From: Chitinophagaceae bacterium
GTDB taxonomy: Bacteria > Bacteroidota > Bacteroidia > Chitinophagales > UBA10324
Length of the DNA stretch: 64,000 nucleotides
Reading direction: 5' to 3'
NCBI GenBank assembly: GCA_947469485.1
Contig: CANIPU010000001.1
Span: 62,001-126,000 of the forward strand
Shown: one piece after another, positions 1 to 64,000 of the stretch
Layout: the number at the start of each line of letters is the position of its first letter
Numbering within the stretch: the first letter of the stretch is position 1
Position numbers and translations under genes: made by a program
Notes under the pieces: generated by a model
Database searches by the model: none
Told to the model about the DNA's origin: nothing
What the model saw: only the letters and a program-made list of their open reading frames with translations

Positions 1-44
1 TAACAAAAAAACCTCATTCAATAAATGACTTCAAACCTATTTTA

Positions 45-854
45 TTATGGTTTTTTTACCGTTTTTTTCTTCTTTGGCTCAGCAAATTTGAAGGTATAAC
101 CAATATGAGGATAAATGATGTCAGTATAGGAGTTAAAAGGAGTGCCTGAATCATTTGACAAATCAACATTATCGGGATTGTTTGGGTCAAAAGTCCCTGT
201 TCCTGCCCAATTTACAGTCCATTCCTTAATTTGATCTTTATTGAAATAAGTAGCTTTTCCACCCCAGGTATAATCAACACCAAGTTCAATACATCCTTTA
301 CCAACTTCAATTAATAATCCTGCTCCACCACCATATGCATATGTTAAATCATCAATGGCTTTGGCAGTATTAATAATGTTATCATCCTGATCAGAAGTGA
401 AAAATCTTTTTTCGGTTTCATCAGTAATTGTGGTACGGGTTGATAAATAATTTAATCCGCCGGAAATCTGAATAAATGGCTTTACATATTCTGTCGGAAA
501 AACAAACCGTGTTTTGAATATCCAGTTTGATAAATTGTTGGTTGTTTCTACCCCTAACTTTACCGGAATTGAACTGATAACAGTTGTACCAGCCATTACC
601 TGCAAATCATTTTCGATGATTTGATTTTTTGTTCCCATTAAATTATAGTTATATCCGATGCCGAGGTATAACGGAAAATCAGGATTCACTTTAAACATTA
701 AATCCAAACCAAGCCCTAAATGAAAATCATCTGTGTTATCGGCAAAGGATGCTTGTGGTATTCCTCCGAGCAATGAAATATTGAAATAATGTTGTGCTTG
801 GGTATTTATTGTTATAAAAGAAAAAAGTAAAATTATCCAGACTTTGTAATTCAT
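45..854 (-). CDS. outer-membrane beta-barrel protein
   Basis: 269 aa with a clear Sec signal peptide (hydrophobic residues 7-18, cleavage after about AQ at 20-21). The rest alternates hydrophobic and polar residues as in beta strands, with glycine-aromatic turns, and ends with a strand reading HIGYTFKF, typical of the last strand of a barrel. A lysine-rich tail (about 10 residues) follows that strand, which is unusual because the terminal aromatic normally closes the protein. No catalytic motif is seen. It is divergent from mscL. I place it in the general OmpA/OmpW-like porin-type class; no specific substrate can be assigned. Confidence 0.75.
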   Translation of the reverse strand: MNYKVWIILLFSFITINTQAQHYFNISLLGGIPQASFADNTDDFHLGLGLDLMFKVNPDFPLYLGIGYNYNLMGTKNQIIENDLQVMAGTTVISSIPVKLGVETTNNLSNWIFKTRFVFPTEYVKPFIQISGGLNYLSTRTTITDETEKRFFTSDQDDNIINTAKAIDDLTYAYGGGAGLLIEVGKGCIELGVDYTWGGKATYFNKDQIKEWTVNWAGTGTFDPNNPDNVDLSNDSGTPFNSYTDIIYPHIGYTFKFAEPKKKKTVKKP

Positions 855-988
855 AAAAGGATTTGTAATTTTTTTTATTTTCTAATTACAAATAAAGCAC
901 TTTGAATTTGATTTATTTAAAAGCTAAAATTTACAGCTAGTAAAATATTTAATCCCTCGAAAAAGCTAGGTTCTAGAAGAAACCATTT

Positions 989-996
989 TATATTTG
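989..996 (+). promoter_or_regulatory. -7 element of mscL promoter
   Basis: TATATTTG matches the Bacteroidota -7 consensus TAnnTTTG and lies 20 nt before the mscL ATG. No convincing TTG is found 17-21 nt upstream, so only the -7 half is supported. Confidence 0.45.
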
Positions 997-1016
997 TTTA
1001 ACTAAACTATAACACT

Positions 1017-1415
1017 ATGGGAATGATGAAAGAATTTAAGGAGTTCGCAATGCGCGGAAGCCTTGTTGACACAGCAGTTGCTTTTGTAATGGGAGCAGCT
1101 TTCGGAAAAATTGTATCTGCTTTTGTAGATGGAATTGTAATGCCGGTTGTTGGATTGCTAACCAGCGGACAAGATTTTTCTCAATTGAAATACATTTTGA
1201 AAGAAGCAACTGCTGATAAATCTGAAGTAGCCATTATGTATGGAACTTTTTTAACTGTTATACTCGACTTTGTTATTGTTGCTTTTGCAGTATTCATGGT
1301 GATTAAGGCATTAAATGCTTCAAAGAAGAAAGAAGCAGCTGCACCGGCAGCTCCACCTGCTCCAAGCAATGAAGAAAAACTGTTGATTGAAATCAGAGAT
1401 GCTCTGAAAAAATAA
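1017..1415 (+). CDS. mscL: large-conductance mechanosensitive channel MscL
   Basis: 132 aa, the usual length of MscL, an inner-membrane tension-gated pore that releases solutes on osmotic downshock. The N-terminal amphipathic helix (KEFKEFAMRGSLVDTAV) leads into TM1 (VAFVMGAAFGKIVSAFVDGIVMP), the most conserved part of the family. A periplasmic loop follows, then TM2 (about residues 78-100), an Ala/Pro-rich linker and a C-terminal helix ending EEKLLIEIRDALKK, which in the family forms the cytoplasmic bundle. ATG at 1017 gives the standard N-terminus; the in-frame ATG two codons later is possible. An intrinsic terminator follows. Confidence 0.97.
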   Translation: MGMMKEFKEFAMRGSLVDTAVAFVMGAAFGKIVSAFVDGIVMPVVGLLTSGQDFSQLKYILKEATADKSEVAIMYGTFLTVILDFVIVAFAVFMVIKALNASKKKEAAAPAAPPAPSNEEKLLIEIRDALKK

Positions 1416-1433
1416 TTTTTTCATAATAATATG

Positions 1434-1473
1434 TACCTCCTGTTATTTAAAACAACAGGAGGTATTTTATTTT
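1434..1473 (+). terminator. intrinsic terminator after mscL
   Basis: Perfect 11-bp inverted repeat (1434-1444 with 1454-1464), 9-nt loop, then a T-rich tract. It ends less than 30 nt before the next ATG at 1492 and no promoter is visible in between, so either it leaks or the downstream gene is started from inside mscL. Confidence 0.8.
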
Positions 1474-1491
1474 CAAACCACAAAAAAAATC

Positions 1492-2430
1492 ATGCGAAAA
1501 TTTTTACTACTAACCATAATCTTAATTTCATCCAATTCATTATTTGCTCAGACTGCAAAAGATACTAGTTGGAAAAAAGGCGGTTTCTTTTCAATTAACC
1601 TTTCACAAACTCAGTATAATAACTGGGCCGGTGGTGGAGAAAATTCATTGGCCATTAATGGACTTTTTAATGTATTCTATAATTATAAAGTAGAGAAAAC
1701 AACATGGGAAAATTCTTTAGACCTTGGGTATGGATTGGTAAAACTTTCTGATAATCCATTAAGAAAGAGTGACGATAAAATAGAATTGAATTCAAAATTC
1801 GGAAAACTTGCAAAAGGAAAATTCTTTTACAGTGGAATGCTGAATTTTAAATCACAATTCACTGAGGGCTTTAATTATCCTGATGACAGCAATGCAATTT
1901 CAAAATTTCTTGCGCCAGCTTATATAACTATTGCATTAGGTATGGATTATAAACCGAATGAATACTTTTCATTATTTATTTCTCCAGCTACAGGAAAGTT
2001 TACAATTGTAAATGATCAGCTAATTGCTGATGCAGGTTTGTATGGAAACAAAGCAGCTTATTTTGATTCAACTGCCAATGCAATTGTTTCAGGAAAGAAA
2101 ACCCGAGCTGAATTCGGTGCTTCATTAAGTGCAAAATTTCAAAAAGACATTGTAAAGAATGTTAACCTTTTAGCTAAATTGAATTTGTTTGATAACTATA
2201 CCGATAAAGTTGCAGCAAATCGTGCAAACATTGATGTGAACTTCGAAGGATTATTAACGATGAAGGTCAATAAGTTTCTATCTGCGAGTATTTATGGAAA
2301 TATTTTATACGACGATAATATTCTTATTCCGATTTACAGCGATGTAAACGGAGTAAAAACACAAACCGGCACCGGAAAAAGAGTTCAGATAAAAGATGTG
2401 ATTGGTGTAGGACTCGCTTATAAATTTTAA
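1492..2430 (+). CDS. DUF3078 outer-membrane-type protein
   Basis: 312 aa with a signal peptide ending FAQ at about 18-20. The mature start (DTSWKKGGFFSINLSQTQYNNWAGGGENS) is the signature of the DUF3078 family, which is confined to Bacteroidota and has no known function. The body is a run of amphipathic beta strands, closing with GVGLAYKF, consistent with a small outer-membrane barrel. It begins just after the mscL terminator and converges on rof with a shared terminator. Confidence 0.85.
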   Translation: MRKFLLLTIILISSNSLFAQTAKDTSWKKGGFFSINLSQTQYNNWAGGGENSLAINGLFNVFYNYKVEKTTWENSLDLGYGLVKLSDNPLRKSDDKIELNSKFGKLAKGKFFYSGMLNFKSQFTEGFNYPDDSNAISKFLAPAYITIALGMDYKPNEYFSLFISPATGKFTIVNDQLIADAGLYGNKAAYFDSTANAIVSGKKTRAEFGASLSAKFQKDIVKNVNLLAKLNLFDNYTDKVAANRANIDVNFEGLLTMKVNKFLSASIYGNILYDDNILIPIYSDVNGVKTQTGTGKRVQIKDVIGVGLAYKF

Positions 2431-2449
2431 TTTCAGTAAAATGTAACTG

Positions 2450-2483
2450 AAGCCGTATTGATTTTTCAATACGGCTTTTTTAT
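2450..2483. terminator. bidirectional terminator between DUF3078 gene and rof
   Basis: Perfect 11-bp stem (2450-2460 with 2467-2477), 6-nt loop, T-tract on the plus strand and a shorter one on the minus strand. It serves the DUF3078 gene and marks the end of the secY-map-rof unit, whose last stop codon is at 2483-2485. Confidence 0.8.
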
Positions 2484-2719
2484 TAGCAAAAGTCTTTCAA
2501 TAAATTATTGTCAACAGAAATTATCTGATCCAGACGAATAATAATTCCGGTATCAAATTCCATAAACTCCTCTCCTTCCTTTGAGTAAATATTTTTAATT
2601 TTAGAATGAACAGAAATTACTGAATCATTCTGGTAATATTTTATCTCAACTGATTTTCGGAGAGTAGCAGTAGCTTCCAAAATATCATAAAAGGAACAAT
2701 TGATAGGCTTGTATTTCAT
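2483..2719 (-). CDS. rof: Rof (YaeO)-like Rho-binding antiterminator
   Basis: 78 aa. The N-terminus YKPINCSFYDILE matches the start of the Rof/YaeO family (in E. coli YQPINC..YD.LE), and the C-terminal part IIIRLDQIISV matches its RLDKITS strand. The fold is a small Sm-like barrel. In E. coli, YaeO binds the Rho hexamer and inhibits Rho-dependent termination; that function here is inferred from similarity. It lies 24 bp after map as the last gene of the secY unit, where infA and rpmJ would normally begin, so it is probably co-transcribed with secretion and translation genes. Confidence 0.75.
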   Translation of the reverse strand: MKYKPINCSFYDILEATATLRKSVEIKYYQNDSVISVHSKIKNIYSKEGEEFMEFDTGIIIRLDQIISVDNNLLKDFC

Positions 2720-2743
2720 ATTAATACAAAAACCGACTTTAAA

Positions 2744-3532
2744 TTAATAAACAGATTGAGTCTTAAGTTTCTCTTCTATAAACTGAAAAGATGTAAGTCT
2801 TTCGGTTCGGTCTTTTAACACTGCAACAGTATGTTCAAAATGGGCAGAAGGTTTATTATCCTGAGCATATATTGTCCAGCCATCGGATGCTTCCATCACA
2901 TTTTTTTTGCCCATGTTTATCATTGGTTCAATTGCAATTACTAATCCTGGTAAGAGCTTAGGTCCGCTTCCACGCTTTCCGAAATTCGGCACCTCAGGAT
3001 CTTCGTGTAATTTTTTTCCAACTCCATGACCCACTAATTCACGAACAACGCCATAACCATTTTTTTCAGCGTGGTCCTGTACAGCAAAAGAAATGTCTCC
3101 GATGCGGTTACCATAAATTGCCTTTTCCACTCCAAGCGCTAAACATTCCTGCGTAACTTTCAACAGCTTTTTTGCTTCAATACTTATTTCACCAACAGCA
3201 AATGTATACGCGCTGTCACCAACAAAACCATTTAGAACTGTGCCGCAATCAACGGAAACAATATCTCCTTCTTTTAATATTTTTTTTACCGATGGAATTC
3301 CATGCACCACTTCTTCATTAACCGAAACACATAATGAAGCGGGGAAATCACGATAACCTTTGAATGCTGGTGTGGCATTATGATCTCTAATAAACGCTTC
3401 AGCAATTTCATCCAATCGTTGTGTGCTGATACCGGGCTGTATATATGTAGCTACTTCAGCCAGTGTTTTAGAAACAAGCAAACAACTTTCCCGAATCAGA
3501 CTAATCTCTTCATCGGTTTTATAATAAATCAT
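2744..3532 (-). CDS. map: type I methionine aminopeptidase
   Basis: 262 aa, normal length for bacterial MetAP-I, which removes the initiator methionine from nascent proteins in the cytoplasm using two metal ions. Metal ligands are visible: D in SVDCGTVLNGFVGDSAYTF (two Asp, spaced as expected), H in GHGVGKKLHEDP, E in AIEPM and E in HFEHTVAVL. It starts 12 bp after secY, the usual spc-operon partner. Downstream of it the conserved infA-rpmJ-rpsM block is missing from this locus. Confidence 0.97.
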   Translation of the reverse strand: MIYYKTDEEISLIRESCLLVSKTLAEVATYIQPGISTQRLDEIAEAFIRDHNATPAFKGYRDFPASLCVSVNEEVVHGIPSVKKILKEGDIVSVDCGTVLNGFVGDSAYTFAVGEISIEAKKLLKVTQECLALGVEKAIYGNRIGDISFAVQDHAEKNGYGVVRELVGHGVGKKLHEDPEVPNFGKRGSGPKLLPGLVIAIEPMINMGKKNVMEASDGWTIYAQDNKPSAHFEHTVAVLKDRTERLTSFQFIEEKLKTQSVY

Positions 3533-3544
3533 TTTGAAACTTAT

Positions 3545-4879
3545 TTAGTATGCAGAAGCAGCCGATGTACGACCTTTAATTCTACCTGACTTCATTAAGC
3601 CATCATAATGGCGCATAAGCAAGTGACTTTCTATTTGCTGAAGTGTATCAAGCACAACTCCAACCATAATCAATAATGAAGTTCCTCCGAAGAAATTTCC
3701 GAAATCACTGATCATACCGAACATTGCTGCAAATGCAGGAAGTATTGCAACTAATGCAAGAAAGAATGAACCAGGAAGCGTTATACGGCTCATGATTCCG
3801 TCAATGAAGTCAGCAGTTTTTTTACCGGGTTTGATACCAGGAACAAAACCACCATTTCGTTTCATATCATCAGCCATTTGAACAGGATTAACAATTAATG
3901 CTGTATAGAAATAGGTGAATACAATAATTAAAACGCTGAAAATAACATTGTACCAAAAACTTGTATGGTCAGTAAACACTCCTGCTCCCTGGCTGGCAGC
4001 AGAATCAGGGAAAAACTGAGAAATAGTAGCAGGGATAAACATTAATGCCTGAGCAAAAATGATTGGCATTACACCAGCAGCATTTACCTTTAAAGGAATG
4101 TACTGACGAACACCGCCGTATTGCTTATTACCTACAATTCGTTTTGCATATTGAACCGGAATCTTTCTTGTGCCTTGAACCAATAGAATAACTAACATAA
4201 TAACTGCAATCAATGCAGCAATTTCTCCAATGAAAGCAACCAATCCGCCATTGCCACCTGCACTCATTCTTGAAGTAAATTCAGCAGCTAATGCAAAAGG
4301 CAATCGTGCTATAATTCCAACCATGATTAAAAGAGAAATACCATTACCAATTCCTTTATCGGTAATTTTTTCTCCTAACCACATTACGAAAACTGTTCCT
4401 GCGGTCAATACCACTAAAGTGGAGAACCAGAACAATCCAGGGCTGATTAAAATCTGAGCACCTAAACTTTTAATGTATACCACATAAGCAGAAGCCTGCA
4501 AAGCAGTAACAACAACTGTTAGTATTCTTGTGTATTGATTTACTGTACGACGACCGCTTTCATCTTTTTGCAATTTCTGAACAGCAGGCACTGCCATTCC
4601 TAATAATTGCATTACAATGGAAGCAGAAATATAGGGCATAATTCCCAATGCAAAAATGGATGCGCGCGTAAATGCCCCTCCGGCAAAAATATTAACAAGT
4701 CCAAAGATTCCTTTACCACCTTCGTCTTCCAATTGCTGTAACTGAGCCCCATCAATACCAGGTAAAACGATATAAGAGCCGATACGGTAAATAGCTACTA
4801 AACCTAAAGTCATGAGAATACGAAACCTTAGGTCTTCTATTCTCCAGATATTTTTTATTGTTTGAATGAAATGGTTCAT
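3545..4879 (-). CDS. secY: preprotein translocase subunit SecY
   Basis: 444 aa, about ten transmembrane segments. It forms the inner-membrane protein-conducting channel with SecE/SecG. Family motifs are present: the N-terminal IYRIGSYIVLPGID, the plug/TM2a region GGAFTRASIFALGIMPYISASI and the cytoplasmic loops with basic residues (GTRKIPVQYAKR). It is separated from rplO by a terminator and has its own promoter (4906-4935), so here it leads a secY-map-rof unit rather than being read with the ribosomal genes. Confidence 0.98.
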   Translation of the reverse strand: MNHFIQTIKNIWRIEDLRFRILMTLGLVAIYRIGSYIVLPGIDGAQLQQLEDEGGKGIFGLVNIFAGGAFTRASIFALGIMPYISASIVMQLLGMAVPAVQKLQKDESGRRTVNQYTRILTVVVTALQASAYVVYIKSLGAQILISPGLFWFSTLVVLTAGTVFVMWLGEKITDKGIGNGISLLIMVGIIARLPFALAAEFTSRMSAGGNGGLVAFIGEIAALIAVIMLVILLVQGTRKIPVQYAKRIVGNKQYGGVRQYIPLKVNAAGVMPIIFAQALMFIPATISQFFPDSAASQGAGVFTDHTSFWYNVIFSVLIIVFTYFYTALIVNPVQMADDMKRNGGFVPGIKPGKKTADFIDGIMSRITLPGSFFLALVAILPAFAAMFGMISDFGNFFGGTSLLIMVGVVLDTLQQIESHLLMRHYDGLMKSGRIKGRTSAASAY

Positions 4880-4905
4880 ATTAAATCAGCTTTCTGAAAG
4901 GGCAA

Positions 4906-4935
4906 CAAATGTAATTTTTATTTAAGTATCTGCAA
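4906..4935 (-). promoter_or_regulatory. secY-map-rof promoter
   Basis: On the minus strand TTG (4935-4933), 19 nt, then TACATTTG (4913-4906), an exact fit to TTG-N19-TAnnTTTG. It lies 26 nt before the secY ATG and directly downstream of the rplO terminator. Confidence 0.75.
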
Positions 4936-4957
4936 GGAAGATGAAATTCTTCTTTAC

Positions 4958-4995
4958 ACAAAAATGCCCCGATACAATTTCGTTTGATCGAGGCA
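4958..4995 (-). terminator. intrinsic terminator after rplO
   Basis: On the minus strand, arms 4995-4987 and 4973-4965 pair over 9 bp with one G-U, the loop can pair further by 3 bp, and a run of five T follows. It lies 20 nt after the rplO stop and before the secY promoter, so transcription of the spc segment is predicted to end here. Confidence 0.75.
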
Positions 4996-5014
4996 TCAAT
5001 TTCATTATGAGTTA

Positions 5015-5470
5015 TTATTTCTTTTCCAATAAAGTTAGAGTACCGCCAGCGCTTTCAATTGCTGCTTTTGCTTTAGCACTTGCTGCGTTTGCAGTAATAT
5101 TAAGTTTGGCAGTTAATTCACCACGACCCAATATTTTAATAGGTTCGTTACGCTGAACATATCCTATTTTCTTTAACACATCAAAATTCACTTCTTTTAA
5201 GTTGTGCTTGGTTACCAGGTTCTGCAAAGCATCCAAGTTAAATTCGGCAAACTCAACACGGAAAGGATTTGTGAAACCAAATTTAGGTACACGACGCTGC
5301 AATGGCATTTGTCCACCTTCAAAACCTCTCTTGTTTTTATGACCTGAACGAGAACCTGCTCCATTCATACCTCTTGTTGAAGTACCACCGTGTCCGCTAC
5401 CCTGTCCGCGGCCAATACGCTTGCGGTTTTTTGTTGCTCCTTCTGCGGGTTTTAATGTATGTAAATTCAT
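5015..5470 (-). CDS. rplO: 50S ribosomal protein L15
   Basis: 151 aa. L15 binds 23S rRNA and helps late assembly of the large subunit. The basic glycine-rich N-terminus (KNRKRIGRGQGSGHGGTSTRG) is the family hallmark; the C-terminus ends ASAKAKAAIESAGGTLTLLE, the typical L15 globular end. It follows rpmD after a 25-bp gap and is the last gene of the rpsH-to-rplO unit, ahead of a terminator. Confidence 0.98.
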   Translation of the reverse strand: MNLHTLKPAEGATKNRKRIGRGQGSGHGGTSTRGMNGAGSRSGHKNKRGFEGGQMPLQRRVPKFGFTNPFRVEFAEFNLDALQNLVTKHNLKEVNFDVLKKIGYVQRNEPIKILGRGELTAKLNITANAASAKAKAAIESAGGTLTLLEKK

Positions 5471-5495
5471 TTTTACGAGAATTAATCTTTAATAA

Positions 5496-5681
5496 TTATC
5501 CTGCTACTTCTTCTGTTTTCACAAGGTGACTTACCTTTCCAACCATTCCTAGAATCTGAGCTGTTCCTTCCTTTATAACCGGAACATGCAATTTTTTTAT
5601 TCCAAGAGCTTTGATAGTTCTTTTCTGACGATCAGTACGATCTATCGCGCTTTTAATCTGTGTGATTTTAATCTTTGCCAT
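5496..5681 (-). CDS. rpmD: 50S ribosomal protein L30
   Basis: 61 aa from the ATG at 5681; a longer frame to 5708 exists, but MAKIKITQIKSAI is where L30 proteins begin. The motif RTIKALGIKKLHVPVIKE matches the family's conserved Lgl-rkl core. L30 is a peripheral large-subunit protein not found in all bacteria. Order rpsE-rpmD-rplO is the standard one. Confidence 0.95.
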   Translation of the reverse strand: MAKIKITQIKSAIDRTDRQKRTIKALGIKKLHVPVIKEGTAQILGMVGKVSHLVKTEEVAG

Positions 5682-5736
5682 TTCTGTTTTCGTTTTCCGA
5701 TTCACCAATGAAAAACACGGGTGAAAGTATTTTTAA

Positions 5737-6255
5737 TTATCCGTTAAATACACGCTTTAAAGTTAAGCCACGACCCATTGCAACAGCAACCGGATCACGC
5801 AAATCTGTTAAAGCTTTAATTGTAGCTTTAACAACATTGTGCGGGTTTGATGAACCCAAAGATTTTGCCAACACATCTGTTACTCCTGCACTCTCTAATA
5901 CTGCACGCATTGCACCACCTGCTATAACACCGGTTCCATGAGAAGCTGGTTTTACCCAAACTTTTGATGCACCGAATTTTGAAATCTGCTCGTGAGGAAT
6001 AGTGCCTTTAAGAATAGGAACCTTAACAAGGTTCTTTTTCGCATCGTCAATTCCTTTAGTGATAGCTTCCTGTACTTCACGGGCTTTCCCTAAACCATGA
6101 CCTACTATTCCATTTGAATCTCCAACTACTACAAGAGCAGAGAAACTGAATGTACGACCACCCTTAGTTGTTTTAGTAACACGGTTAATGCTTACTACTT
6201 TTTCTTTTAAATCGAGTTCACTTGCTTTAACCCGTTGTATTGTTGCTTGAGACAT
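5737..6255 (-). CDS. rpsE: 30S ribosomal protein S5
   Basis: 172 aa, normal length. S5 takes part in decoding accuracy and mRNA helicase activity at the entry channel. The N-terminal double-stranded-RNA-binding fold ([29 protein letters not shown]) and C-terminal domain ([25 protein letters not shown]) are both intact. It sits between rplR and rpmD as usual. Confidence 0.98.
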
Positions 6256-6284
6256 TTTTATTTATGCTATAATGTTGTTCAAAT

Positions 6285-6632
6285 CTAAAATTGTAATCCA
6301 CCTTCTCTTGCACCTTCAGCAATTGCTTTGATACGACCATGATAAAGAAAACCACCGCGATCAAAAACCGCTGAAGTAATTCCTTTATCGGTAGCCATTT
6401 TTGCCAATGCAATACCTACTTGCTTTGATTTTTCAATCTTGGTTCCTTTTATTTCTTTCAAGTCGCGTGATGATGCGGCTAACAAAGTATGACCTGCTTC
6501 GTCGTTAATTAACTGAGCATAGATTTCGGTGTTACTACGGTAAATGCTGATACGCGGGCGCTCGGCAGTACCTGAAATCTTCTTGCGAATTCTCTTGTGA
6601 ATTTTAAAGCGGCTTATTGATTTTGCTGACAT
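6285..6632 (-). CDS. rplR: 50S ribosomal protein L18
   Basis: 115 aa. L18 carries 5S rRNA into the central protuberance together with L5. Seen: the basic N-terminus KIHKRIRKKISGTAERPRIS, and the C-terminal motif VFDRGGFLYHGRIKAIAEGAREGGLQF shared by all bacterial L18. It lies 28 bp after rplF, inside the rpsH unit. Confidence 0.98.
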   Translation of the reverse strand: MSAKSISRFKIHKRIRKKISGTAERPRISIYRSNTEIYAQLINDEAGHTLLAASSRDLKEIKGTKIEKSKQVGIALAKMATDKGITSAVFDRGGFLYHGRIKAIAEGAREGGLQF

Positions 6633-6660
6633 TTTATTTAATGTTCTTTACTTAAAAAAT

Positions 6661-7221
6661 TTATTTAGCGCTCGCTGCAGACTTACCAGCTTTGCGACGA
6701 AGAATTTCAGTTGTGTATTTAATACCTTTTCCTTTGTAAGGTTCAGGGCGACGCACATCACGAATCTTAGCTGCCAATTGACCAAGCAATTGCTTGTCGG
6801 CTGATTCCAAAGTGATCATTGGATTTTGTCCTTTCAATTGTTCTGCAGAAATTTTAATTTCTTTTGGAACCATGAACAAAACCGGGTGAGAGAAACCAAC
6901 GCTAAGTTCAAGCATCTGACCTGTAACTGTAGCACGGAAACCCACACCAACCATTTCAAGTTTCTTGCTGTATCCTGTTGCAACTCCTGTTACCATGTTG
7001 TTTAACAAAGCACGATATAAACCATGCATTGCTTTATGACGCTTTTGTTCAGTAGGGCGGCTGAGAATAATGTTTTCTCCTTCTACCTTAACTGTAATAT
7101 CGGCATCAACCTTTTGCTTTAATTCGCCTTTAGGTCCTTTTACAGTTACCATGTTGTTTTCAGCAACATTTACTGTAACACCTTTAAGTAAGGCAACGGG
7201 CATTTTTCCAATCCGTGACAT
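6661..7221 (-). CDS. rplF: 50S ribosomal protein L6
   Basis: 186 aa. L6 has two duplicated domains and sits near the factor-binding site. It begins MSRIGKMPVALLKGVTV, as in the family, and its second half contains RRPEPYKGKGIKY, the conserved rRNA-binding loop (family form R-P-P-E-P-Y-K-G-K-G). The short alanine/lysine tail is typical. Second gene of the rpsH-led unit. Confidence 0.98.
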   Translation of the reverse strand: MSRIGKMPVALLKGVTVNVAENNMVTVKGPKGELKQKVDADITVKVEGENIILSRPTEQKRHKAMHGLYRALLNNMVTGVATGYSKKLEMVGVGFRATVTGQMLELSVGFSHPVLFMVPKEIKISAEQLKGQNPMITLESADKQLLGQLAAKIRDVRRPEPYKGKGIKYTTEILRRKAGKSAASAK

Positions 7222-7246
7222 ATTCTATGCTTTCTCTTTTCTCTTA

Positions 7247-7648
7247 TTAATTAACTTTAAATAAAATTTCGCCACCTACTTTTTGTGCACGCGCTTCTTT
7301 CTCAGTCATTACTCCCTTAGGTGTGCTAACAACAACAATTCCTAAACCGTTTAAGGTGCGTGGCAACATATCGCTTGATGAATACTTACGCAATCCCGGA
7401 CGGCTAACTCTCCAGATTTTGCGAATTGCCGGAAGGCGTGTTTCAGGATTGTATTTTAATGCAATCATGATAGTTCCTTGCGGACCTTTACTATCGTCGA
7501 ATTTATACTTGAGAATGTATCCTTTTTCGTAAAGAATTTCAGTAATCCTCTTCTTTAAATTCGAAGCCGGAATTTCCACTATACGATGGTTCGCATGCTG
7601 TGCATTGCGCACGCGGGTTAAGTAGTCGGCTATCGGATCTGTTACCAT
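7247..7648 (-). CDS. rpsH: 30S ribosomal protein S8
   Basis: 133 aa. S8 binds the central domain of 16S rRNA and, in E. coli, represses the spc operon through an mRNA site. The start TDPIADYLTRVRNA and the C-terminal GLGIVVVSTPKGVMTEKEARAQKVGGEILFKV are textbook S8. In the usual order it follows rpsN directly; here rpsN is 7 kb away and rpsH leads its own unit behind a strong predicted promoter. Confidence 0.98.
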   Translation of the reverse strand: MVTDPIADYLTRVRNAQHANHRIVEIPASNLKKRITEILYEKGYILKYKFDDSKGPQGTIMIALKYNPETRLPAIRKIWRVSRPGLRKYSSSDMLPRTLNGLGIVVVSTPKGVMTEKEARAQKVGGEILFKVN

Positions 7649-7679
7649 AAATAGAAAATCGTTAATTTTTTTGGGATGG

Positions 7680-7709
7680 CAAAGGTAAACATCTGATTCA
7701 TTTTAACAA
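7680..7709 (-). promoter_or_regulatory. promoter of the rpsH-to-rplO unit
   Basis: Minus strand: TTG (7709-7707), exactly 19 nt, TACCTTTG (7687-7680). Predicted start about 25 nt before the rpsH ATG. It would supply the transcription lost by separation from rpsN. Confidence 0.75.
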
Positions 7710-7847
7710 GTGTCAACAGAATATTGTTGAAGAACATGATTTTGCAGGCCAAAAACCCGTCCTCTTTTCACCTTTTTCCTGTAAAATGAAGGAGTGAAGG
7801 TCAATTTAATTTTCATCTTTACTGCGTTAAAAGCAAAAAATAAAGCC

Positions 7848-8699
7848 ATGAAATTCAATTACTTCCATTTAATAGTACTGTTTTCTATTATTCTGATTCC
7901 GCGGATTTCGACTGCTCAACTTTCGTGCTGCGCTAATCCGAAGGCGGTAAACGGAATGAAAATATTTGTTCATGACCCTGTTTTTTTATCAGCACATGAG
8001 AGTCCGTTGCCGTTTAATTATGTTGATGCAGCCGGAAAAATGATTTCATTTTCAACTTCAGATGGAAAGAATGCAAGTGCGTATGAAATTAAAGCTTCCA
8101 TCCCTACCACTAATTATCTTTTTGTTTTTCATGAATGGTGGGGATTGAATGATTACATAAAACAGCGCGCCGATGAATTGCAAAAATCTATTGGCAATGT
8201 AAATGTGATTGCACTTGACATTTATGATGGTAAAATTGCCACTGTTGCCGATTCAGCAGGCGCTTATATGAGTGCGGTAAAGGATGCGCGACTTGAAAGT
8301 ATTATTAATGGTGCCATTACTTATGCCGGGAAAACTGCACGCATAGCAACAATAGGCTGGTGCTTTGGTGGTGGTTTATCATTAAAAGGAACTTCACTTG
8401 CCGGGAAGCAAGCTGTTGGTTGTGTAATGTATTATGGAATGCCCATTACTGAAGTAAACAAATTAAAAGAGCTGAATTGCGATGTGCTTGGAATATTTGC
8501 TTCGAAAGAAAAATGGATTTCGCCTCAGGTTGTTGCACAGTTTGAAAAGGATATGAAGAGCGCAGGAAAAAATTTAACTGTAAAGAATTACGATGCCGAA
8601 CACGCTTTTGCCAATCCAAGCAATCCGCATTACGATAAAGTTGCTGCAGCTGATGCAAATGCAAATGCGTTGGAATTTTTGAAGAAGGTTTTTATATAG
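7848..8699 (+). CDS. secreted dienelactone-hydrolase-family protein
   Basis: 283 aa from the ATG at 7848, chosen because it gives a signal peptide (FHLIVLFSIILIPRISTAQ); an upstream in-frame ATG at 7794 adds 18 residues without a signal. Alpha/beta-hydrolase of the dienelactone hydrolase family: HEWWGLNDYIKQRADELQ near the N-terminus, nucleophile elbow GWCFGGGLS with Cys, and AEHAFANPS carrying the His. The acid position, Asp in the family, looks like Glu in FASKEKWIS. Export to the periplasm is unlike the cytosolic DLHs of aromatic degradation. Substrate unknown. Confidence 0.8.
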   Translation: MKFNYFHLIVLFSIILIPRISTAQLSCCANPKAVNGMKIFVHDPVFLSAHESPLPFNYVDAAGKMISFSTSDGKNASAYEIKASIPTTNYLFVFHEWWGLNDYIKQRADELQKSIGNVNVIALDIYDGKIATVADSAGAYMSAVKDARLESIINGAITYAGKTARIATIGWCFGGGLSLKGTSLAGKQAVGCVMYYGMPITEVNKLKELNCDVLGIFASKEKWISPQVVAQFEKDMKSAGKNLTVKNYDAEHAFANPSNPHYDKVAAADANANALEFLKKVFI

Positions 8700-8741
8700 C
8701 GAATAGTAAGCATCACTACCAAGTTGCCAAGATTTATTAAT

Positions 8742-8777
8742 GCCTTGAAGATTTTTTCTTCAGGGCTTTTTGTTTTT
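8742..8777 (+). terminator. terminator after the dienelactone hydrolase gene
   Basis: Nine-bp stem with one G-U (8742-8750 with 8758-8766), 7-nt loop, followed by TTTTTGTTTTT. It isolates the enzyme gene from the next plus-strand gene. Confidence 0.7.
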
Positions 8778-8878
8778 AAGTGATGTAATTAACACTGCTA
8801 TTCATTCACATAATTCTTAAGCAACTTTTTCGTTTTTAATTCAATTGAATAAATACTAAACATTAATTGCTGAATGTT

Positions 8879-9469
8879 ATGGACGAAATCAATCTCTTAA
8901 AAAAGGAACTTGAAAAGAAGGATAAGATTATTGCGTTCTTGTTAGAAAAGATTGCTTCCATATACGACAAACCTGTTAATGCGAAGCAAGGGATTGGTTA
9001 TAGTGAACTGCACAATGAGCATCAGTCAGAACAGATTGGTATAAGTGATGCCAATAATTCCAATCTCATGCAAGTGATGGATAATATTGAGATGAATAAT
9101 ACCAATCCATTACAACAGACTGGTAATAGTGAAGCCAATATTTCCAAACAGCTACATGAGATTGGAATTATTGAAATGAATACCGCTAATGCACTCGCTT
9201 TACAACGCGAAATAAAAATGCTCTTTCACATTAACACCAAAAAAAAGAGTTTGAGAAGCACCACCAATGTGATGCTTTACCTGCATAACCATCCAAATGC
9301 AACACGGCTGGAACTGGCTAAAGCCGCAGGTTTATCTGCACCCGGATTTGCAAAACACTTTCTGCGGATTCGCAATAAGGGTTTGCTTAAAAAACTATCG
9401 TGGAAAGAATATGCCCTCACCGAAAATTCCAAAGCCATTCTTTCCAGGGCTTTTGGAAAAAGTAAATGA
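8879..9469 (+). CDS. coiled-coil, 14-residue-repeat, winged-helix protein
   Basis: 196 aa from ATG 8879; a TTG four codons upstream would also work. Three parts are visible. Residues 1-25 form a charged leucine-heptad helix (EINLLKKELEKKDKIIAFLL). Residues about 50-115 contain four imperfect 14-residue repeats with the pattern G-x-x-E-x-N-x-(S/T)-N-x-L. The C-terminal 80 residues resemble a winged helix (TRLELAKAAGLSAPGFAKHF as helix-turn-helix, then RIRNKGLLKKLSWKEYALTE as wing). A DNA-binding regulator is inferred; family and target are unknown. Confidence 0.6.
   Translation: MDEINLLKKELEKKDKIIAFLLEKIASIYDKPVNAKQGIGYSELHNEHQSEQIGISDANNSNLMQVMDNIEMNNTNPLQQTGNSEANISKQLHEIGIIEMNTANALALQREIKMLFHINTKKKSLRSTTNVMLYLHNHPNATRLELAKAAGLSAPGFAKHFLRIRNKGLLKKLSWKEYALTENSKAILSRAFGKSK
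9028..9210 (+). repeat. four imperfect 42-bp coding repeats
   Basis: Within the winged-helix gene the translated units GISDANNSNLMQVM, DNIEMNNTNPLQQT, GNSEANISKQLHEI and GIIEMNTANALALQ follow each other in register. The DNA of the units is diverged, so they are old and only moderately prone to slippage. Boundaries are approximate. Confidence 0.55.
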
Positions 9470-9556
9470 TGTAAAATTGGATCAAAATTGAGAATCAAAT
9501 TTAAGTTAATCAGCATTCTATTAAACTAAAAATACTGAAGCACTTTCTATTGTATT

Positions 9557-10336
9557 TTACTTCTTGTGTTTTGCTTGAGGCATAAATTTTATTCCAAACT
9601 GCATTGGTGGAACTAGTTGTTGAAGGTCACCTTTCTTAGAACTCAGACTGATAGTAATATAAAATTTAGTTGCTTTTGAATCAGGAACATAAAACTGTAT
9701 TGAAGACTGAAATAGAAGACTCCGAGAAGTAAACGCTTTTGTATAATCGCTTTCTGAAACCCATTTATCATGATAATACCAACCTTTACCTATTTTTCCA
9801 TTCTGGAGTATCCATGAAATTTTTTCTGTAAGTGATACATCAAATCTTCTGCCCTTGAAATATTTAGTTGGTTGTATGGAAGGAACTAATAATCGTGTAT
9901 CAGCAAAGTATCCGTGTGTGTTATATTCTATCCCATCGTTTGAATTTTCATAAAATGAATATTTATTTTTCTCAAAAGTTAAACCTGGAACCACTTCAAT
10001 CCCATTCCCCTTTTTATTTAATGAGTAGTATCCAAGACCTAATGAAGAAGATATTGAACTAGAAGAATTTTCATTCCCGTTAAACCAACTCAACATTGGT
10101 ATTCCTTTATCAGCTTGAGCGGCAAAAGAGATAAAAAAATGATTACTGAAACTATGTGCTATGCCTGCATGAAAGTTAATCATATTAAAATATGGTTGAA
10201 AAACAATCTTAGTTTGCTTTGTTGAATCAAAACAATAAACATCAATCTGCTGAGGATAAAATTTATAAGAACAGGAATTCAATATGCTCATAAATAACAA
10301 TGAAAAAATAATTAATTGAACTCGCTGGAAATTCAT
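9557..10336 (-). CDS. predicted lipoprotein of unknown function
   Basis: 259 aa. Signal peptide with lipobox ILNSC, Cys at 22, so it is probably a membrane-anchored lipoprotein. The mature part is rich in aromatic and alternating residues (beta-rich) without a motif I recognise. It is downstream of, and on the same strand as, the TonB receptor gene, 57 bp away, and may share its transcript. It could be a small barrel-like or lipocalin-like protein; not assigned. Confidence 0.6.
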   Translation of the reverse strand: MNFQRVQLIIFSLLFMSILNSCSYKFYPQQIDVYCFDSTKQTKIVFQPYFNMINFHAGIAHSFSNHFFISFAAQADKGIPMLSWFNGNENSSSSISSSLGLGYYSLNKKGNGIEVVPGLTFEKNKYSFYENSNDGIEYNTHGYFADTRLLVPSIQPTKYFKGRRFDVSLTEKISWILQNGKIGKGWYYHDKWVSESDYTKAFTSRSLLFQSSIQFYVPDSKATKFYITISLSSKKGDLQQLVPPMQFGIKFMPQAKHKK

Positions 10337-10393
10337 CTTAAAAACAATTATGTAAAATAATATTTTTTTGTGAAGTTAAACTTCAATTAGTTT

Positions 10394-12838
10394 CTAAAAA
10401 TCTATCCTGTAATAAAACAGAGGCAACCGTCCCAACTGGTAATCATAACGAATGGGTGATGCGGTTGCATCGAAATTATCGGGCGCGTAAGTGAGTTTCA
10501 GAATATTTTTAGTATCAAACAGGTTCACAATATCCAAACCGATTTCGTGCGATACTTTTTTTCCGTTGATGCGGTAATTGATTTTTAAATCGGCGCGGAA
10601 ATATGAAGGCAGTTGCAAAGTGTTGCGCGCTGAATCTATGTACACAATGTCTTTCTGATAAACAGAAGCAGCCGTGTCAACCGGTCCGTACCATCGGCCG
10701 CCGGCAACAGTAATTTTTGTACTCAACTGCAGGGCATGTTTGTTTTTAAAAACAAATTCTTTCGCCAGAATTCCATTGGCAGCATACTGTCCGTTAAAAT
10801 CGGTTCTGCGTTCAACGCCATCACTGCCTTTGTAATTCGATTCGAACATGGAGAGTGTTAAAAGGAAGTAATAATTCTTACTGAATCCTTTTTCGAGCGT
10901 GAACTCCAAACCATAATTCTGCCCGGTGCCCTTGTTTTCCAGTGTATCAGGAAAGAAACGGGAGAAGCCAGCACCCGAATTCACCAATGAAAAAGAAGAA
11001 GATTGTTTGGTAACAGGCACATCATACAAGTACTGATAATAGGCTTCAGTTTTAAAGTATAAATGTTTGCCCAATAGTTTGTCGTACGAAATAACGGAGT
11101 GATAACTTTTTGTTAATCCCATATCGTGATTGTATTCGTGCGCCACGCCATTACTGAATTCGGGACTGTAGAAATACAAGTAAGTATTCTGAATCTGGCT
11201 ATGCATTCCTAAACCGATATTGAGCGACTGGTTATTTTTCATTTCGTACTTCATTCCAATGCGTGGCTCCACAGGAGAAAGCGCATTTCCCAATGAGAAA
11301 TACAATGCATGCAAACCGATATTAAATGTGAGTGCATCGCTTGGTTTATAATGAATCTGAAAATACGGTTGAATGAGGTTTGCCATTTCATGCGCATCCC
11401 ATCGTTTGTAGAACTGATAATAAAGCGGAGAGAGCGTATCAATGCTGCGGACGCTATCCAGAAAGTTAAAAAAGTAAGTATCAATATTGAATCCTGTTTT
11501 GAACGAAAGGTGATTATTAATCCTATTGGTTAAGTACCAGGCAGCTGAAACTTTATCCTGCATAAACGAATAACCAAGCAAATGCGGAATACTATCTACA
11601 ACAAAAACACTATCAGCGTTTATATGACGATATACCAGTTCATGATGAACTTTCTGACTTTCGTCCTGATACATTAAGGTGAACTTCGAAAACAGATTTT
11701 GATTGAATGATTTATTCAGACTGAAACCCACCACACCCATTTGCGAGGCAAAGTATTGGTCGCGGTCGTTCTCGCCATAAATATTTCGTATTGGTTTTGT
11801 TTGTTCGCTAATGAGAATGGCAACTTTACTCATTCCGCCAACTCCGAAAACAGAAAAATTGGTGTTGCCCTTCATGGGGAAATTTAAACGGAAAGAACCA
11901 TCCTGATAATGCGGCACGGCATCGGTTCCGATTTCAATTCCGAGAGCGCTGAATAAAGCGAGTGTACTGTATCGGTAGGTAACAAGGTAAGTTGATTTAC
12001 TTTTTTTACTGAATGGTCCTTCTGCTAAAACTTCGGTACCCAGAAAACCAAACTGTCCGCTGAACTCATGCTTCTCGTTATTTCCGTTACGCAATTTCAA
12101 ATCGAATGCACCTGCAATGGAGTTTCCTAACTCTGCTGGGAAAGCGCCGGTATAAAAATCGGAGTTCGCTAAAATTTTATTATTAAGAATAGAAACCGGT
12201 CCGCCCGCAGTTCCGGGAATATTAAAGTGATTAGGATTAAAAATATCCACCCCTTCCAACCGCCACAAAACACCCGAAGGCGAATTGCCGCGCACCACAA
12301 TATCATTGCGCGAATCATCAGCACCTTGCACGCCGGCGAAGTTGCTAGCCATACGCGCAGGGTCGCCCCGACTGCCTGCATACCGATTGGTTTCTTCAAT
12401 TGAAAAAGTTCGAGTGCTCACGGTGCTCATTTCGTTGCTGCTTTGCCCGACCTTGTTTGCACTCACCACAATCTCTTCAATATTTTTTGCACTCGATTCC
12501 AGGTGAACATCAATTACAGATTCTTTACCTGATGAAAGAATAATATCGCGAACAAATCCTTCAATGTATCCGACATAAGTAATGTGCAATGAATACCTGC
12601 CTACTGCAATTTCATCAAAACGATAGTTTCCGTTTTCATCAGAATAAATTCCTTTCACAATTGAACTATCCTTCATTAATAAAACAGTTGCACCTGTTAA
12701 TGGAAAATTACTTTCTGCATCATACACAATTCCGCGAATGGTTTGCGTTGGAGTTTGCGCTAAGCAATTTGACAGATTAATTGTAAAAAGCAGAGTAAAA
12801 ATTGAAGTTATAAAAAGCGAAAGAAGGTTTCTTTTCAT
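10394..12838 (-). CDS. TonB-dependent receptor with CarboxypepD-regulatory N-terminus
   Basis: 814 aa outer-membrane transporter. After a signal peptide (to about residue 27, CLAQ) comes a carboxypeptidase-regulatory-like domain (residues 32-115: IRGIVYDAESNFPLTGATVLL, DENGNYRFDEIAVGRYSLHITYVGY), then the plug (IVVRGNSPSGVLWRLEGVDI, about 180-290) and a long barrel ending with FYYRIDF, an aromatic terminal residue. This is the single-component type of the Bacteroidota, not a SusC with a SusD partner, as no SusD is present. The substrate is unknown. A soluble TonB C-terminal domain protein is encoded 1.3 kb upstream. Confidence 0.9.
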   Translation of the reverse strand: MKRNLLSLFITSIFTLLFTINLSNCLAQTPTQTIRGIVYDAESNFPLTGATVLLMKDSSIVKGIYSDENGNYRFDEIAVGRYSLHITYVGYIEGFVRDIILSSGKESVIDVHLESSAKNIEEIVVSANKVGQSSNEMSTVSTRTFSIEETNRYAGSRGDPARMASNFAGVQGADDSRNDIVVRGNSPSGVLWRLEGVDIFNPNHFNIPGTAGGPVSILNNKILANSDFYTGAFPAELGNSIAGAFDLKLRNGNNEKHEFSGQFGFLGTEVLAEGPFSKKSKSTYLVTYRYSTLALFSALGIEIGTDAVPHYQDGSFRLNFPMKGNTNFSVFGVGGMSKVAILISEQTKPIRNIYGENDRDQYFASQMGVVGFSLNKSFNQNLFSKFTLMYQDESQKVHHELVYRHINADSVFVVDSIPHLLGYSFMQDKVSAAWYLTNRINNHLSFKTGFNIDTYFFNFLDSVRSIDTLSPLYYQFYKRWDAHEMANLIQPYFQIHYKPSDALTFNIGLHALYFSLGNALSPVEPRIGMKYEMKNNQSLNIGLGMHSQIQNTYLYFYSPEFSNGVAHEYNHDMGLTKSYHSVISYDKLLGKHLYFKTEAYYQYLYDVPVTKQSSSFSLVNSGAGFSRFFPDTLENKGTGQNYGLEFTLEKGFSKNYYFLLTLSMFESNYKGSDGVERRTDFNGQYAANGILAKEFVFKNKHALQLSTKITVAGGRWYGPVDTAASVYQKDIVYIDSARNTLQLPSYFRADLKINYRINGKKVSHEIGLDIVNLFDTKNILKLTYAPDNFDATASPIRYDYQLGRLPLFYYRIDF

Positions 12839-12939
12839 ACCTGAAAATTTTGAATGCGAAAAGTAACAAGATAGTGTAACAGATGTGATTGACTTATATC
12901 AACTAATTAGTCAGAATAAATATTTAATTAAAAATGAAT

Positions 12940-14094
12940 TTAAAAAAGGCCGAATGCTTTTATAAAAACCGGTTTGTACCAAACCGCAATATGGTCGTGC
13001 GATGCATAATAATAAGAAGGGAAAAGAAAACACACCAAGGCACACACAAATAAAATTTTTCGCATTTCTATTTGCGAAATTTTTTCAACGAGAACAGCAA
13101 TAGAAATAAAAATTACAGGAAACATGTATCCGGCGCTTCGTGTAATATCTTCTACTGAAAAAGCAATAAGCAGTAACACAAACATCATTGCCGCTAAAGA
13201 AAGTATAACCGAATATTTCTTTTGTTTTAACAGCACAACGAAACAAACAATCAGCAGCAACCAGAAACCTTCAAGCGCTGAAAAGAGTCCGAGTGGAAAT
13301 GCGTGAATGGAATTCATTAACACTTCAACACCTATTCCTTTATCAGGAGTATGTAAATCAAAAACTTTTGATAGCAAGAATCGAATTATTGAATAACAAA
13401 TAAGCGCGAATAAAACAGTCGAAGATTTTTTTTCGAGCTTGAAAAAAGAAGAGAAAGAAAAATCGTTTGTTTTTATTTCATTGAATTTCCACCAGAGAAA
13501 AATCAAGAATGAAGCTACAACTGCTCGCTCATCGGTCCACGCTGCTAAAAAAGTGAAAATGAAAATGAGAAAGATATTGGAATACAACATCGCCAGCAAT
13601 AAAAACAAGTAAGCAACCACATCAAACCACGCATTGTTATCAGTAAATCCGGAATGACCAATATAAATAAAAGTAAAACCAATCGTTCCAAATAAAGCCA
13701 GTGTTTTATCCTTAGTTATTTTTTCAAAAAGTAAAAGCGAGAAGTATATCAATAAAATATTTACCAACCATTCAAAAACAATAATTGCATAATCATTCAG
13801 ATGAAAAGCAAAAGCAAGTATTGGAACAGTCAATCTGAATGTTCGCTTGGCAGCATTTGAGGCTTCATTAAAATTTAATGCCGTGAACGGATGTTCCCTT
13901 TGCTGATGAAAAGCCTGCCATCCTTTTATCTCTTTAAAAGTTTTTTCATACCCACTGAATTGTGGTGAAGCAAAAAAGAGAGAAAGAAATGTAAGCGTGA
14001 GAACTGATTTAATTTTCCAGTTGCGCGAAACAGTAAACTTCTCAATTCGTTCGATTATGTTTTCATAAACTGTTGAAAGACTTACAACGGACAT
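12940..14094 (-). CDS. polytopic membrane protein, function unknown
   Basis: 384 aa with about nine or ten hydrophobic segments and short loops (for example VLTLTFLSLFFA, FEWLVNILLIYFSLLLF, IFLIFIFTFLAAW, VLLLIAFSV). The overall plan, with a long first periplasmic loop and a glutamate/aspartate-containing DER in a later helix-loop, resembles lipid-linked-sugar glycosyltransferases of the GT-C type, but the diagnostic acidic motif is not clear. Preceded by a 102-bp gap from the TonB receptor start, it may be the first gene of that transcript. Confidence 0.55.
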   Translation of the reverse strand: MSVVSLSTVYENIIERIEKFTVSRNWKIKSVLTLTFLSLFFASPQFSGYEKTFKEIKGWQAFHQQREHPFTALNFNEASNAAKRTFRLTVPILAFAFHLNDYAIIVFEWLVNILLIYFSLLLFEKITKDKTLALFGTIGFTFIYIGHSGFTDNNAWFDVVAYLFLLLAMLYSNIFLIFIFTFLAAWTDERAVVASFLIFLWWKFNEIKTNDFSFSSFFKLEKKSSTVLFALICYSIIRFLLSKVFDLHTPDKGIGVEVLMNSIHAFPLGLFSALEGFWLLLIVCFVVLLKQKKYSVILSLAAMMFVLLLIAFSVEDITRSAGYMFPVIFISIAVLVEKISQIEMRKILFVCALVCFLFPSYYYASHDHIAVWYKPVFIKAFGLF

Positions 14095-14149
14095 CGTGGA
14101 ATTGAATTAGCTGAATAGATTTATTGAACCAAATGTAAAATTGAAAATA

Positions 14150-14590
14150 CTATTTCTTGCTTTCCGGAATAATGGTATAAGAAATCTTCGGTTCAGATCG
14201 AAATTCTTTCGGTTCAGCCAATTGGTAATTAATTTTCAATTCAGTTACTTCAGTATTAGCTAAAGATGTGTTTAAACGGAAATTAATAATCAACGATTTA
14301 TGAAATACCACATGTAGTCCCTGGTACCTTTTCTTTCCGAATTGCAATAATTTTACAAGCCTCAAAGCTTCTTCATCACAACCATATCCAATTCCGTGTT
14401 TGATCTTTGTAGAAATAACCTTTCCGAAAATATCTACATTGTAATCAACAGCAACTGCTCCTTCAATATTGTTCTTAATGGCCTCATCCGGATATTTAAG
14501 ATTATCCTCAATAAATTTATTCATAGATTCATTTCCACCAGAATAAGTTGGTTGAAGAATTAATCTCTCAGGTTTGAATTTCTTTTTCAC
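14150..14590 (-). CDS. soluble TonB C-terminal-domain protein
   Basis: 146 aa. Residues 12-100 fit the TonB C-terminal domain: PTYSGGNESMNKFIEDNLKYPDEA, then EGAVAVDYNVDIFGKVISTKIKHGIGYGCDEEALRLVKLL. No signal peptide or N-terminal anchor helix is present, whereas energy-transducing TonB proteins need one, so it cannot by itself couple to ExbBD. An orphan periplasm-domain homologue kept in the cytoplasm, or a truncated gene, are both possible. Its neighbour set includes a TonB receptor. Confidence 0.75.
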   Translation of the reverse strand: MKKKFKPERLILQPTYSGGNESMNKFIEDNLKYPDEAIKNNIEGAVAVDYNVDIFGKVISTKIKHGIGYGCDEEALRLVKLLQFGKKRYQGLHVVFHKSLIINFRLNTSLANTEVTELKINYQLAEPKEFRSEPKISYTIIPESKK

Positions 14591-14620
14591 TGAGTGAAAT
14601 ATATTACTGTATTTGTATAA

Positions 14621-14656
14621 ATAAAAATGCCGACCTCGAATAACGAAGACGGCATT
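14621..14656 (-). terminator. intrinsic terminator after rpsN
   Basis: Minus strand: eight-bp lower stem (AAATGCCG with its complement), a mismatch, then five more pairs including one G-U, and a T-rich tail. It lies 24 bp after the rpsN stop and ends the rpsJ-to-rpsN unit before the inserted genes. Confidence 0.75.
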
Positions 14657-14679
14657 TAATTTTTATTGAAAATATTTTT

Positions 14680-14949
14680 TTACCAACTTGATTTAGTCAA
14701 TCCCGGAATTTTTCCGAAGAGTGCTAACTGGCGGAACATCTGACGCGACAATCCAAACTGACGAATGTAACCACGGGAACGACCTGAGATAGCGCAACGA
14801 TTGTGCTTGCGGATTTTTGATGAATTCTTTGGTAGTTTATCTAACCCGACTAAATCGCCCGAAGCTTTTAACTCGGCACGCTTTGCAGCATACTTCGCTA
14901 CCATTCTTTCACGCTTTCTTTCTCTGGCTTTTACTGATTCTTTTGCCAT
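14680..14949 (-). CDS. rpsN: 30S ribosomal protein S14
   Basis: 89 aa, the long zinc-independent form: it lacks the CxxC pairs of the short form. C-terminus [25 protein letters not shown] is the family signature. S14 assembles into the 30S head. It starts one base after the rplE stop. It is the last gene of the S10 segment; the normal next gene rpsH lies 7 kb downstream. Confidence 0.98.
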
Positions 14950-14950
14950 A

Positions 14951-15520
14951 TTAATTCTGTTCTGATTTTAAACTTTTAAATGGTAAACCTAATTCTTTCA
15001 AAAGAGCAAATGCTTCAGCATCTGTATTAGCAGTGGTAACGAATGTGATATCCATTCCATTCATATGAGTTACTTTATCAATATCAATTTCAGGGAAAAT
15101 AATCTGTTCAGTAATTCCAAGAGTATAATTTCCTCTGCCGTCAAAACTTTTTTCGTTTACACCTTTGAAATCACGAACGCGTGGTAGCGCAACAGAGAAA
15201 AGACGATCCATGAATTCATACATGCGGTCACCTCTCAATGTCACTCTCACACCAACCCCAACTCCAACTCTCAATTTGAAATTAGAAATATCTTTCTTTG
15301 ATTTTGTTGCCATTGCTTTCTGACCGGTGATGGTGGTCATTTCGGTTACTGCAACATCAATCATCTTTTTGTCAGAAGTAGCTTTACCAACACCCTGGTT
15401 GATAGCAATCTTAGAGATCTTAGGCACCTGCATAACACTGGTGTAGTTGAACTGCTTCATCATAGCAGGAACAACCTGATCTTTGTACTTCTTTTTTAAA
15501 CGGGCAACATATCCTTCCAT
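14951..15520 (-). CDS. rplE: 50S ribosomal protein L5
   Basis: 189 aa. L5 binds 5S rRNA and contacts the P-site tRNA. Motifs include the conserved [19 protein letters not shown] and [23 protein letters not shown]. Length and start are usual. Next to rplX as expected. Confidence 0.98.
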
Positions 15521-15548
15521 AATTTCCTTTTATCTTTTTTTGGAATTG

Positions 15549-15899
15549 TTATTTGATTACAGCTCCAGATTTTTTTGCAATTCTGATTGCAGTTCCATTC
15601 TCCCGCTTGCGTCCTACACGGGTAGCAGTTCCTCCTTTTGGATCAACTAAAGCTATATTAGAAATATGAACTTTAGCTTCCTTTTTTACAATTCCTCCGT
15701 TCGGGGTTTTTGCGTCAGGTTTAGTGTGGCGAGAAACGATGTTTACACCTTCAACCAAAGCACGCATTTCATCCGGCAGTACTTCTATAACACGGCCTTT
15801 CTTTCCTTTGTCATCACCAGCGAGCATTATTACCATATCCCCTTTGCGGATATTTAATTTCGCTTTGAATCTTTTGGTTACTGATTTATCTCTTTTCAT
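15549..15899 (-). CDS. rplX: 50S ribosomal protein L24
   Basis: 116 aa. L24 starts large-subunit assembly. The KOW motif is clear ([25 protein letters not shown]) followed by the [13 protein letters not shown] loop. A 3-bp gap separates it from rplN. Confidence 0.98.
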
Positions 15900-15902
15900 T
15901 TT

Positions 15903-16271
15903 CTACAAAACTTCAGGGGCTAATGAAATAATTTTCATGTATTGTTTTTCACGCAACTCTCTTGCTACAGGTCCAAAGATGCGGGTTCCGCGTGGTTCAT
16001 TTGAATCGTTAAGCAATACCACCGCATTATCATCGAAACGAATGTATGAACCATCTTTACGACGAATTCGATTTTTTACACGAACGATTACGGCTTTTGT
16101 AACAGTTCCTTTTTTAACTGTTCCTGCTGGAATAGCGTCTTTTACAGTAACAACAACAGTATCGCCAATGCTCGCATAACGCTGGTGTGCGTGTCCGAGA
16201 ATGCGGATAACGAGCACTTCTCTGGCTCCGCTATTATCTGCTACATTCAATCTTGATTCTGTCTGTACCAT
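15903..16271 (-). CDS. rplN: 50S ribosomal protein L14
   Basis: 122 aa, the invariant length of L14, which sits at the subunit interface. Start [19 protein letters not shown] and the end [24 protein letters not shown] are both family signatures. No anomalies. Confidence 0.99.
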
Positions 16272-16345
16272 TTTTCTTTCTTCTTTTGAATCTGTTGTTT
16301 TAATTACTAAGTCCCATTTAACACGGGAGAAAGCAAAGAAATTTT

Positions 16346-16603
16346 TTACTTAGCTTTTTCGATTATAGAAACCAAACGCCATCTTTTAGTTTTACTTAAT
16401 GGTCGAGTTTCTTCAATTGTAACTGTATCTCCAATTCCACATTCATTCTTTTCGTCATGCGCATGAAATTTGGTAGACTTTTTCAAATACTTACCATATT
16501 TAGGGTGCATAACTTTTCTTTCAACACTAACAGTTATGGTTTTATCCATTTTACTGCTGGTTACAAGCCCATTCCGGGTTTTTCTTAATTTCCTATCTTC
16601 CAT
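16346..16603 (-). CDS. rpsQ: 30S ribosomal protein S17
   Basis: 85 aa OB-fold protein that binds 16S rRNA early in assembly. Seen: [33 protein letters not shown] and the C-terminal [19 protein letters not shown]. The gap to rplN is 74 bp, the widest within this stretch, without a visible hairpin. Confidence 0.98.
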
Positions 16604-16611
16604 GATCCGGA

Positions 16612-16824
16612 TTATTTATTAGTAGTTTGCTTAGCACGATTTGCTGTTTCATGAGTCATACGCGCAATGTCTCTGCGCAAATAGCGCATAGTCATTGGGT
16701 TTTCCAATGGTGTAACCGTGTGGTTAAAATGCATTCGCTGCAGTCTGGTTTTTTCTTCTGCCAATTTCGCTTTCAGGTCTGCATCTGAAAGTTCGTGCAG
16801 GTTTAGTTTTACTTTTTTAGCCAT
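16612..16824 (-). CDS. rpmC: 50S ribosomal protein L29
   Basis: 70 aa two-helix protein at the polypeptide exit. Key pattern: [24 protein letters not shown] and the second helix [17 protein letters not shown]. It sits between rplP and rpsQ as usual. Confidence 0.97.
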
Positions 16825-16844
16825 TGTTGCTTACTGTTTATTTA

Positions 16845-17264
16845 TCAGGCTTTGTATTCGCGACTAATGATGAACTTTGTTTTAATCGGAAGTTTTTGAG
16901 CGGCTAACGCCATCGCTTCACGAGCAATTAAAAGTGATACGCCTTCGGCTTCGAACAAAATTCTACCTGGTTTTACTACTGCTACCCATCCCTCGGGGCC
17001 TCCCTTACCTTTTCCCATACGAACCTCAGCAGGTTTTGCTGTTTTGGCTTTATCAGGGAATATTCGAATCCAAACCTGACCTTCACGCTTCATGTGACGG
17101 GTTAATGCAACACGGGCGGCTTCAATTTGCTTGTCGGTAAGCCAGATTTGATCCATTGCCTTCAATCCAAACGAACCAAAAGAAAGAGAAGCTCCACGAT
17201 GATCGTTTCCTTTCATCTTGCCTCTCTGCGGTCTGCGCCACTTGGTCTTTTTCGGTTGTAACAT
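16845..17264 (-). CDS. rplP: 50S ribosomal protein L16
   Basis: 139 aa. L16 organises the A-site of the large subunit. Signature stretches: [14 protein letters not shown] at the start, [37 protein letters not shown] and the end [10 protein letters not shown]. Complete and ordinary. Confidence 0.98.
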
Positions 17265-17286
17265 AATGCTCTCTTATTATCGTTTC

Positions 17287-18066
17287 TTAATTAGATTCTC
17301 TGTCTCTGCGTGGTTTATTACGACGGTCGCCACCGCGATCTCCTCCTCTTTCTCTGTCTCCTCCTCTTTCTCTTCTATCTGCTCCTTGCTTTTGTTCAGT
17401 TCCTGTTGTCTTCTGTCCTACATTGGGTGATAAGTCACGCTTTCCAAAAACTTCACCTTTACATATCCAAACTTTAATTCCAATTAAACCATAAACTGTC
17501 AATGCTTCGCCAATTGCATAATCAATATCAGCACGAAGTGTATGAAGAGGTACACGGCCTTGTTTTACTTCTTCAGAACGCGCAATCTCAGCTCCACTTA
17601 ATCGACCACTGATTCTGATTTTTATTCCTTCAGCACCCATTCTCATTGCAGAAGCAACAGCCATTTTAATAGCACGGCGATAATTAATACGGGCTTCAAT
17701 CTGGCGAGCAATTGAATCTCCAACAACAGTAGCATCAATTTCAGGACGACGAATCTCAACAATGTTGATTTGTACTTCCTTTCCGGTTAAGCCTTTCAAC
17801 TCTTCCTTAATGCGATCAACTTCTCCACCGCCTTTACCAATGATGATTCCAGGACGAGAGGTGTGAATAGTTACTGTCAGACGATTAAGTGTGCGCTCAA
17901 TTACGATATTTGAAATACCTCCTTTAGCAACACGCGCTTTTAAGTACTCACGAACTTTAAAGTCTCCAATTATTTTGTCAGCGTACTTACCGCCTCCAAA
18001 CCAATTTGAATCCCATCCGCGAACGATACCGAGTCTATTAGAAATCGGGTTTGTTTTTTGTCCCAT
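17287..18066 (-). CDS. rpsC: 30S ribosomal protein S3
   Basis: 259 aa. S3 lines the mRNA entry tunnel. N-terminus [24 protein letters not shown], the KH domain motif [20 protein letters not shown] and the C-domain [21 protein letters not shown] are all present. Residues after about 215 form a low-complexity Arg/Gly/Asp-rich tail with [15 protein letters not shown] repeats, longer than in E. coli (about 233 aa), as often in Bacteroidota. Confidence 0.98.
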
Positions 18067-18084
18067 TCAGTTTTTGATATTTAA

Positions 18085-18603
18085 TTAATCTACCTTTTTG
18101 GTTGATTTACGAGTCTTAGTTGTCTTTTCTTCAGTTTTTTCGACTGCTTTTTTTGCAGCAGGTTTCTTACCTGCAGTTTTTTTATTCGCTGTAGTTTCTG
18201 TAACTTCCACAGCAGATTCTTCCTCAGTAACATTTGCAACTTCCTCAACAGAAGGAGAAATCCGACTGTCAACAATCAAAGTTACATGATTTGAACGCTT
18301 GCGCTTGCGATAAGCACGACCTTGTGGTGCTGGCAACCAACGCTTAAGCATAGTGCCTCCATCAACAAATACTTCTTTTACAAACAATCCACTGTCTTCA
18401 GGATTTAATCCCTGATTCTTTTCTTTCCAATTGTTAGTAGCAGACAAAAGAAGCTTTTCCACCTCGCGAGCAGGATGCTTGGTGCTGAATTTTAAAATAT
18501 TCAAAGCTTTTTCTACATCTACTCCACGAATCATGTCAACCACATATCTCATCTTACGGGGAGAAGTTGGTACATTTTTCAATATTGCTTTAGCTAGTGC
18601 CAT
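18085..18603 (-). CDS. rplV: 50S ribosomal protein L22 with a charged C-terminal extension
   Basis: 172 aa against about 110 in E. coli. The core is normal: [22 protein letters not shown] and the tunnel hairpin [26 protein letters not shown]. After residue about 113 follows a 60-residue tail, first acidic ([18 protein letters not shown]) then Lys/Ala/Thr-rich ([19 protein letters not shown]). Such tails are seen in related phyla and are probably disordered on the ribosome surface. Confidence 0.97.
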
Positions 18604-18623
18604 TGTGATTGCTTATCCGGTTT

Positions 18624-18896
18624 TTAACTATCTACTTTCTTAGTTGAGTGTCCTCTGAAGTTTCTTGTTGGTGAAAACTCGCCAAGTTTATGCCCAACCA
18701 TATTCTCACTCACAAAAATCGGAATGAACTTGTTTCCGTTGTGAACTGCGAAGGTGTGACCTACAAATTCAGGTGTAATCGTTGAACGACGACTCCAAGT
18801 TTTTACTACGCTCTTTTTGTTTGCCGCATTCAATACTTCAATCTTACCTTGTAAGTTGTGATCTACATACGGACCTTTTTTTACTGACCTTGCCAT
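18624..18896 (-). CDS. rpsS: 30S ribosomal protein S19
   Basis: 90 aa. S19 sits in the 30S head and contacts tRNA and S13. [15 protein letters not shown] at the start and [17 protein letters not shown] at the end are invariant family motifs. Length and context are standard. Confidence 0.99.
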
Positions 18897-18936
18897 GTTT
18901 TTTTTCTTTCTTACTTTATTTTTTTATTCCGACAGG

Positions 18937-19761
18937 TTATTTCTTTCTTCTGCTTACTATGAATTTGCTACTTGGATTCTTAGGCTTACGAGTTTTCAAA
19001 CCTCTTGAATACACATTCGTTCTAGATCTTGGCTGACCTCCTGAAGCTTTTCCTTCTCCACCACCCATCGGGTGATCTACAGGATTCATTGCTACCGCAC
19101 GGTTACGAGGCTTGATACCTTTCCACCGATTAGCTCCTGCTTTTCCTTTTACTTCTAAACTATGATCAGGATTTGAAACCATTCCAACAGTTGCCATACA
19201 AGTTAAAAGAATCTTGCGTACTTCTCCTGAAGGCATTTTCAAAACAGCGTATTTATCTTCTTTAGCCGCTAACTGGGCTGAAGCACCAGCACTGCGAACT
19301 AACATTCCTCCCTTTCCAGGGTGTAACTCCACATTATGAACTATAGTACCAAGTGGTAATTCTTTTAATGAAAGAGCATTTCCTAATTCAGGAGGTGCAC
19401 CTGGACCACTCATTAATTTATCGCCAACTTTCAATCCGTTTGGAGAAAGAATATATCTTCTTTCACCATCAGCATACATTACTAATGCGATGAAACCTGA
19501 ACGGTTTGGATCATATTCGATTGTTTGCACAGTGCAACCAATGCCATGCTTGTCGCGCTTCCAGTCAATCAAACGATACATTTGTTTGTGACCACCACCT
19601 ATATAACGCATGCTGCGTTTACCAGTGTGATTACGACCGCCCGTTCTTTGTTTCACTTCCAATAAACTCTTTTCAGGCTTGTTGGTAGTAATTTCAGTAT
19701 AAGCATTACCGATTTTAAATCGGGTGCCGGGGGTAATGGGGTTAAACTTTTTTACTGGCAT
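18937..19761 (-). CDS. rplB: 50S ribosomal protein L2
   Basis: 274 aa. L2 is needed for peptidyl-transferase and subunit joining. Present: [17 protein letters not shown], the [14 protein letters not shown]-like [18 protein letters not shown], and the C-terminal [17 protein letters not shown] with the conserved His. Complete. Confidence 0.99.
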
Positions 19762-19790
19762 TTCTGTTTTCCTTTATCCTGTTATGCTAA

Positions 19791-20087
19791 TTACACACTT
19801 GCGTAGAAATCAATTGTTTCACCTTTCGCAAGCGTTACAATTGCCTTTTTCTTGTATCCTTTTACTCCTTTCAGCACACCGGTTTTTGTCATGCGCTGTT
19901 TGTTTTTTCCGGGCATTATTGCAGTAGAAATTGCAGCTACTTTAACACCATACATTTTTTCCACTGCCGTTTTGATCTGAATCTTATTGGCATCGTTGGT
20001 AACCATGAATACGAACTTGTTCAGTTTGCTTCCAAGATTGGTATTCTTTTCGGTGACCAGCGGCCTAACTAAAACTTGAGTTGACAT
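19791..20087 (-). CDS. rplW: 50S ribosomal protein L23
   Basis: 98 aa. L23 is the docking site for trigger factor and SRP at the exit tunnel. It shows VRPLVTEKNTNLGSKLNKFVF and ANKIQIKTAVEKMYGVKV. Normal position between rplD and rplB. Confidence 0.98.
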   Translation of the reverse strand: MSTQVLVRPLVTEKNTNLGSKLNKFVFMVTNDANKIQIKTAVEKMYGVKVAAISTAIMPGKNKQRMTKTGVLKGVKGYKKKAIVTLAKGETIDFYASV

Positions 20088-20115
20088 TGTTTATTCTTTT
20101 GTGCGCTGTTAATTT

Positions 20116-20736
20116 TTATTTACTTCCCATTGCTTTAATTGTGCCTTCAGCAAAAAGAAGATTCTTTGCTTTTAACACTTCGTATGTATTCAAGCCTCCT
20201 GCCGTAGTCAAGGTAATTCCTTCAATATTACGAGTAGCTCTTTTCAAATTATCAGTAGCATCATTTACAACTACCAATGTTTTGCGTGAAGTCATTCCAA
20301 GGTTTTTCAACATAGAAAAAGCTTCCTTTGTTCTATGGGTAGGCAAATTCATGTCTTCAATAACAAAAATCTGATTCTCCTTTGCTTTCTGACTCAATGC
20401 TGAACGGCGAGCTAATTCTTTCTCCTTTGCGTTTACTTTAAAACTGTAATCGCGTGGTTTAGGACCAAATACACGAGCCCCACCGCGAAGTAAACCTGCT
20501 TTTATGCTACCCTTACGAGCGCCACCTGTTCCCTTTTGTTTTAACAATTTGCGAGTAGATCCTGACACATCTGACTTTTCTTTACTGCTATGAGTGCCCT
20601 GGCGCTGATTGGCAAGGTACTGCTTAACGGCAAGCCACATCACATGTTCATGCGGTTCTATTCCGAATATCTCATCAGAGATTTCTACTGTGCGGCCAGT
20701 TTTACTACCGTCTGTTTTTAATACTTCGAGTTTCAT
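20116..20736 (-). CDS. rplD: 50S ribosomal protein L4
   Basis: 206 aa. L4 lines the exit tunnel; in E. coli it autoregulates the S10 operon. The tunnel loop ([31 protein letters not shown]) and [15 protein letters not shown] are clear. Its ATG overlaps the rplC stop by 4 bp (ATGA), implying translational coupling. Confidence 0.98.
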
Positions 20737-21356
20737 TTTGCGTTCTCAATTATTAAGTATGAACCTTTAGCACCCGGTACATTACCATGAACAACAATCA
20801 AGTTTTGTTCAGGAAATATTTTCACTACTGTAAGATTTTGAACCTTCACACGATCTCCACCCATTCTTCCAGCCATACGCATTCCTTTGAATACACGAGA
20901 CGGGTATGATGAACCACCTAATGAACCAGGAGCACGATTACGATCGTGTTGTCCGTGAGTTCTTCCTCCTACACCATGAAAACCATGACGCTTAACAACC
21001 CCTTGAAATCCTTTTCCTTTGGTTTTACCAATTACATTTACCACTTCACCTTCAGTAAAGATTTCAGATGTAACAGTTTCGCCTAATTTTTTATCAAGTT
21101 CGCAATCGCGAAACTCCACCAACTTACGAAGAGGAGCAGTACTTGCTTTCGCAAAATGCCCTTTCATTGGTTTGGTTGTAGATTTTTCCTTCTTTGGATC
21201 GAAGCCAAGTTGCAAAGCATTGTAACCGTCATTTGCAACGGTTTTTACCTGGGTAACCACACATGGTCCTGCTTCGATAACCGTACAGGCTACCTGCTTT
21301 CCCTGCGGATCAAATATGCTGGTCATTCCGACCTTTTTTCCTAAGATTCCCTTCAT
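20733..21356 (-). CDS. rplC: 50S ribosomal protein L3
   Basis: 207 aa. L3 starts assembly at the 3' end of 23S r[41 protein letters not shown] and [25 protein letters not shown] are family signatures. Overlaps rplD by 4 bp. A small hairpin lies between it and rpsJ. Confidence 0.99.
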
Positions 21357-21397
21357 GCGTTGTACTTCTTTTTATCTTGTTGGGTCTTCCTTAAAAT

Positions 21398-21415
21398 AAA
21401 AAAACCCCACGGTTT
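21398..21415 (-). terminator. weak hairpin between rpsJ and rplC
   Basis: Minus strand: AAACC, loop GTGG, GGTTT and further T, only six bases after the rpsJ stop codon. The 5-bp stem is too short for a strong terminator. It could attenuate transcription into rplC so that rpsJ is made in excess. Confidence 0.35.
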
Positions 21416-21420
21416 ATCAA

Positions 21421-21726
21421 TTAGCCTTTAATGCTTATCTCAACCCCGCTGGGTAATTCCAGTTTACTCAGCGCATCCACTGTTTTGGATGATGAGGTGT
21501 AGATGTCTAACAATCTTTTGTAAGTGCAAATTTGAAATTGGTCGCGTGCCTTTTTGTTCACATGCGGTGAACGGAGAACTGTAATGATCTTCGTTTCGGT
21601 AGGTAACGGGATTGGTCCTGCTACTACTGCGCCGGTGCTGCGAACGGTCTTAACAATCTTCTCGCAACTCTTATCAACCAGGTTATGGTCGTATGATAAT
21701 AGCTTGATTCTGATTCTTTGTGACAT
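21421..21726 (-). CDS. rpsJ: 30S ribosomal protein S10
   Basis: 101 aa. S10 works in the 30S head and, with NusB, in antitermination. [20 protein letters not shown] and the loop [28 protein letters not shown] are diagnostic. It leads the S10 segment with its own promoter. In most bacteria rpsJ closely follows fusA or tuf; here fusA lies 8.2 kb upstream. Confidence 0.99.
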
Positions 21727-21759
21727 GCGATTTCAATGAGCTTTTTAAAAAGAGGACTG

Positions 21760-21789
21760 CAAAAGTAAATTTATAAGCGAAATAAACAA
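21760..21789 (-). promoter_or_regulatory. promoter of the rpsJ-to-rpsN unit
   Basis: Minus strand: TTG (21789-21787), 19 nt, TACTTTTG (21767-21760). An exact fit to TTG-N19-TAnnTTTG with a predicted leader of about 27-35 nt. Confidence 0.78.
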
Positions 21790-21853
21790 TAGGCAGTTGA
21801 AAAATAATTTAGAACATCTTATTTAAGTGAATTTCTGATAAAAAAGCTGTTTT

Positions 21854-22441
21854 CTACTTCCTGCAATATTCCTCCCCTTTTTCTACAGGAAGTTTCTGGC
21901 TGAGGTTTACATCATTATCACTTTTCTGAAGGCCCCACGAAAAGTATTTTTCAAAGAATGGAAGCAACTTGCTTGATTTTATTTTCTCTAAAAAATATAC
22001 TTCATGTTCTTTCTCTTTAATTCCCATTTCATATAAAACCTGATCGTGTTCGGTTATTCTGATTTCATGAAAATGGTGAATCATACGGAAGTACTCACAA
22101 ACATTTCCACTCTCCAATTTACCGGCAAAATAAAATGGCATGAACCATCCGATTACATAACAACTGTATGAAATTATTTTCCCGATGATATAAAAACGAA
22201 CTTCATAAAATTTTGAAACAGGAATATTGTATTGCTTCATAATTTTAAAAACTTCTGAGCGATGATTCCATTCATCTATTTCAATCTGGTGTATGGCTTG
22301 CTTTTCATCTTTATTATTTACTGATCCTGCATGCCCCTGGTAAGCAAAGGCAGCAGCCTTTTCAGCAGAATATGCCATTCTTAAATGGCGAATTAAAACT
22401 TTGTGTTGCAATTGCACTGACAGAAAACAATTTCCTGACAA
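21854..22441 (-). CDS. ferritin-like diiron protein (COQ7-like)
   Basis: Up to 195 aa from a TTG at 22441; the first ATG is at 22378, so the N-terminus is uncertain. Diiron-type ligands are visible: Glu in SAEKAAAFAYQG, the EIDEWNHR pair (ExxxxxH), and EHDQVLYEMGIKEKEHEVYF (ExxH near the C-terminus). The spacing resembles demethoxyubiquinone hydroxylase (COQ7) and related ferritin-like proteins. Bacteroidota use menaquinone, so a ubiquinone role is unlikely; the substrate is unknown. First gene after the rpsJ promoter region, on the same strand. Confidence 0.6.
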   Translation of the reverse strand: MSGNCFLSVQLQHKVLIRHLRMAYSAEKAAAFAYQGHAGSVNNKDEKQAIHQIEIDEWNHRSEVFKIMKQYNIPVSKFYEVRFYIIGKIISYSCYVIGWFMPFYFAGKLESGNVCEYFRMIHHFHEIRITEHDQVLYEMGIKEKEHEVYFLEKIKSSKLLPFFEKYFSWGLQKSDNDVNLSQKLPVEKGEEYCRK

Positions 22442-22603
22442 TAATACTTGATAACAGTATAGGTATTTTAAAAAACTAAACTTATTGAAACAACATTTTC
22501 GGAAACAATTAAACCCTGTTCGATCTTTTATTATTCCATTTCAAATAAAACTTTATACTAAAATTTTAATTCCCTTCGTTTGAAAATCAGAAAACAGCTA
22601 ACA

Positions 22604-22828
22604 ATGAAAAAGCAAACAATAGCAGATAAGAAGTGGAGCGGACAGATTACTCAATTGCTTACTTCACTTGAAATGGAAATAAATACAGCTTCACAAATTC
22701 AGTCGATAAAAGATTTAGAAATTACTATTAATCAAAAAGACTTTCAGGAGCAGTTAAAAGAAATAGATTCATTATTGCTTTCATGGATTCGTGATTTAAA
22801 ATTCTGGCAGTGCGTTTACAAAAAATAA
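22604..22828 (+). CDS. small hypothetical protein
   Basis: 74 aa from the ATG at 22604 (a TTG eight codons earlier is also in frame). Mostly helical and charged: TIADKKWSGQITQLLTSLE, then a leucine/isoleucine-patterned helix. No family recognised. It converges on the XRE/S24 gene with a 22-bp gap. Coding is likely but unproven. Confidence 0.4.
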   Translation: MKKQTIADKKWSGQITQLLTSLEMEINTASQIQSIKDLEITINQKDFQEQLKEIDSLLLSWIRDLKFWQCVYKK

Positions 22829-22850
22829 AAATTAAATTTAATAATATAAA

Positions 22851-23648
22851 CTATCCGAGGCGCTGCTTCATTGCGCCTACTTCATATTCAATTACCGAAA
22901 TAGATTTCAATATTTCATCGCGCGAAGCGGGATACGGAATTTCGTTGCTGATGAAATTGCAAAACTTCCACACCTCGCGTACATCGGTCACATTTATTTC
23001 ATATGGTTTATAAAACTGATTAAGCGAATGAAGAATCATGCGTTTCCGTTTTTTAATCTGATTGATAGCAATCTTAAAAACAATTCCTTCATCACGGGTG
23101 AGAATCACATAAGCGCTTCCATCTTTTATCTCGAACCAGTTTTCTAAATATTCTGCAATCACATAACTTTTATCGGGTATCGGCAACATGGAATCGCCGC
23201 TGATTTGAAACATGCGATACTTTCTGTCATTGAATAAAATCGGTAATTGAAAAGACGGTAATTTTTTTATGTAGTCGGGATCAGCATAACCATTCTTGTA
23301 TCCGGCAGCCGCTTTCAGATGAACCACTTCAATGTTCTCTTTATTTTTTTCATCAACGGTGGTTGCAAGTACCCGCAGCTTAGAACCACGGATAAAAGTG
23401 TCGTTGCCCGATTCCATTTCATCCAGTTTACTATCTGAAAGTTTTGAAAGGTCAACGCGAATAAGCGTATCAATAGATGTTTTGTAATAGTCGGAAAACA
23501 ATTGCAAAGCTTCAAGTGTCGGATTCACCACGCTTCCGTTCTCATAACTGTTTAAAGTAGAGCGACTGAGGTTTATTTCGGCTGCTGCTGCTTCCTGCGT
23601 TAAACCTTTTCGGTTACGCAGAAATTTTATATTGGAGTTGAAATGCAT
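22851..23648 (-). CDS. XRE-family repressor with S24 self-cleaving domain (LexA-like)
   Basis: 265 aa. Residues 6-62: XRE helix-turn-helix (LTQEAAAAEINLSRSTLNSYENG). Residues about 108-240: S24/LexA-type peptidase. The cleavage site Ala115-Gly116 (LKAAAGYKNG), catalytic Ser153 in ISGDSMLP and Lys192 in GIVFKIAI are in place; the Ser-Lys separation of 39 residues is near that of LexA. The family is inactivated by RecA-stimulated self-cleavage, so this protein probably replaces LexA here. It is divergent from dinB, sharing a 182-bp regulatory region with two 11-bp dyads. Its own promoter is predicted to start inside one of them, which implies autoregulation. Confidence 0.88.
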   Translation of the reverse strand: MHFNSNIKFLRNRKGLTQEAAAAEINLSRSTLNSYENGSVVNPTLEALQLFSDYYKTSIDTLIRVDLSKLSDSKLDEMESGNDTFIRGSKLRVLATTVDEKNKENIEVVHLKAAAGYKNGYADPDYIKKLPSFQLPILFNDRKYRMFQISGDSMLPIPDKSYVIAEYLENWFEIKDGSAYVILTRDEGIVFKIAINQIKKRKRMILHSLNQFYKPYEINVTDVREVWKFCNFISNEIPYPASRDEILKSISVIEYEVGAMKQRLG

Positions 23649-23702
23649 TTTTCAGTTATAAGTTTCGGATTTGTGATTTAGAGTTATTTGTTGCGCATTT
23701 TA

Positions 23703-23730
23703 ACTTTTCACTTTTCACTTTTCACTTTTA
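23703..23730. repeat. four tandem 7-bp repeats
   Basis: ACTTTTC three times, then ACTTTTA, with no interruption. On the minus strand this is GAAAAGT repeated in the predicted leader of the XRE/S24 mRNA. Copy number could vary by slippage. Confidence 0.8.
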
Positions 23731-23748
23731 GTTCTTCATTTTTTTCTT

Positions 23749-23786
23749 TTGTCTATATTACAATCTTATATTTGTTTTTATTACAG
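23749..23786. promoter_or_regulatory. dinB promoter with paired 11-bp operator dyads
   Basis: Plus strand: TTG (23749-23751), 1 nt, CTATATTACAA (23753-23763), 3 nt, TATATTTG (23767-23774), 1 nt, TTTTATTACAG (23776-23786). Each 11-mer matches the dyad TTGTAnTACAA at 8 of 10 defined positions. The two centres are 23 bp apart. The layout is base for base the same in spacing as at dnaE2 (29835-29872). I infer that the neighbouring XRE/S24 repressor binds here. Confidence 0.7.
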
Positions 23787-23787
23787 C

Positions 23788-23818
23788 CAAAAATAATTAG
23801 TAAATCTTTTCCGGCAAA
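23788..23818 (-). promoter_or_regulatory. predicted promoter of the XRE/S24 repressor gene
   Basis: Minus strand: TTTG (23818-23815), 19 nt, TATTTTTG (23795-23788). Transcription would start near 23781, the centre of the dinB-proximal dyad, leaving a leader of about 130 nt before ATG 23648. It fits autoregulation; the long leader makes it less certain. Confidence 0.5.
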
Positions 23819-23830
23819 TTAATTTCTACC

Positions 23831-25033
23831 ATGCTCCTCACTCCTTCGCGCAATATTGTACACATGGACCTCGACTCGTTCTTCGTGTCGGTGTCGTGCC
23901 TACAACATCCGGAGTTGAAAAACAAACCTGTACTCATTGGCGGAAGCAGCGACCGCGGTGTGGTGGCTTCGTGCAGTTACGAAGCGCGCAAGTATGGTAT
24001 TCATTCCGCTATGTCAATGAAACTGGCGCGCCGGCTGTGTCCCGAAGCGGTGGTATTGCGTGGCGATTACGAGCTGTACAGCAAGTATTCTGAAATGGTA
24101 ACAGATATTATCCGCGATGGTGTGCCGCTGTATGAGAAGAGTTCGATTGATGAATTTTACATTGACCTCACCGGCATGGATAAATTTTTCGGCTGCTATC
24201 AATGGGCAACCGAACTACGCAAAAAAATTACAAGCGAAACGGGATTGCCCATTTCATTTGGTTTATCTGAAAACAAAACGGTAAGTAAAGTTGCCACCGG
24301 CGAAGCGAAACCAAACGGGCAAATGAAAATTGATTTCGGCAATGAAAAATCTTTTCTGGCTCCGCTGCGAGTTGAAAAAATTCCGATGATTGGCGAGAAA
24401 ACTGCACATCTGCTGCACAGCATGGGCGTGCAAAAAGTTTTAACGCTGCAGCAAATGCCGCGCGAACTGTTACAGCGCGTGCTCGGCGACAACGGAATTT
24501 CTATCTGGAAAAAAGCAAACGGCATTGACACTTCACCCGTTGAACCTTACAATGAACGCAAGAGCATCAGTTCCGAAGAAACTTTCGATAGCGATACCAT
24601 TGACATCAGTTTTCTGAAAGCCACGCTCGTGAGCATGACCGAGAAACTTGCTTACCAGTTGCGCAAGGAAGAAAAACTCACTGCGTGTGTAACAGTAAAG
24701 CTACGATACTCCAATTTCGATACACACACAGTGCAGTTGCGCGTGCCTTACACGAACTGCGACCATCACCTGATTCCGCGCGTGAAAGAATTGTTTGAGA
24801 AACTATACGAGCGCCGCATGTTAATCCGGTTGATTGGTGTGCGCTTCAGTCATTTAGTGGCGGGCGGTTACCAGATTAATTTGTTTGAAGATTCTTCGGA
24901 GCTGATTCAACTATATCAGGCAATGGATAAAATGCGCAAGCGATTCGGCAGCGATAAAGTAAAGCGCGCCACAGGAATGGAAATGACACGCAGAAGTTTT
25001 AATCCTTTTAACGGGAAGAAAACAGATGATTGA
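23831..25033 (+). CDS. dinB: DNA polymerase IV-type Y-family polymerase
   Basis: 400 aa. Y-family translesion polymerase. The catalytic acids are intact: Asp13 in HMDLDSFF, Asp107 and Glu108 in SSIDEFYIDL. Steric-gate region and finger motif SYEARKYGIHSAM are typical. The thumb helix-hairpin-helix IPMIGEKTAHLLHSMGV is followed by the little finger. A beta-clamp motif QINLF lies at 348-352. Codons are more GC-rich than in most of the window (35 of 60 G+C in 24001-24060 by my count). It is divergent from the XRE/S24 repressor and predicted to be repressed by it. Confidence 0.93.
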   Translation: MLLTPSRNIVHMDLDSFFVSVSCLQHPELKNKPVLIGGSSDRGVVASCSYEARKYGIHSAMSMKLARRLCPEAVVLRGDYELYSKYSEMVTDIIRDGVPLYEKSSIDEFYIDLTGMDKFFGCYQWATELRKKITSETGLPISFGLSENKTVSKVATGEAKPNGQMKIDFGNEKSFLAPLRVEKIPMIGEKTAHLLHSMGVQKVLTLQQMPRELLQRVLGDNGISIWKKANGIDTSPVEPYNERKSISSEETFDSDTIDISFLKATLVSMTEKLAYQLRKEEKLTACVTVKLRYSNFDTHTVQLRVPYTNCDHHLIPRVKELFEKLYERRMLIRLIGVRFSHLVAGGYQINLFEDSSELIQLYQAMDKMRKRFGSDKVKRATGMEMTRRSFNPFNGKKTDD

Positions 25034-25039
25034 AAAAAC

Positions 25040-25708
25040 CTAAAGCTTTATCATCTCTTCGCTTCCTTTCCCTTCACAAAACTCAAACATCACTTCAGCA
25101 ATATCAGTTGGTTTATTCCACTTACTGAAATCAGCATCGGGCATGGCAGTTCTGTTTATAGGAGTATCAATGGTTGATGGTGCAATTACCAGTGAGTTTA
25201 AATTCAACTCTTTTCCGGCAGCATTTAATAAACCACTGAACTGAAACAATAATGATTTTGATAAACTGTAAGCCATCATATTTTTTCCAACTGCAGGATT
25301 CAAAGCACCCAAAGCTCCCATCAGAATAATTTTTCCGGATTTATTTTCTTTCATATGTGAGAAGAGTGGCTGAACAATATGAAATGCGGAAAGAAAATTC
25401 ATCTGAATCATTTTTTGTAAACTTTCATCGGTTGTTTCCTCCAGTTTTCCCATGGCAAACCCACCAACCAATAATGCTGCTGCATTTATGTGCGAATATT
25501 TTTTTATCAATTCACTCACAAAATCTCGACAAGCTTTTTCATCAAACACATTTAATTCCACTACTTCTAAATTTTGTTTTGCCGGAATTTCATTTTTGTG
25601 TTGGACAGTTGCAATTACAAAGTATCCTTCCGAAAGAAATTTTTCTACCACTGCAGTTCCTAAATTTCCGGCTGCTCCGGTTATGAGAATAGTTTTATTA
25701 ACTTCCAT
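25040..25708 (-). CDS. short-chain dehydrogenase/reductase
   Basis: 222 aa, a complete classical-type SDR. Cofactor motif TGAAGNLG near the N-terminus, NAAALLVGG strand region, and the YSLSK active-site Tyr-Lys. The first residues and lengths are usual. Substrate cannot be told. It converges on dinB with only 6 bp between the two stop codons. Confidence 0.85.
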   Translation of the reverse strand: MEVNKTILITGAAGNLGTAVVEKFLSEGYFVIATVQHKNEIPAKQNLEVVELNVFDEKACRDFVSELIKKYSHINAAALLVGGFAMGKLEETTDESLQKMIQMNFLSAFHIVQPLFSHMKENKSGKIILMGALGALNPAVGKNMMAYSLSKSLLFQFSGLLNAAGKELNLNSLVIAPSTIDTPINRTAMPDADFSKWNKPTDIAEVMFEFCEGKGSEEMIKL

Positions 25709-25718
25709 TTTAAAATAT

Positions 25719-25746
25719 TTGACAACAGAAAAATAAAATTTATTTG
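25719..25746 (+). promoter_or_regulatory. possible promoter of the TPR gene
   Basis: TTG (25719-25721), 17 nt, TTTATTTG (25739-25746), which matches TAnnTTTG except at the second base. It lies 62 nt before the ATG. Confidence 0.4.
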
Positions 25747-25808
25747 CAAAGAAATTTTAAAACGAAAAACACTTGATTTAAATTGCAATCAGAACAACCT
25801 AAAAAAAC

Positions 25809-26318
25809 ATGAGCGACCCGATTAACAGTTTGCAAAATGACGAACTTTTCTTTGAAGCTGACGGGCAAATTGCTCAGGGGAAGATCAGCGAAGCGTTAAC
25901 TACGCTCGAAGCGATTTTACTGGAAGATCCTACCTATGGAAAAGCGTACAATCACATGGGGTGGATTTATGAAACCAAATTCAAGGATTATAAAAAAGCT
26001 GAAGAGTTTTATAAAAAGTGTTATGCCTATACTCCTGAATATCCGGCTATTTACATTAACCTTTCCATAATACTTTCTACTCTTGGTAAGTACGATGAAC
26101 TTGAAAGTTTCATTCAGAAAGGATTACAAGTAGCTGGAACAGATAAAGCCGCATTGTACAACGAGTATGCAATAATGTTTGAATTGAAAGGCGAATACAA
26201 TAAAGCAATAGAACTGTTTAAAAATGCTGTTCGCTTTTCGTTGAATGACACCAATGTAGATACTTATTCAAAATCAATTGCGCGCTGTAAAAAGAAAATT
26301 GAATTATTAAATAGTTAA
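25809..26318 (+). CDS. tetratricopeptide-repeat protein
   Basis: 169 aa, no signal peptide, so cytoplasmic. About four TPR units: residues 14-44 (ADGQIAQGKISEALTTLEAILLEDP), 45-80 (GKAYNHMGWIYETKFKDYKKAEEFYKKC), 81-112, and 117-150 (AALYNEYAIMFELKGEYNKAIELFKNA). A protein-interaction scaffold; partner unknown. Confidence 0.85.
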   Translation: MSDPINSLQNDELFFEADGQIAQGKISEALTTLEAILLEDPTYGKAYNHMGWIYETKFKDYKKAEEFYKKCYAYTPEYPAIYINLSIILSTLGKYDELESFIQKGLQVAGTDKAALYNEYAIMFELKGEYNKAIELFKNAVRFSLNDTNVDTYSKSIARCKKKIELLNS

Positions 26319-26349
26319 AAAACCTTCATTACTTAATTGTAAAGGTTTT
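26319..26349. terminator. weak bidirectional terminator
   Basis: Eight-bp stem AAAACCTT/AAGGTTTT with a 15-nt loop between the converging TPR and lipoprotein genes. Base-pairing is AT-rich, so its strength is doubtful. Confidence 0.45.
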
Positions 26350-26368
26350 CGAAAACTAAAAAATATTT

Positions 26369-26791
26369 TTATAATTCTTCGAGGGTAGTAATGTTTGATG
26401 CATTACTAACATCAGTCGCAGTTAATTTTTTCTTGTCGATGAATTCAATGTGAAAACTACCAGGAGCCAAAAGAGAATCTGAAGGAGTGATTGACAAAAC
26501 ATCATCCTTCACTATCCAGGTATAGTTGGCAGAAATAGAAATAGGAAACCCTAATAAATTATAAGAAATTGTATAAACTCCGTTACAGGGTTCATCCTTC
26601 TTTTTACAATCACTGAACTGGTATTGCGCGGTTGCACCCAATAAAAGAGCAGCATTAATGATTGAATCAGTAGTTGAAGTCAGTTTCCATGTACCTGAAA
26701 GATTTTTACGGATTTTATGCTCCTTGCTACATGCACCAAAAAGCACAATCATTATTAATAATGCCGATGCTGTTTTTAAAATATTCTTCAT
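26369..26791 (-). CDS. lipocalin-like lipoprotein
   Basis: 140 aa from ATG 26791, chosen because it gives a proper signal peptide with lipobox LFGAC; an upstream in-frame ATG adds 11 polar residues. The mature start KIRKNLSGTWKLTSTTDS and strand pattern match the lipocalin-like (DUF4923/lipocalin_5-type) families common in Bacteroidota. Ligand unknown. It lies downstream of dnaE2 and is on the same strand, 69 bp away. Confidence 0.65.
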   Translation of the reverse strand: MKNILKTASALLIMIVLFGACSKEHKIRKNLSGTWKLTSTTDSIINAALLLGATAQYQFSDCKKKDEPCNGVYTISYNLLGFPISISANYTWIVKDDVLSITPSDSLLAPGSFHIEFIDKKKLTATDVSNASNITTLEEL

Positions 26792-26860
26792 TAATTTTTT
26801 ATTTGAACACAAGATTAATTGCATTGCTGATTAGTTGCATTTTGATTGAATGAAATTTAT

Positions 26861-29830
26861 TCACGCTACTTTCAAAGTGTGTTGTTCCTGCTTCATCAAA
26901 TCTTCTCTTGTAATAAAATCCAGTTTATGCATGGCAGTAACTTCCAGGCTGTAAAATCCAAATTCTTCAGCTACTCTACCTGTAATGCGATAACAACCTC
27001 GCCCGCGAAACGGAAACATTTTTGTTTCATTTGGAAAATGAGTGGTGTCGAAAAAGAATCCATCGCGGTCGAGCCAGGTACCGAAGCGCATTTCATCTCC
27101 TCTTTTTGTTCGGGTGTACTTGGTGGTTACGAGGTAGCCAATCATCACCACAATTTTTCCATTGTGATTTTTTAAATCGTGCGAAAGAATTGCTGTTGCG
27201 ATTTCTTCCTTCAACAAATCAAAAGGTGAGCACAACGGGAAACCGAGCAACTCAATTTCATCGAGGGCATCATCGAGTTGATGGTATGAGAGAACAGGTA
27301 GTGTAAAATTGGTTGGAGGCATAGCAAAAAGTTCGGGATGCGGAGCAGTATGTTTTTCGTTGCCAAGCACGGTATGAATATCCCACAACAATTGTTTCTT
27401 ACTTCGACCCGTGAAACGAAAAGCACCAATGCGCACGAGTATGCGCAACTGGTCGAGCGTGCAATTCACGCGATTGCAAAAATCTTCAAGACTGAGAAAT
27501 GCTCCGTGTAATTTTCGTTCAGCTTCTATTCGCTGCGAAGTGGTTGCTTCCATTTCGGCCAGGTGAATGAAGCCGAGAAAAATATCATCACCCGAAATTG
27601 TGGTGAGGTGATTGCTTCGGTTAATGTCGGGTGCGTGAATATTGGCGCCGCTCATGTGCGCTTCGTGCACATAAAATTCGGTTTGATAAAACCCGCCGAA
27701 ATTATTTATCACACCCACCATAAATTCTTTAGGATAATAAGTTTTCAAAAACAAACTCTGGTAGCTCTCCACCGCATACGATGCCGAGTGCCCTTTTGAA
27801 AAAGCATAGCCGGCAAAGCTTTCAATCTGCCGCCACACTTCGGTAGTTATTTTTCGTTCATAACCCTTCGCATCGCAGTTGGCGAAAAATTTTTCTTTCA
27901 CTTTATCAAACTCTTCGCGCCCGCGGAATTTTCCCGACATGCCACGGCGCAACATATCGGCTTCGGTGAGTGTGAGCCCGGCAAAGTAGTGCGCCACTTT
28001 TATCACATCTTCCTGATACACCATGATGCCGTAAGTTTCCGCCATCAGTTCCTGCATGAACGGATGAATGTATGTGCGCTGCGAAGCATCACGATGGCGA
28101 ACAATGTATTCGCGCATCATACCCGAACTCGCCACGCCCGGGCGAATGATGGAACTTGCCGCTACAAGAGATATATAATTATCAACTTCCAGTTTTTTCA
28201 GCAACATGCGCATCGCAGGACTCTCAATGTAAAAGCAACCCATGCATCGCGCATCGCGCAGGTTTGCTTTCATGTTTTCGTCCTGCTTAAATTTTTTTAT
28301 ATCGTGAATGTCAATTTCAATGTTACGGTTTTGTTTTACAATTTCCACTGTGTCTTTTATGTGTCCGAGTCCGCGTTGTGAAAGAATATCGAATTTGTAA
28401 AGCCCCACATCTTCCGCTTCAATCATGCTGAACTGCGAAACCGGAAAACCTTTTGGCGGATTACTCAGTGCGGTGTAATAAGTCAGTGGTTTTTCTGAAA
28501 TCAGAATTCCTCCTGCGTGAATGCCGAGGTGCGCGGGGAAACCATACAAGCGCTCCACATAACGGTAAATTAATTTCCCTGTTTCGTGCGATGGTTCGCT
28601 TCGTTTAAAATTATCGGCGAGCGAATCAATTTCATTTTTTGGTAAGCCAAAAACTTTTCCCAACTCACGAATCACTGCGTTGGCTTTAAACTCGCTGTAA
28701 GTGGCGAGCATGCTGGCGCAATAATTTTTTCCGTACTTGTTCAGAATAAACTCAATCACTTCATCGCGATCTTTCCAGCTGAAATCCAAATCGAAATCGG
28801 GCGGACTGGTGCGCGATGGATTTATGAACCTCTCGAAATACAAATCCAGATCAATAGGGTCAACATCGGTAATGCGCAACAGGTAAGCCACCATGCTGTT
28901 AGCGCCGCTGCCGCGACCGATGTAAAAAAAATTCTTCTGCTGTGCGAATGATACAATGTCGTGATTGATGAGAAAGTATGAAGCAAAATTCCCCTCTTGT
29001 ATCATGCACAGTTCTTTTTTCAGGCGCTCCAGAATTCTTCCACCTACATTTTCATACCGATACTTAAGCGCCTCATAACAGAATTTTCGCAATTGCTGCA
29101 TATCGCTTTCCACACTTACTGTAAAATATTTTTTGTTCTTGCTTTTTCCGAAATCAAAATCAATGCTGCACTGCTCCAATAATTTATTCGCATTATCAAT
29201 GAGAAAAGGAAACAGTGCAAAAATCTTTTGCGCATCTGCTTCTGTCATCATCACTTCGGTTTCATCAGCTGTTTCAGTTTTAGATAATTTGCTGAGCAAA
29301 GTATTGTTGGCAACAGCACGCAACAACCGGTGAATGTTAAAATCAATTTTTGTGCTGACGGTGACAGTAAAAAGAGCCACTAATTTCTCTTGTTGGTTTT
29401 TTAGTTTGGAGAAAAGCAGCTTGTTAATGTCGGCCGGACGAATGCCTATGAATTCATTTTCGTTAAGTGTGGGTGGTTGTTTTCCGAAAGGATAAATTAC
29501 AAATACTTTTTCGAAAGCAGGGGCATGTGGGGGAATCGGTTCTTCAGTTTGTAAATGATGCGTGAGTAATTCATTCAGTTCGCGAAAGCCCTCGTTGTTT
29601 TTTGCAATGCAAATGAATTGTTGTTGTGCGCCATTTCGAAAATCAATTCCAACGACAGGAAAAACATGATACTTCGGAGCAAGACGAACAAAGTCGAGTA
29701 CGCCCGATGTGTTGTTGATGTCGGTGAGTGCAATGCGATTAATGTTGTTTTTTTTTGCCTCACCGAGCAACCGCTCAATACTAAGTGTGCCGTATTTCAA
29801 ACTGAAATAGCTATGACAATTGAGAAACAT
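26861..29830 (-). CDS. dnaE2: error-prone DNA polymerase III alpha subunit, DnaE2 type
   Basis: 989 aa, shorter than replicative DnaE (about 1160). N-terminal PHP domain (1-210), polymerase core and a C-terminal OB-fold region (about 900-975: KIVVMIGYLVTTKYTRTKRGDEMRFGTWLD). Catalytic acids: Asp347 and Asp349 in PDFDLDF and Asp481 in YKFDILSQ. The PHP metal site is incomplete: the expected HxH reads NCH and TDH reads TDI, so no proofreading activity is expected. The tau-binding end of replicative DnaE is absent. Its promoter carries the same paired dyads as dinB, linking the two polymerases in one regulon. Confidence 0.88.
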   Translation of the reverse strand: MFLNCHSYFSLKYGTLSIERLLGEAKKNNINRIALTDINNTSGVLDFVRLAPKYHVFPVVGIDFRNGAQQQFICIAKNNEGFRELNELLTHHLQTEEPIPPHAPAFEKVFVIYPFGKQPPTLNENEFIGIRPADINKLLFSKLKNQQEKLVALFTVTVSTKIDFNIHRLLRAVANNTLLSKLSKTETADETEVMMTEADAQKIFALFPFLIDNANKLLEQCSIDFDFGKSKNKKYFTVSVESDMQQLRKFCYEALKYRYENVGGRILERLKKELCMIQEGNFASYFLINHDIVSFAQQKNFFYIGRGSGANSMVAYLLRITDVDPIDLDLYFERFINPSRTSPPDFDLDFSWKDRDEVIEFILNKYGKNYCASMLATYSEFKANAVIRELGKVFGLPKNEIDSLADNFKRSEPSHETGKLIYRYVERLYGFPAHLGIHAGGILISEKPLTYYTALSNPPKGFPVSQFSMIEAEDVGLYKFDILSQRGLGHIKDTVEIVKQNRNIEIDIHDIKKFKQDENMKANLRDARCMGCFYIESPAMRMLLKKLEVDNYISLVAASSIIRPGVASSGMMREYIVRHRDASQRTYIHPFMQELMAETYGIMVYQEDVIKVAHYFAGLTLTEADMLRRGMSGKFRGREEFDKVKEKFFANCDAKGYERKITTEVWRQIESFAGYAFSKGHSASYAVESYQSLFLKTYYPKEFMVGVINNFGGFYQTEFYVHEAHMSGANIHAPDINRSNHLTTISGDDIFLGFIHLAEMEATTSQRIEAERKLHGAFLSLEDFCNRVNCTLDQLRILVRIGAFRFTGRSKKQLLWDIHTVLGNEKHTAPHPELFAMPPTNFTLPVLSYHQLDDALDEIELLGFPLCSPFDLLKEEIATAILSHDLKNHNGKIVVMIGYLVTTKYTRTKRGDEMRFGTWLDRDGFFFDTTHFPNETKMFPFRGRGCYRITGRVAEEFGFYSLEVTAMHKLDFITREDLMKQEQHTLKVA

Positions 29831-29834
29831 AATG

Positions 29835-29872
29835 ATTGTATTACAAACAAATATATACTTGTATTACAATCA
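29835..29872. promoter_or_regulatory. dnaE2 promoter with paired 11-bp operator dyads
   Basis: Read on the minus strand: TTG (29872-29870), 1 nt, TTGTAATACAA (29868-29858), 3 nt, TATATTTG (29854-29847), 1 nt, TTGTAATACAA (29845-29835). Both 11-mers are perfect TTGTA-n-TACAA dyads, 23 bp apart centre to centre. The downstream one ends 5 nt before the ATG, so it covers the start of transcription. Confidence 0.78.
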
Positions 29873-29896
29873 ATTAATTTTTATATTTAAAAAGTC

Positions 29897-29932
29897 AAAA
29901 AAAAATCCGCTTCAGTTTCCCGAAGCGGATTT
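29897..29932 (-). terminator. intrinsic terminator after fusA
   Basis: Eleven-bp perfect stem (29903-29913 with 29922-29932), 8-nt loop, and a run of T on the minus strand (A-run at 29897-29905 on plus). Ends the rpsL-rpsG-fusA unit. Confidence 0.82.
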
Positions 29933-29953
29933 ATATTTTCAATTAATTAAAAA

Positions 29954-32092
29954 TCATTCAGCGGCAGTCTTCTGTCTTCCTTTTGCTTTTGCTATTACTT
30001 CTTCGGCCACATTATTTGGCGCAGGAGCATAGTGCGAGAATTCCATTATAGAAGTTGCACGGCCAGATGAGATGGTGCGCAGCTGAGTTACATAACCAAA
30101 CATTTCGCTTAGCGGAACTTTAGCTTTAATGATTTGCGCATTGGCTTTCATTTCCATGCTTTCCAACTGACCACGACGGCGGTTCATATCACCAACTACA
30201 TCACCGGTGTATTCTTCAGGTGAAACAATTTCCACTTTCATAATCGGCTCCAGTAAAATCGGTTTCGCTTTGCGGCAAGCTTCGCGGAATGCATACTTCG
30301 CACAAATTTCAAACGACATGGCATCGGAGTCAACCGCGTGGAACGAACCATCAAACAAGCGAACTTTCAAATCTTCCACCTGGTATCCTGCAAGCACACC
30401 GCTGTTCATTGCTTCTTTAAATCCTTTTTCAATGGATGGAATAAACTCGCGAGGAATAGAACCTCCGAATACATCATTGATAAATACCAATCCTTTTTCT
30501 TCAGGTCCCACAGGTCCAACTTCCACAATAATATCGGCAAACTTACCACGACCACCCGATTGCTTCTTGAACAACTCGCGATGCTCAATAGTTTTAGAAA
30601 TGGTTTCTTTGTAAGCAACCATCGGCGCACCCTGATTACACTCTACTTTAAATTCGCGCTTTAAACGGTCAACAATAATCTCTAAGTGCAATTCACCCAT
30701 TCCACTGATAATGGTTTGGCTGGTTTCGTCGTCAGTACGAACTTTAAAAGTTGGATCTTCTTCTGAAAGTTTATTCAACGCCATTCCGAGTTTATCTACA
30801 TCGGCCTGAGTTTTCGCTTCAATAGCAATACTTATTACAGGGTCAGGGAATTTAATGTTCTCCAGAATGATCGGATGCTTTTCATCGCACAGAGTATCAC
30901 CGGTTTTTATTTCTTTGAATCCAACCGCTGCTCCAATATCTCCTGCTTCAATGGTTTCAACCGGATTTTGTTTGTTAGCATGCATCTGGAAAATACGGGA
31001 GATACGCTCCTTCTTTCCTGAGCGTGTGTTCAACACATATGAACCTGCATCCAACTTACCTGAGTAAGCACGGAAGAAAGCCAAACGACCAACAAATGGA
31101 TCGGTCATAATTTTAAATGCCAGTGCAGAGAATGGTTCCTTGGTATCTGGACGGCGCAAAATTTCTTCGTTAGTATCAGGGTCAATTCCGGTAACAGCTT
31201 CAATATCCATTGGAGATGGAAGATACTGAACCACTGCATCCAATGCAGCCTGCACCCCTTTGTTTTTAAAAGAAGAACCGCACATCATCGGAATAATTGC
31301 TATGTCAATTGTTGCACGGCGAATGGCGTTACGAATTTCTTCCACTGAAATAGAACTTTCATCAGCGAAATATTTTTCCATTATCTTATCATCGTACTCG
31401 GCAACTGCTTCAATCATTTTTGTTCTCCACTCTTTCACATCGGCAACCATATCCTCCGGAATAGGAATTTCCTTGAAGGTCATTCCCTGAGTATCATCAT
31501 CCCAAACAATTGCTTTATTTAAAACAAGGTCAACTACTCCTTTAAATGTTTCTTCAGCGCCGATTGGCAATTGAAGCGGAACAGGATTAGCTCCCAATTT
31601 TTCTTTCACTTGTTTTACAACATCCAAAAAGTCAGCACCGCTTCTATCCATTTTATTTACAAAACCAATACGCGGAACTTTGTAACGATTAGCCTGACGC
31701 CAAACAGTTTCTGATTGTGGTTCTACACCTGACACGGCACAAAACAATGCAACCAATCCATCCAACACACGAAGCGAGCGCTCCACTTCCACTGTGAAAT
31801 CCACATGGCCCGGTGTATCAATGATATTGAATTTATATTGCTGCGTAGTATCAATTTTTTCTCCCTGATTCGTAGGATATTGCCAGAAGCAGGTTGTAGC
31901 AGCTGAAGTTATAGTGATTCCACGCTCTTTCTCCTGAACCATCCAGTCCATTGTTGCAGCACCATCATGTACTTCACCAATTTTGTGTGATACTCCGGTA
32001 TAATATAATATGCGCTCTGTAGTTGTTGTTTTACCCGCATCAATGTGCGCAGCAATGCCAATGTTCCTTGTGAACTTTAAATCGTAAGCCAT
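29954..32092 (-). CDS. fusA: elongation factor G
   Basis: 712 aa, full length. GTPase motifs: G1 [16 protein letters not shown]2 region ERGITI, G3 DTPGHVD and G4 NKMD. Domains II to V follow, with the domain IV tip loop and the C-terminal [20 protein letters not shown]. It drives ribosomal translocation. Last gene of the str unit, 20 bp after rpsG; tuf is not next to it. Confidence 0.99.
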
Positions 32093-32112
32093 GAAATTAA
32101 ATTGATAATTTG

Positions 32113-32580
32113 TTAAACTCTGAAATGTGCAAATGCTTTATTCGCATCAGCCATCTTATGAACATCTTCCTTCTTTTTAAAGGCAGCACCTTCGCCTTTT
32201 GTAGCAGCAATAATTTCAGCAGCTAATTTATCTGACATTGATTTGCCGTTGCGGTCGCCAGCATATTTAATCATCCATGTCATAGCCATAAAAGTGCGGC
32301 GGGTTGGTCGAACTTCGCTTGGAATCTGAAAGGTAGAACCACCAATACGACGGCTACGAACTTCTACATTCGGACCGATATTTTCCATTGCCTTCTTCCA
32401 CATTTCATGTCCGCTTTCTTTGGTAATATCTGCTACCTTATCAAAAGTATCATAGACAATTTTGTAAGCAACAGATTTTTTACCTTGCTTCATCAGGGTG
32501 TTTACAAAGCGGGTAATCATTGGATCGTTAAACTTCGGATCCGGTAACAGGGCCTTCTTTTTTGCGCGGGTCTTTCTCAT
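32113..32580 (-). CDS. rpsG: 30S ribosomal protein S7
   Basis: 155 aa. S7 starts assembly of the 30S head. [36 protein letters not shown] at the N-terminus in family form; GNVGPN-like [20 protein letters not shown] and the end [13 protein letters not shown] are diagnostic. Standard position between rpsL and fusA. Confidence 0.99.
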
Positions 32581-32617
32581 TATTACTTATTACTGAATTA
32601 TCAGTTTGAATTATTAA

Positions 32618-33022
32618 TTATTTCTTTTTTGCAGCAGCAGCGGGAGCACCGGCTTTAGGGCGCTTGGTTCCGTACTTACTTCGACTTTGTTTACGGTCAT
32701 TTACACCGGCAGTATCTAATGCACCACGAACAATGTGGTAACGAACTCCAGGTAAATCTTTTACACGACCACCGCGAATCAACACAATGGAGTGTTCCTG
32801 TAGATTGTGACCTTCACCAGGGATATAAGAGATAACTTCAATGCCATTGGTCAGGCGAACTTTCGCAACCTTACGCAATGCTGAGTTTGGTTTCTTAGGG
32901 GTTGTGGTGTACACTTTTGTACAAACTCCACGCTTTTGAGGGCTAGCATTAAGTGCGCGAGACTTGCTCTTCGCCTTGATGATTTTACGACCTTTTCTTA
33001 CAAGTTGTTGAATGGTAGGCAT
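32618..33022 (-). CDS. rpsL: 30S ribosomal protein S12
   Basis: 134 aa. S12 controls decoding fidelity. Core motifs: [31 protein letters not shown] with the lysine that streptomycin resistance alters (TPKKPNSA), and [17 protein letters not shown]. The tail is Ala/Lys-rich ([12 protein letters not shown]). First gene of the str unit. Confidence 0.99.
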
Positions 33023-33055
33023 TCAGGGTTATTTTACTTTATTTTTTTGGGACGG

Positions 33056-33086
33056 CAAAGGAAAACAATAAAAGTCAAAATATCAA
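33056..33086 (-). promoter_or_regulatory. promoter of rpsL-rpsG-fusA
   Basis: Minus strand: TTG (33086-33084), 20 nt, TTCCTTTG (33063-33056). Second -7 base deviates from TAnnTTTG; position, about 34 nt before the ATG, fits. Confidence 0.55.
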
Positions 33087-33168
33087 CACAGTTTCGTGAA
33101 AAAGATTAATTAGCTAAAAAGCCCCTTTTCTGATTGTTTAAAAAGCAAAAATGATTTTCACATTTTAG

Positions 33169-33197
33169 TTTGCGGCTAACTTGAAATTTTATCTTTA
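33169..33197 (+). promoter_or_regulatory. possible pepP promoter
   Basis: TTTG (33169-33172), 17 nt, TATCTTTA (33190-33197), one mismatch in the last base of the -7 element; 22 nt before the ATG at 33220. Confidence 0.45.
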
Positions 33198-33219
33198 CCG
33201 CCCTCATAAAAAAACTACC

Positions 33220-34512
33220 ATGAAGTATATACCCGCGTCCAATTCTCTCTTTATTGAAAACCGTCAGCGCTTTATAAGCAAAATGAAGCCGAACTCAATG
33301 GCTATATTTCATAGTAATGATCAAATGCCGCGCAGTGGCGACCAGACTTTTTATTTCCGTCAGAATGCTGATTTATATTGGTTGACCGGTATTGATCAGG
33401 AAGATACGATGCTTATTTTATATCCTGATTCACCAAGACCTGAATACAGAGAAGTTTTATTATTAAGGAAAACCAACGAAGTAATCGCTGTTTGGGAAGG
33501 CCATAAATACACTATTGATGAAGCCAAAAAAGCATCCGGAGTAAAGAATATTATATGGAATGAAGAATTTGATACCATAGTTAATGTATTAATGGTATAT
33601 GCTGAAAATGTTTATCTCAATTTAAATGAAAATGACCGTGCTGTAATTAAAGTACCTTATCGTGACTTGCGCTTCGCAAATGAGTTGCAAAGTCGTTACC
33701 CATTGCATAATTATGAAAGAGGTGGGAGATTAATGAATGAATTACGCTCCATAAAATCTGAAGGTGAAATAAAACTGATTCGTGAAGCTTGTTCAATTAC
33801 AGAGAAAGCTTTTCGAAGAGTAATGAAAGTGATGAAGCCCGGAGTGATGGAGTATGAAATAGAAGCCGAAATTATTTCGGAGTTTGTGCGTAATCGCGCG
33901 ACGGATCATGCGTATTATCCTATTATCGCGAGTGGAGCAAGTGCATGTGTATTACACTATGTTGAGAACAATAAAGAATGCAAGGATGGAGATATGATTT
34001 TGATGGATTTTGGTTGTGAGTATGCCAACTATGCTTCTGATTTAACCCGAACTATTCCCGTGAATGGCAAATTCACTCCTCGTCAGAAAGAAATTTACAA
34101 TGCGGTTTTGCGGGTGATGAAGCAAGCAAAACAAATGCTCCGACCAGGAAAAATTTTAAACGATCTGAATAACGAAGTAGGGAAAATTATGGAGGGCGAA
34201 CTCATCAAGCTCGGTTTGCTGAATGCCAATGAAGTGAAAAAGCAAAATCCGGATGCGCCGCTTTATAAAAAATATTTCATGCATGGCACTTCGCACTTCA
34301 TGGGATTAGATGTACACGATATAGGAAACCGATATGGTCAAATGAAAGCCGGAATGGTTTTTACATGCGAGCCCGGTATTTATGTTCCTGAAGAAAATAT
34401 CGGAATCAGAATTGAAAATGATATTTTGATTACTGATACAGACCAGATTGATTTGATGAGTACTATTCCGATTGAAGTTGAAGAGATTGAACAATTAATG
34501 CAAAGTAAATGA
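33220..34512 (+). CDS. pepP: Xaa-Pro aminopeptidase (aminopeptidase P)
   Basis: 430 aa from ATG 33220, chosen over 33181 because the shorter form begins at the usual family position (YIPASNSLFIENRQRF) and the longer start overlaps the -7 element. It removes N-terminal residues that precede proline. The metal ligands are complete: MDFG, SDLTRT, HGTSHFMGLDVHD, CEPG and IRIEND. Its stop overlaps the pssA start by 4 bp. Confidence 0.95.
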   Translation: MKYIPASNSLFIENRQRFISKMKPNSMAIFHSNDQMPRSGDQTFYFRQNADLYWLTGIDQEDTMLILYPDSPRPEYREVLLLRKTNEVIAVWEGHKYTIDEAKKASGVKNIIWNEEFDTIVNVLMVYAENVYLNLNENDRAVIKVPYRDLRFANELQSRYPLHNYERGGRLMNELRSIKSEGEIKLIREACSITEKAFRRVMKVMKPGVMEYEIEAEIISEFVRNRATDHAYYPIIASGASACVLHYVENNKECKDGDMILMDFGCEYANYASDLTRTIPVNGKFTPRQKEIYNAVLRVMKQAKQMLRPGKILNDLNNEVGKIMEGELIKLGLLNANEVKKQNPDAPLYKKYFMHGTSHFMGLDVHDIGNRYGQMKAGMVFTCEPGIYVPEENIGIRIENDILITDTDQIDLMSTIPIEVEEIEQLMQSK

Positions 34513-35291
34513 AGCTTATAAAACAAATTCCGAACATGCTTACACTCCTCAACCTCACTTTAGGTTGTATTGGAATATTGTATGCTTTCGACGAACGCTA
34601 TTTTATTTTAACAAAAGGGCAACACGGAATTTACCAGACTTTTGAAATCAACAATCGTTTATTCACCAGTGGTTTTTGCATTTTACTTGCTGCTGTTATA
34701 GATTTTTTAGACGGGTTCGTAGCCAGGTTGCTGAATGCTAAATCTGAGATTGGAAAACAATTGGACTCGCTTGCCGATATGGTGACCTTCGGAGTGTTGC
34801 CTGCCATAATTATTTATCAGTTGTTGGAGCGCGCTTATTTTTTAGAAAGCGGAGCATTATATACGAGTAAATTATTTATGCTTCCGGCATTATTAATTGC
34901 GTGTGCAGCTTGCTGGCGATTGTCAAAATTTAATATTGATGTAAGACAGCATGAAAATTTCATAGGGTTACCATCACCGGCAAATGCAATTTTCATTGCC
35001 AGTCTTCCACTTATATATATAGGTAATGACTATGGTTTAGGAAATCTGTTAATCAACAAATGGATTTTGTACGGAATCACCATTTTGTTTTCTTGGCTGA
35101 TGGTTTCAGAACTGAAAATGTTTTCACTGAAAATTAAATCACTCGGGTGGAGAGGAAATGAGTTGCGTGTGATTTTTATTTTACTATCGTTGCTCCTGAT
35201 TTTTTTCATGCACTGGACCGGATTAGCACTTTCAATAATTTCTTACATACTACTTTCCATCATCAATTCATTTTTAGCAAAACCGGAATAG
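34509..35291 (+). CDS. pssA: CDP-diacylglycerol-serine O-phosphatidyltransferase
   Basis: 260 aa inner-membrane enzyme making phosphatidylserine, the precursor of phosphatidylethanolamine. The CDP-alcohol phosphotransferase motif fits exactly: D-x2-D-G-x2-A-R-x8-G-x3-D-x3-D in DFLDGFVARLLNAKSEIGKQ and following residues. Six to eight hydrophobic segments follow. It overlaps pepP by 4 bp (ATGA). Confidence 0.95.
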   Translation: MKLIKQIPNMLTLLNLTLGCIGILYAFDERYFILTKGQHGIYQTFEINNRLFTSGFCILLAAVIDFLDGFVARLLNAKSEIGKQLDSLADMVTFGVLPAIIIYQLLERAYFLESGALYTSKLFMLPALLIACAACWRLSKFNIDVRQHENFIGLPSPANAIFIASLPLIYIGNDYGLGNLLINKWILYGITILFSWLMVSELKMFSLKIKSLGWRGNELRVIFILLSLLLIFFMHWTGLALSIISYILLSIINSFLAKPE

Positions 35292-35332
35292 CAAAAATTT
35301 AAAATTCATTTTCAAAAATTTTCAATCATAAT

Positions 35333-35581
35333 ATGATTTACACAGCAGAAATTAATGTAATGCCGCTAAAAGAATTGCTCGACCCTCAAGGCAAAGCAGT
35401 CGTATCTGGATTAAAAAATCTCGGCATCAACGAAGCGAAAGATGTACGCATTGGCAAGCACATCACCATTCAGATAGAAGCAGAAACAGAAAAAATTGCT
35501 AATGAAAAAGTAGAAACTGCCTGCAAAAAATTATTATCGAATCAGGTGATGGAATATTATGAGTTCACCTTGCATTTGTAG
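35333..35581 (+). CDS. purS: phosphoribosylformylglycinamidine synthase subunit PurS
   Basis: 82 aa, the usual PurS size. PurS bridges PurQ and PurL in the formylglycinamidine ribonucleotide synthase complex of purine synthesis. Motifs: PLKELLDPQGKAV, LGINEAKDVRIGKHI and the C-terminal KLLSNQVMEYYEF. purQ and purL are not in the window, so it is unlinked here. Its 3' end overlaps the next gene by 23 bp. Confidence 0.92.
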   Translation: MIYTAEINVMPLKELLDPQGKAVVSGLKNLGINEAKDVRIGKHITIQIEAETEKIANEKVETACKKLLSNQVMEYYEFTLHL

Positions 35582-36860
35582 ATTCTCAATTTCCTTTATT
35601 TACTTTCTATTCTTTGTTGAAATATTCAACAATAGAATTTGTAATGCGCAAGACAGCGCCTATGCGCACAAAATAATTGATACACTCACCTCTCCATATT
35701 TTTTTGGAAGAGGATATGTAAACAATGGCGACACTAAAGCGGCTGCCTATGTTGCTGACCGTTTTTATCAATACCATCTTTCTGCTTATCATGGCGGATT
35801 CTTCCAGTCGTTCATGATGGATGTAAATACTTTCCCCGGAAAGATGATGATGAAACTGGATGATAAAATTTTAACAACCGGAAAAGACTACATCGTTTCA
35901 GCTGAGAGCAAGGGGAAGAAAGGCAAATTTAAATTGGTAAAAATTGAATCCATTGTCACTCAAAATGCAGATGGTAGTTGGCAATATGCTGTTGCTGATT
36001 CAAAAACAATTTTAGTGATTGACGACAGCACAAAAGTTGGTGGCGGATTAAAATCGTTGCTGAAAATTATTGATGAAAAAAATTGTTTTGGCGCTGCGGG
36101 GTTCATTGAACTCAACAGTATCAAACTGACAATGGATATGTCCATGGAAGTAAAAGCGTGGATGCACCTGATTGTTTTAAAAAGCGTTTTTAATGCAAAT
36201 GCTCAAAATGTCACAATCGATTTTCAAAGCAAATTAGTTAAAGTGCAATCGCAGAATGTGGTCGGTTACATTCAGGGTACACGCAAACCAGATTCAATGA
36301 TTGTACTCACAGCGCATTACGATCATCTTGGCGGATTGGGAAATGCAACTTACTTCCCCGGCGCAAATGACAATGCAAGTGGAATTTCGATGTTGCTTTC
36401 TCTCGCAAGGTATTATTCCAACATTGATCACCGCCCGGAATACACAATGGTGTTCATCGCATTCGGTGGTGAAGAAGTTGGTTTGATTGGATCGCAGTTT
36501 TTTGCCGCATATCCTCTAATCAGTTTACACAAAATCCGCTTCCTTATCAATATGGATATAATGGGAACCGGCGAAGAAGGAATTAAAGTGGTAAACGCAA
36601 CAGAATATAAAAGTGATTTCGATCGCCTCGTAAAACTCAACGACGAATTTCATTTACTAAAGAGTGTGCAGCCAAGAGGCAAAGCGGCGAACAGCGATCA
36701 TTATCCTTTTTCAGAAAAAGGAGTTCGATGTTTTTTTATTTACACGCTTGGCGGCACAAGCGCTTATCATGATGTATATGACCGTGCTGAAACACTTCCC
36801 CTCACCAAGTTCAACGATTTAGAAAAATTATTGAAATTGTATATTGATAGTTTTCAGTAG
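35559..36860 (+). CDS. secreted M28-family metallopeptidase
   Basis: 433 aa, N-terminal hydrophobic signal (about 8-30, ending CNAQ). Two-zinc M28 exopeptidase: AHYDHLG (His), GANDNASG (bridging Asp), GGEEVGLIGS (catalytic Glu pair), NMDIMG (Asp) and a C-terminal AYHDVYD (His). The insert between residues 70 and 240 is probably a PA-like or lid region. Its ATG is inside purS (23-bp overlap), so translation may be coupled though the functions differ. Confidence 0.9.
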   Translation: MSSPCICRFSISFIYFLFFVEIFNNRICNAQDSAYAHKIIDTLTSPYFFGRGYVNNGDTKAAAYVADRFYQYHLSAYHGGFFQSFMMDVNTFPGKMMMKLDDKILTTGKDYIVSAESKGKKGKFKLVKIESIVTQNADGSWQYAVADSKTILVIDDSTKVGGGLKSLLKIIDEKNCFGAAGFIELNSIKLTMDMSMEVKAWMHLIVLKSVFNANAQNVTIDFQSKLVKVQSQNVVGYIQGTRKPDSMIVLTAHYDHLGGLGNATYFPGANDNASGISMLLSLARYYSNIDHRPEYTMVFIAFGGEEVGLIGSQFFAAYPLISLHKIRFLINMDIMGTGEEGIKVVNATEYKSDFDRLVKLNDEFHLLKSVQPRGKAANSDHYPFSEKGVRCFFIYTLGGTSAYHDVYDRAETLPLTKFNDLEKLLKLYIDSFQ

Positions 36861-36932
36861 TGCTTTTTTAAAAAATATGTCTTGATGTAAACATATTTTA
36901 TATCTTGTTCGCGCAAACCAAATCAAAATAAC

Positions 36933-39900
36933 ATGAGACACATTAGTTTTTTAATTACCGTCTTCCTGCTCATCAATCAATTTTCAATTCAGGCAGCAAA
37001 CAAAGTAACAGTTGCATCTGGTAACTGGAATAATACAGCCGTTTGGGGTGGAGCAGTTCCATTAGCCGGTGATAACATCACAATCAGCGCCGGGCATCTT
37101 GTTACAGTGAATGTAAATCCGCCAAGCGTGGTGAATGTTACCATCAACGGAACATTGAGTTTCGATGCAACAGGGACAGGGCGTGTTATTACAATTACCG
37201 GCACACTTACACTCAGCGTAAATGGTGTTTTGAATTGTGTAACACCAGGCACAGCAACTGTTCACACATTGAATTACAACGGAACAGCATTAACAAATAA
37301 TGGAACAATCAATATGGTGAATGGCTCCAATGTCTGCAATGTAATTGTTGGTGGAAGTGTGGCACAAATCATCAACGGAAGCGGAAATACTTCATTCAAT
37401 AAATTCAGATTGCATAATACCGGAGGAAAATTTTCAATCACTTATGGTGGAGGTGCATTTACAAGTGCACTTGCAAATGTTACATCATGCAGAACAAGTT
37501 TTACAGTTGCAGATTCGTTGACCGTTACACGAGGTTTATTACTTATGAACGGACTTGATAACAGCACACTTACACACACGGTTGGAAATTTAAGAATGGG
37601 ATCTGGTTCATCAACTATGACTTCTTCCATCAATATCACCGCCGGCTCTGTTACGATTGATGTGAATACTGCCATCATAATGAATGATGCAGTGAATGCG
37701 GCTGAAAAATTTACCGTGAATGGAATTTTTCAATCGCCGAACATGACGCAAAATAATTCTGCAATCGCCATGGCATTCCTTGGGCCTAATTCAAATGGCG
37801 GTGCAAACAATAAAACCGTTTGCAATTTTAATGGTGATGTAAATATTCCTGACTTACTCGGAATCGTTGGCAACACGCGGCTCTATACCGGCACCGATCC
37901 GAAGCGACCACAATTAAATTTTTCAGGAAATGTTTACCTGCAATATTCAAAAAGTCACACCATTGATATTCCATTGACATCGCAGGATATAATTATCAAA
38001 ACTTTTTTCTTCGGTCTATTTGATTCAATTGGTGCTCATCCGGTAATTACATTAAATGGAGGAACTGAAGCCTCTCCGAAAACATGGAATGTTCCATTTA
38101 ATGTATTTGATGCCCCGATTCAATATTCTAATCCACTAATTGGTGATCCAATTACAGCACAGATTTCAGAATCCGCCGCTGATTGGGTTATAAACGGAGC
38201 CCGTGAAATTATAAGCGGTAGTTCAATGGCGATTCACACTAATGATACTTTAAAAGTAAATGGCATTTTGGTAGTTGATAGCAATGGTGAAATAGCAGGA
38301 TCGGAAACAGAAATTGACTCAACTGGTTTTGTTGCAACAGCAGGACCGCTCCTTTTGTTTGGGAATAATGGAGTTGTAAAAACCTTAAACTCCTCACTTG
38401 GCTCCGGATTGTTGACTGAAGCAGCTGCAAATGTTGCGTTAAAAAACAGAACCTCTGATATTAACTGGGATTTAAATGCAATCAGCAATTCCGGAAAAAT
38501 TATTTATAGTTCTGCATCAGCACAAAGTATAACTACCCGTACATATAATAAATTATTTCTAACCGAGGCAGGAACAAAAACCAACCTTGGAAATATTACT
38601 GTAAATGATTCTTTAAGTTCTTCATCATCTTTATCTTTAAGCACATTTAGTATTAATGCGAAAAAAAATGTAGTAATAAATGCTGGTGTTGGAGGAGCTG
38701 GCGGTTTAATATTTAACGGTTCAATTGCTCAAAACATCGGCGGCACTTCAACAAATTGGGGAAATCTAACCCTGAATAATGTTGCTGGAATAAATTGTGT
38801 TACCGATATAAATACTTCTGCAACAGTAGTTTTTACTAATGGAAAATTAAATACAACATCAGCTGCCAAATTAATTTTAAGTGCAAGTGGAAATCATGCA
38901 AGTTCAAGTGCCAGCAGTTTTGTTAATGGCCCAATGGCTAAAACAACAACCAGTACAAACGCTTTTGCCTTTCCTACCGGTGATGGAAATACCTTCCGAA
39001 CATTTGAAGTATTGCCATCTTCAGCAAATTCAACAACATGGACGGGGCAATATTTAGCTTCAGCTTTTTCAAATACCAACTCCGTTACAGCACCTTTAAT
39101 TTCAGTAAGTAATATTGAACACATTTTACTTTCAAGAAGTGGTGTTACTCCTGCTGATGCCAAAGTGAAATTAAACTGGGCTTCTTCAAGTGGATTTGTT
39201 GATACAATTGGATTACGGGTTGCAAGCTGGAATGGATCATCTTGGACAAATGCAGGAAAATTTGCATCAAGTGGTACTGCAATATCTGGCTCAATTACAT
39301 CAAATATTGCATCATCTTTCAGTGCTTTTACATTCGGAAGAGTAGCTTCAAATACCATAACAACAGGAACATTATTGTCACTTTCTTTTTGTAAAGGAAC
39401 TGTTGTATCAGTTCCATTTACTTCAACTGGAATTTATAATGCAGGGAATATTTACACTGTACAATTAAGCGACGCAACAGGAAGTTTTGCATCTCCAATT
39501 TCAATAGGCAATTTAACTTCAACATCAAATAATGGAAATATAAATGCAACTATACCTTTTACAGTTATAGATGGTACTGGATATAGGATGAGAGTTGTAA
39601 GCTCAAACCCAAACATTATTGGAACTGATAATGGTGCAGATTTTATTATTTCTTCAGCACCAGTTGTTACAATTGCGGCAAGCGGAGGGGGCTCGGCATG
39701 TGCTTCTGGTACTATAACACTTTCATTAAGCATTACAGGAGGAACTCCAGGATATGTTTATTTATGGAATACGGGTGAAATAACTTCAACAATTCTTACA
39801 GGTCCAGGTAATTACTCAACAACAGTTACTGATGCAAACGGATGTTTAGGTAACACATCAATAACAGTAAACACTTCACCTTGCGATGTGCCAACGAATA

Positions 39901-40727
39901 TTACTTCAGCAGTAATAAGTGGATCAAAAGCAACAATAACCTGGACAGGTAATAGTTGTGCCGTAAAATATCGTATTCAGACCAGAGTACTGGGTTCTAC
40001 AACCTGGAGTACAACTGCAGTAACTGCCCCAACTTCTACCAAGACTATCAGTACATTATTACCGCTTACTACTTATGAGTATCGCGTTCGATCAGATTGT
40101 AATAGTGCCGGGACTATTGCATCTGCTTATTCAGCCATTCAAACATTTACTACTCTTTGTAATTGTGAAAAACCATCAGCTATCAATTTCACAAATATTG
40201 CACAAACAACAACAACAATTAACTGGACCGGTAATACTTGTGCTTTAAAATACAGATTACAATATCGCAAACAAGGAGTAACCACATGGACAACTACTTT
40301 AATAACCGCTCCAACAGCTTTAAAAAACCTGACAGGCTTATTAAGCAATTCAACCTACGAAATCAGAATGCGCAGTGATTGTAATTCTTCCGGCTCAGTA
40401 AATTCCGGCTGGACTACAATTCAAACATTTACAACTGCATTGCGATTAGAAGATGTTATAACAAATATTTCTGAAAACGAATTCACGATTTTCCCGAATC
40501 CTTCTGATGGAAAATTTATGTTAAGTGTAAATTCTATTGGTGATGGAAATGGAGAAGTCAGAATCACCAATATTCTAGGTCAGGAAGTATTGAAAGAAAC
40601 CTTAGAATTAAAGAATGGGCCGAACTTTTTTAATTACAGATTAGAAGATGTTGCATCCGGAATTTATTTTGTTGAATTGAAAACTGATACCGATGTTACT
40701 ACAAAAATGCTGAATATCAATAAGTAA
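36933..40727 (+). CDS. large surface protein: G8-like repeats, two FN3 domains, T9SS sorting domain
   Basis: 1264 aa. Signal peptide to about 21 (IQAA). Residues 24-110 resemble a G8-type beta-helix domain (ASGNWNNTAVWGGAVPLAGDN), followed by several hundred residues of Thr/Ser/Asn-rich beta-helical sequence. At 1000-1190 there are two near-identical fibronectin type III repeats (ITWTGNSCAVKYRIQ and INWTGNTCALKYRLQ). The last 75 residues form the T9SS type A domain (FTIFPNPSDGKFMLS ... GIYFVELKTD). An exported adhesin-like protein is inferred; no enzyme motif is seen. Confidence 0.87.
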   Translation: MRHISFLITVFLLINQFSIQAANKVTVASGNWNNTAVWGGAVPLAGDNITISAGHLVTVNVNPPSVVNVTINGTLSFDATGTGRVITITGTLTLSVNGVLNCVTPGTATVHTLNYNGTALTNNGTINMVNGSNVCNVIVGGSVAQIINGSGNTSFNKFRLHNTGGKFSITYGGGAFTSALANVTSCRTSFTVADSLTVTRGLLLMNGLDNSTLTHTVGNLRMGSGSSTMTSSINITAGSVTIDVNTAIIMNDAVNAAEKFTVNGIFQSPNMTQNNSAIAMAFLGPNSNGGANNKTVCNFNGDVNIPDLLGIVGNTRLYTGTDPKRPQLNFSGNVYLQYSKSHTIDIPLTSQDIIIKTFFFGLFDSIGAHPVITLNGGTEASPKTWNVPFNVFDAPIQYSNPLIGDPITAQISESAADWVINGAREIISGSSMAIHTNDTLKVNGILVVDSNGEIAGSETEIDSTGFVATAGPLLLFGNNGVVKTLNSSLGSGLLTEAAANVALKNRTSDINWDLNAISNSGKIIYSSASAQSITTRTYNKLFLTEAGTKTNLGNITVNDSLSSSSSLSLSTFSINAKKNVVINAGVGGAGGLIFNGSIAQNIGGTSTNWGNLTLNNVAGINCVTDINTSATVVFTNGKLNTTSAAKLILSASGNHASSSASSFVNGPMAKTTTSTNAFAFPTGDGNTFRTFEVLPSSANSTTWTGQYLASAFSNTNSVTAPLISVSNIEHILLSRSGVTPADAKVKLNWASSSGFVDTIGLRVASWNGSSWTNAGKFASSGTAISGSITSNIASSFSAFTFGRVASNTITTGTLLSLSFCKGTVVSVPFTSTGIYNAGNIYTVQLSDATGSFASPISIGNLTSTSNNGNINATIPFTVIDGTGYRMRVVSSNPNIIGTDNGADFIISSAPVVTIAASGGGSACASGTITLSLSITGGTPGYVYLWNTGEITSTILTGPGNYSTTVTDANGCLGNTSITVNTSPCDVPTNITSAVISGSKATITWTGNSCAVKYRIQTRVLGSTTWSTTAVTAPTSTKTISTLLPLTTYEYRVRSDCNSAGTIASAYSAIQTFTTLCNCEKPSAINFTNIAQTTTTINWTGNTCALKYRLQYRKQGVTTWTTTLITAPTALKNLTGLLSNSTYEIRMRSDCNSSGSVNSGWTTIQTFTTALRLEDVITNISENEFTIFPNPSDGKFMLSVNSIGDGNGEVRITNILGQEVLKETLELKNGPNFFNYRLEDVASGIYFVELKTDTDVTTKMLNINK

Positions 40728-40748
40728 AATTTTAACAATTGCTTTATA

Positions 40749-40785
40749 AAAAATCGCGCTTCTTAAATAATGAGGCGCGATTTTT
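40749..40785. terminator. bidirectional terminator between the FN3 protein and sprT-like genes
   Basis: Fourteen-bp stem with one wobble (40749-40762 with 40772-40785), 9-nt loop, A-run left and T-run right. The sprT-like stop codon begins at 40785. Confidence 0.8.
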
Positions 40786-41405
40786 TATTTAATGATTTTT
40801 ATTTCTGCAACTGGCGAAAACAAATACACTGCCTTGGTTGCAACATTCTCACACATATATCGTTTTCTCAATTTTTTTCCCTTAAGATAAGTTCTTCCAT
40901 CGTGGGCAATGAATTCGCATCCTTCAACAATATCTTCGAGGTGAAGTGTTTCCCTTTTATTGTATCGTGCTAAAGTTTTTGTTAAAGAAATATCATAACA
41001 CGAACTTGCTGCAGGGTTCTTCAAATATTTTTCCAATGCTGTTGAAATATCTTCAGGAAAAATTTCTAGCCCTAACATTGGTTTCATCAATTCTTTAAAA
41101 TCATTTTTCCATTCAACACCATGTGATGAAACATTTCCTCTGTGTTTCAGCCAAACAATTAAGTGCGCAACTTCATGAACAAAAGTGATAGTGAATGCAA
41201 ATGGATTTAATGTTCCGTTCACCGTAATCACATGTCCTCTTGAATAATCAGGTGAACGATAATCACCCATCACTGTTTTTCTGTTCGGTGTGATGATGAC
41301 TTTTATTTTGTATTCATCTATCCAGTTAACAAGCAGCGGTAATGATTTTGGCGGAACAAATGGATTAAGAATTACAGCAATTTTATTTTTTGCTTCTGAA
41401 TTCAT
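40785..41405 (-). CDS. SprT-like zinc metalloprotease-fold protein
   Basis: 206 aa. The HEVAHLIVWLKHRGNVSSHGVEWK stretch has HExxH plus a third His, the SprT/Spartan core. The C-terminal zinc ribbon of SprT proteins has lost most of its cysteines (only CEF and MCEN remain). Role unknown; eukaryotic Spartan degrades DNA-protein crosslinks, which cannot be assumed here. It overlaps the previous gene by 1 bp and is the last of a five-gene operon. Confidence 0.8.
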   Translation of the reverse strand: MNSEAKNKIAVILNPFVPPKSLPLLVNWIDEYKIKVIITPNRKTVMGDYRSPDYSRGHVITVNGTLNPFAFTITFVHEVAHLIVWLKHRGNVSSHGVEWKNDFKELMKPMLGLEIFPEDISTALEKYLKNPAASSCYDISLTKTLARYNKRETLHLEDIVEGCEFIAHDGRTYLKGKKLRKRYMCENVATKAVYLFSPVAEIKIIK

Positions 41406-41803
41406 TACTCCGTTTTCCGGTTCGAAATTTTTGTGAGTTTCATCATTTCAACAACTTCCAAAATTGTATAACAACTATATTCAACAAAAAAAGAGATAAT
41501 AAAATATGGTTTTCCTGGCTTAAATAAAAAAGCATAAGTAACTATAAAAACAAGACTTAATAAAAGCTTGATAGTCATACTTCCAGTTATTGCTGTCACA
41601 AACTTATAATTGTTGTTACTGATAATTCCTTTTGAAGCCCACCAAAACATTATAGGACTTAGAACCGCATAAAAAATAAAAATTGAATAAGTGAAATTTT
41701 CAAAAGGCTGCATATTTTCCAATCGTGAAACAGCTATAGAAAAAACAATCAACATCAAAGTGACCACGAAATATTTTCTCCAGTAAGATTTTAATGTATT
41801 CAA
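41405..41803 (-). CDS. AtpI-like small membrane protein
   Basis: 132 aa with four hydrophobic helices (about 11-25, 36-58, 70-92 and 98-115). It lies where Bacteroidota ATP-synthase clusters place a four-helix protein (DUF6168/AtpI type) between AtpZ and atpB, and overlaps AtpZ by 4 bp. The identity rests on position and topology more than on sequence. No atpB follows. Confidence 0.6.
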   Translation of the reverse strand: MNTLKSYWRKYFVVTLMLIVFSIAVSRLENMQPFENFTYSIFIFYAVLSPIMFWWASKGIISNNNYKFVTAITGSMTIKLLLSLVFIVTYAFLFKPGKPYFIISFFVEYSCYTILEVVEMMKLTKISNRKTE

Positions 41804-42039
41804 GGTTTTGAAACTTCTTTTATAACAATATACAATCCTAATAAAACACCTCCAAAGGAAAACAGCGTTTTAAATATTGGTAATTGAAAATGAAAAAAAT
41901 GATCAACAAAATAACCAAAAGCAAAGCCAATCATTACTGCAGCAATTAATTGAAATCCAATGCTTGAATAACGAGCATATGCTGAAGCATCAGACTGCTT
42001 CTTTTCTGAGTTCTTGTTGTTGGATGTTGTGTTTTTCAC
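41800..42039 (-). CDS. AtpZ/AtpI-family protein
   Basis: 79 aa. Two helices (SIGFQLIAAVMIGFAFGYFVDHF and FKTLFSFGGVLLGLYIVIKEV), the AtpZ signature: GxxxGYxxD. AtpZ assists c-ring assembly or magnesium uptake for ATP synthase. Its first 50 bp overlap the bactofilin gene in another frame and no later start codon is available, so the overlap is real. Confidence 0.78.
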   Translation of the reverse strand: MKNTTSNNKNSEKKQSDASAYARYSSIGFQLIAAVMIGFAFGYFVDHFFHFQLPIFKTLFSFGGVLLGLYIVIKEVSKP

Positions 42040-42439
42040 CGGGTTTTATTTCTTTCACTCCCATGCGGCAACTGCCATTAAACTTAGCGCCGGTCTCAAC
42101 TACAAATTTTCCCGTAGTGATATTCCCTTCGATGTATGCAGATGATTTTAAAAAAAGCAATTCATCCACTTCCACTGTTCCGAAAATTTTTCCACTGATA
42201 TCAGCGTTATCACAAATGATATCACCATCCACAGAACCTGTAACACCAATTACAATTTTTGCTTTAGATGTAACAGTTCCTTTCACCATTCCGTCAATTC
42301 TAATATCGCCGTCGCAAACAATTTCGCCCTGGATGGTTGTTCCCTGACCAATAATATTTACGGCATTTGAATTTGGATTAGATGAGTTGGTTTGTTGAAC
42401 CTTCGTCTGATTAATGTCTTGTGCTGGTTTGTTAAACAT
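41990..42439 (-). CDS. bactofilin (polymer-forming cytoskeletal protein)
   Basis: 149 aa. The central DUF583 domain (residues 28-130) is a right-handed beta helix with regular turns: IIGQGTTIQGEIVCDGDIRIDG, GTVTSKAKIVIG, GDIICDNADISGKIFG. Bactofilins polymerise without nucleotides and position cell-wall enzymes. The M23 peptidase gene is 12 bp upstream, the common bactofilin pairing. Confidence 0.93.
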   Translation of the reverse strand: MFNKPAQDINQTKVQQTNSSNPNSNAVNIIGQGTTIQGEIVCDGDIRIDGMVKGTVTSKAKIVIGVTGSVDGDIICDNADISGKIFGTVEVDELLFLKSSAYIEGNITTGKFVVETGAKFNGSCRMGVKEIKPGEKHNIQQQELRKEAV

Positions 42440-42451
42440 GGTTAATTTTTT

Positions 42452-43351
42452 TTAATTGAACACTATGTAATCCTGCGGATTTAATGGCAACCCTTTGTAC
42501 CATAATTCAAAGTGAAGATGAGGACCAGATGTTTGTTCGCCACTATTTCCAATCACTGCAATAACATCACCGGCTTTAATAAATGCCCCTTCCTTTTTTA
42601 ACAACACTGAATTATGCTTGTACAAAGATATTAAATTGTTTGAGTGTTGAATAGCAATTACATATCCTGTTTCCGTTGTCCAGTTTGCAAACACTACCAC
42701 CCCATCCAAAGTGGCCTTAATTGCTTCATTTTCAGGCGCTACAATATCTACCCCATAATGATCTTCCTTTGGGGCGAATCCAGCTGTTACATAACCTTTA
42801 ACCGGCTGAAAGAAATGAAATTCTGCAATTGAACCGAATTTTTTTCCAATCTGGTCTTTCGCTAAATCTAGATTTAGCATAAAGCTGCTTTCATTCTCTA
42901 CATTTTCTCGCAATTTAGATTCCATTGGAGAAATCTTTTTCAAATCAATACTATCAAACTGATGAACCGTTTCTGCATCAATTACCGGTGTATCAATTTT
43001 TACAATTGGTTCACCATTGTTTATAATACTTTCTAAGTTTGATACATAAAGGTCATGCGCTTTTACAGCCAATTCCATGCTATCAGCTTTAATCCGAAGA
43101 TTTATAAGTTCACGCCTGTTGCTTGAACTTGCATACCCTGGTATATATTCTTTAAGTGGAGTAAAAACTATTGCAGATGTTACGAAAGAAACTATAATTA
43201 CGATTAGTGTACTTAGTAAAATATAGATGTTTACACGAGAAAGGCGAAAAGATGAAACCTCTTCAAAGGTTTCATCATTCATAATTACCAATCGGTACTT
43301 ATTTGTTAATTGTTTTAAAACGCGCTTAACCGGACTTTTGTGTTCTTCCAT
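42452..43351 (-). CDS. membrane-anchored M23 peptidoglycan endopeptidase
   Basis: 299 aa. Cytoplasmic start, one TM helix (about 29-52), coiled segment, and a C-terminal LytM/M23 domain with zinc ligands HYGVD and HLHFEL plus a third His in SLYKH. All ligands are kept, so it is probably active on peptide cross-links. It heads the operon with the bactofilin, a pairing known to shape cells in other bacteria. Confidence 0.92.
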   Translation of the reverse strand: MEEHKSPVKRVLKQLTNKYRLVIMNDETFEEVSSFRLSRVNIYILLSTLIVIIVSFVTSAIVFTPLKEYIPGYASSSNRRELINLRIKADSMELAVKAHDLYVSNLESIINNGEPIVKIDTPVIDAETVHQFDSIDLKKISPMESKLRENVENESSFMLNLDLAKDQIGKKFGSIAEFHFFQPVKGYVTAGFAPKEDHYGVDIVAPENEAIKATLDGVVVFANWTTETGYVIAIQHSNNLISLYKHNSVLLKKEGAFIKAGDVIAVIGNSGEQTSGPHLHFELWYKGLPLNPQDYIVFN

Positions 43352-43572
43352 TTATTTACCCCTCTCAGATTTAATCATAAACCGCACAATTTACTTTTAT
43401 ATCCTTGTTTCAGAAAAAATTCCGCCTGAAAAATTAGTTATTATTTGAATAAGGAAAATATTTAAATTGTATTGTTATTAAATTTTAGATTCTGAGTTTT
43501 TTAAAAGAACAGTAATTATCATCTCAACACCTGAATGTTAGATTTTTTTATAGTTCCTTTAGGTTCACTTTC

Positions 43573-43580
43573 TATATTTG
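43573..43580 (+). promoter_or_regulatory. -7 element of porW promoter
   Basis: TATATTTG, an exact TAnnTTTG, 64 nt before the TTG start. No clear TTG upstream at the right spacing. Confidence 0.4.
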
Positions 43581-43644
43581 TTAAATGAGTTAGTACTATT
43601 TTTTCAAGTTAATCGTTTCACCTCAGGGAAAAATCTGGCAGCAT

Positions 43645-46314
43645 TTGAAGAACATAAAATTAAGCGCAACATTATTATTGACAGGCATAGTATTTCTATT
43701 TGCCTGTTCAGGAGGAAAAAAAGGCAGTAAATTATCATTAATGGGTGGTTTTTATCACAACACTACCGCCCGTTACAATGGATTTTATTATGGCAAATTG
43801 AAATTGAATCGTGTAAAAGAGAGTATGACATCTTCTTTGCAGGATGATTACACAAAATTGCTTCCGTTGTTTACTGATGAAGAAGCTGGTACAGGTTCAA
43901 AAGGCGACCTTGACTCAGTTATAATTAAATTATCTGTAGTTACTCAATTACATCCTAAAAGCAAGTGGGTGGACGACTGTTACCAACTAATAGGCGAATC
44001 ATATTTTTACAAAGGTGATTATGAAGACGCTCTTTCAACTTTTCAATATATAGTAGCCACTTTTAAAGAAACAGGAAAAAAGAAAAAACCAACTGGTGGA
44101 AAAAAAATAAAAGAAGGAGATGTAACAATTCCATGGTTGAAAAATTCCGAGGGTTTTAGCATTCAGCATAAACCAATTAGAAATGAAGCTTTGCTCTGGC
44201 TATTGAAAACCTATATTGCTTTAGGAAAACATGATGAAGCACAAAGCATTATTAAAGTACTGGCTTCTGATCAGACTTTCCCTTTCGATCTTCGGGATGA
44301 ATTTACTTTAATAAACACACAGAATTTTTTAAAGCAGGAAAGGTATTCGGATGCAATTGCACCGCTCAAGCAGGCTATTGTACTTACCAAAAAGAAAAAA
44401 GATAAAATCCGATACAGTTATATCCTTTCTCAACTTTATCAATTGACTAATAATTCTGATAAAGCAATTGAATCTTTTAAAAAAGCAATTGCTATGAAAC
44501 CCGAATATAAAATGGAGTTTTATGCAAACATTAATATTGCAAAATCATTTTCTGGAAATGGTAAAACATCTGCAACCGAAATTCTCGCACTATTAGAAAA
44601 ATTATCAAGAGACGATAAATATGAAGAATTCCGTGATCAGATTTATTATACAATGGCAGAAGTATATCTAAAGGAAAACAATAAACTATTAGCGGTAAAA
44701 TCTTTAAAAAAATCCATTGAAAGCAGCACAACAAACATTAATCAAAAATCATTAGCCTATTTAAAATTAGCTGAGTTGGATTTTGAAGTTAAAAATTATG
44801 TAAGTGCCGCCGGATTTTATGATAGTACAGCAGCATTTATGACCAAGTCGTTTGAAAAATATGATGAGGTTACATTAAAGAAGAAGATACTGGACAATCT
44901 TGTATATCAAATAAATATTGTTTCAAGAGAAGATAGTTTGTTGAAATTAGCTTCTATGCCTGAAAAAGATCTGAATAAAGTATTGGATGCCCTGATTGAT
45001 AACTTTGAAAAACAACAAAAATTAGATTCACTTCAAAACAATGCAGTTGTTTCATCTGACGCTAAAAAAATTGAAGAAGAAAACGATATAAAGAATGGCT
45101 GGTATTTCTATAACACTGCTACTAAAGGATCTGGGTTTAATGATTTTAAAAAGAAGTGGGGAAACAGACCTAATGAAAACAACTGGCGCAGAAATAACAA
45201 AACCAGTTCAGAAGAAAATTCTGATGCCCAAAACAGTAAATCAGATGCTGGTGCTAATACTTTTACCGGAAGCAAGTTAACACGCGAAGATTTAAAAAAA
45301 GGAATTCCTTTTAAACCTGAAGAGAAAAAAGCATCTGATTTAAAAATTCAAAATGCGTTATATACTATTGGCGGAATTTATAAAGAAGGACTAAAAGATT
45401 TTGAGAATTCTATTTCAACCTATGAAGATTTGCTTAAACGATACCAGTTATTTGAATTAGAACCTGCAACCTTTTATGCTTTGCATTTGCTTTATAACAA
45501 TAAAGGAATGGCCATGCAAACAGAAAATTACAAACAACAGATCTTAAAAAACTATCCTAATTCTGAATATGCTAAACTTTTAACTAACCCAAATTATTTA
45601 GAGGAGAAGAAAGCAGGTGCAGGACTTGTGGAGATTTATTATCAATCAGCATTTTCACTTTACGAACAACAAAAATATGCTGAGGTAATAATAAAAACTA
45701 AAGCAGCAGATACAATGTTTAAACCTAATCCGATTGCTGCAAAATTTGACTTGCTTGAATCGTTTGCTATTGCTCAAACGCAACCGGTTGACACTTTTAA
45801 ATCAGCCTTAAAAAGCATTATTAAAAGATATGTTGTTGGAGAGGAAGCGGAAAAAGCAAAACAGTTATTAGGCAATATTGACAAACCAAAAGGTGGCGAC
45901 AAAAATGTAAAGCAATTAAAAGATTCAACTTTTCAGAGCAGTGCTTCATCTTACTCCGTTCATAAAACCAATGCACATTATTTTATCATTTTATTTACTG
46001 ATGATGACCCTGCGATAGAATCGGTTAAGGATTCGTTACAAAATTTCATTACCAAAAATTATTCATTAAATACTTACAAGGTTTCTACTATGATGCTGGA
46101 TAAAAAACAGCAAATGATTATGGTAAAACAAATGAAGAACATGGAAGATGCAATGGATTTTTACTCTGATGCTTCAAGCCAGACATTTTATGATGAAATT
46201 GAATTAACTGATTTTTATTTTTTCATTATTGACGATAAAAATTTCGCTGCTTTTTTTAAGAATAAAAACCTCACTGATTATATGCAGTTTTTTGATGCGA
46301 ATTATAATCCCTAA
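43645..46314 (+). CDS. porW: PorW/SprE-type T9SS lipoprotein with TPR repeats
   Basis: 889 aa. The start codon is TTG at 43645; it is preferred because it alone gives the lipoprotein signal (LLLTGIVFLFAC). The mature N-terminus FYHNTTARYNGFYYGKLKL is typical of PorW/SprE, which connects the T9SS motor to the outer-membrane translocon and is needed for gliding in some species. Many TPR-like helices follow (DDCYQLIGESYFYKGDYEDALSTFQ). The presence of T9SS cargo in this window supports a working system. It is divergent from the bactofilin operon. Confidence 0.85.
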   Translation: MKNIKLSATLLLTGIVFLFACSGGKKGSKLSLMGGFYHNTTARYNGFYYGKLKLNRVKESMTSSLQDDYTKLLPLFTDEEAGTGSKGDLDSVIIKLSVVTQLHPKSKWVDDCYQLIGESYFYKGDYEDALSTFQYIVATFKETGKKKKPTGGKKIKEGDVTIPWLKNSEGFSIQHKPIRNEALLWLLKTYIALGKHDEAQSIIKVLASDQTFPFDLRDEFTLINTQNFLKQERYSDAIAPLKQAIVLTKKKKDKIRYSYILSQLYQLTNNSDKAIESFKKAIAMKPEYKMEFYANINIAKSFSGNGKTSATEILALLEKLSRDDKYEEFRDQIYYTMAEVYLKENNKLLAVKSLKKSIESSTTNINQKSLAYLKLAELDFEVKNYVSAAGFYDSTAAFMTKSFEKYDEVTLKKKILDNLVYQINIVSREDSLLKLASMPEKDLNKVLDALIDNFEKQQKLDSLQNNAVVSSDAKKIEEENDIKNGWYFYNTATKGSGFNDFKKKWGNRPNENNWRRNNKTSSEENSDAQNSKSDAGANTFTGSKLTREDLKKGIPFKPEEKKASDLKIQNALYTIGGIYKEGLKDFENSISTYEDLLKRYQLFELEPATFYALHLLYNNKGMAMQTENYKQQILKNYPNSEYAKLLTNPNYLEEKKAGAGLVEIYYQSAFSLYEQQKYAEVIIKTKAADTMFKPNPIAAKFDLLESFAIAQTQPVDTFKSALKSIIKRYVVGEEAEKAKQLLGNIDKPKGGDKNVKQLKDSTFQSSASSYSVHKTNAHYFIILFTDDDPAIESVKDSLQNFITKNYSLNTYKVSTMMLDKKQQMIMVKQMKNMEDAMDFYSDASSQTFYDEIELTDFYFFIIDDKNFAAFFKNKNLTDYMQFFDANYNP

Positions 46315-46339
46315 ATTGAAAATTCAGTTTTAGTAGTTC

Positions 46340-48553
46340 ATGAACAAAAAGAAAAATTCATATAGAAAATACATCCGCATTTTTTGGTATTTAACCGGAG
46401 GACTATTGTTTTCTGTTATCCTGCTAATTACACTTACTTCGTTTGGATTATTTGGGGATATGCCAACTTTTGAAGAACTTGAAAACCCAAAAAGCTCATT
46501 AGCTACAGAAGTTTACAGTTCAGATGGGGTTCTTCTCGGAAAATATTATTTCGAGAACCGAAGTGAATCTTCATTTGAAGAAATTCCAGCATCTTTAAAA
46601 AACGCGCTAATTGCCACTGAGGATATTCGGTTTTACGATCATAGTGGAATTGATTATTGGGGAACAGTTGGAGGAATTGTTTCAACTTTGCTTGGAGATA
46701 AGCGTGGAGCCTCAACAATTTCACAACAACTTGCATTGAATCTTTTTTCTGCCCGTGAAAAAAATCCATGGAAAAGAATGACCCAAAAATTACAGGAGTG
46801 GATCATAGCAGTGAAACTTGAACGGCGATATACTAAAGAAGAAATAATAAACCTTTATTTTAACACTGTTGCCTTCAGTGATAATTCTTTCGGAATAAAA
46901 TCTGCTTCACTTACATACTTCAGCAAAGATCCTGATTCGTTGAAAGTGGAAGAAGCAGCTGTTCTTGTTGGAATGTTAAAAGGAAATACGCTTTATAATC
47001 CCCGTCGTAATCCAAAAAAATCTATGGAGCGCCGTAATACGGTGCTGGATCAAATGGAGAAATATGGATTTATTACCAAAGCACAATTAGACTCTGCAAA
47101 AAAATATCCTATTAAATTATTTTATCAAAGCCCTGATCATAACGAGGGTGTTGCCACATATTTCCGTGAACACCTACGACAGGATTTAATGAAGTGGTGT
47201 AAGGAAAACAAAAAATCAACCGGAGAATTTTACAATCTGTATAAAGATGGATTGAAAGTATATACAACAATCAATTACAAAATGCAGGTGTATGCAGAGG
47301 CTGCAGTTCAAAAGCACATGGCAGAACTGCAAAAACAATTCTACCAAAGCTACAAAGGTTCAGCACCGTGGGGCAAAGATGACAAGTTCATCAACGATGC
47401 CATGAAACAATGTGACCGATACATTCGAATGAGACAACAAAAAATTTCGGTTGACAGTATTATAAAATCGTTTAACACACCACAAGCAATGACTGTTTTT
47501 TCATATCGTGGTGATATAGATACTGTAATGACTCCTTTTGATTCAATAAAATACTATAAGTATTTTTTGCACACCGGATTCATGGTTACAAATCCACATA
47601 CCGGAGAAATTGTTTCGTGGGTTGGTGGAATCAATCATCGTTACTTTAAATATGATCATGTAAATATTCATGCCAAGCGCCAGGTTGGTTCTACCATTAA
47701 ACCTATCCTTTACACTACTGCAATTGAAAATGGTTATAGCCCCTGCTTCGAAGTTCCTAATGTAAAAGTTGTATTCGAAAATTTTAACAACTGGAGTCCG
47801 GATAATTCTGACAATAAGTATGGTGGTGTTTACACATTGTATAAAGGATTGGCAATGTCAGTAAATACCATTAGCGCATATCTTATGAAACAAATTGGTC
47901 CTCAACCCATGATTGATATGGCGCATCGCCTTGGAATTGAAAGCAAAATGGATCCATATCCATCATTATGCCTTGGCGTTCCTGATATTTCAGTTTTTGA
48001 AATGGTTGGAGCCTATGGAACATTTGCAAATAAGGGTGTTTATAATAAACCATACTATATACAGCGAATCACAGATAGCCGCGGAAATGTACTTCAGGAA
48101 TTTACAACCAAAAAAGTGGAAGCTATTAACGAGGGAGTTGCTTATATAATGGTTCGGATGCTTGAAAATGTTGTGAACTCAGGAACCGGGCAGCGTTTGC
48201 GAGGCAAGTATGGAATTACAGGTGAAGTTGGAGGAAAAACCGGAACTACTCAAAACAATACCGATGGCTGGTTTATGTCAATAACACCAGAACTAACAGG
48301 CGGAGTATGGGTTGGCGGCGACGATAGAATCATTCGGTTCCGTTCAATTTTTTACGGCCAGGGTGCCAGCATGGCTTTGCCTATCTGGGGTTATTTTCTA
48401 AAAAATGTTTATTCAGATAAATCACTTGGTATTTCCCCGGATGCCACATTTGAAACTCCTGCGGGTGATCTTGGCATTGAAACCGATTGCAGTAAATACA
48501 AACAAAGAGGTGACGATAAAAAGAAAATAATTTTTGGCGAACAATTTAATTAA
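46340..48553 (+). CDS. mrcA: class A penicillin-binding protein (PBP1A type)
   Basis: 737 aa. One N-terminal TM helix (14-37), GT51 glycosyltransferase (about 70-240: ATEDIRFYDHSGIDYWG, GASTISQQLALNLFS) and a transpeptidase domain. The transpeptidase motifs are intact: GSTIKP (SxxK), SVN and KTGTT. It polymerises and cross-links peptidoglycan. It starts 25 bp after porW and probably shares its transcript. Confidence 0.96.
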   Translation: MNKKKNSYRKYIRIFWYLTGGLLFSVILLITLTSFGLFGDMPTFEELENPKSSLATEVYSSDGVLLGKYYFENRSESSFEEIPASLKNALIATEDIRFYDHSGIDYWGTVGGIVSTLLGDKRGASTISQQLALNLFSAREKNPWKRMTQKLQEWIIAVKLERRYTKEEIINLYFNTVAFSDNSFGIKSASLTYFSKDPDSLKVEEAAVLVGMLKGNTLYNPRRNPKKSMERRNTVLDQMEKYGFITKAQLDSAKKYPIKLFYQSPDHNEGVATYFREHLRQDLMKWCKENKKSTGEFYNLYKDGLKVYTTINYKMQVYAEAAVQKHMAELQKQFYQSYKGSAPWGKDDKFINDAMKQCDRYIRMRQQKISVDSIIKSFNTPQAMTVFSYRGDIDTVMTPFDSIKYYKYFLHTGFMVTNPHTGEIVSWVGGINHRYFKYDHVNIHAKRQVGSTIKPILYTTAIENGYSPCFEVPNVKVVFENFNNWSPDNSDNKYGGVYTLYKGLAMSVNTISAYLMKQIGPQPMIDMAHRLGIESKMDPYPSLCLGVPDISVFEMVGAYGTFANKGVYNKPYYIQRITDSRGNVLQEFTTKKVEAINEGVAYIMVRMLENVVNSGTGQRLRGKYGITGEVGGKTGTTQNNTDGWFMSITPELTGGVWVGGDDRIIRFRSIFYGQGASMALPIWGYFLKNVYSDKSLGISPDATFETPAGDLGIETDCSKYKQRGDDKKKIIFGEQFN

Positions 48554-48653
48554 GCGTTTAAATGAATTGTTCTCATATTTTAATTCACGATTTGGAATTA
48601 TATATCTTCTAATAAATCTAATTTAGTTTTATTATCGCAGAACAAATAATTGA

Positions 48654-49268
48654 ATGAAAAGATTATCAATAGCAAGTTTTGTATTACTACTATCAATTGC
48701 AGTTTCATTGCAGCTGTTTTATTCATCATGCAAAAAAGATGTTTGTGAAACTTTAAAATGCTGGAATGGTGGTACCTGTGTTGATGGTGCCTGTGTTTGT
48801 GCTGCAGGTTGGGAAGGTAATATTTGTACAACTCCTGTTGTAAATGCAGATCCTTGTTTAAATGTTGATTGTCAGAATGGAGGAACATGCGTTGATGGTA
48901 CTTGTAATTGTGCAAGCGGTTATGAAGGGACAAATTGCGAAACTGAAATGCGTTCAAAATTTGTTCGAACCTGGGCTGCAAATGACAATTGTTCTTTATC
49001 CGGCGCTTCAAGTTATTCTTTAATAGTAACAAATGGGTCAAATATTAATTTAATAACCATTGCAAATTTTAACAACGAGTTTACTACAGTAAATGCTTCA
49101 GTATCTGGAAACAACATAACTATCCCTAATCAATTTCAAACTTCCGGCTCAACAACTTATAGTATAATTGGAAGTGGTATATTTAATAACAATTCAGTTT
49201 CAATATCATATACAATAACTAACACATCAACATTTGATACAAATACATGTACTGCCACATGGCAGTAA
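48654..49268 (+). CDS. lipoprotein with two EGF-like domains
   Basis: 204 aa. Signal peptide with lipobox FYSSC. Residues 30-58 and 66-96 are two classical EGF-like modules with six cysteines each and the NGGTCVDG core (CxxxxCxNGGTCxxxxCxCxxGxxGxxC). The C-terminal 105 residues form a beta-rich domain with S/T/N repeats. Disulphide bonding outside the cytoplasm is expected. EGF modules suggest binding to a partner or matrix; partner unknown. Confidence 0.85.
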   Translation: MKRLSIASFVLLLSIAVSLQLFYSSCKKDVCETLKCWNGGTCVDGACVCAAGWEGNICTTPVVNADPCLNVDCQNGGTCVDGTCNCASGYEGTNCETEMRSKFVRTWAANDNCSLSGASSYSLIVTNGSNINLITIANFNNEFTTVNASVSGNNITIPNQFQTSGSTTYSIIGSGIFNNNSVSISYTITNTSTFDTNTCTATWQ

Positions 49269-49347
49269 AAAACTTTGTTCTACTTATAGAAATCAGAACT
49301 ATTGTATTTGTCAGTATTTCTTTTGTTGATTTTAACTTTTCTAATTA

Positions 49348-50397
49348 ATGAAAGCAATTGTCTGCATTCTTATGCTCTCAGTAATTTCATGTTCACCATT
49401 GCATCATATTAATTTAATACAATCTGATAAGAGAATTAAAAAAACTGAAGATCTGAATTTTACAGATGCTAAAGCATTGACACAATGGTGGTATTACGAC
49501 TGTGTTTTTGATGATGGGTCGGTGTTGGTTCTACTTTTCACACCTTATCAATGGTGGGATGAATTTGTAAAAATGCCAACAAATAAATCTCTATTTTATC
49601 TAAGTTACATGAATGCTCAAGGAAATGTAATTTCCCAACGAAAAGTCTTTGATGCTTCTGAAATTCAGTATACGACCAACTGTATTAAATCACCTTGTTT
49701 TGAAATTATAAGAGCTCATGATAAAAACAATAGAATTTATTCAATCAACTTTTTTTTAGATAGCATAAATGGAACAATAAATATCAACTCCATTCAAAAA
49801 GCTTTTTCGCCTTTTCCCCGGGGGAGTATGAGTGCAACAATTACCGGTATTTTAAAAAAGAAAGTAAAAGGACTTGCATATCGGTATGCCGCGCATGTAA
49901 CTGATGGCAAAGTACAATGCAATATTAATATGAATGAAAACCTTCTTGCACTTAAAGGCAAAGCTTATCATGAGCAAGGATGGGTAACTGGAACTGCTGA
50001 TCAATTGGGTGATGGGTGGACATGGTTTCATTTCGTTTCAAAAAACATAAATATTTTCGGTACTTCAGAACAATTTTTCTGTCTTGAAAATCAAGGCAAA
50101 CGCCTGTATGGTGGATTAAATAAAAAGTGTTGCATTTCTGAAATGACTTACGCTGATAAGAAAAAACAATTACTTACCGGAGGAAATCTAAACTTCCATT
50201 CAAACAAAATAGCTTTCGAATTAAATCCACTTGATAGCACTTATACTCCAATGATTGTAATGCCCTCATTTGACACCGACCAGATTTGGGGTTCGGTTTT
50301 ACAGAAAACGACTATTAATTTCAGGTATAAAAAAACTGAACTTAATGAAAACGGAATTATGTTATTAGAAACATGCAGAATGAAGAAAAAGGAATAA
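49348..50397 (+). CDS. CrtC/AttH-like lipocalin-fold lipoprotein
   Basis: 349 aa. Lipobox SVISC, Cys at 15. LTQWWYYDCVFDDGSVLVLLF and GKAYHEQGWVTGTADQLGDGWTWFHF resemble the AttH/CrtC family (carotenoid 1,2-hydratase and relatives; a double lipocalin-like fold), including the WWY start and the second-domain histidine-rich strand. Enzymatic carotenoid hydration is not shown and no carotenoid genes are near. Identification is by motif only. Confidence 0.6.
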   Translation: MKAIVCILMLSVISCSPLHHINLIQSDKRIKKTEDLNFTDAKALTQWWYYDCVFDDGSVLVLLFTPYQWWDEFVKMPTNKSLFYLSYMNAQGNVISQRKVFDASEIQYTTNCIKSPCFEIIRAHDKNNRIYSINFFLDSINGTININSIQKAFSPFPRGSMSATITGILKKKVKGLAYRYAAHVTDGKVQCNINMNENLLALKGKAYHEQGWVTGTADQLGDGWTWFHFVSKNINIFGTSEQFFCLENQGKRLYGGLNKKCCISEMTYADKKKQLLTGGNLNFHSNKIAFELNPLDSTYTPMIVMPSFDTDQIWGSVLQKTTINFRYKKTELNENGIMLLETCRMKKKE

Positions 50398-50486
50398 CAA
50401 TTGTTTAGTTTTGAAAATATATTTTTATAAATATTCATTTATAAAAAAATAAATTCGATCATTCCATTTGGCAATGAAAATTAAAA

Positions 50487-51374
50487 TTAAGATTTATCTA
50501 TTGATAAATAATAAAGTTTAGAAAAGCCATCATCATTATCAGCAGCTGCAATGGCTGAAATAATATTGCCGTTGATTTTTATTGTTTCAATTGCTTCGAG
50601 TTTATCAGTAATAAAATTGCCATTGCTGCTTTTTACCTGTGTGAGTGATACCAAATTCGCAGTAGTGTCGCTCAACAAATGGAGCAGGCCAATGTAACTG
50701 CCCTTAACAGGTCCGTCGTTTATTGGGTCACTTGTTTCTTCAAGTGTTGCGGTGAAAAGCAATTGATTTTCTTTTAAAGCGCATGCGCCCGAAAAACCAA
50801 CTTGAAAACCATTAACCACAGGCAACTCAATATTAATTATTGTAAAAGCCGGAATATCATTCGCTGCTTCATTCATTACATATGCAGTAAATTTTTTTCA
50901 GGGCATTAAAACAATAAAATTTTTACCCCGGTTAAAAAGCAACAACTTGTCACCGGATAATGCGGCTCCTTCAATGTTCAGTTCATTTTCATTAAGTGCT
51001 GCCTTTTTTCTGATTGCATTGTAAACTGGCAGAAGTGATCGCCTATAACATTGACTTGGATTGTTAATATTCAAGGCAAATAAGTTATCACGATAAGGGC
51101 TAATTCCACCTGAGCCAAAAACAAACAAAAATTGTTCACCTTCAAAATCACCCAAGGTACAGGATTCAAGATCGTGTTTAACCGGCTTTGCTATCCGTTG
51201 CTCAGAAGCACTTTCATACAATTTAATTCTACTGAAATCAGTATGGCCAATAGTTGATTTAACTACATAGTCAACATCGTCGCCTATCATCCATATATTG
51301 TTGTCCGCAACGGCCAACCCCGATGCAGACGAGATGGCGGTTGTTAAAATAACTTTTTCAATTTCAATTTTCAA
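50487..51374 (-). pseudogene. DUF6929-like protein gene interrupted by one in-frame TGA
   Basis: One reading frame of 295 codons plus the stop, broken by TGA at 50898-50900. The first part (158 aa) ends LLFNRGKNFIVLMP; reading continues in the same frame with KKFTAYVMNEAANDIPAF, then 120 more codons. Both parts are beta-propeller-like (repeated strands such as LLFNRGKN and LLFTATLE) and look like one protein family of Bacteroidota. A single substitution, for example TGG to TGA, would explain it. TGA is a normal stop elsewhere in the window (dinB, pepP). Sequencing error or readthrough cannot be excluded. Confidence 0.6.
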
Positions 51375-51510
51375 CGAGGCGTATTATTAATTAAACCGCA
51401 ATGAAATTAATTATATCTCACAGAATTTATAAACTTCAAAAAGTCGCACATTCCTTTCAAACCAAAAAACTTCAATTGGAAATTATGTTTGTTCATTCTG
51501 ATTTTTTTGA

Positions 51511-51547
51511 AAAAAATAAAAGCCGCACTCTGTTTGAGAACGGCTTT
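51511..51547 (-). terminator. intrinsic terminator after the esterase gene
   Basis: Minus strand: stem AAAGCCG/CGGCTTT (51547-51541 with 51525-51519), extended by three more inner pairs, followed by a T-rich run. It lies 24 bp after the stop codon. Confidence 0.75.
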
Positions 51548-51570
51548 ACAAATTAAATGGAATTGTAATT

Positions 51571-53988
51571 TTATTTAATAATTATTCGGCTTCGCAGGTA
51601 ATCGTTACCCCTTTTCAGGCGCAACTCATATACCCCATCAACCAGTTTGTTTCTTGTATTTATGGTTTCATATACATTTCCATCTTCAACCTTTAAAGGC
51701 ATTTTATAAACTATTTGCCCAAGGCTGTTTAATATTTCAAAATCGGTGCTTGCTATGTTTTCAGGTAATGATGCCTGTATTGTAAATGTTCCGTTGTTAG
51801 GGTTAGGGAAAACATTTATACTCTGTTGAATTTTATAGGTCACATTTTCTTTTTCAGTTTTCAATCCCAGAGTTGTAAAATATCCCATATCTGACCGGGC
51901 AGAATAATTGCTTCCGCTTACACAAATGGTTCTTGCCACATACTCATAATCAGTGCTCGTATTTAAATTATATAGGTTAATATTTTCAATTGCTGTGCTT
52001 GTTACTGTCCAAACCGAATCGCCTACAGGCCTGTATTTAAAACGGTATGAAACCGGATTGCATGCAGCAGTCCATTGAATAGATGCATTGGTTTCGCCAA
52101 TATTATATTCAGTAAACTGAATTGGCATTTCACACTTATTGGTTTTAAACTCATAAGAAGTTGCCCCTTCGGTTAAATCATTCCACGAATAATTTAATAC
52201 ATCAAATTTGTAATTGGCACCCTGAATTAAATCGGTGTATTCAAAAACTGTTTGAGTTGCGCTAACTAATTGTTGTACAAAAGAATTATCGCTAAGGTTG
52301 GTAAGCCGCACTCGCTGGTACAAAACTTCGGGCATGGGCTGCCAGCTGAATTTTGCACCACATGAATTAATGTACAATGCCAGCAAATTGGTTGGCTTAC
52401 TCAGTAATGGAAATTCGATTTGCACCTCGTCGTATTTTTTACAATCGCCTGATGTTATAGTTACGGCATAGGTTCCTTCATCAACATGGTTAAGTATTCC
52501 GTTTGTTGAACCATTAGACCATAAAAAACTTAACGGTGCCTGACCTCCACCGGCAACAGCATATAAATTCATATGCGTTTGAACAGTATCAATTTTTATA
52601 GCACCATAAAGCGGTAAAGCACTTTTTATTGCCACTACAGCTTGTGCAGAACAACCATTTGAATCAGTAGTGGTTAAAGTATAGTTGGTCAGAAAATTTG
52701 GTGTTGCAATTATTTGATTCGATAATGAATTTGAAAGTTTTACCGAAGGACTCCACGCATATGCCATTCCGCCTGTGGCAAGTGCCATTGCACAAGAATT
52801 TTCACCATGTTTATTCGCTACATGTGCGTAAAGAAAATCTCTTGATTCCATAAAAATGGTGTCCATTTCCGCTGAAGTAAGTGGTGGAACATGTCCACCG
52901 TCATAAAAGGTATGAAGGGTTGAATTTAATCCGCATTGATTTGCTTCTTGGTTAACCGAATATCCTCCGAAAGTTAAAACCTGCCCTCCAACTAAGCCAC
53001 TGTAATATGGAATAACTCCGTCAGCTGTACCATGAAAAGAATAAAGTGGCTCAGTTTCGTTATCAAAAATGGTAGTAGTATCATAAACACCTCCTGAAAT
53101 ACTCACCACTGCTTTTACACTTGATGAATAGCCAATGTTTCCGCTGACATCATCCAGCAAACCAAGTGTTGAATAATTTATAAATGAAGGAATTTCGTTT
53201 TGATCAAGGTAAGCAGTTCCCATAGAAGTTAGTGCTCCGGCAGAAACTCCGGTTATAAATATTTGCGAAGTATCAACGCCAATATCAACTCCTGTCTTTC
53301 TGATATATCTTACACATGATTTCGCATCTTGAATTGCACGGTAGTAAGCTTTACCGGCATTAATTTGATTGGGTGTTGACATACCTGTGCGGTAATTAGC
53401 ATTGTATACTACATATCCTCTGTGTGCATAAAACTGGCTTAAGGCAACTACTATACTATCTTCTTTATTTCCAAATAAAAAGCCTCCTCCATGCAAAACT
53501 AAAATAGCAGGGCGCTGGTAATTGACCAATTGGCTTGGCATGTATATATCAAGTTTCAAACTTGCCAATTGCCCATTGAATAAATAATTTTCGCCATAAA
53601 CAATATTGCTCATAATTTTAACATCTGGGTAAATAGGATTCATATACAATCCTTCAACATAGTTACACGAACTTGGCTGAATTATATCAAGGTTTAATAT
53701 AGGATTTGAATTAACTATAATCTCACTAGTTGTTTGTGTTGAATTTCCATTAGAATCAAAACCGGTAACAGTATAAACTGTAGAAACTGAAGGATTGGCT
53801 ATAACAGAATTTCCAATTGTGGTATTCAATCCATTTGATGGACTCCAGAAATAACTGATAGCTCCCACGGCATTTATAGAAGCTGAAAAACCTGAACAAA
53901 TTGATTGTTGTGAGTGGTCAACCAAAACCTGAGCTGATGCTAATTTGAAACAAAATGCAAAAACGCTAATTAAAAGTGCCCTTTTCAT
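51571..53988 (-). CDS. T9SS-exported esterase with Ig-like/FN3 modules
   Basis: 805 aa from ATG 53988 (a TTG seven codons upstream is in frame). Signal peptide to ASAQ. The alpha/beta-hydrolase domain (about 130-395) has HGGGFLFG (oxyanion), GVSAGA (nucleophile Ser), HGTADGVIPY (Asp) and DGGHVPP (His). It is flanked by Ig/PKD-like modules (ICSGFSASINAVGAISYFWSPS and again at about 400), two FN3-like domains (560-730) and the T9SS domain INVFPNPNNGTFTIQAS. It resembles carboxylesterases of the HSL/type-B class acting outside the cell; substrate unknown. Confidence 0.88.
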   Translation of the reverse strand: MKRALLISVFAFCFKLASAQVLVDHSQQSICSGFSASINAVGAISYFWSPSNGLNTTIGNSVIANPSVSTVYTVTGFDSNGNSTQTTSEIIVNSNPILNLDIIQPSSCNYVEGLYMNPIYPDVKIMSNIVYGENYLFNGQLASLKLDIYMPSQLVNYQRPAILVLHGGGFLFGNKEDSIVVALSQFYAHRGYVVYNANYRTGMSTPNQINAGKAYYRAIQDAKSCVRYIRKTGVDIGVDTSQIFITGVSAGALTSMGTAYLDQNEIPSFINYSTLGLLDDVSGNIGYSSSVKAVVSISGGVYDTTTIFDNETEPLYSFHGTADGVIPYYSGLVGGQVLTFGGYSVNQEANQCGLNSTLHTFYDGGHVPPLTSAEMDTIFMESRDFLYAHVANKHGENSCAMALATGGMAYAWSPSVKLSNSLSNQIIATPNFLTNYTLTTTDSNGCSAQAVVAIKSALPLYGAIKIDTVQTHMNLYAVAGGGQAPLSFLWSNGSTNGILNHVDEGTYAVTITSGDCKKYDEVQIEFPLLSKPTNLLALYINSCGAKFSWQPMPEVLYQRVRLTNLSDNSFVQQLVSATQTVFEYTDLIQGANYKFDVLNYSWNDLTEGATSYEFKTNKCEMPIQFTEYNIGETNASIQWTAACNPVSYRFKYRPVGDSVWTVTSTAIENINLYNLNTSTDYEYVARTICVSGSNYSARSDMGYFTTLGLKTEKENVTYKIQQSINVFPNPNNGTFTIQASLPENIASTDFEILNSLGQIVYKMPLKVEDGNVYETINTRNKLVDGVYELRLKRGNDYLRSRIIIK

Positions 53989-54080
53989 TGAGATAATTGA
54001 TTTTATCAATCTCTCAACGCTTACAAACTAATAGGGTTACATAAAAAAGAGAGTATTCAGATCAAATGATCATCTTGAAT

Positions 54081-54620
54081 TTAAGATGCCATTTTATTTG
54101 ATGAAGAGTTTTCCTGCTTTAATCTCTTTGCAGCATTTTCTTCTTCCTCCAAAACAACTTTCCTGGAAGCTATAATGCTTCTTTCATCAATACCAATTAT
54201 TTTAAATTCCAACTCCTTACCAAGAAATATGCTGTAGGAATTAAATTCATAAACATCAACTTCTGATTTAGGTAAAAACACTTCAATACCTAAAACATCC
54301 AGCAATAGGCCTCCTGCATTCATCGTAAGAACCTTTCCTTTCATGATAACTTTTGAAACAAAGGCTTCTTTTATAACTTCCAAATTATCGTTCTCAAGGA
54401 ATTTTACATTAATGGCTTCAAAAACTCCTGGTTTGCGGGTTGAAGGAATGGCTTCAAAACTTACCAGATCATTTTTATGGGCAACCTTATAAATATCCCC
54501 CATTTTACTTTGATGCAGAAACACATCACCCAATTCAGGATGGCTTATTCCACCAAATCCTTTGTTCTTATTGTAAAAAATTACTCGTCCGGTGTAAGTT
54601 TCGTTAGATTCAGTTTTCAT
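54081..54620 (-). CDS. cold-shock-domain and S1-domain fusion protein
   Basis: 179 aa. Residues 8-75 form a cold-shock domain (GRVIFYNKNKGFGGI as RNP1-like, DVFLHQS as RNP2-like). Residues about 90-160 form an S1-type OB domain (MKGKVLTMNAGGLLLDVLGIEVFLPKSEV ... GKELEFKIIGIDERSIIASRK). The tail is charged. Both folds bind single-stranded nucleic acid, so this is probably an RNA-binding regulator in the cytoplasm. The combination is unusual for such a small protein. Confidence 0.8.
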   Translation of the reverse strand: MKTESNETYTGRVIFYNKNKGFGGISHPELGDVFLHQSKMGDIYKVAHKNDLVSFEAIPSTRKPGVFEAINVKFLENDNLEVIKEAFVSKVIMKGKVLTMNAGGLLLDVLGIEVFLPKSEVDVYEFNSYSIFLGKELEFKIIGIDERSIIASRKVVLEEEENAAKRLKQENSSSNKMAS

Positions 54621-54740
54621 GTTAGAACATCATTTATTACTAAGAACACAATTATAATAGAATAGTTTACCCAACATAAATTTATTCACCTCGGCAGCGC
54701 CTATTTTCGCACTTTAAGTAACAAACAAGTAATAAAAAAA

Positions 54741-56633
54741 ATGAATATCCTGAGTGTTGAAAATGTTACCAAGTCTTTTGCGGATAGAGTGTTGTTTGAA
54801 AAAGTGAGTTTCGGAGTTAATTGGGGAGATAAAGTTGCATTAGTTGCAAGAAACGGAACCGGAAAATCCTCATTGCTAAAAATAATTTCTGGTGATGATG
54901 TAGCTGACGATGGCAAGATTTCCCGAAACAAAGATGTTCGGTTCGGTTTTTTAGAACAAGATTTAAAATTCAATGAAAACCTGACAGTACTCGACAATAT
55001 TTTTCTTTCTGCCTCTCTTGAAGTTTTGGCTATTAAAGAATATGAAAGAATTAATGAATTATATGAAACCAATCATGCAATTGAGCATTACGATGCTTTG
55101 CAAACAGCAATTGCCAGAATTGAAGAATTAAAAGCATGGGATTATGAATCAAGAGTAAAACAGGTTTTAGGCAAATTAGGAATAAATCATTTTGACCAGA
55201 AAATAAAAACCCTTTCAGGAGGGCAAAAAAGAAGAGTTGCATTGGCTAGAGTGTTAATTGAAGATCCTCAGTTTCTAATCCTAGATGAACCAACCAACCA
55301 TTTAGATATTGCCATGATTGAATGGCTGGAAAGTTATTTGTCAAGACAAAATATAACCTTGTTATTAGTTACACACGACAGGTACTTTCTGGAAAATATT
55401 TGCGATACAATTATTGAATTAGATAACGGAAGAATTTACAGGTATGAAGGCAATTATGAAAAATTTTTAGAACAGAAAGCCAACCGAACTTTTAACGAAG
55501 AAAGTGAACATGAAAAATTAAAGAACCGCTATCGCAAAGAATTAGAATGGGTTCGAAAACAACCTAAAGCAAGAACAACAAAATCGAAATCAAGAGTTGA
55601 AAATTTTGATGCCATTGAAGAAAAAGTAAAAAGCAGAAAAAAAGAAGAAGCACTTCGATTAGAAATAAAAATGAATCGGATAGGCGGAAAAGTGCTGGAG
55701 CTAAAAAAAGTTTACAAAAAATATGGCGAGCAGGTTTTATTAAAAGGATTTGACTACACTTTTAAAAAGGGCGAACGAATAGGCATCGTTGGAAAAAACG
55801 GAACCGGCAAATCAACTTTCCTAAATTTAATAACTGACAAAGACAAAGCAGATTCTGGAAAAATCAATGTTGGTGAAACTATTGTTTATGGTTACTTTAA
55901 TCAAGAGGGAATCAAATTAGACAATGATAAACGGGTAATTGAAGTTGTAAAAGATATAGCTGAATTTATTCCGCTTGCTGATGGAAGCAAAGTTATGGCT
56001 TCTCAGTTTTTACAAATGTTTGGATTTCCTATTAGTCAGCATTTCACCTTTGTTTCCAGTTTAAGCGGTGGTGAAAAAAGAAGACTTCACTTATTAACCA
56101 TTCTTGTAAAAAATCCGAATTTTTTGGTTTTAGATGAACCTACAAACGATCTGGATTTAATAACACTGCAGGCACTTGAAGAATTTTTAGAGAATTACAC
56201 AGGCTGTTTAATTATAGTAACTCACGATCGGTACTTTATGGATAAGTTAGTTGATCAGTTATTTATTTTCCATGGTGCAGGTGATATTCAGGTATTTCCC
56301 GGAAATTATACTGAATACAGGTTGTCAGAAGACAAAAAAGAATTTGAAAAAGAAATTATTGAAAACAAACTAATAGAAGAAACCAAAACAGTTTCAGATA
56401 AAAACAAAATTAAACTGACCTATAAAGAGCGACTGGAATTAGAAAACCTGAACAAAGACATTGAAAAACTCGAGTCAGAAAAAACCAAGCTAACTGAGCT
56501 GCTTCAAAATGCAAGCAGTAATCATGAAGAATTAATGAAAAGCGGAATTCGTTTAACTACTGTGGTAGATCTTCTTGATCAAAAAGGAAATCGTTGGTTA
56601 GAACTTTCAGAAAAAGAACAGCAATCTGTATAA
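54741..56633 (+). CDS. ABC-F family ATPase (Uup type)
   Basis: 630 aa, two ABC domains in one chain and no membrane part. Walker A: ARNGTGKSS and GKNGTGKST; signature LSGGQKRR and LSGGEKRR; Walker B LILDEPTNHLD and LVLDEPTNDLD. An interdomain linker (240-310) and a C-terminal coiled coil (about 545-620) fit Uup, which acts on the ribosome or branched DNA. The first Walker A starts ARNG instead of GRNG. It is not necessarily an antibiotic-resistance protein. Confidence 0.93.
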   Translation: MNILSVENVTKSFADRVLFEKVSFGVNWGDKVALVARNGTGKSSLLKIISGDDVADDGKISRNKDVRFGFLEQDLKFNENLTVLDNIFLSASLEVLAIKEYERINELYETNHAIEHYDALQTAIARIEELKAWDYESRVKQVLGKLGINHFDQKIKTLSGGQKRRVALARVLIEDPQFLILDEPTNHLDIAMIEWLESYLSRQNITLLLVTHDRYFLENICDTIIELDNGRIYRYEGNYEKFLEQKANRTFNEESEHEKLKNRYRKELEWVRKQPKARTTKSKSRVENFDAIEEKVKSRKKEEALRLEIKMNRIGGKVLELKKVYKKYGEQVLLKGFDYTFKKGERIGIVGKNGTGKSTFLNLITDKDKADSGKINVGETIVYGYFNQEGIKLDNDKRVIEVVKDIAEFIPLADGSKVMASQFLQMFGFPISQHFTFVSSLSGGEKRRLHLLTILVKNPNFLVLDEPTNDLDLITLQALEEFLENYTGCLIIVTHDRYFMDKLVDQLFIFHGAGDIQVFPGNYTEYRLSEDKKEFEKEIIENKLIEETKTVSDKNKIKLTYKERLELENLNKDIEKLESEKTKLTELLQNASSNHEELMKSGIRLTTVVDLLDQKGNRWLELSEKEQQSV

Positions 56634-56638
56634 AATCA

Positions 56639-56668
56639 AAAAAGCCTTGTATTTAAATACAAGGCTTT
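56639..56668. terminator. bidirectional terminator
   Basis: Perfect 15-bp inverted repeat without a spacer (56639-56653 with 56654-56668; the inner bases form the loop), with flanking A and T runs. It separates the convergent ABC-F and T9SS-protein genes. Confidence 0.8.
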
Positions 56669-56690
56669 TAGTTGAAATATTTTTTATAAA

Positions 56691-57458
56691 TTACTTTCTA
56701 TCAATAATCAATCTGCGCGTTAAAACACCACTTCCATTACTAATGCTATAGAAGTATACTCCTTCTAATAAATCAGATCCGTCAAAATCAACTGTATTTA
56801 TTCCAACTTTGCCAAGTATTGCCTTTTGATACAATACATTGCCTACCAAATCATAAACTTTAAAAGTAACCTGAGATGGTGAAGGTAGATTAAATGCAAT
56901 GTTTGTTTTTGAAGAGAAGGGATTTGGAAAATTCTGAGCCAAATCAAATTTACTTTTATTGACATTCGGTACAGCATTATTCAAATCAACTACAATTTTA
57001 TAGAAACCAATTGTATATGATTGAATAATTGTTTGAGTTGAACCTTGAAAATGTGCACTAGCTGTAACATCTACTCCTAAGTTGTAGGTGCCGTTACTAC
57101 CAATTGAAGGTGTACCTGTAATATTGATACATCCAACGCTTCCGCCCGGAAATACTCCACTGGCTGGGTTTGGTACATATGTAAACGGAGAAATATTTGG
57201 AATAGCACTTAATCCTGTAACATTATCAATTGTAATACTATCAATCACTACCGGAAAACCAAGATATGTTGTATCAAGTGGTGCTTTAAATTGAATAGTT
57301 GCATCATAAGCCAAACCCTCTAATGCATGCGGTAAATTTGTTGCACTATCAGGGGAGATTCCAGCTCCGCCTCCGCTTGGCCAGGTGGGTGTACATTGAC
57401 TCCAGCTTTTAAATCCTATTGATAATATTAATACAAATGCGAGTAAAGTTTGCTTCAT
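56691..57458 (-). CDS. T9SS-exported protein, short paralogue
   Basis: 255 aa. Signal peptide (to WSQ, about 21). Residues 30-165 form a beta-rich domain with LPHALEGLAYDATIQFKAPLDTTYLGFPVVIDSITI and GGSVGCINITGTPSIGSNGTYNLGVDV. The last 80 residues are the T9SS sorting domain (FDLAQNFPNPFSSKTNIAFNL ... GVYFYSISNG). Its central domain is shared with the next gene, so the two are paralogues. Function unknown; secreted or attached to the outer surface. Confidence 0.8.
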   Translation of the reverse strand: MKQTLLAFVLILSIGFKSWSQCTPTWPSGGGAGISPDSATNLPHALEGLAYDATIQFKAPLDTTYLGFPVVIDSITIDNVTGLSAIPNISPFTYVPNPASGVFPGGSVGCINITGTPSIGSNGTYNLGVDVTASAHFQGSTQTIIQSYTIGFYKIVVDLNNAVPNVNKSKFDLAQNFPNPFSSKTNIAFNLPSPSQVTFKVYDLVGNVLYQKAILGKVGINTVDFDGSDLLEGVYFYSISNGSGVLTRRLIIDRK

Positions 57459-57557
57459 CTATTTCTTTATTTAAAGTCGAAAAGTAATTACAATTATTTA
57501 ATTCAAAAAATTCACTCTCCAAAAATAACTAAAAGTGCATGAAAAACAATACACTGG

Positions 57558-59345
57558 CTATTTTTGGACAATAAATTTTCGATTTATCAAGCTATTATCC
57601 GATTGAATTTTTAACAAATAAACTCCGTTTTCAAGCCCCTCGGTCCTTACATTAAAACTCTTTTTTGAACCATTATTAATTAGTTCAATTGATTCAGACA
57701 AAATAATTTTTCCGGAAAGGTCAGTAATCGTAATTATTGAATTTTCTGAATTCCATCCAAATAAATCAACCTGTAATAAATTTTTTACAGGAACTGGAAA
57801 TATATTAATTCCAATATTCTCCATCAGGTTTGATAAAGAATTATAATTGAGAAATAATGTATCAGAACTTGATGTGCATCCGAAATTATTAGTCGCAACT
57901 ACATAATAATTACCGGATTGGTTTTTTATATAAACCGGATTGGTAGCACCGGAAATTGCACTTCCATTTAAATACCATTGCAAACTATACTGGGTAAGAA
58001 AACAATGAAGGGTATCACCAGAAATTTGAAAAGTAACATTCGGAAAGTTGCCTAGTTCAGTAATATGAATTGAATCAGAGGTTGTTGCGCAACCATCCTG
58101 ACTTACAACCGATACAGAAAAATTTCCGGTTGAACTAACTGTAAGTTGGTCATTTGTAGCATTGGTTATTGCCAAACCACTTTGATACCATTGAACTGAA
58201 TAGGCATTAGGGTTCGAAATAGAAAGTATTATACTATCTCCATAACACATTGTGTCATTGGGTGAGTAAGCAATAATTGGCTTATCTGGTGAAGGATAAA
58301 TATGAATTGTAGAAGTGTCATTAAATGAAGCAATAACCGAATTAGCAATTGTTAAAGATCCGCTGGTGCCTCCTGCCCCGCTGAACGGAAAAACTCCGGT
58401 AGCGTTTCCATTAAAAGAAAAGGTTCCAAGATTATCGTTTTGTGATATAACATCAATATCAGTAATCGATATTGAAAACGGAGGATTATTTAAAGCAACA
58501 TTTAATCCACTCCAGCTTCCAGAAGATTGATCAGTTAATTCAGAAGATGTATAAAGAGTATTGCCCCCGGCGTCTGTAATACTAAATACCAAATCAGGGT
58601 CACCGGTGCATCCGACAAAAGGCAGACTAGGTTCTTCTACATCGCCACACCAATTATCATTTACAGAGTTTACGGTTACATTGGTTAAAACAAATCCAAG
58701 AATTTCCGTTTGCAAAGTAACCTGATAATCACCCGGAGAAGTGTAGTTCTGATTTTCATTCAATTGAGTACCGGTATTCCCGTTTCCAAAATCCCAATTA
58801 TAGATGACAGGATTTGTAGGATTAGTTATTAATGCAGTGAAGTCAATTGAAGCTGAATCGCAACCACCTAGAGGATTATAAGTGAATCCGCTATTCCCAC
58901 CAGATGCTGGAAGAATTGTTAGTCCGATATTAATTGTTGAATATTGATCGCCAACAACCTGAAGGTTTGCAACAACATCAACTGCGATTGTAAATGTTCC
59001 GGTTTGCAATGGAGTTCCGCAAACTTTCACACAACCATAAATACTAACTTGTGGATCGTACTGACATCCATTTCCGGAATTATTACATTGCCAATCAAGG
59101 CCAAACGGAAGATTATTCACTGCCAAGATTTTAAAGTAGTTAACTGTCAATCCGCTTGTATCAGTAAACATTACGAAAGTAACATCTTCATCAAAAGGTT
59201 GCCCCTGTGTTCCATCTGGTAAAGGATTAGGGTAAATGCCCGGAGTAGTCAGGGTGTTATTAATATTACAACCTGGACACTGAGCAAAATTATTATTTGT
59301 AAAAAACAGGCTTATAGCTAAAACAAAAAGTAAAAACTGTTTCAT
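57558..59345 (-). CDS. T9SS-exported protein, long paralogue with PKD domain
   Basis: 595 aa. Signal peptide ending FAQ (about 22). N-terminal 120 residues match the neighbour's domain (GQPFDEDVTFVMFTDTSG ... GCVKVCGTPLQTGTFTIAVDV). Then a PKD domain (NWDFGNGNTGTQLNENQNYTSPGDYQVTL), a beta-sandwich region, two Ig-like motifs (QWYQSG and QWYLNGSAIS) and the T9SS domain (NIFPVPVKNLLQVDL). Surface-exposed, function unknown. Confidence 0.83.
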   Translation of the reverse strand: MKQFLLFVLAISLFFTNNNFAQCPGCNINNTLTTPGIYPNPLPDGTQGQPFDEDVTFVMFTDTSGLTVNYFKILAVNNLPFGLDWQCNNSGNGCQYDPQVSIYGCVKVCGTPLQTGTFTIAVDVVANLQVVGDQYSTINIGLTILPASGGNSGFTYNPLGGCDSASIDFTALITNPTNPVIYNWDFGNGNTGTQLNENQNYTSPGDYQVTLQTEILGFVLTNVTVNSVNDNWCGDVEEPSLPFVGCTGDPDLVFSITDAGGNTLYTSSELTDQSSGSWSGLNVALNNPPFSISITDIDVISQNDNLGTFSFNGNATGVFPFSGAGGTSGSLTIANSVIASFNDTSTIHIYPSPDKPIIAYSPNDTMCYGDSIILSISNPNAYSVQWYQSGLAITNATNDQLTVSSTGNFSVSVVSQDGCATTSDSIHITELGNFPNVTFQISGDTLHCFLTQYSLQWYLNGSAISGATNPVYIKNQSGNYYVVATNNFGCTSSSDTLFLNYNSLSNLMENIGINIFPVPVKNLLQVDLFGWNSENSIITITDLSGKIILSESIELINNGSKKSFNVRTEGLENGVYLLKIQSDNSLINRKFIVQK

Positions 59346-59452
59346 TCAATTTAAGATTTTTCGAAAAGTAAATAATGTTTTTGAAATTAAAATGATTTGA
59401 CTTGTTTTAAAATTCACAACCATTTAAATTTAATAAAACTGAATTCGTAGTT

Positions 59453-59460
59453 TAGATTTG
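59453..59460 (+). promoter_or_regulatory. -7 element of alkB promoter
   Basis: TAGATTTG, exact TAnnTTTG, 19 nt before the ATG; no TTG at the expected upstream position. Confidence 0.4.
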
Positions 59461-59479
59461 AATCAGCTTTAATTTAAAA

Positions 59480-60496
59480 ATGAAATATTTTTCTGCACTA
59501 AAATATTTGTTAAGCTTATCTCCTGTTCCATTAGTAATAATTGGAAATTTATCTGGCGGGGTATTTACTTTGATGAACGCATTTTATGGTTTAGTTATAA
59601 TGATTTTTTCAGAAAATCTGTTGCCTGAAAACAAAAAAGAAAATAATTCATCCCGGTTGATTTCCAATATACTTTTAATTCTACACCCCATAACATTAAC
59701 AGCATGCATCATAAGTTTAATTTATGGAATTAATTCCGGAATAATTTCAGGTGGGTGGATTATTACAGCAGCAATTTCAACCGGTCTTAATAGCGGTATG
59801 GCCGGAATAACAACTGCTCACGAATTAATTCATCGCAAAGAACGAATATTAAGAACACTGGGAATTTGGAATTTATTACTTGTAAACTATGGCCATTTTT
59901 ATATTGAACACATTAAGTGTCATCACAAATTAGTGGGAACTAAAAAAGATCCTGCGACTGCTCGGTATGGAGAATCTTTGTATCAATTTTTTTTAAGAAC
60001 AGTTCCTCAACAGTTTTTAAGTTCAATTAAAATTGAAGTCAATCGTTTGAAAAAAGAAAATAAGCCTGCCTATTTCATAGAAAATTTTGTGGTTTCAATC
60101 ACCTTAATCGAAATAGCTATTTTTATTTCATTGATATATTATTTTGGAACAATAATTTTTCTCGCATATGCTTTACAGAGCATAACAGCAATATTTCTGC
60201 TGGAATACACTAATTATATAGAACATTACGGCTTAGAAAGAAATGAAGAGGACAGGGTAAATGCTACTCATAGCTGGCAATCAGATTTTATTTTAAGTCG
60301 GTTTACATTAATAGAATTATCAAGACATGCAGATCATCATTATTATGCTTCAAAACCATTTTACACCTTAAAATCACATACTAAAAGTCCGGTTTTGCCG
60401 AGCGGGTATTTCGGTTCTTTTTATACAGCTTTGATACCATCGTTGTGGTTTAAAAAAATAAATCCGATTATTGACCGACTGAAAACATCTTCATAA
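59480..60496 (+). CDS. alkB: AlkB-type alkane/fatty-acid membrane hydroxylase
   Basis: 338 aa integral membrane diiron enzyme. The histidine boxes are complete: HELIH (114-118), EHIKCHH (143-149) with the DPATAR segment after it, NYIEHYGLERN, and LSRHADHHYY. AlkB hydroxylates the terminal carbon of alkanes with electrons from rubredoxin. It has about six TM helices. No rubredoxin, alkane regulator or alcohol dehydrogenase is within the window, so the true substrate could also be a lipid. Confidence 0.82.
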   Translation: MKYFSALKYLLSLSPVPLVIIGNLSGGVFTLMNAFYGLVIMIFSENLLPENKKENNSSRLISNILLILHPITLTACIISLIYGINSGIISGGWIITAAISTGLNSGMAGITTAHELIHRKERILRTLGIWNLLLVNYGHFYIEHIKCHHKLVGTKKDPATARYGESLYQFFLRTVPQQFLSSIKIEVNRLKKENKPAYFIENFVVSITLIEIAIFISLIYYFGTIIFLAYALQSITAIFLLEYTNYIEHYGLERNEEDRVNATHSWQSDFILSRFTLIELSRHADHHYYASKPFYTLKSHTKSPVLPSGYFGSFYTALIPSLWFKKINPIIDRLKTSS

Positions 60497-60563
60497 TTAA
60501 TTCTATTTCATTCTTATTATTGAAGCCAACCATTTATTTAATTTTTACCAAACTAATTTAAAC

Positions 60564-61328
60564 ATGAAAAAAATTATTGCAACTGCATTGATTCTTTTTT
60601 CTTTCCAATTTTTAATTGCACAATCTTCAGATGCTCCGCTACTCGTAAAACAAGGCAAAGATTTTCTTTCGCAAATGAAAGAAGAAGAGGCTCTAGAAAA
60701 ATTCAAGGCAGCGTTAAAAAGCGACCCAAATAATTATGAAGCGGCATGGAATGCAAGTATTATGTGTTCAAGAATAGGTAACAGACAAACTGATGACACA
60801 AAAAAGAAAGAGTATTTTGTAATAGCAAAACAATATGCAGTTAAAGCTTTAAAACTTAATCCGAACGATGCGGAATCTAATTATTCTATGGCTGTTGCCA
60901 TGGGTAGAATGGCATTAATAAGCGGTGCAAAGGATAAGGTAGCTGCAAGTCGCGATATAAAAAACTATGCTGATCTTGCAGTTAAACTTAACCCGAATCA
61001 TGCTGGTGCATGGCATGTTTTAGGTAAATGGAATTTTGAAGTGGCTAATTTAAATTTTGCGGAACGAGCAGTTGCTAATTCATTATTTGGTGGAATACCG
61101 GATGGCGACATTAATAAATCAATTGATTGTTATAACAAAGCCATAAATTTAGATCAGAATGATATTTTATTTTATCTTGATTTAGCGAATGCATATCATA
61201 ATATTGAATCAGATGCAAAAGCTATTGATACATTGAAAAAAGGTATTGCGTTAAAGCCCAGAGTAAAAGATGATTCAAATTATCTTTTACAATGTAAAAA
61301 ACTACTTGAAGAATTACAGGCAAACTAA
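60564..61328 (+). CDS. exported TPR protein
   Basis: 254 aa. Signal peptide to AQ (about 19-20), no lipobox. TPR units: 30-60 (DFLSQMKEEEALEKFKAALKSDPNNYEAAWNAS), 85-115, 130-160, 185-235. Its stop codon overlaps the ATG of the TraB/GumN gene by one base (TAATG), so they are coupled. Related Bacteroidota proteins are common; partner unknown. Confidence 0.8.
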   Translation: MKKIIATALILFSFQFLIAQSSDAPLLVKQGKDFLSQMKEEEALEKFKAALKSDPNNYEAAWNASIMCSRIGNRQTDDTKKKEYFVIAKQYAVKALKLNPNDAESNYSMAVAMGRMALISGAKDKVAASRDIKNYADLAVKLNPNHAGAWHVLGKWNFEVANLNFAERAVANSLFGGIPDGDINKSIDCYNKAINLDQNDILFYLDLANAYHNIESDAKAIDTLKKGIALKPRVKDDSNYLLQCKKLLEELQAN

Positions 61329-62656
61329 TGAAGCCTTACATACTTTTTGCTTTACTTTTTATTTGTGCAAGTTCTTATGCAGAAAAACCTCCAACAAGCG
61401 GTACACTTTTATGGAGAGTATCTGGTAACGGGCTGACTGAAAATTCTTATTTATACGGCACAATGCATACCAGAGACAATCGGGTATTTCGTTTCAGCGA
61501 TTCGGTATTGAATTGTTTTATCCGTTGCAAAGCTTTTGCTATGGAGCTGAAATTAGATGAATTAAACCAAGAAGATGTTATCAATAACATGATGATGGAC
61601 AGCGGAAAATCTATTGAAAACTATCTTACAAAAAACCAATACGATTCATTACAAGTGAAAATTCAATCTGTAACCGGGTTGCCATTAAATTTATTTGAAA
61701 GGTTAAAACCGATATACATCGCTACAATGCTTTCCCAAAGCGAAATGCTTTATGATACAACGAATAAAAATTCAAGTTCGCTTTTTTTAGACGAATATTT
61801 TGAACTGATGGCAAAAAATTCCGGAAAAAAAGTTGCAGCTCTTGAAGCATTACAAACACAGTTGGATGTATTTAATTTTCTATCAATAAAACAACAAATC
61901 GATTTGTTAATGAAGTCAATACGGAAAGAAAGTAATGAACTTCAAATTGACACTTTTGTTAATCATTATATAAATGGAGAATTAGAAGTTTTATTAAAAA
62001 ATGATAACAATGAACTCTGGTCTGCAGAATTTATGAATAAAATTTTGTACCAAAGAAATTTTGGAATGGCTGATAATATTGAATCACTGATAAAAAAACA
62101 AAGTACATTTTCAGCTTTTGGAGCGGCTCATTTAACCGGTGATTCCGGAATTATTTCAATTCTTCGAACAAAGGGTTATATAGTAGAACCTGTAAATGCA
62201 TATTATAATGATTTAAGTAAAGAAGGTTGGCTGTATGTTTATCCAAATAATATTATCTCTGTTTCAATGCCAGGTATTCCTGAATATAAAATTGACTCTT
62301 CTCAAAAATCGAAAATTGCCTATTACCAATGGACATCACATAAAAGTAATAGTTACAAAGTTGCACATTTTGAAAAATCAGCAATAGTGAATAAATCGTT
62401 GCTGGAAGAATTTGTAGGGAATGAATTTAAAACCACTTCTCATCTTGTTCGTGCTAAAAATCAATTTGTCAATCGTAGAAATATTAAAACTTTTTATCTT
62501 AATAAAGAATCTGCGAGTGGATTTGTTTTTTTAATTGAAAATGGAAATGCAAAAATTGTTGCAGTTGTTTTTAATGAACTCAACATTGATATTGATGAGC
62601 TTAATAAATTCATAGCCCTCATCAGATACAAAATTTCATCTGTAATACCTAACTAA
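61328..62656 (+). CDS. TraB/GumN family protein
   Basis: 442 aa. Signal peptide to AE (about 19). The TraB/GumN core spans 25-300: YLYGTMHTRDN (GTxH) near the start and AFGAAHLTGDSGII (GxxH-L-x-G) near the end, the two conserved His regions of the family. The rest (about 320-440) is an extra beta-rich domain. The family includes putative metalloproteases related to the Tiki fold; activity is not proven. One-base overlap with the TPR gene. Confidence 0.85.
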   Translation: MKPYILFALLFICASSYAEKPPTSGTLLWRVSGNGLTENSYLYGTMHTRDNRVFRFSDSVLNCFIRCKAFAMELKLDELNQEDVINNMMMDSGKSIENYLTKNQYDSLQVKIQSVTGLPLNLFERLKPIYIATMLSQSEMLYDTTNKNSSSLFLDEYFELMAKNSGKKVAALEALQTQLDVFNFLSIKQQIDLLMKSIRKESNELQIDTFVNHYINGELEVLLKNDNNELWSAEFMNKILYQRNFGMADNIESLIKKQSTFSAFGAAHLTGDSGIISILRTKGYIVEPVNAYYNDLSKEGWLYVYPNNIISVSMPGIPEYKIDSSQKSKIAYYQWTSHKSNSYKVAHFEKSAIVNKSLLEEFVGNEFKTTSHLVRAKNQFVNRRNIKTFYLNKESASGFVFLIENGNAKIVAVVFNELNIDIDELNKFIALIRYKISSVIPN

Positions 62657-62661
62657 CTTCA

Positions 62662-63630
62662 ATGAAAATCTCAATTGAAGAAGCTTCAAAAATTTTATAC
62701 AAAGGTGGTGTAATTGCAATTCCGACTGAAACAGTATATGGTTTAGCAGCCGACGCCACCAATAAAAAATCAATTGAAAGGATTTATGAAATAAAAAACA
62801 GACCTGCCGATAACCCTCTCATTTGTCATTTCCATTCATTCGATCAGGCGAAACCATTTCTTTCAATTTATCCTAAGTATGTTGAATCACTAGTCAGTCA
62901 ATTAACTCCCGGACCTGTAAGTTTTTTACTTCCGTTAAAAACTCGTTCATCACTTCAGGCGGCAACACGCGGTTCTTCGCATGTTATTATTCGAATTCCA
63001 ATGCATGAGATGTTATTGAAGTTGCTAAAAAAAATCACTTTCCCGTTAGCAGCCCCATCAGCCAACACTTCAGGTAGGTTTAGTGCTACAACAGCAGAAA
63101 TGGTGGAAGCAGATCTTGGTAATAAGATTGATGGTGTTTTAGACGGTGGACCAAGTTCCATAGGGCTTGAATCAACTATTTTAGATTGCAGAAAGTCGGA
63201 TGAAATAAAGATTTTAAGACCCGGAGCTATAGGCAAAGAAGATATCGAATGGTGTCTTAGAAATGAAAATATAAAAGTCATTGATTCATTATCAATTGAA
63301 CAAACCACACCAGGCAGCAAATACAAGCATTATTCTCCCGCTACTCAGGTTTTCCAGATTCAATCAATTAAAGACATACCTCTTATTAAAAATGTTGCCG
63401 TTCTAGGATTTTCTGAGGATTTAAAAACCATATCGCTAGATGAGAATATAAAATTTATTTCTCTAGGTTCACAAAACAATTTACCAGAGGTTGCGTCCTT
63501 ACTTTATCGAAAAATGTTTGAACTGGATGCATTAAAAGTTACAAATGCATATCTTATAAAAAAGGATTTTGGAAATTCTACAATCGGAAAAGCAATTTCA
63601 AATCGATTAGAGCATATGCTATCGAGATGA
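62662..63630 (+). CDS. sua5: L-threonylcarbamoyladenylate synthase (Sua5 type)
   Basis: 322 aa. The YrdC domain (1-200) has KGGVIAIPTETVYGLAADA, RPADNPL and APSANTSGRFS, the ATP and threonine/bicarbonate site. A C-terminal Sua5 domain (about 225-322) begins GSKYKHYSPA. It makes TC-AMP for the t6A37 tRNA modification. Starts 5 bp after the TraB gene. Its 3' end overlaps the convergent SET-domain gene by 12 bp. Confidence 0.93.
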   Translation: MKISIEEASKILYKGGVIAIPTETVYGLAADATNKKSIERIYEIKNRPADNPLICHFHSFDQAKPFLSIYPKYVESLVSQLTPGPVSFLLPLKTRSSLQAATRGSSHVIIRIPMHEMLLKLLKKITFPLAAPSANTSGRFSATTAEMVEADLGNKIDGVLDGGPSSIGLESTILDCRKSDEIKILRPGAIGKEDIEWCLRNENIKVIDSLSIEQTTPGSKYKHYSPATQVFQIQSIKDIPLIKNVAVLGFSEDLKTISLDENIKFISLGSQNNLPEVASLLYRKMFELDALKVTNAYLIKKDFGNSTIGKAISNRLEHMLSR

Positions 63631-64000
63631 TTTCTTTGGATGAAGATGAGGTTCTACTTTAATTTTAACTTTTTTATGCGCTGCTTTTGCTTTTGCCTCT
63701 TCACTCCTCTTTTTCTTTTGAGCTTTTAAACTCTCAATCCACGGAAGCCAATAATCTGTACCATACCACACAAAGATCTCTTCTCCCGGCTTAATGTTTC
63801 TGCTTGCAATAATGAATGATCTTCGGTTACGAACTGCATAGTAGCTGTTATTTCTACATCCCTTCTTGCGGGTTAATCCGCGTGCATCATTAGCATATCT
63901 TGCAAGATTCTTTGGTTCAGCATATGCATCAATGCATTTATACTTGGTTATATAAAAAACATAACCTCCCTTTCCATCATCATCGCGCTTTTCCGCATCA
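63619..64000 (-). CDS. SET-domain protein, C-terminal part (runs off the window)
   Basis: 126 residues plus stop codon are visible, the rest lies beyond 64000. Translation shows the second half of a SET domain: NLARYANDARG (in place of the RFINHSC helix), NNSYYAVRNRRSFIIASRNIKPGEEIFVWYG, then YWLPWIE and a lysine-rich tail. The GEE-x4-YG motif is the methyl-donor and tyrosine site. Bacterial SET proteins methylate lysine side chains; target unknown. It converges on sua5 with a 12-bp overlap. Confidence 0.75.
   Translation of the reverse strand, partial: DAEKRDDDGKGGYVFYITKYKCIDAYAEPKNLARYANDARGLTRKKGCRNNSYYAVRNRRSFIIASRNIKPGEEIFVWYGTDYWLPWIESLKAQKKKRSEEAKAKAAHKKVKIKVEPHLHPKKSSR

Follow-up and report, generated by a model that had tools for sequence, protein, structure and literature searches.

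Paired dyads at the dinB and dnaE2 promoters, candidate operators of a divergently encoded CI-like SOS repressor

Genes and promoter blocks at the locus

The window, the whole 64,000-nt stretch of DNA that was analyzed, carries dinB, a divergently transcribed gene for an S24/XRE repressor, and a gene for a DNA polymerase III alpha subunit, here called dnaE2 (Table 1). The latter name comes from the sequence-only reading; the gene product matches the error-prone subfamily model PRK05672 below the cut-off, so the dnaE2 subtype is presumptive.

Direct reading of the dinB promoter at 23749-23786 on the plus strand gave TTG-T-CTATATTACAA-TCT-TATATTTG-T-TTTTATTACAG, with two dyads that score 8/10 each and whose centers are 23 bp apart. 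The dnaE2 promoter reads TTG-A-TTGTAATACAA-GTA-TATATTTG-T-TTGTAATACAA on the minus strand, with both dyads at 10/10 and again a spacing of 23 bp. The latter block lies at 29873-29836; the earlier coordinates, 29872-29835, were off by one. Otherwise, reading and scoring confirmed what had been noted from the letters, namely the common order of dyad, -7 box, and dyad with 23-bp centers, and the dyad scores at both genes. The O2 site of dinB would overlap the predicted dinB transcription start at about 23779, the offset being taken from the available part of PMC6847099. Two observations were counted against reading the dyads as operators. The dinB dyads are imperfect, and the facing -7 box of the S24 gene implies a long leader of about 135 nt.

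Table 1. Genes, candidate operators, and -7 boxes at the locus (positions in the window)
Feature	Positions	Strand	Basis
S24/XRE repressor gene, 265 aa	22851..23648	-	Pfam HTH_3 and Peptidase_S24 over cut-off; alignment; fold matches
dinB operator O1, candidate, 17 bp, center 23758, TGTCTATATTACAATCT	23750..23766	+	Reading, scoring; same letters in 4 congeners
dinB -7 box TATATTTG, Bacteroidetes TAnnTTTG	23767..23774	+	Reading; consensus from PMC6847099 (available part)
dinB/S24 operator O2, candidate, 17 bp, center 23781	23773..23789	+	Reading, scoring, congeners
S24 gene candidate -7 box TATTTTTG	23788..23795	-	Reading; abuts O2, faces dinB promoter
dinB (DNA polymerase IV)	23831..25033	+	Pfam IMS and NCBIfam PRK02406, both over cut-off
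dnaE2 (polymerase III alpha subunit family), 989 aa	26861..29830	-	Pfam DNA_pol3_alpha etc. and NCBIfam superfamily polc over cut-off
dnaE2 operator O2, candidate, center 29841, TGTTTGTAATACAATCA	29833..29849	-	Reading, scoring, congeners
dnaE2 -7 box TATATTTG	29848..29855	-	Reading
dnaE2 operator O1, candidate, center 29864, TGATTGTAATACAAGTA	29856..29872	-	Reading, scoring, congeners

The divergent gene encodes a probable repressor of the LexA-like type

In Pfam, a CI-type HTH (residues 7-62) is followed by an S24 domain (residues 113-220), and Ala115-Gly116, Ser153, and Lys192 are invariant in an alignment of 11. In the predicted structure (pLDDT 77, pTM 0.54), the HTH matched SinR, ImmR, and P22 c2 at Z 9-10, and also 434, and the C-terminal domain matched LexA and lambda CI at Z 10-12. 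The best C-terminal match was LexA (3k2z_A; Z 12.3, rmsd 3.0, 122 aligned); for lambda CI (8gmu_A) the values were Z 10.0, rmsd 3.2, and 116 aligned.

Canonical LexA shares with this protein the S24 domain, the cleavage residues, and SOS targets, which for the present protein are predicted. However, the N-terminal domain here is HTH_3, and the LexA winged-helix domain PF01726 was absent from the Pfam matches at E ≤ 0.001. The operator differs as well, that of Escherichia coli LexA being CTGT-N8-ACAG.

A closer likeness is found in the non-canonical LexA proteins of Bacteroidetes (COG2932 group; PMC8565304, cited throughout from the part available), which have been proposed to descend from phage repressors. 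They show the same CI-like HTH and S24 domains, Ala-Gly cleavage site, and Ser-Lys pair, so the earlier call of the divergent gene as a LexA-like repressor stands as to type. For the published relatives, binding to dyads with an N5 spacer and induction by mitomycin C have been reported, and the non-canonical LexA targets include dinB, DNA polymerase III alpha, and imuA-imuB-dnaE2; probable N5 dyads and the predicted dinB and polymerase III alpha targets would be shared features. The regulator of E. anophelis likewise has a gene for an error-prone polymerase opposite it (PMC8565304).

The paired block is confined to the two promoters

When the dinB 38-mer was slid over both strands of the window, the best other place was the dnaE2 block, with 28/38 matches, compared to a best score of 23-25 in each of ten windows shuffled by a first-order Markov model. 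The likeness exceeds that in the shuffled windows; the sequence-only reading had held it not to be expected by chance. The dnaE2 pair is also the sole 20/20 dyad pair in the window at spacings of 12-59. In the genome scan that the same reading had proposed, the dyad pair was not scattered over the genome: with up to three mismatches, it occurred at dnaE2 (none) and at one other place (three), dinB having four and thus lying outside the limit. With the -7 box included, six genus genomes gave 11 matches at up to three mismatches, compared to 5 for the reversed pattern, the latter counted together over all mismatch numbers up to that limit. Ten of the 11 had 0-1 mismatch and all ten lay at dinB or dnaE2 promoters; the 11th had three.

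Single exact dyads (TTGTANTACAA) behaved differently. The genome itself holds 13, mildly above the 5 of the reversed-pattern control, and the counts against control in the five congeners were 9/5, 7/0, 5/6, 8/7, and 10/9 (together 39 versus 27). Outside dnaE2, 8 of the 11 exact single dyads in the genome lie inside open reading frames of at least 90 aa. A genome-wide regulon of single dyads was rejected on these grounds, and since single dyads exceed the control only mildly, the evidence is the pair together with the -7 box and its conservation rather than the lone dyad. No other SOS gene was recognized near the exact single dyads in 48 flank stretches, whose reading frames were read by eye from the first residues. 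One single dyad lies 40 bp before a gene that we take, from its sequence, to be murA-like; the exact sites of the congeners hold no counterpart, so this site was taken as chance. The recA promoter has no dyad pair in the six genus genomes and one weak single site (8/10) in five of them.

Conservation of the blocks in the genus and family

The dyads are kept in the orthologous regions of the genus, a comparison also proposed by the sequence-only reading. The dinB block is present in all six genomes (own included; dinB is decayed in one), and the dnaE2 block is present in all four whose dnaE2 5′ end is assembled. The stretch 23749-23795 is 100% identical in four congeners and 96% identical in the fifth, compared to only 71% and 40% for the S24-proximal spacer.

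The two promoters could also be alike through copying, or through a shared TAnnTTTG consensus, with the dyads as by-products without a repressor. The shared core does include the -7 box, and a promoter copied after relocation is conceivable because in one family member (L009) dnaE2 starts directly after dinB. However, the dyads persist next to a diverging spacer, other lineages keep the pair with different letters, and in one genome (G001) the dinB -7 box is altered while both dyads are kept. We consider this explanation highly improbable.

Three family members (L011, L013, and L014) have no dyad of at least 8/10 upstream of the S24 gene. GATTG-type pairs 23-24 bp apart occur in some of the relatives whose recognition stretch is SRSTLNSYEN. 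In a clade-specific scan, a best pair of at least 15/20 was found in 11 of 22 upstream regions, of which 6 have a spacing of 23-24 bp and the remaining 5 are spread over five different spacings; the dinB pair of the window was passed over as best pair on account of its weak left arms. Palindrome scans placed it two bases to the left with 4-bp arms (local center 107, not 109) and scored it 17/20 with 5-bp arms, under the cut of 18. They were not used for the dinB claim, which rests on direct dyad scoring, the genus-wide pattern search, and block conservation. Among 99 upstream-distinct relatives, a DinB match lies beside the S24 gene on the opposite strand in 61 and on the same strand in none (38 have no match in the fetched stretch); over the wider class, only 18 of 78 loci have DinB within 700 bp of the S24 gene.

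Extent and class of the operator

The dyad TTGTAnTACAA, proposed earlier as the operator, held up as its core but not as its full extent, since the site is most likely wider, of the type TGATTG-N5-CAATCA. The upstream TTG, which had been noted for its 15-nt spacing to TAnnTTTG against 19-20 nt at the ribosomal promoters, looks like the outer edge (TG) of the operator rather than a -33 element. In strong 23-bp pairs, T at -8 occurs in 140 and G at -7 in 157 of 168 half-sites (the pair scoring itself uses position -7, not -8). A reading as a -33 element was set aside because TG is general at these positions, and the spacing argument therefore loses its force.

GATTG-N5-CAATC was found in 6 of 187 upstream regions compared to 0 of 182 control regions, and sites of this type in the window and its relatives were recognized by reading. 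A motif-free scan at 23 bp with gaps of 3, 4, 5, 6, and 7 gave 13, 3, 21, 3, and 24 of 97 clusters, which fixes the center of the dyads, not the spacer length. None of the motifs that the available text of PMC8565304 names (GGA-N5-TCC, CTAA-N5-TTAG, and TTAC-N5-GTAA) fits the window sites. S24 relatives at 42-47% identity carry CTAA-N5-TTAG sites, and GGA-N5-TCC occurred in 3/187 upstream regions versus 5/182 control regions, its group not being reached by the sample. Two further differences from the published systems are that only two paired promoters were found here and that the available text of PMC8565304 describes no 23-bp pair; its Figure 8A and Table S10 may list additional diverged sites. 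Because that paper itself reports diverged motifs within the group, the window operator would be a variant that is not excluded from it.

A regulator other than the divergent S24 protein might read the dyads. Binding by the S24 protein is deduced from sequence, and several of the other genomes encode two or more S24 homologues. However, the protein has a single match in its own genome at E ≤ 0.001, binding to the regulator's own promoter is reported for published relatives (PMC8565304), and the operator class tends to follow the recognition stretch carried by the neighboring S24 protein among the matches listed, in a by-eye reading of the tables. We therefore regard another regulator as very unlikely.

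The 23-bp spacing recurs across the class

The newer and wider part of the finding is the class-wide recurrence of 23-bp dyad pairs in front of the repressor gene. Such pairs were found in 21 of 97 protein clusters, compared to a mean of 1.41 and a maximum of 5 at other spacings and to 1 of 93 clusters in the control region. The count was 24/99 in the first sample and 15/78, versus 0/77 in the control region, in the second, which shares 3 of its 78 loci with the first (15/75 after removal). A majority of the 97 clusters are below threshold at 23 bp. A 17-bp spacing is also prominent (10/78), which was counted against the operator reading; it partly coincides with CTAA-N5-TTAG sites. The candidate S24 -7 box lies at the window's offset, +7 from the O2 center, in 17 of 42 strong 23-bp pairs (next offset, 3), and in 5 of 21 after 70% clustering (next offset, 2).

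Proposed mechanism and meaning

Cooperativity aside, the paired dyads very likely serve as operators for the S24 protein encoded divergently from dinB, a non-canonical LexA of CI-like build that would act on dinB, dnaE2, and itself. The original proposal, that dinB and dnaE2 share an operator of SOS type read by the divergent XRE/S24 protein, survives the tests made at the sequence level. This is most likely a known kind of SOS repressor (PMC8565304) with a new operator type. One repressor dimer would occupy O1, immediately before the -7 box, and a second, 23 bp away, would cover the transcription start at O2. Together they would keep RNA polymerase from dinB, from dnaE2, and from the promoter of the repressor gene itself, the candidate -7 box of which adjoins the far side of O2. 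Upon DNA damage, RecA filaments would induce self-cleavage at Ala115-Gly116 through Ser153 and Lys192; the cleaved dimers would leave, and both polymerases and the repressor would be made. Binding, cleavage, damage induction, and transcription starts are predictions, made from sequence, arrangement, conservation, domain order, and catalytic residues.

The lambda OR has 17-bp dyads with centers 23-24 bp apart, and lambda CI binds OR1 and OR2 cooperatively. The S24 repressor resembles lambda CI in its CI-type HTH, C-terminal domain, 17-bp dyads, and spacing; unlike CI, it is predicted to act on chromosomal repair genes, and the comparison covers only the 23-bp geometry. By analogy, the fixed spacing probably brings the two dimers into contact and allows cooperative binding, which is the weakest step of the mechanism. 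The S24 operators may instead act independently, with 23 bp set by the fit to the -7 box and start, an alternative that concerns this step only and otherwise overlaps the main reading. In both promoters, the dyads do flank or cover the -7 box and the start, and PMC8565304 describes two or more motif copies, seen in several promoters, as usual for SOS networks. However, only 3 of the 42 strong pairs have a forward box between the dyads where the dinB promoter of the window has it, compared to 17 with the S24 box outside the pair. We give independent action a substantial chance, somewhat short of even.

Returning to cooperative binding, the operator letters differ among lineages while the 23-bp pairing recurs. 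The spacing geometry outlasts the operator sequence, which suggests cooperativity of the lambda OR kind and a DNA-damage switch in the style of a phage. Our confidence is evenly balanced on the wider proposal that in Bacteroidia non-canonical LexA a rigid two-operator unit (17-bp TGnTnn-N5-nnAnCA dyads, 23 bp apart, O2 abutting the -7 box) tends to persist as the HTH recognition residues change in step with the inner letters of the operator, so that the SOS switch would retain the cooperative operator logic of the phage repressor that is its presumed ancestor. The recurring pair offers a direct test of the phage-repressor origin, and the lineages with differing operators and recognition stretches form a natural experiment in repressor-operator co-change. 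The pairing rule may also help to find operators that a single sequence motif would miss. Should binding at 23 bp prove cooperative, the chromosomal response to DNA damage would have retained a phage-type switch through several changes of its DNA code.

Matching pairs of probable operators upstream of dinB and dnaE2

The 182-bp intergenic spacer between the XRE/S24 repressor gene (S24) and dinB contains two dyads flanking TATATTTG, and a matching arrangement around TATATTTG lies upstream of dnaE2. The centre-to-centre distance is 23 bp in both pairs. The window has 36% GC and the genome is 3.08 Mb in size. The name dnaE2 comes from the sequence-only reading; the product scores above the cut-off of the polymerase III alpha superfamily model and below that of the error-prone subfamily model. 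The coordinates which that reading gave for the dnaE2 block were shifted by one.

Features of the dinB-dnaE2 region
Feature	Position	Strand	Remark
XRE/S24 gene	22851-23648	minus	265 aa
Second -7 box	23788-23795	opposite to dinB	adjoins O2, +7 from its centre
dinB	23831-25033	plus	
dnaE2	26861-29830	minus	

The operator pair at dinB and dnaE2 is real and conserved. First, nothing else in the window resembled the dinB block as closely as the dnaE2 block did, at 28 of 38 positions; in each of ten Markov windows the best match reached 23 to 25 of 38. Second, a search of six genomes (this one and five congeners) for the dyad pair plus the Bacteroidetes -7 box, TAnnTTTG, with at most 3 mismatches returned 11 matches, namely, six dinB promoters, four dnaE2 promoters, and one other place. 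All 10 promoter matches had 0 or 1 mismatch and the remaining place had 3; a reversed-pattern control in the same six genomes gave 5 matches, counted without mismatch numbers. The two genomes without a dnaE2 promoter match were G002, in which the contig is truncated, and G001, in which dnaE2 had no match at an E value of ≤1e-100. Third, positions 23749 to 23795 are identical in four congeners and 96% identical in the fifth, compared to 71% and 40% identity for the S24-proximal part of the spacer.

At the G001 locus (L008/L126), the S24 gene is 90% identical, both dyads are present, and the dinB -7 box reads TATATATG. No credible DinB match was found within 5.8 kb around S24 (best tblastn E value, 0.82), and the repressor seems to have outlived its targets around this locus. 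Two congeners (L080 on G000:C10 and L090 on G001:C57) share an exact TTGTAGTACAA, with identical neighbours, 170 to 175 bp ahead of one and the same gene; this sequence may be a site or belong to an RNA gene.

The recA promoter showed no dyad pair. A single imperfect dyad (TAGnAATACAA) 31 to 34 bp before recA in five of the six genomes (L214 and L216 to L219) could be a weak operator. The recA gene itself breaks off at contig ends near residue 200 in this genome (end of G000:C21 and start of G000:C8; L219 and L221) and in G002, possibly owing to a repeat or insertion there, and is intact in the other four congeners.

The S24 regulator and its probable operator

The XRE/S24 protein appears to be a "non-canonical LexA" in the sense of PMC8565304. 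Its HTH_3 and S24 domains both score above Pfam cut-offs, and Ala115-Gly116, Ser153, and Lys192 are invariant across an alignment of 11. In a structure model of moderate confidence (pLDDT 77, pTM 0.54), the HTH matches the SinR, P22 c2, and 434 repressors and the C-terminal domain matches LexA and lambda CI. In a first sample of 99 relatives, a DinB match lay beside S24 on the opposite strand in 61 and on the same strand in none, and 38 had no DinB match in the stretch fetched; in a class-wide sample, it lay within 700 bp of S24 in 18 of 78. From relatives, we infer that the protein would bind the dyads and that binding would be relieved by DNA damage.

Relatives sharing the recognition stretch SRSTLNSYEN, ten residues of the HTH, carry GATTG-TAATA-CAATC and variants. 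The 11-mer proposed earlier, TTGTAnTACAA, forms the core of a wider site of 15 to 17 bp. When 22 such relatives were scanned with fixed GATTG/CAATC arms, 11 regions had a best pair of at least 15/20, six of them at 23 to 24 bp (24 in L009 and L012; 23 in L233 to L236) and five spread over five different spacings; the control region gave no pair of at least 15/20. The same arms gave 23 bp in all four dnaE2 regions of congeneric genomes, and a 24-bp pair was read by eye at dnaE2 of another genus (L037). Across the 42 upstream stretches that carry a strong pair at 23 bp, half-sites have T at -8 in 140 of 168 and G at -7 in 157 of 168, with -6, -4, and -3 variable. The upstream TTG, previously taken for a promoter element, is therefore most plausibly the outer TG belonging to O1, the first of the two 17-bp dyads; in the second, O2, this TG forms part of both the dyad and the -7 box TTTG.

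A 23-bp spacing across the class

Upstream of S24, 23 bp is a recurring spacing rule, one not found in the published literature searched. A motif-free scan scored pairs of similar dyads in the 200 bp upstream of S24. In the first sample, the best pair (score of at least 13) was at 23 bp in 24 of 99 regions and at 22 to 24 bp in 33, compared to 2.1 per shuffled set; any pair with that score occurred in 77/99 real and 481/990 shuffled regions. The second sample, 78 class-wide regions chosen from the match list before the upstream DNA was viewed, had a 23-bp pair in 15 (15 of 75 after removal of three loci also in the first sample), followed by 17 bp (10) and 41 bp (9), with a mean of 3.24 outside 22 to 24 bp; the control region 400 to 600 bp upstream had a 23-bp pair in 0 of 77.

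The samples were then pooled and clustered by protein identity (5-bp arms, gap of 5). At 70% identity, a 23-bp pair was present in 21 of 97 clusters (control, 1 of 93; spacings outside 22 to 24 bp, mean 1.41, highest 5), and at 60%, 14 of 61 (control, 1 of 59; other spacings, mean 1.00, highest 3). Most of the 97 clusters had no detectable 23-bp pair; at a looser cut of 17, 36 did (mean, 8.0). With gaps of 3 and 7 the count at 23 bp was 13 and 24, and with gaps of 4 and 6 it was 3 and 3. Since the spike appears at gaps of 3, 5, and 7 without 4 and 6, the scan determines where a dyad is centred and how far apart the pair lies, but not how long the spacer is. The GGA-N5-TCC group stood outside this test.

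A second spacing class, at 17 bp, partly has CTAA-N5-TTAG sites; such dyads 17 bp apart lie upstream of S24 in L022 and, by reading, in L262, L272, and L273. No dyad was found beside S24 in L011, L013, and L014. These cases, the 17-bp class, the many clusters lacking a 23-bp pair, and the unpaired recA promoter weigh against the proposed reading. One family member has a 24-bp dyad pair (L012:2422 onward) between S24 and a divergent gene that, from its sequence, we take to be a PriA-like helicase.

Operator letters and the recognition stretch

Half-site consensuses among the 42 strong pairs were GATTA (in 17), GATAC, GTTAT, GATAA, GTTAA, GACAA, GCTAA, GCGTA, GTTTA, GATTG, and others. By inspection, the half-site class tends to follow the recognition stretch: GATTA with KRSTLSGYEN (9/24) or a similar stretch, GATAC with SRAKLNSYEN or SRGKLNSYEN (6/7), and TTGTA with SRSTLNSYEN (6/6, those shown being of the window's genus). 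SRAKLNSYEN is also found with GTTAT, so there is no one-to-one correspondence. In eight genomes the GATTA pair occurred once per genome, with letters matching those of the S24 upstream region; the reversed pattern was absent. GATTA-N5-TAATC pairs also accompany S24 homologues of 51 to 54% identity in L134, L137, and L148, from records titled Bacteroidales, an order with neither regulator group according to PMC8565304. That paper reports several promoters with two or more motif instances; its main text lacks "cooperativ" and has one "spacing" and one "distance," both on other matters.

Proposed mechanism

With the -7 box spanning -12 to -5, as given in PMC6847099, O2 would lie over the predicted transcription start of dinB and dnaE2 and O1 immediately upstream of the -7 box. 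Of the 42 strong pairs, 17 also have another -7 box on the other strand, CAAAnnTA, which adjoins O2 with an offset of +7 from the O2 centre (next offset, 3 of 42; after clustering, 5 of 21, next 2); the window has such a box at that offset too. This box would be the promoter of S24 itself, pointing towards dinB over O2. A single dimer on O2 could then silence both facing promoters, and a second dimer 23 bp away would reinforce it. The lambda OR operators are 23 to 24 bp apart, so pairwise contact between the two dimers is a natural guess by analogy; the main rival is that the 23-bp spacing has a purely steric reason. As read from its letters, the GATTG-N5-CAATC-type site appears to be a new operator type within a known family of SOS repressors.
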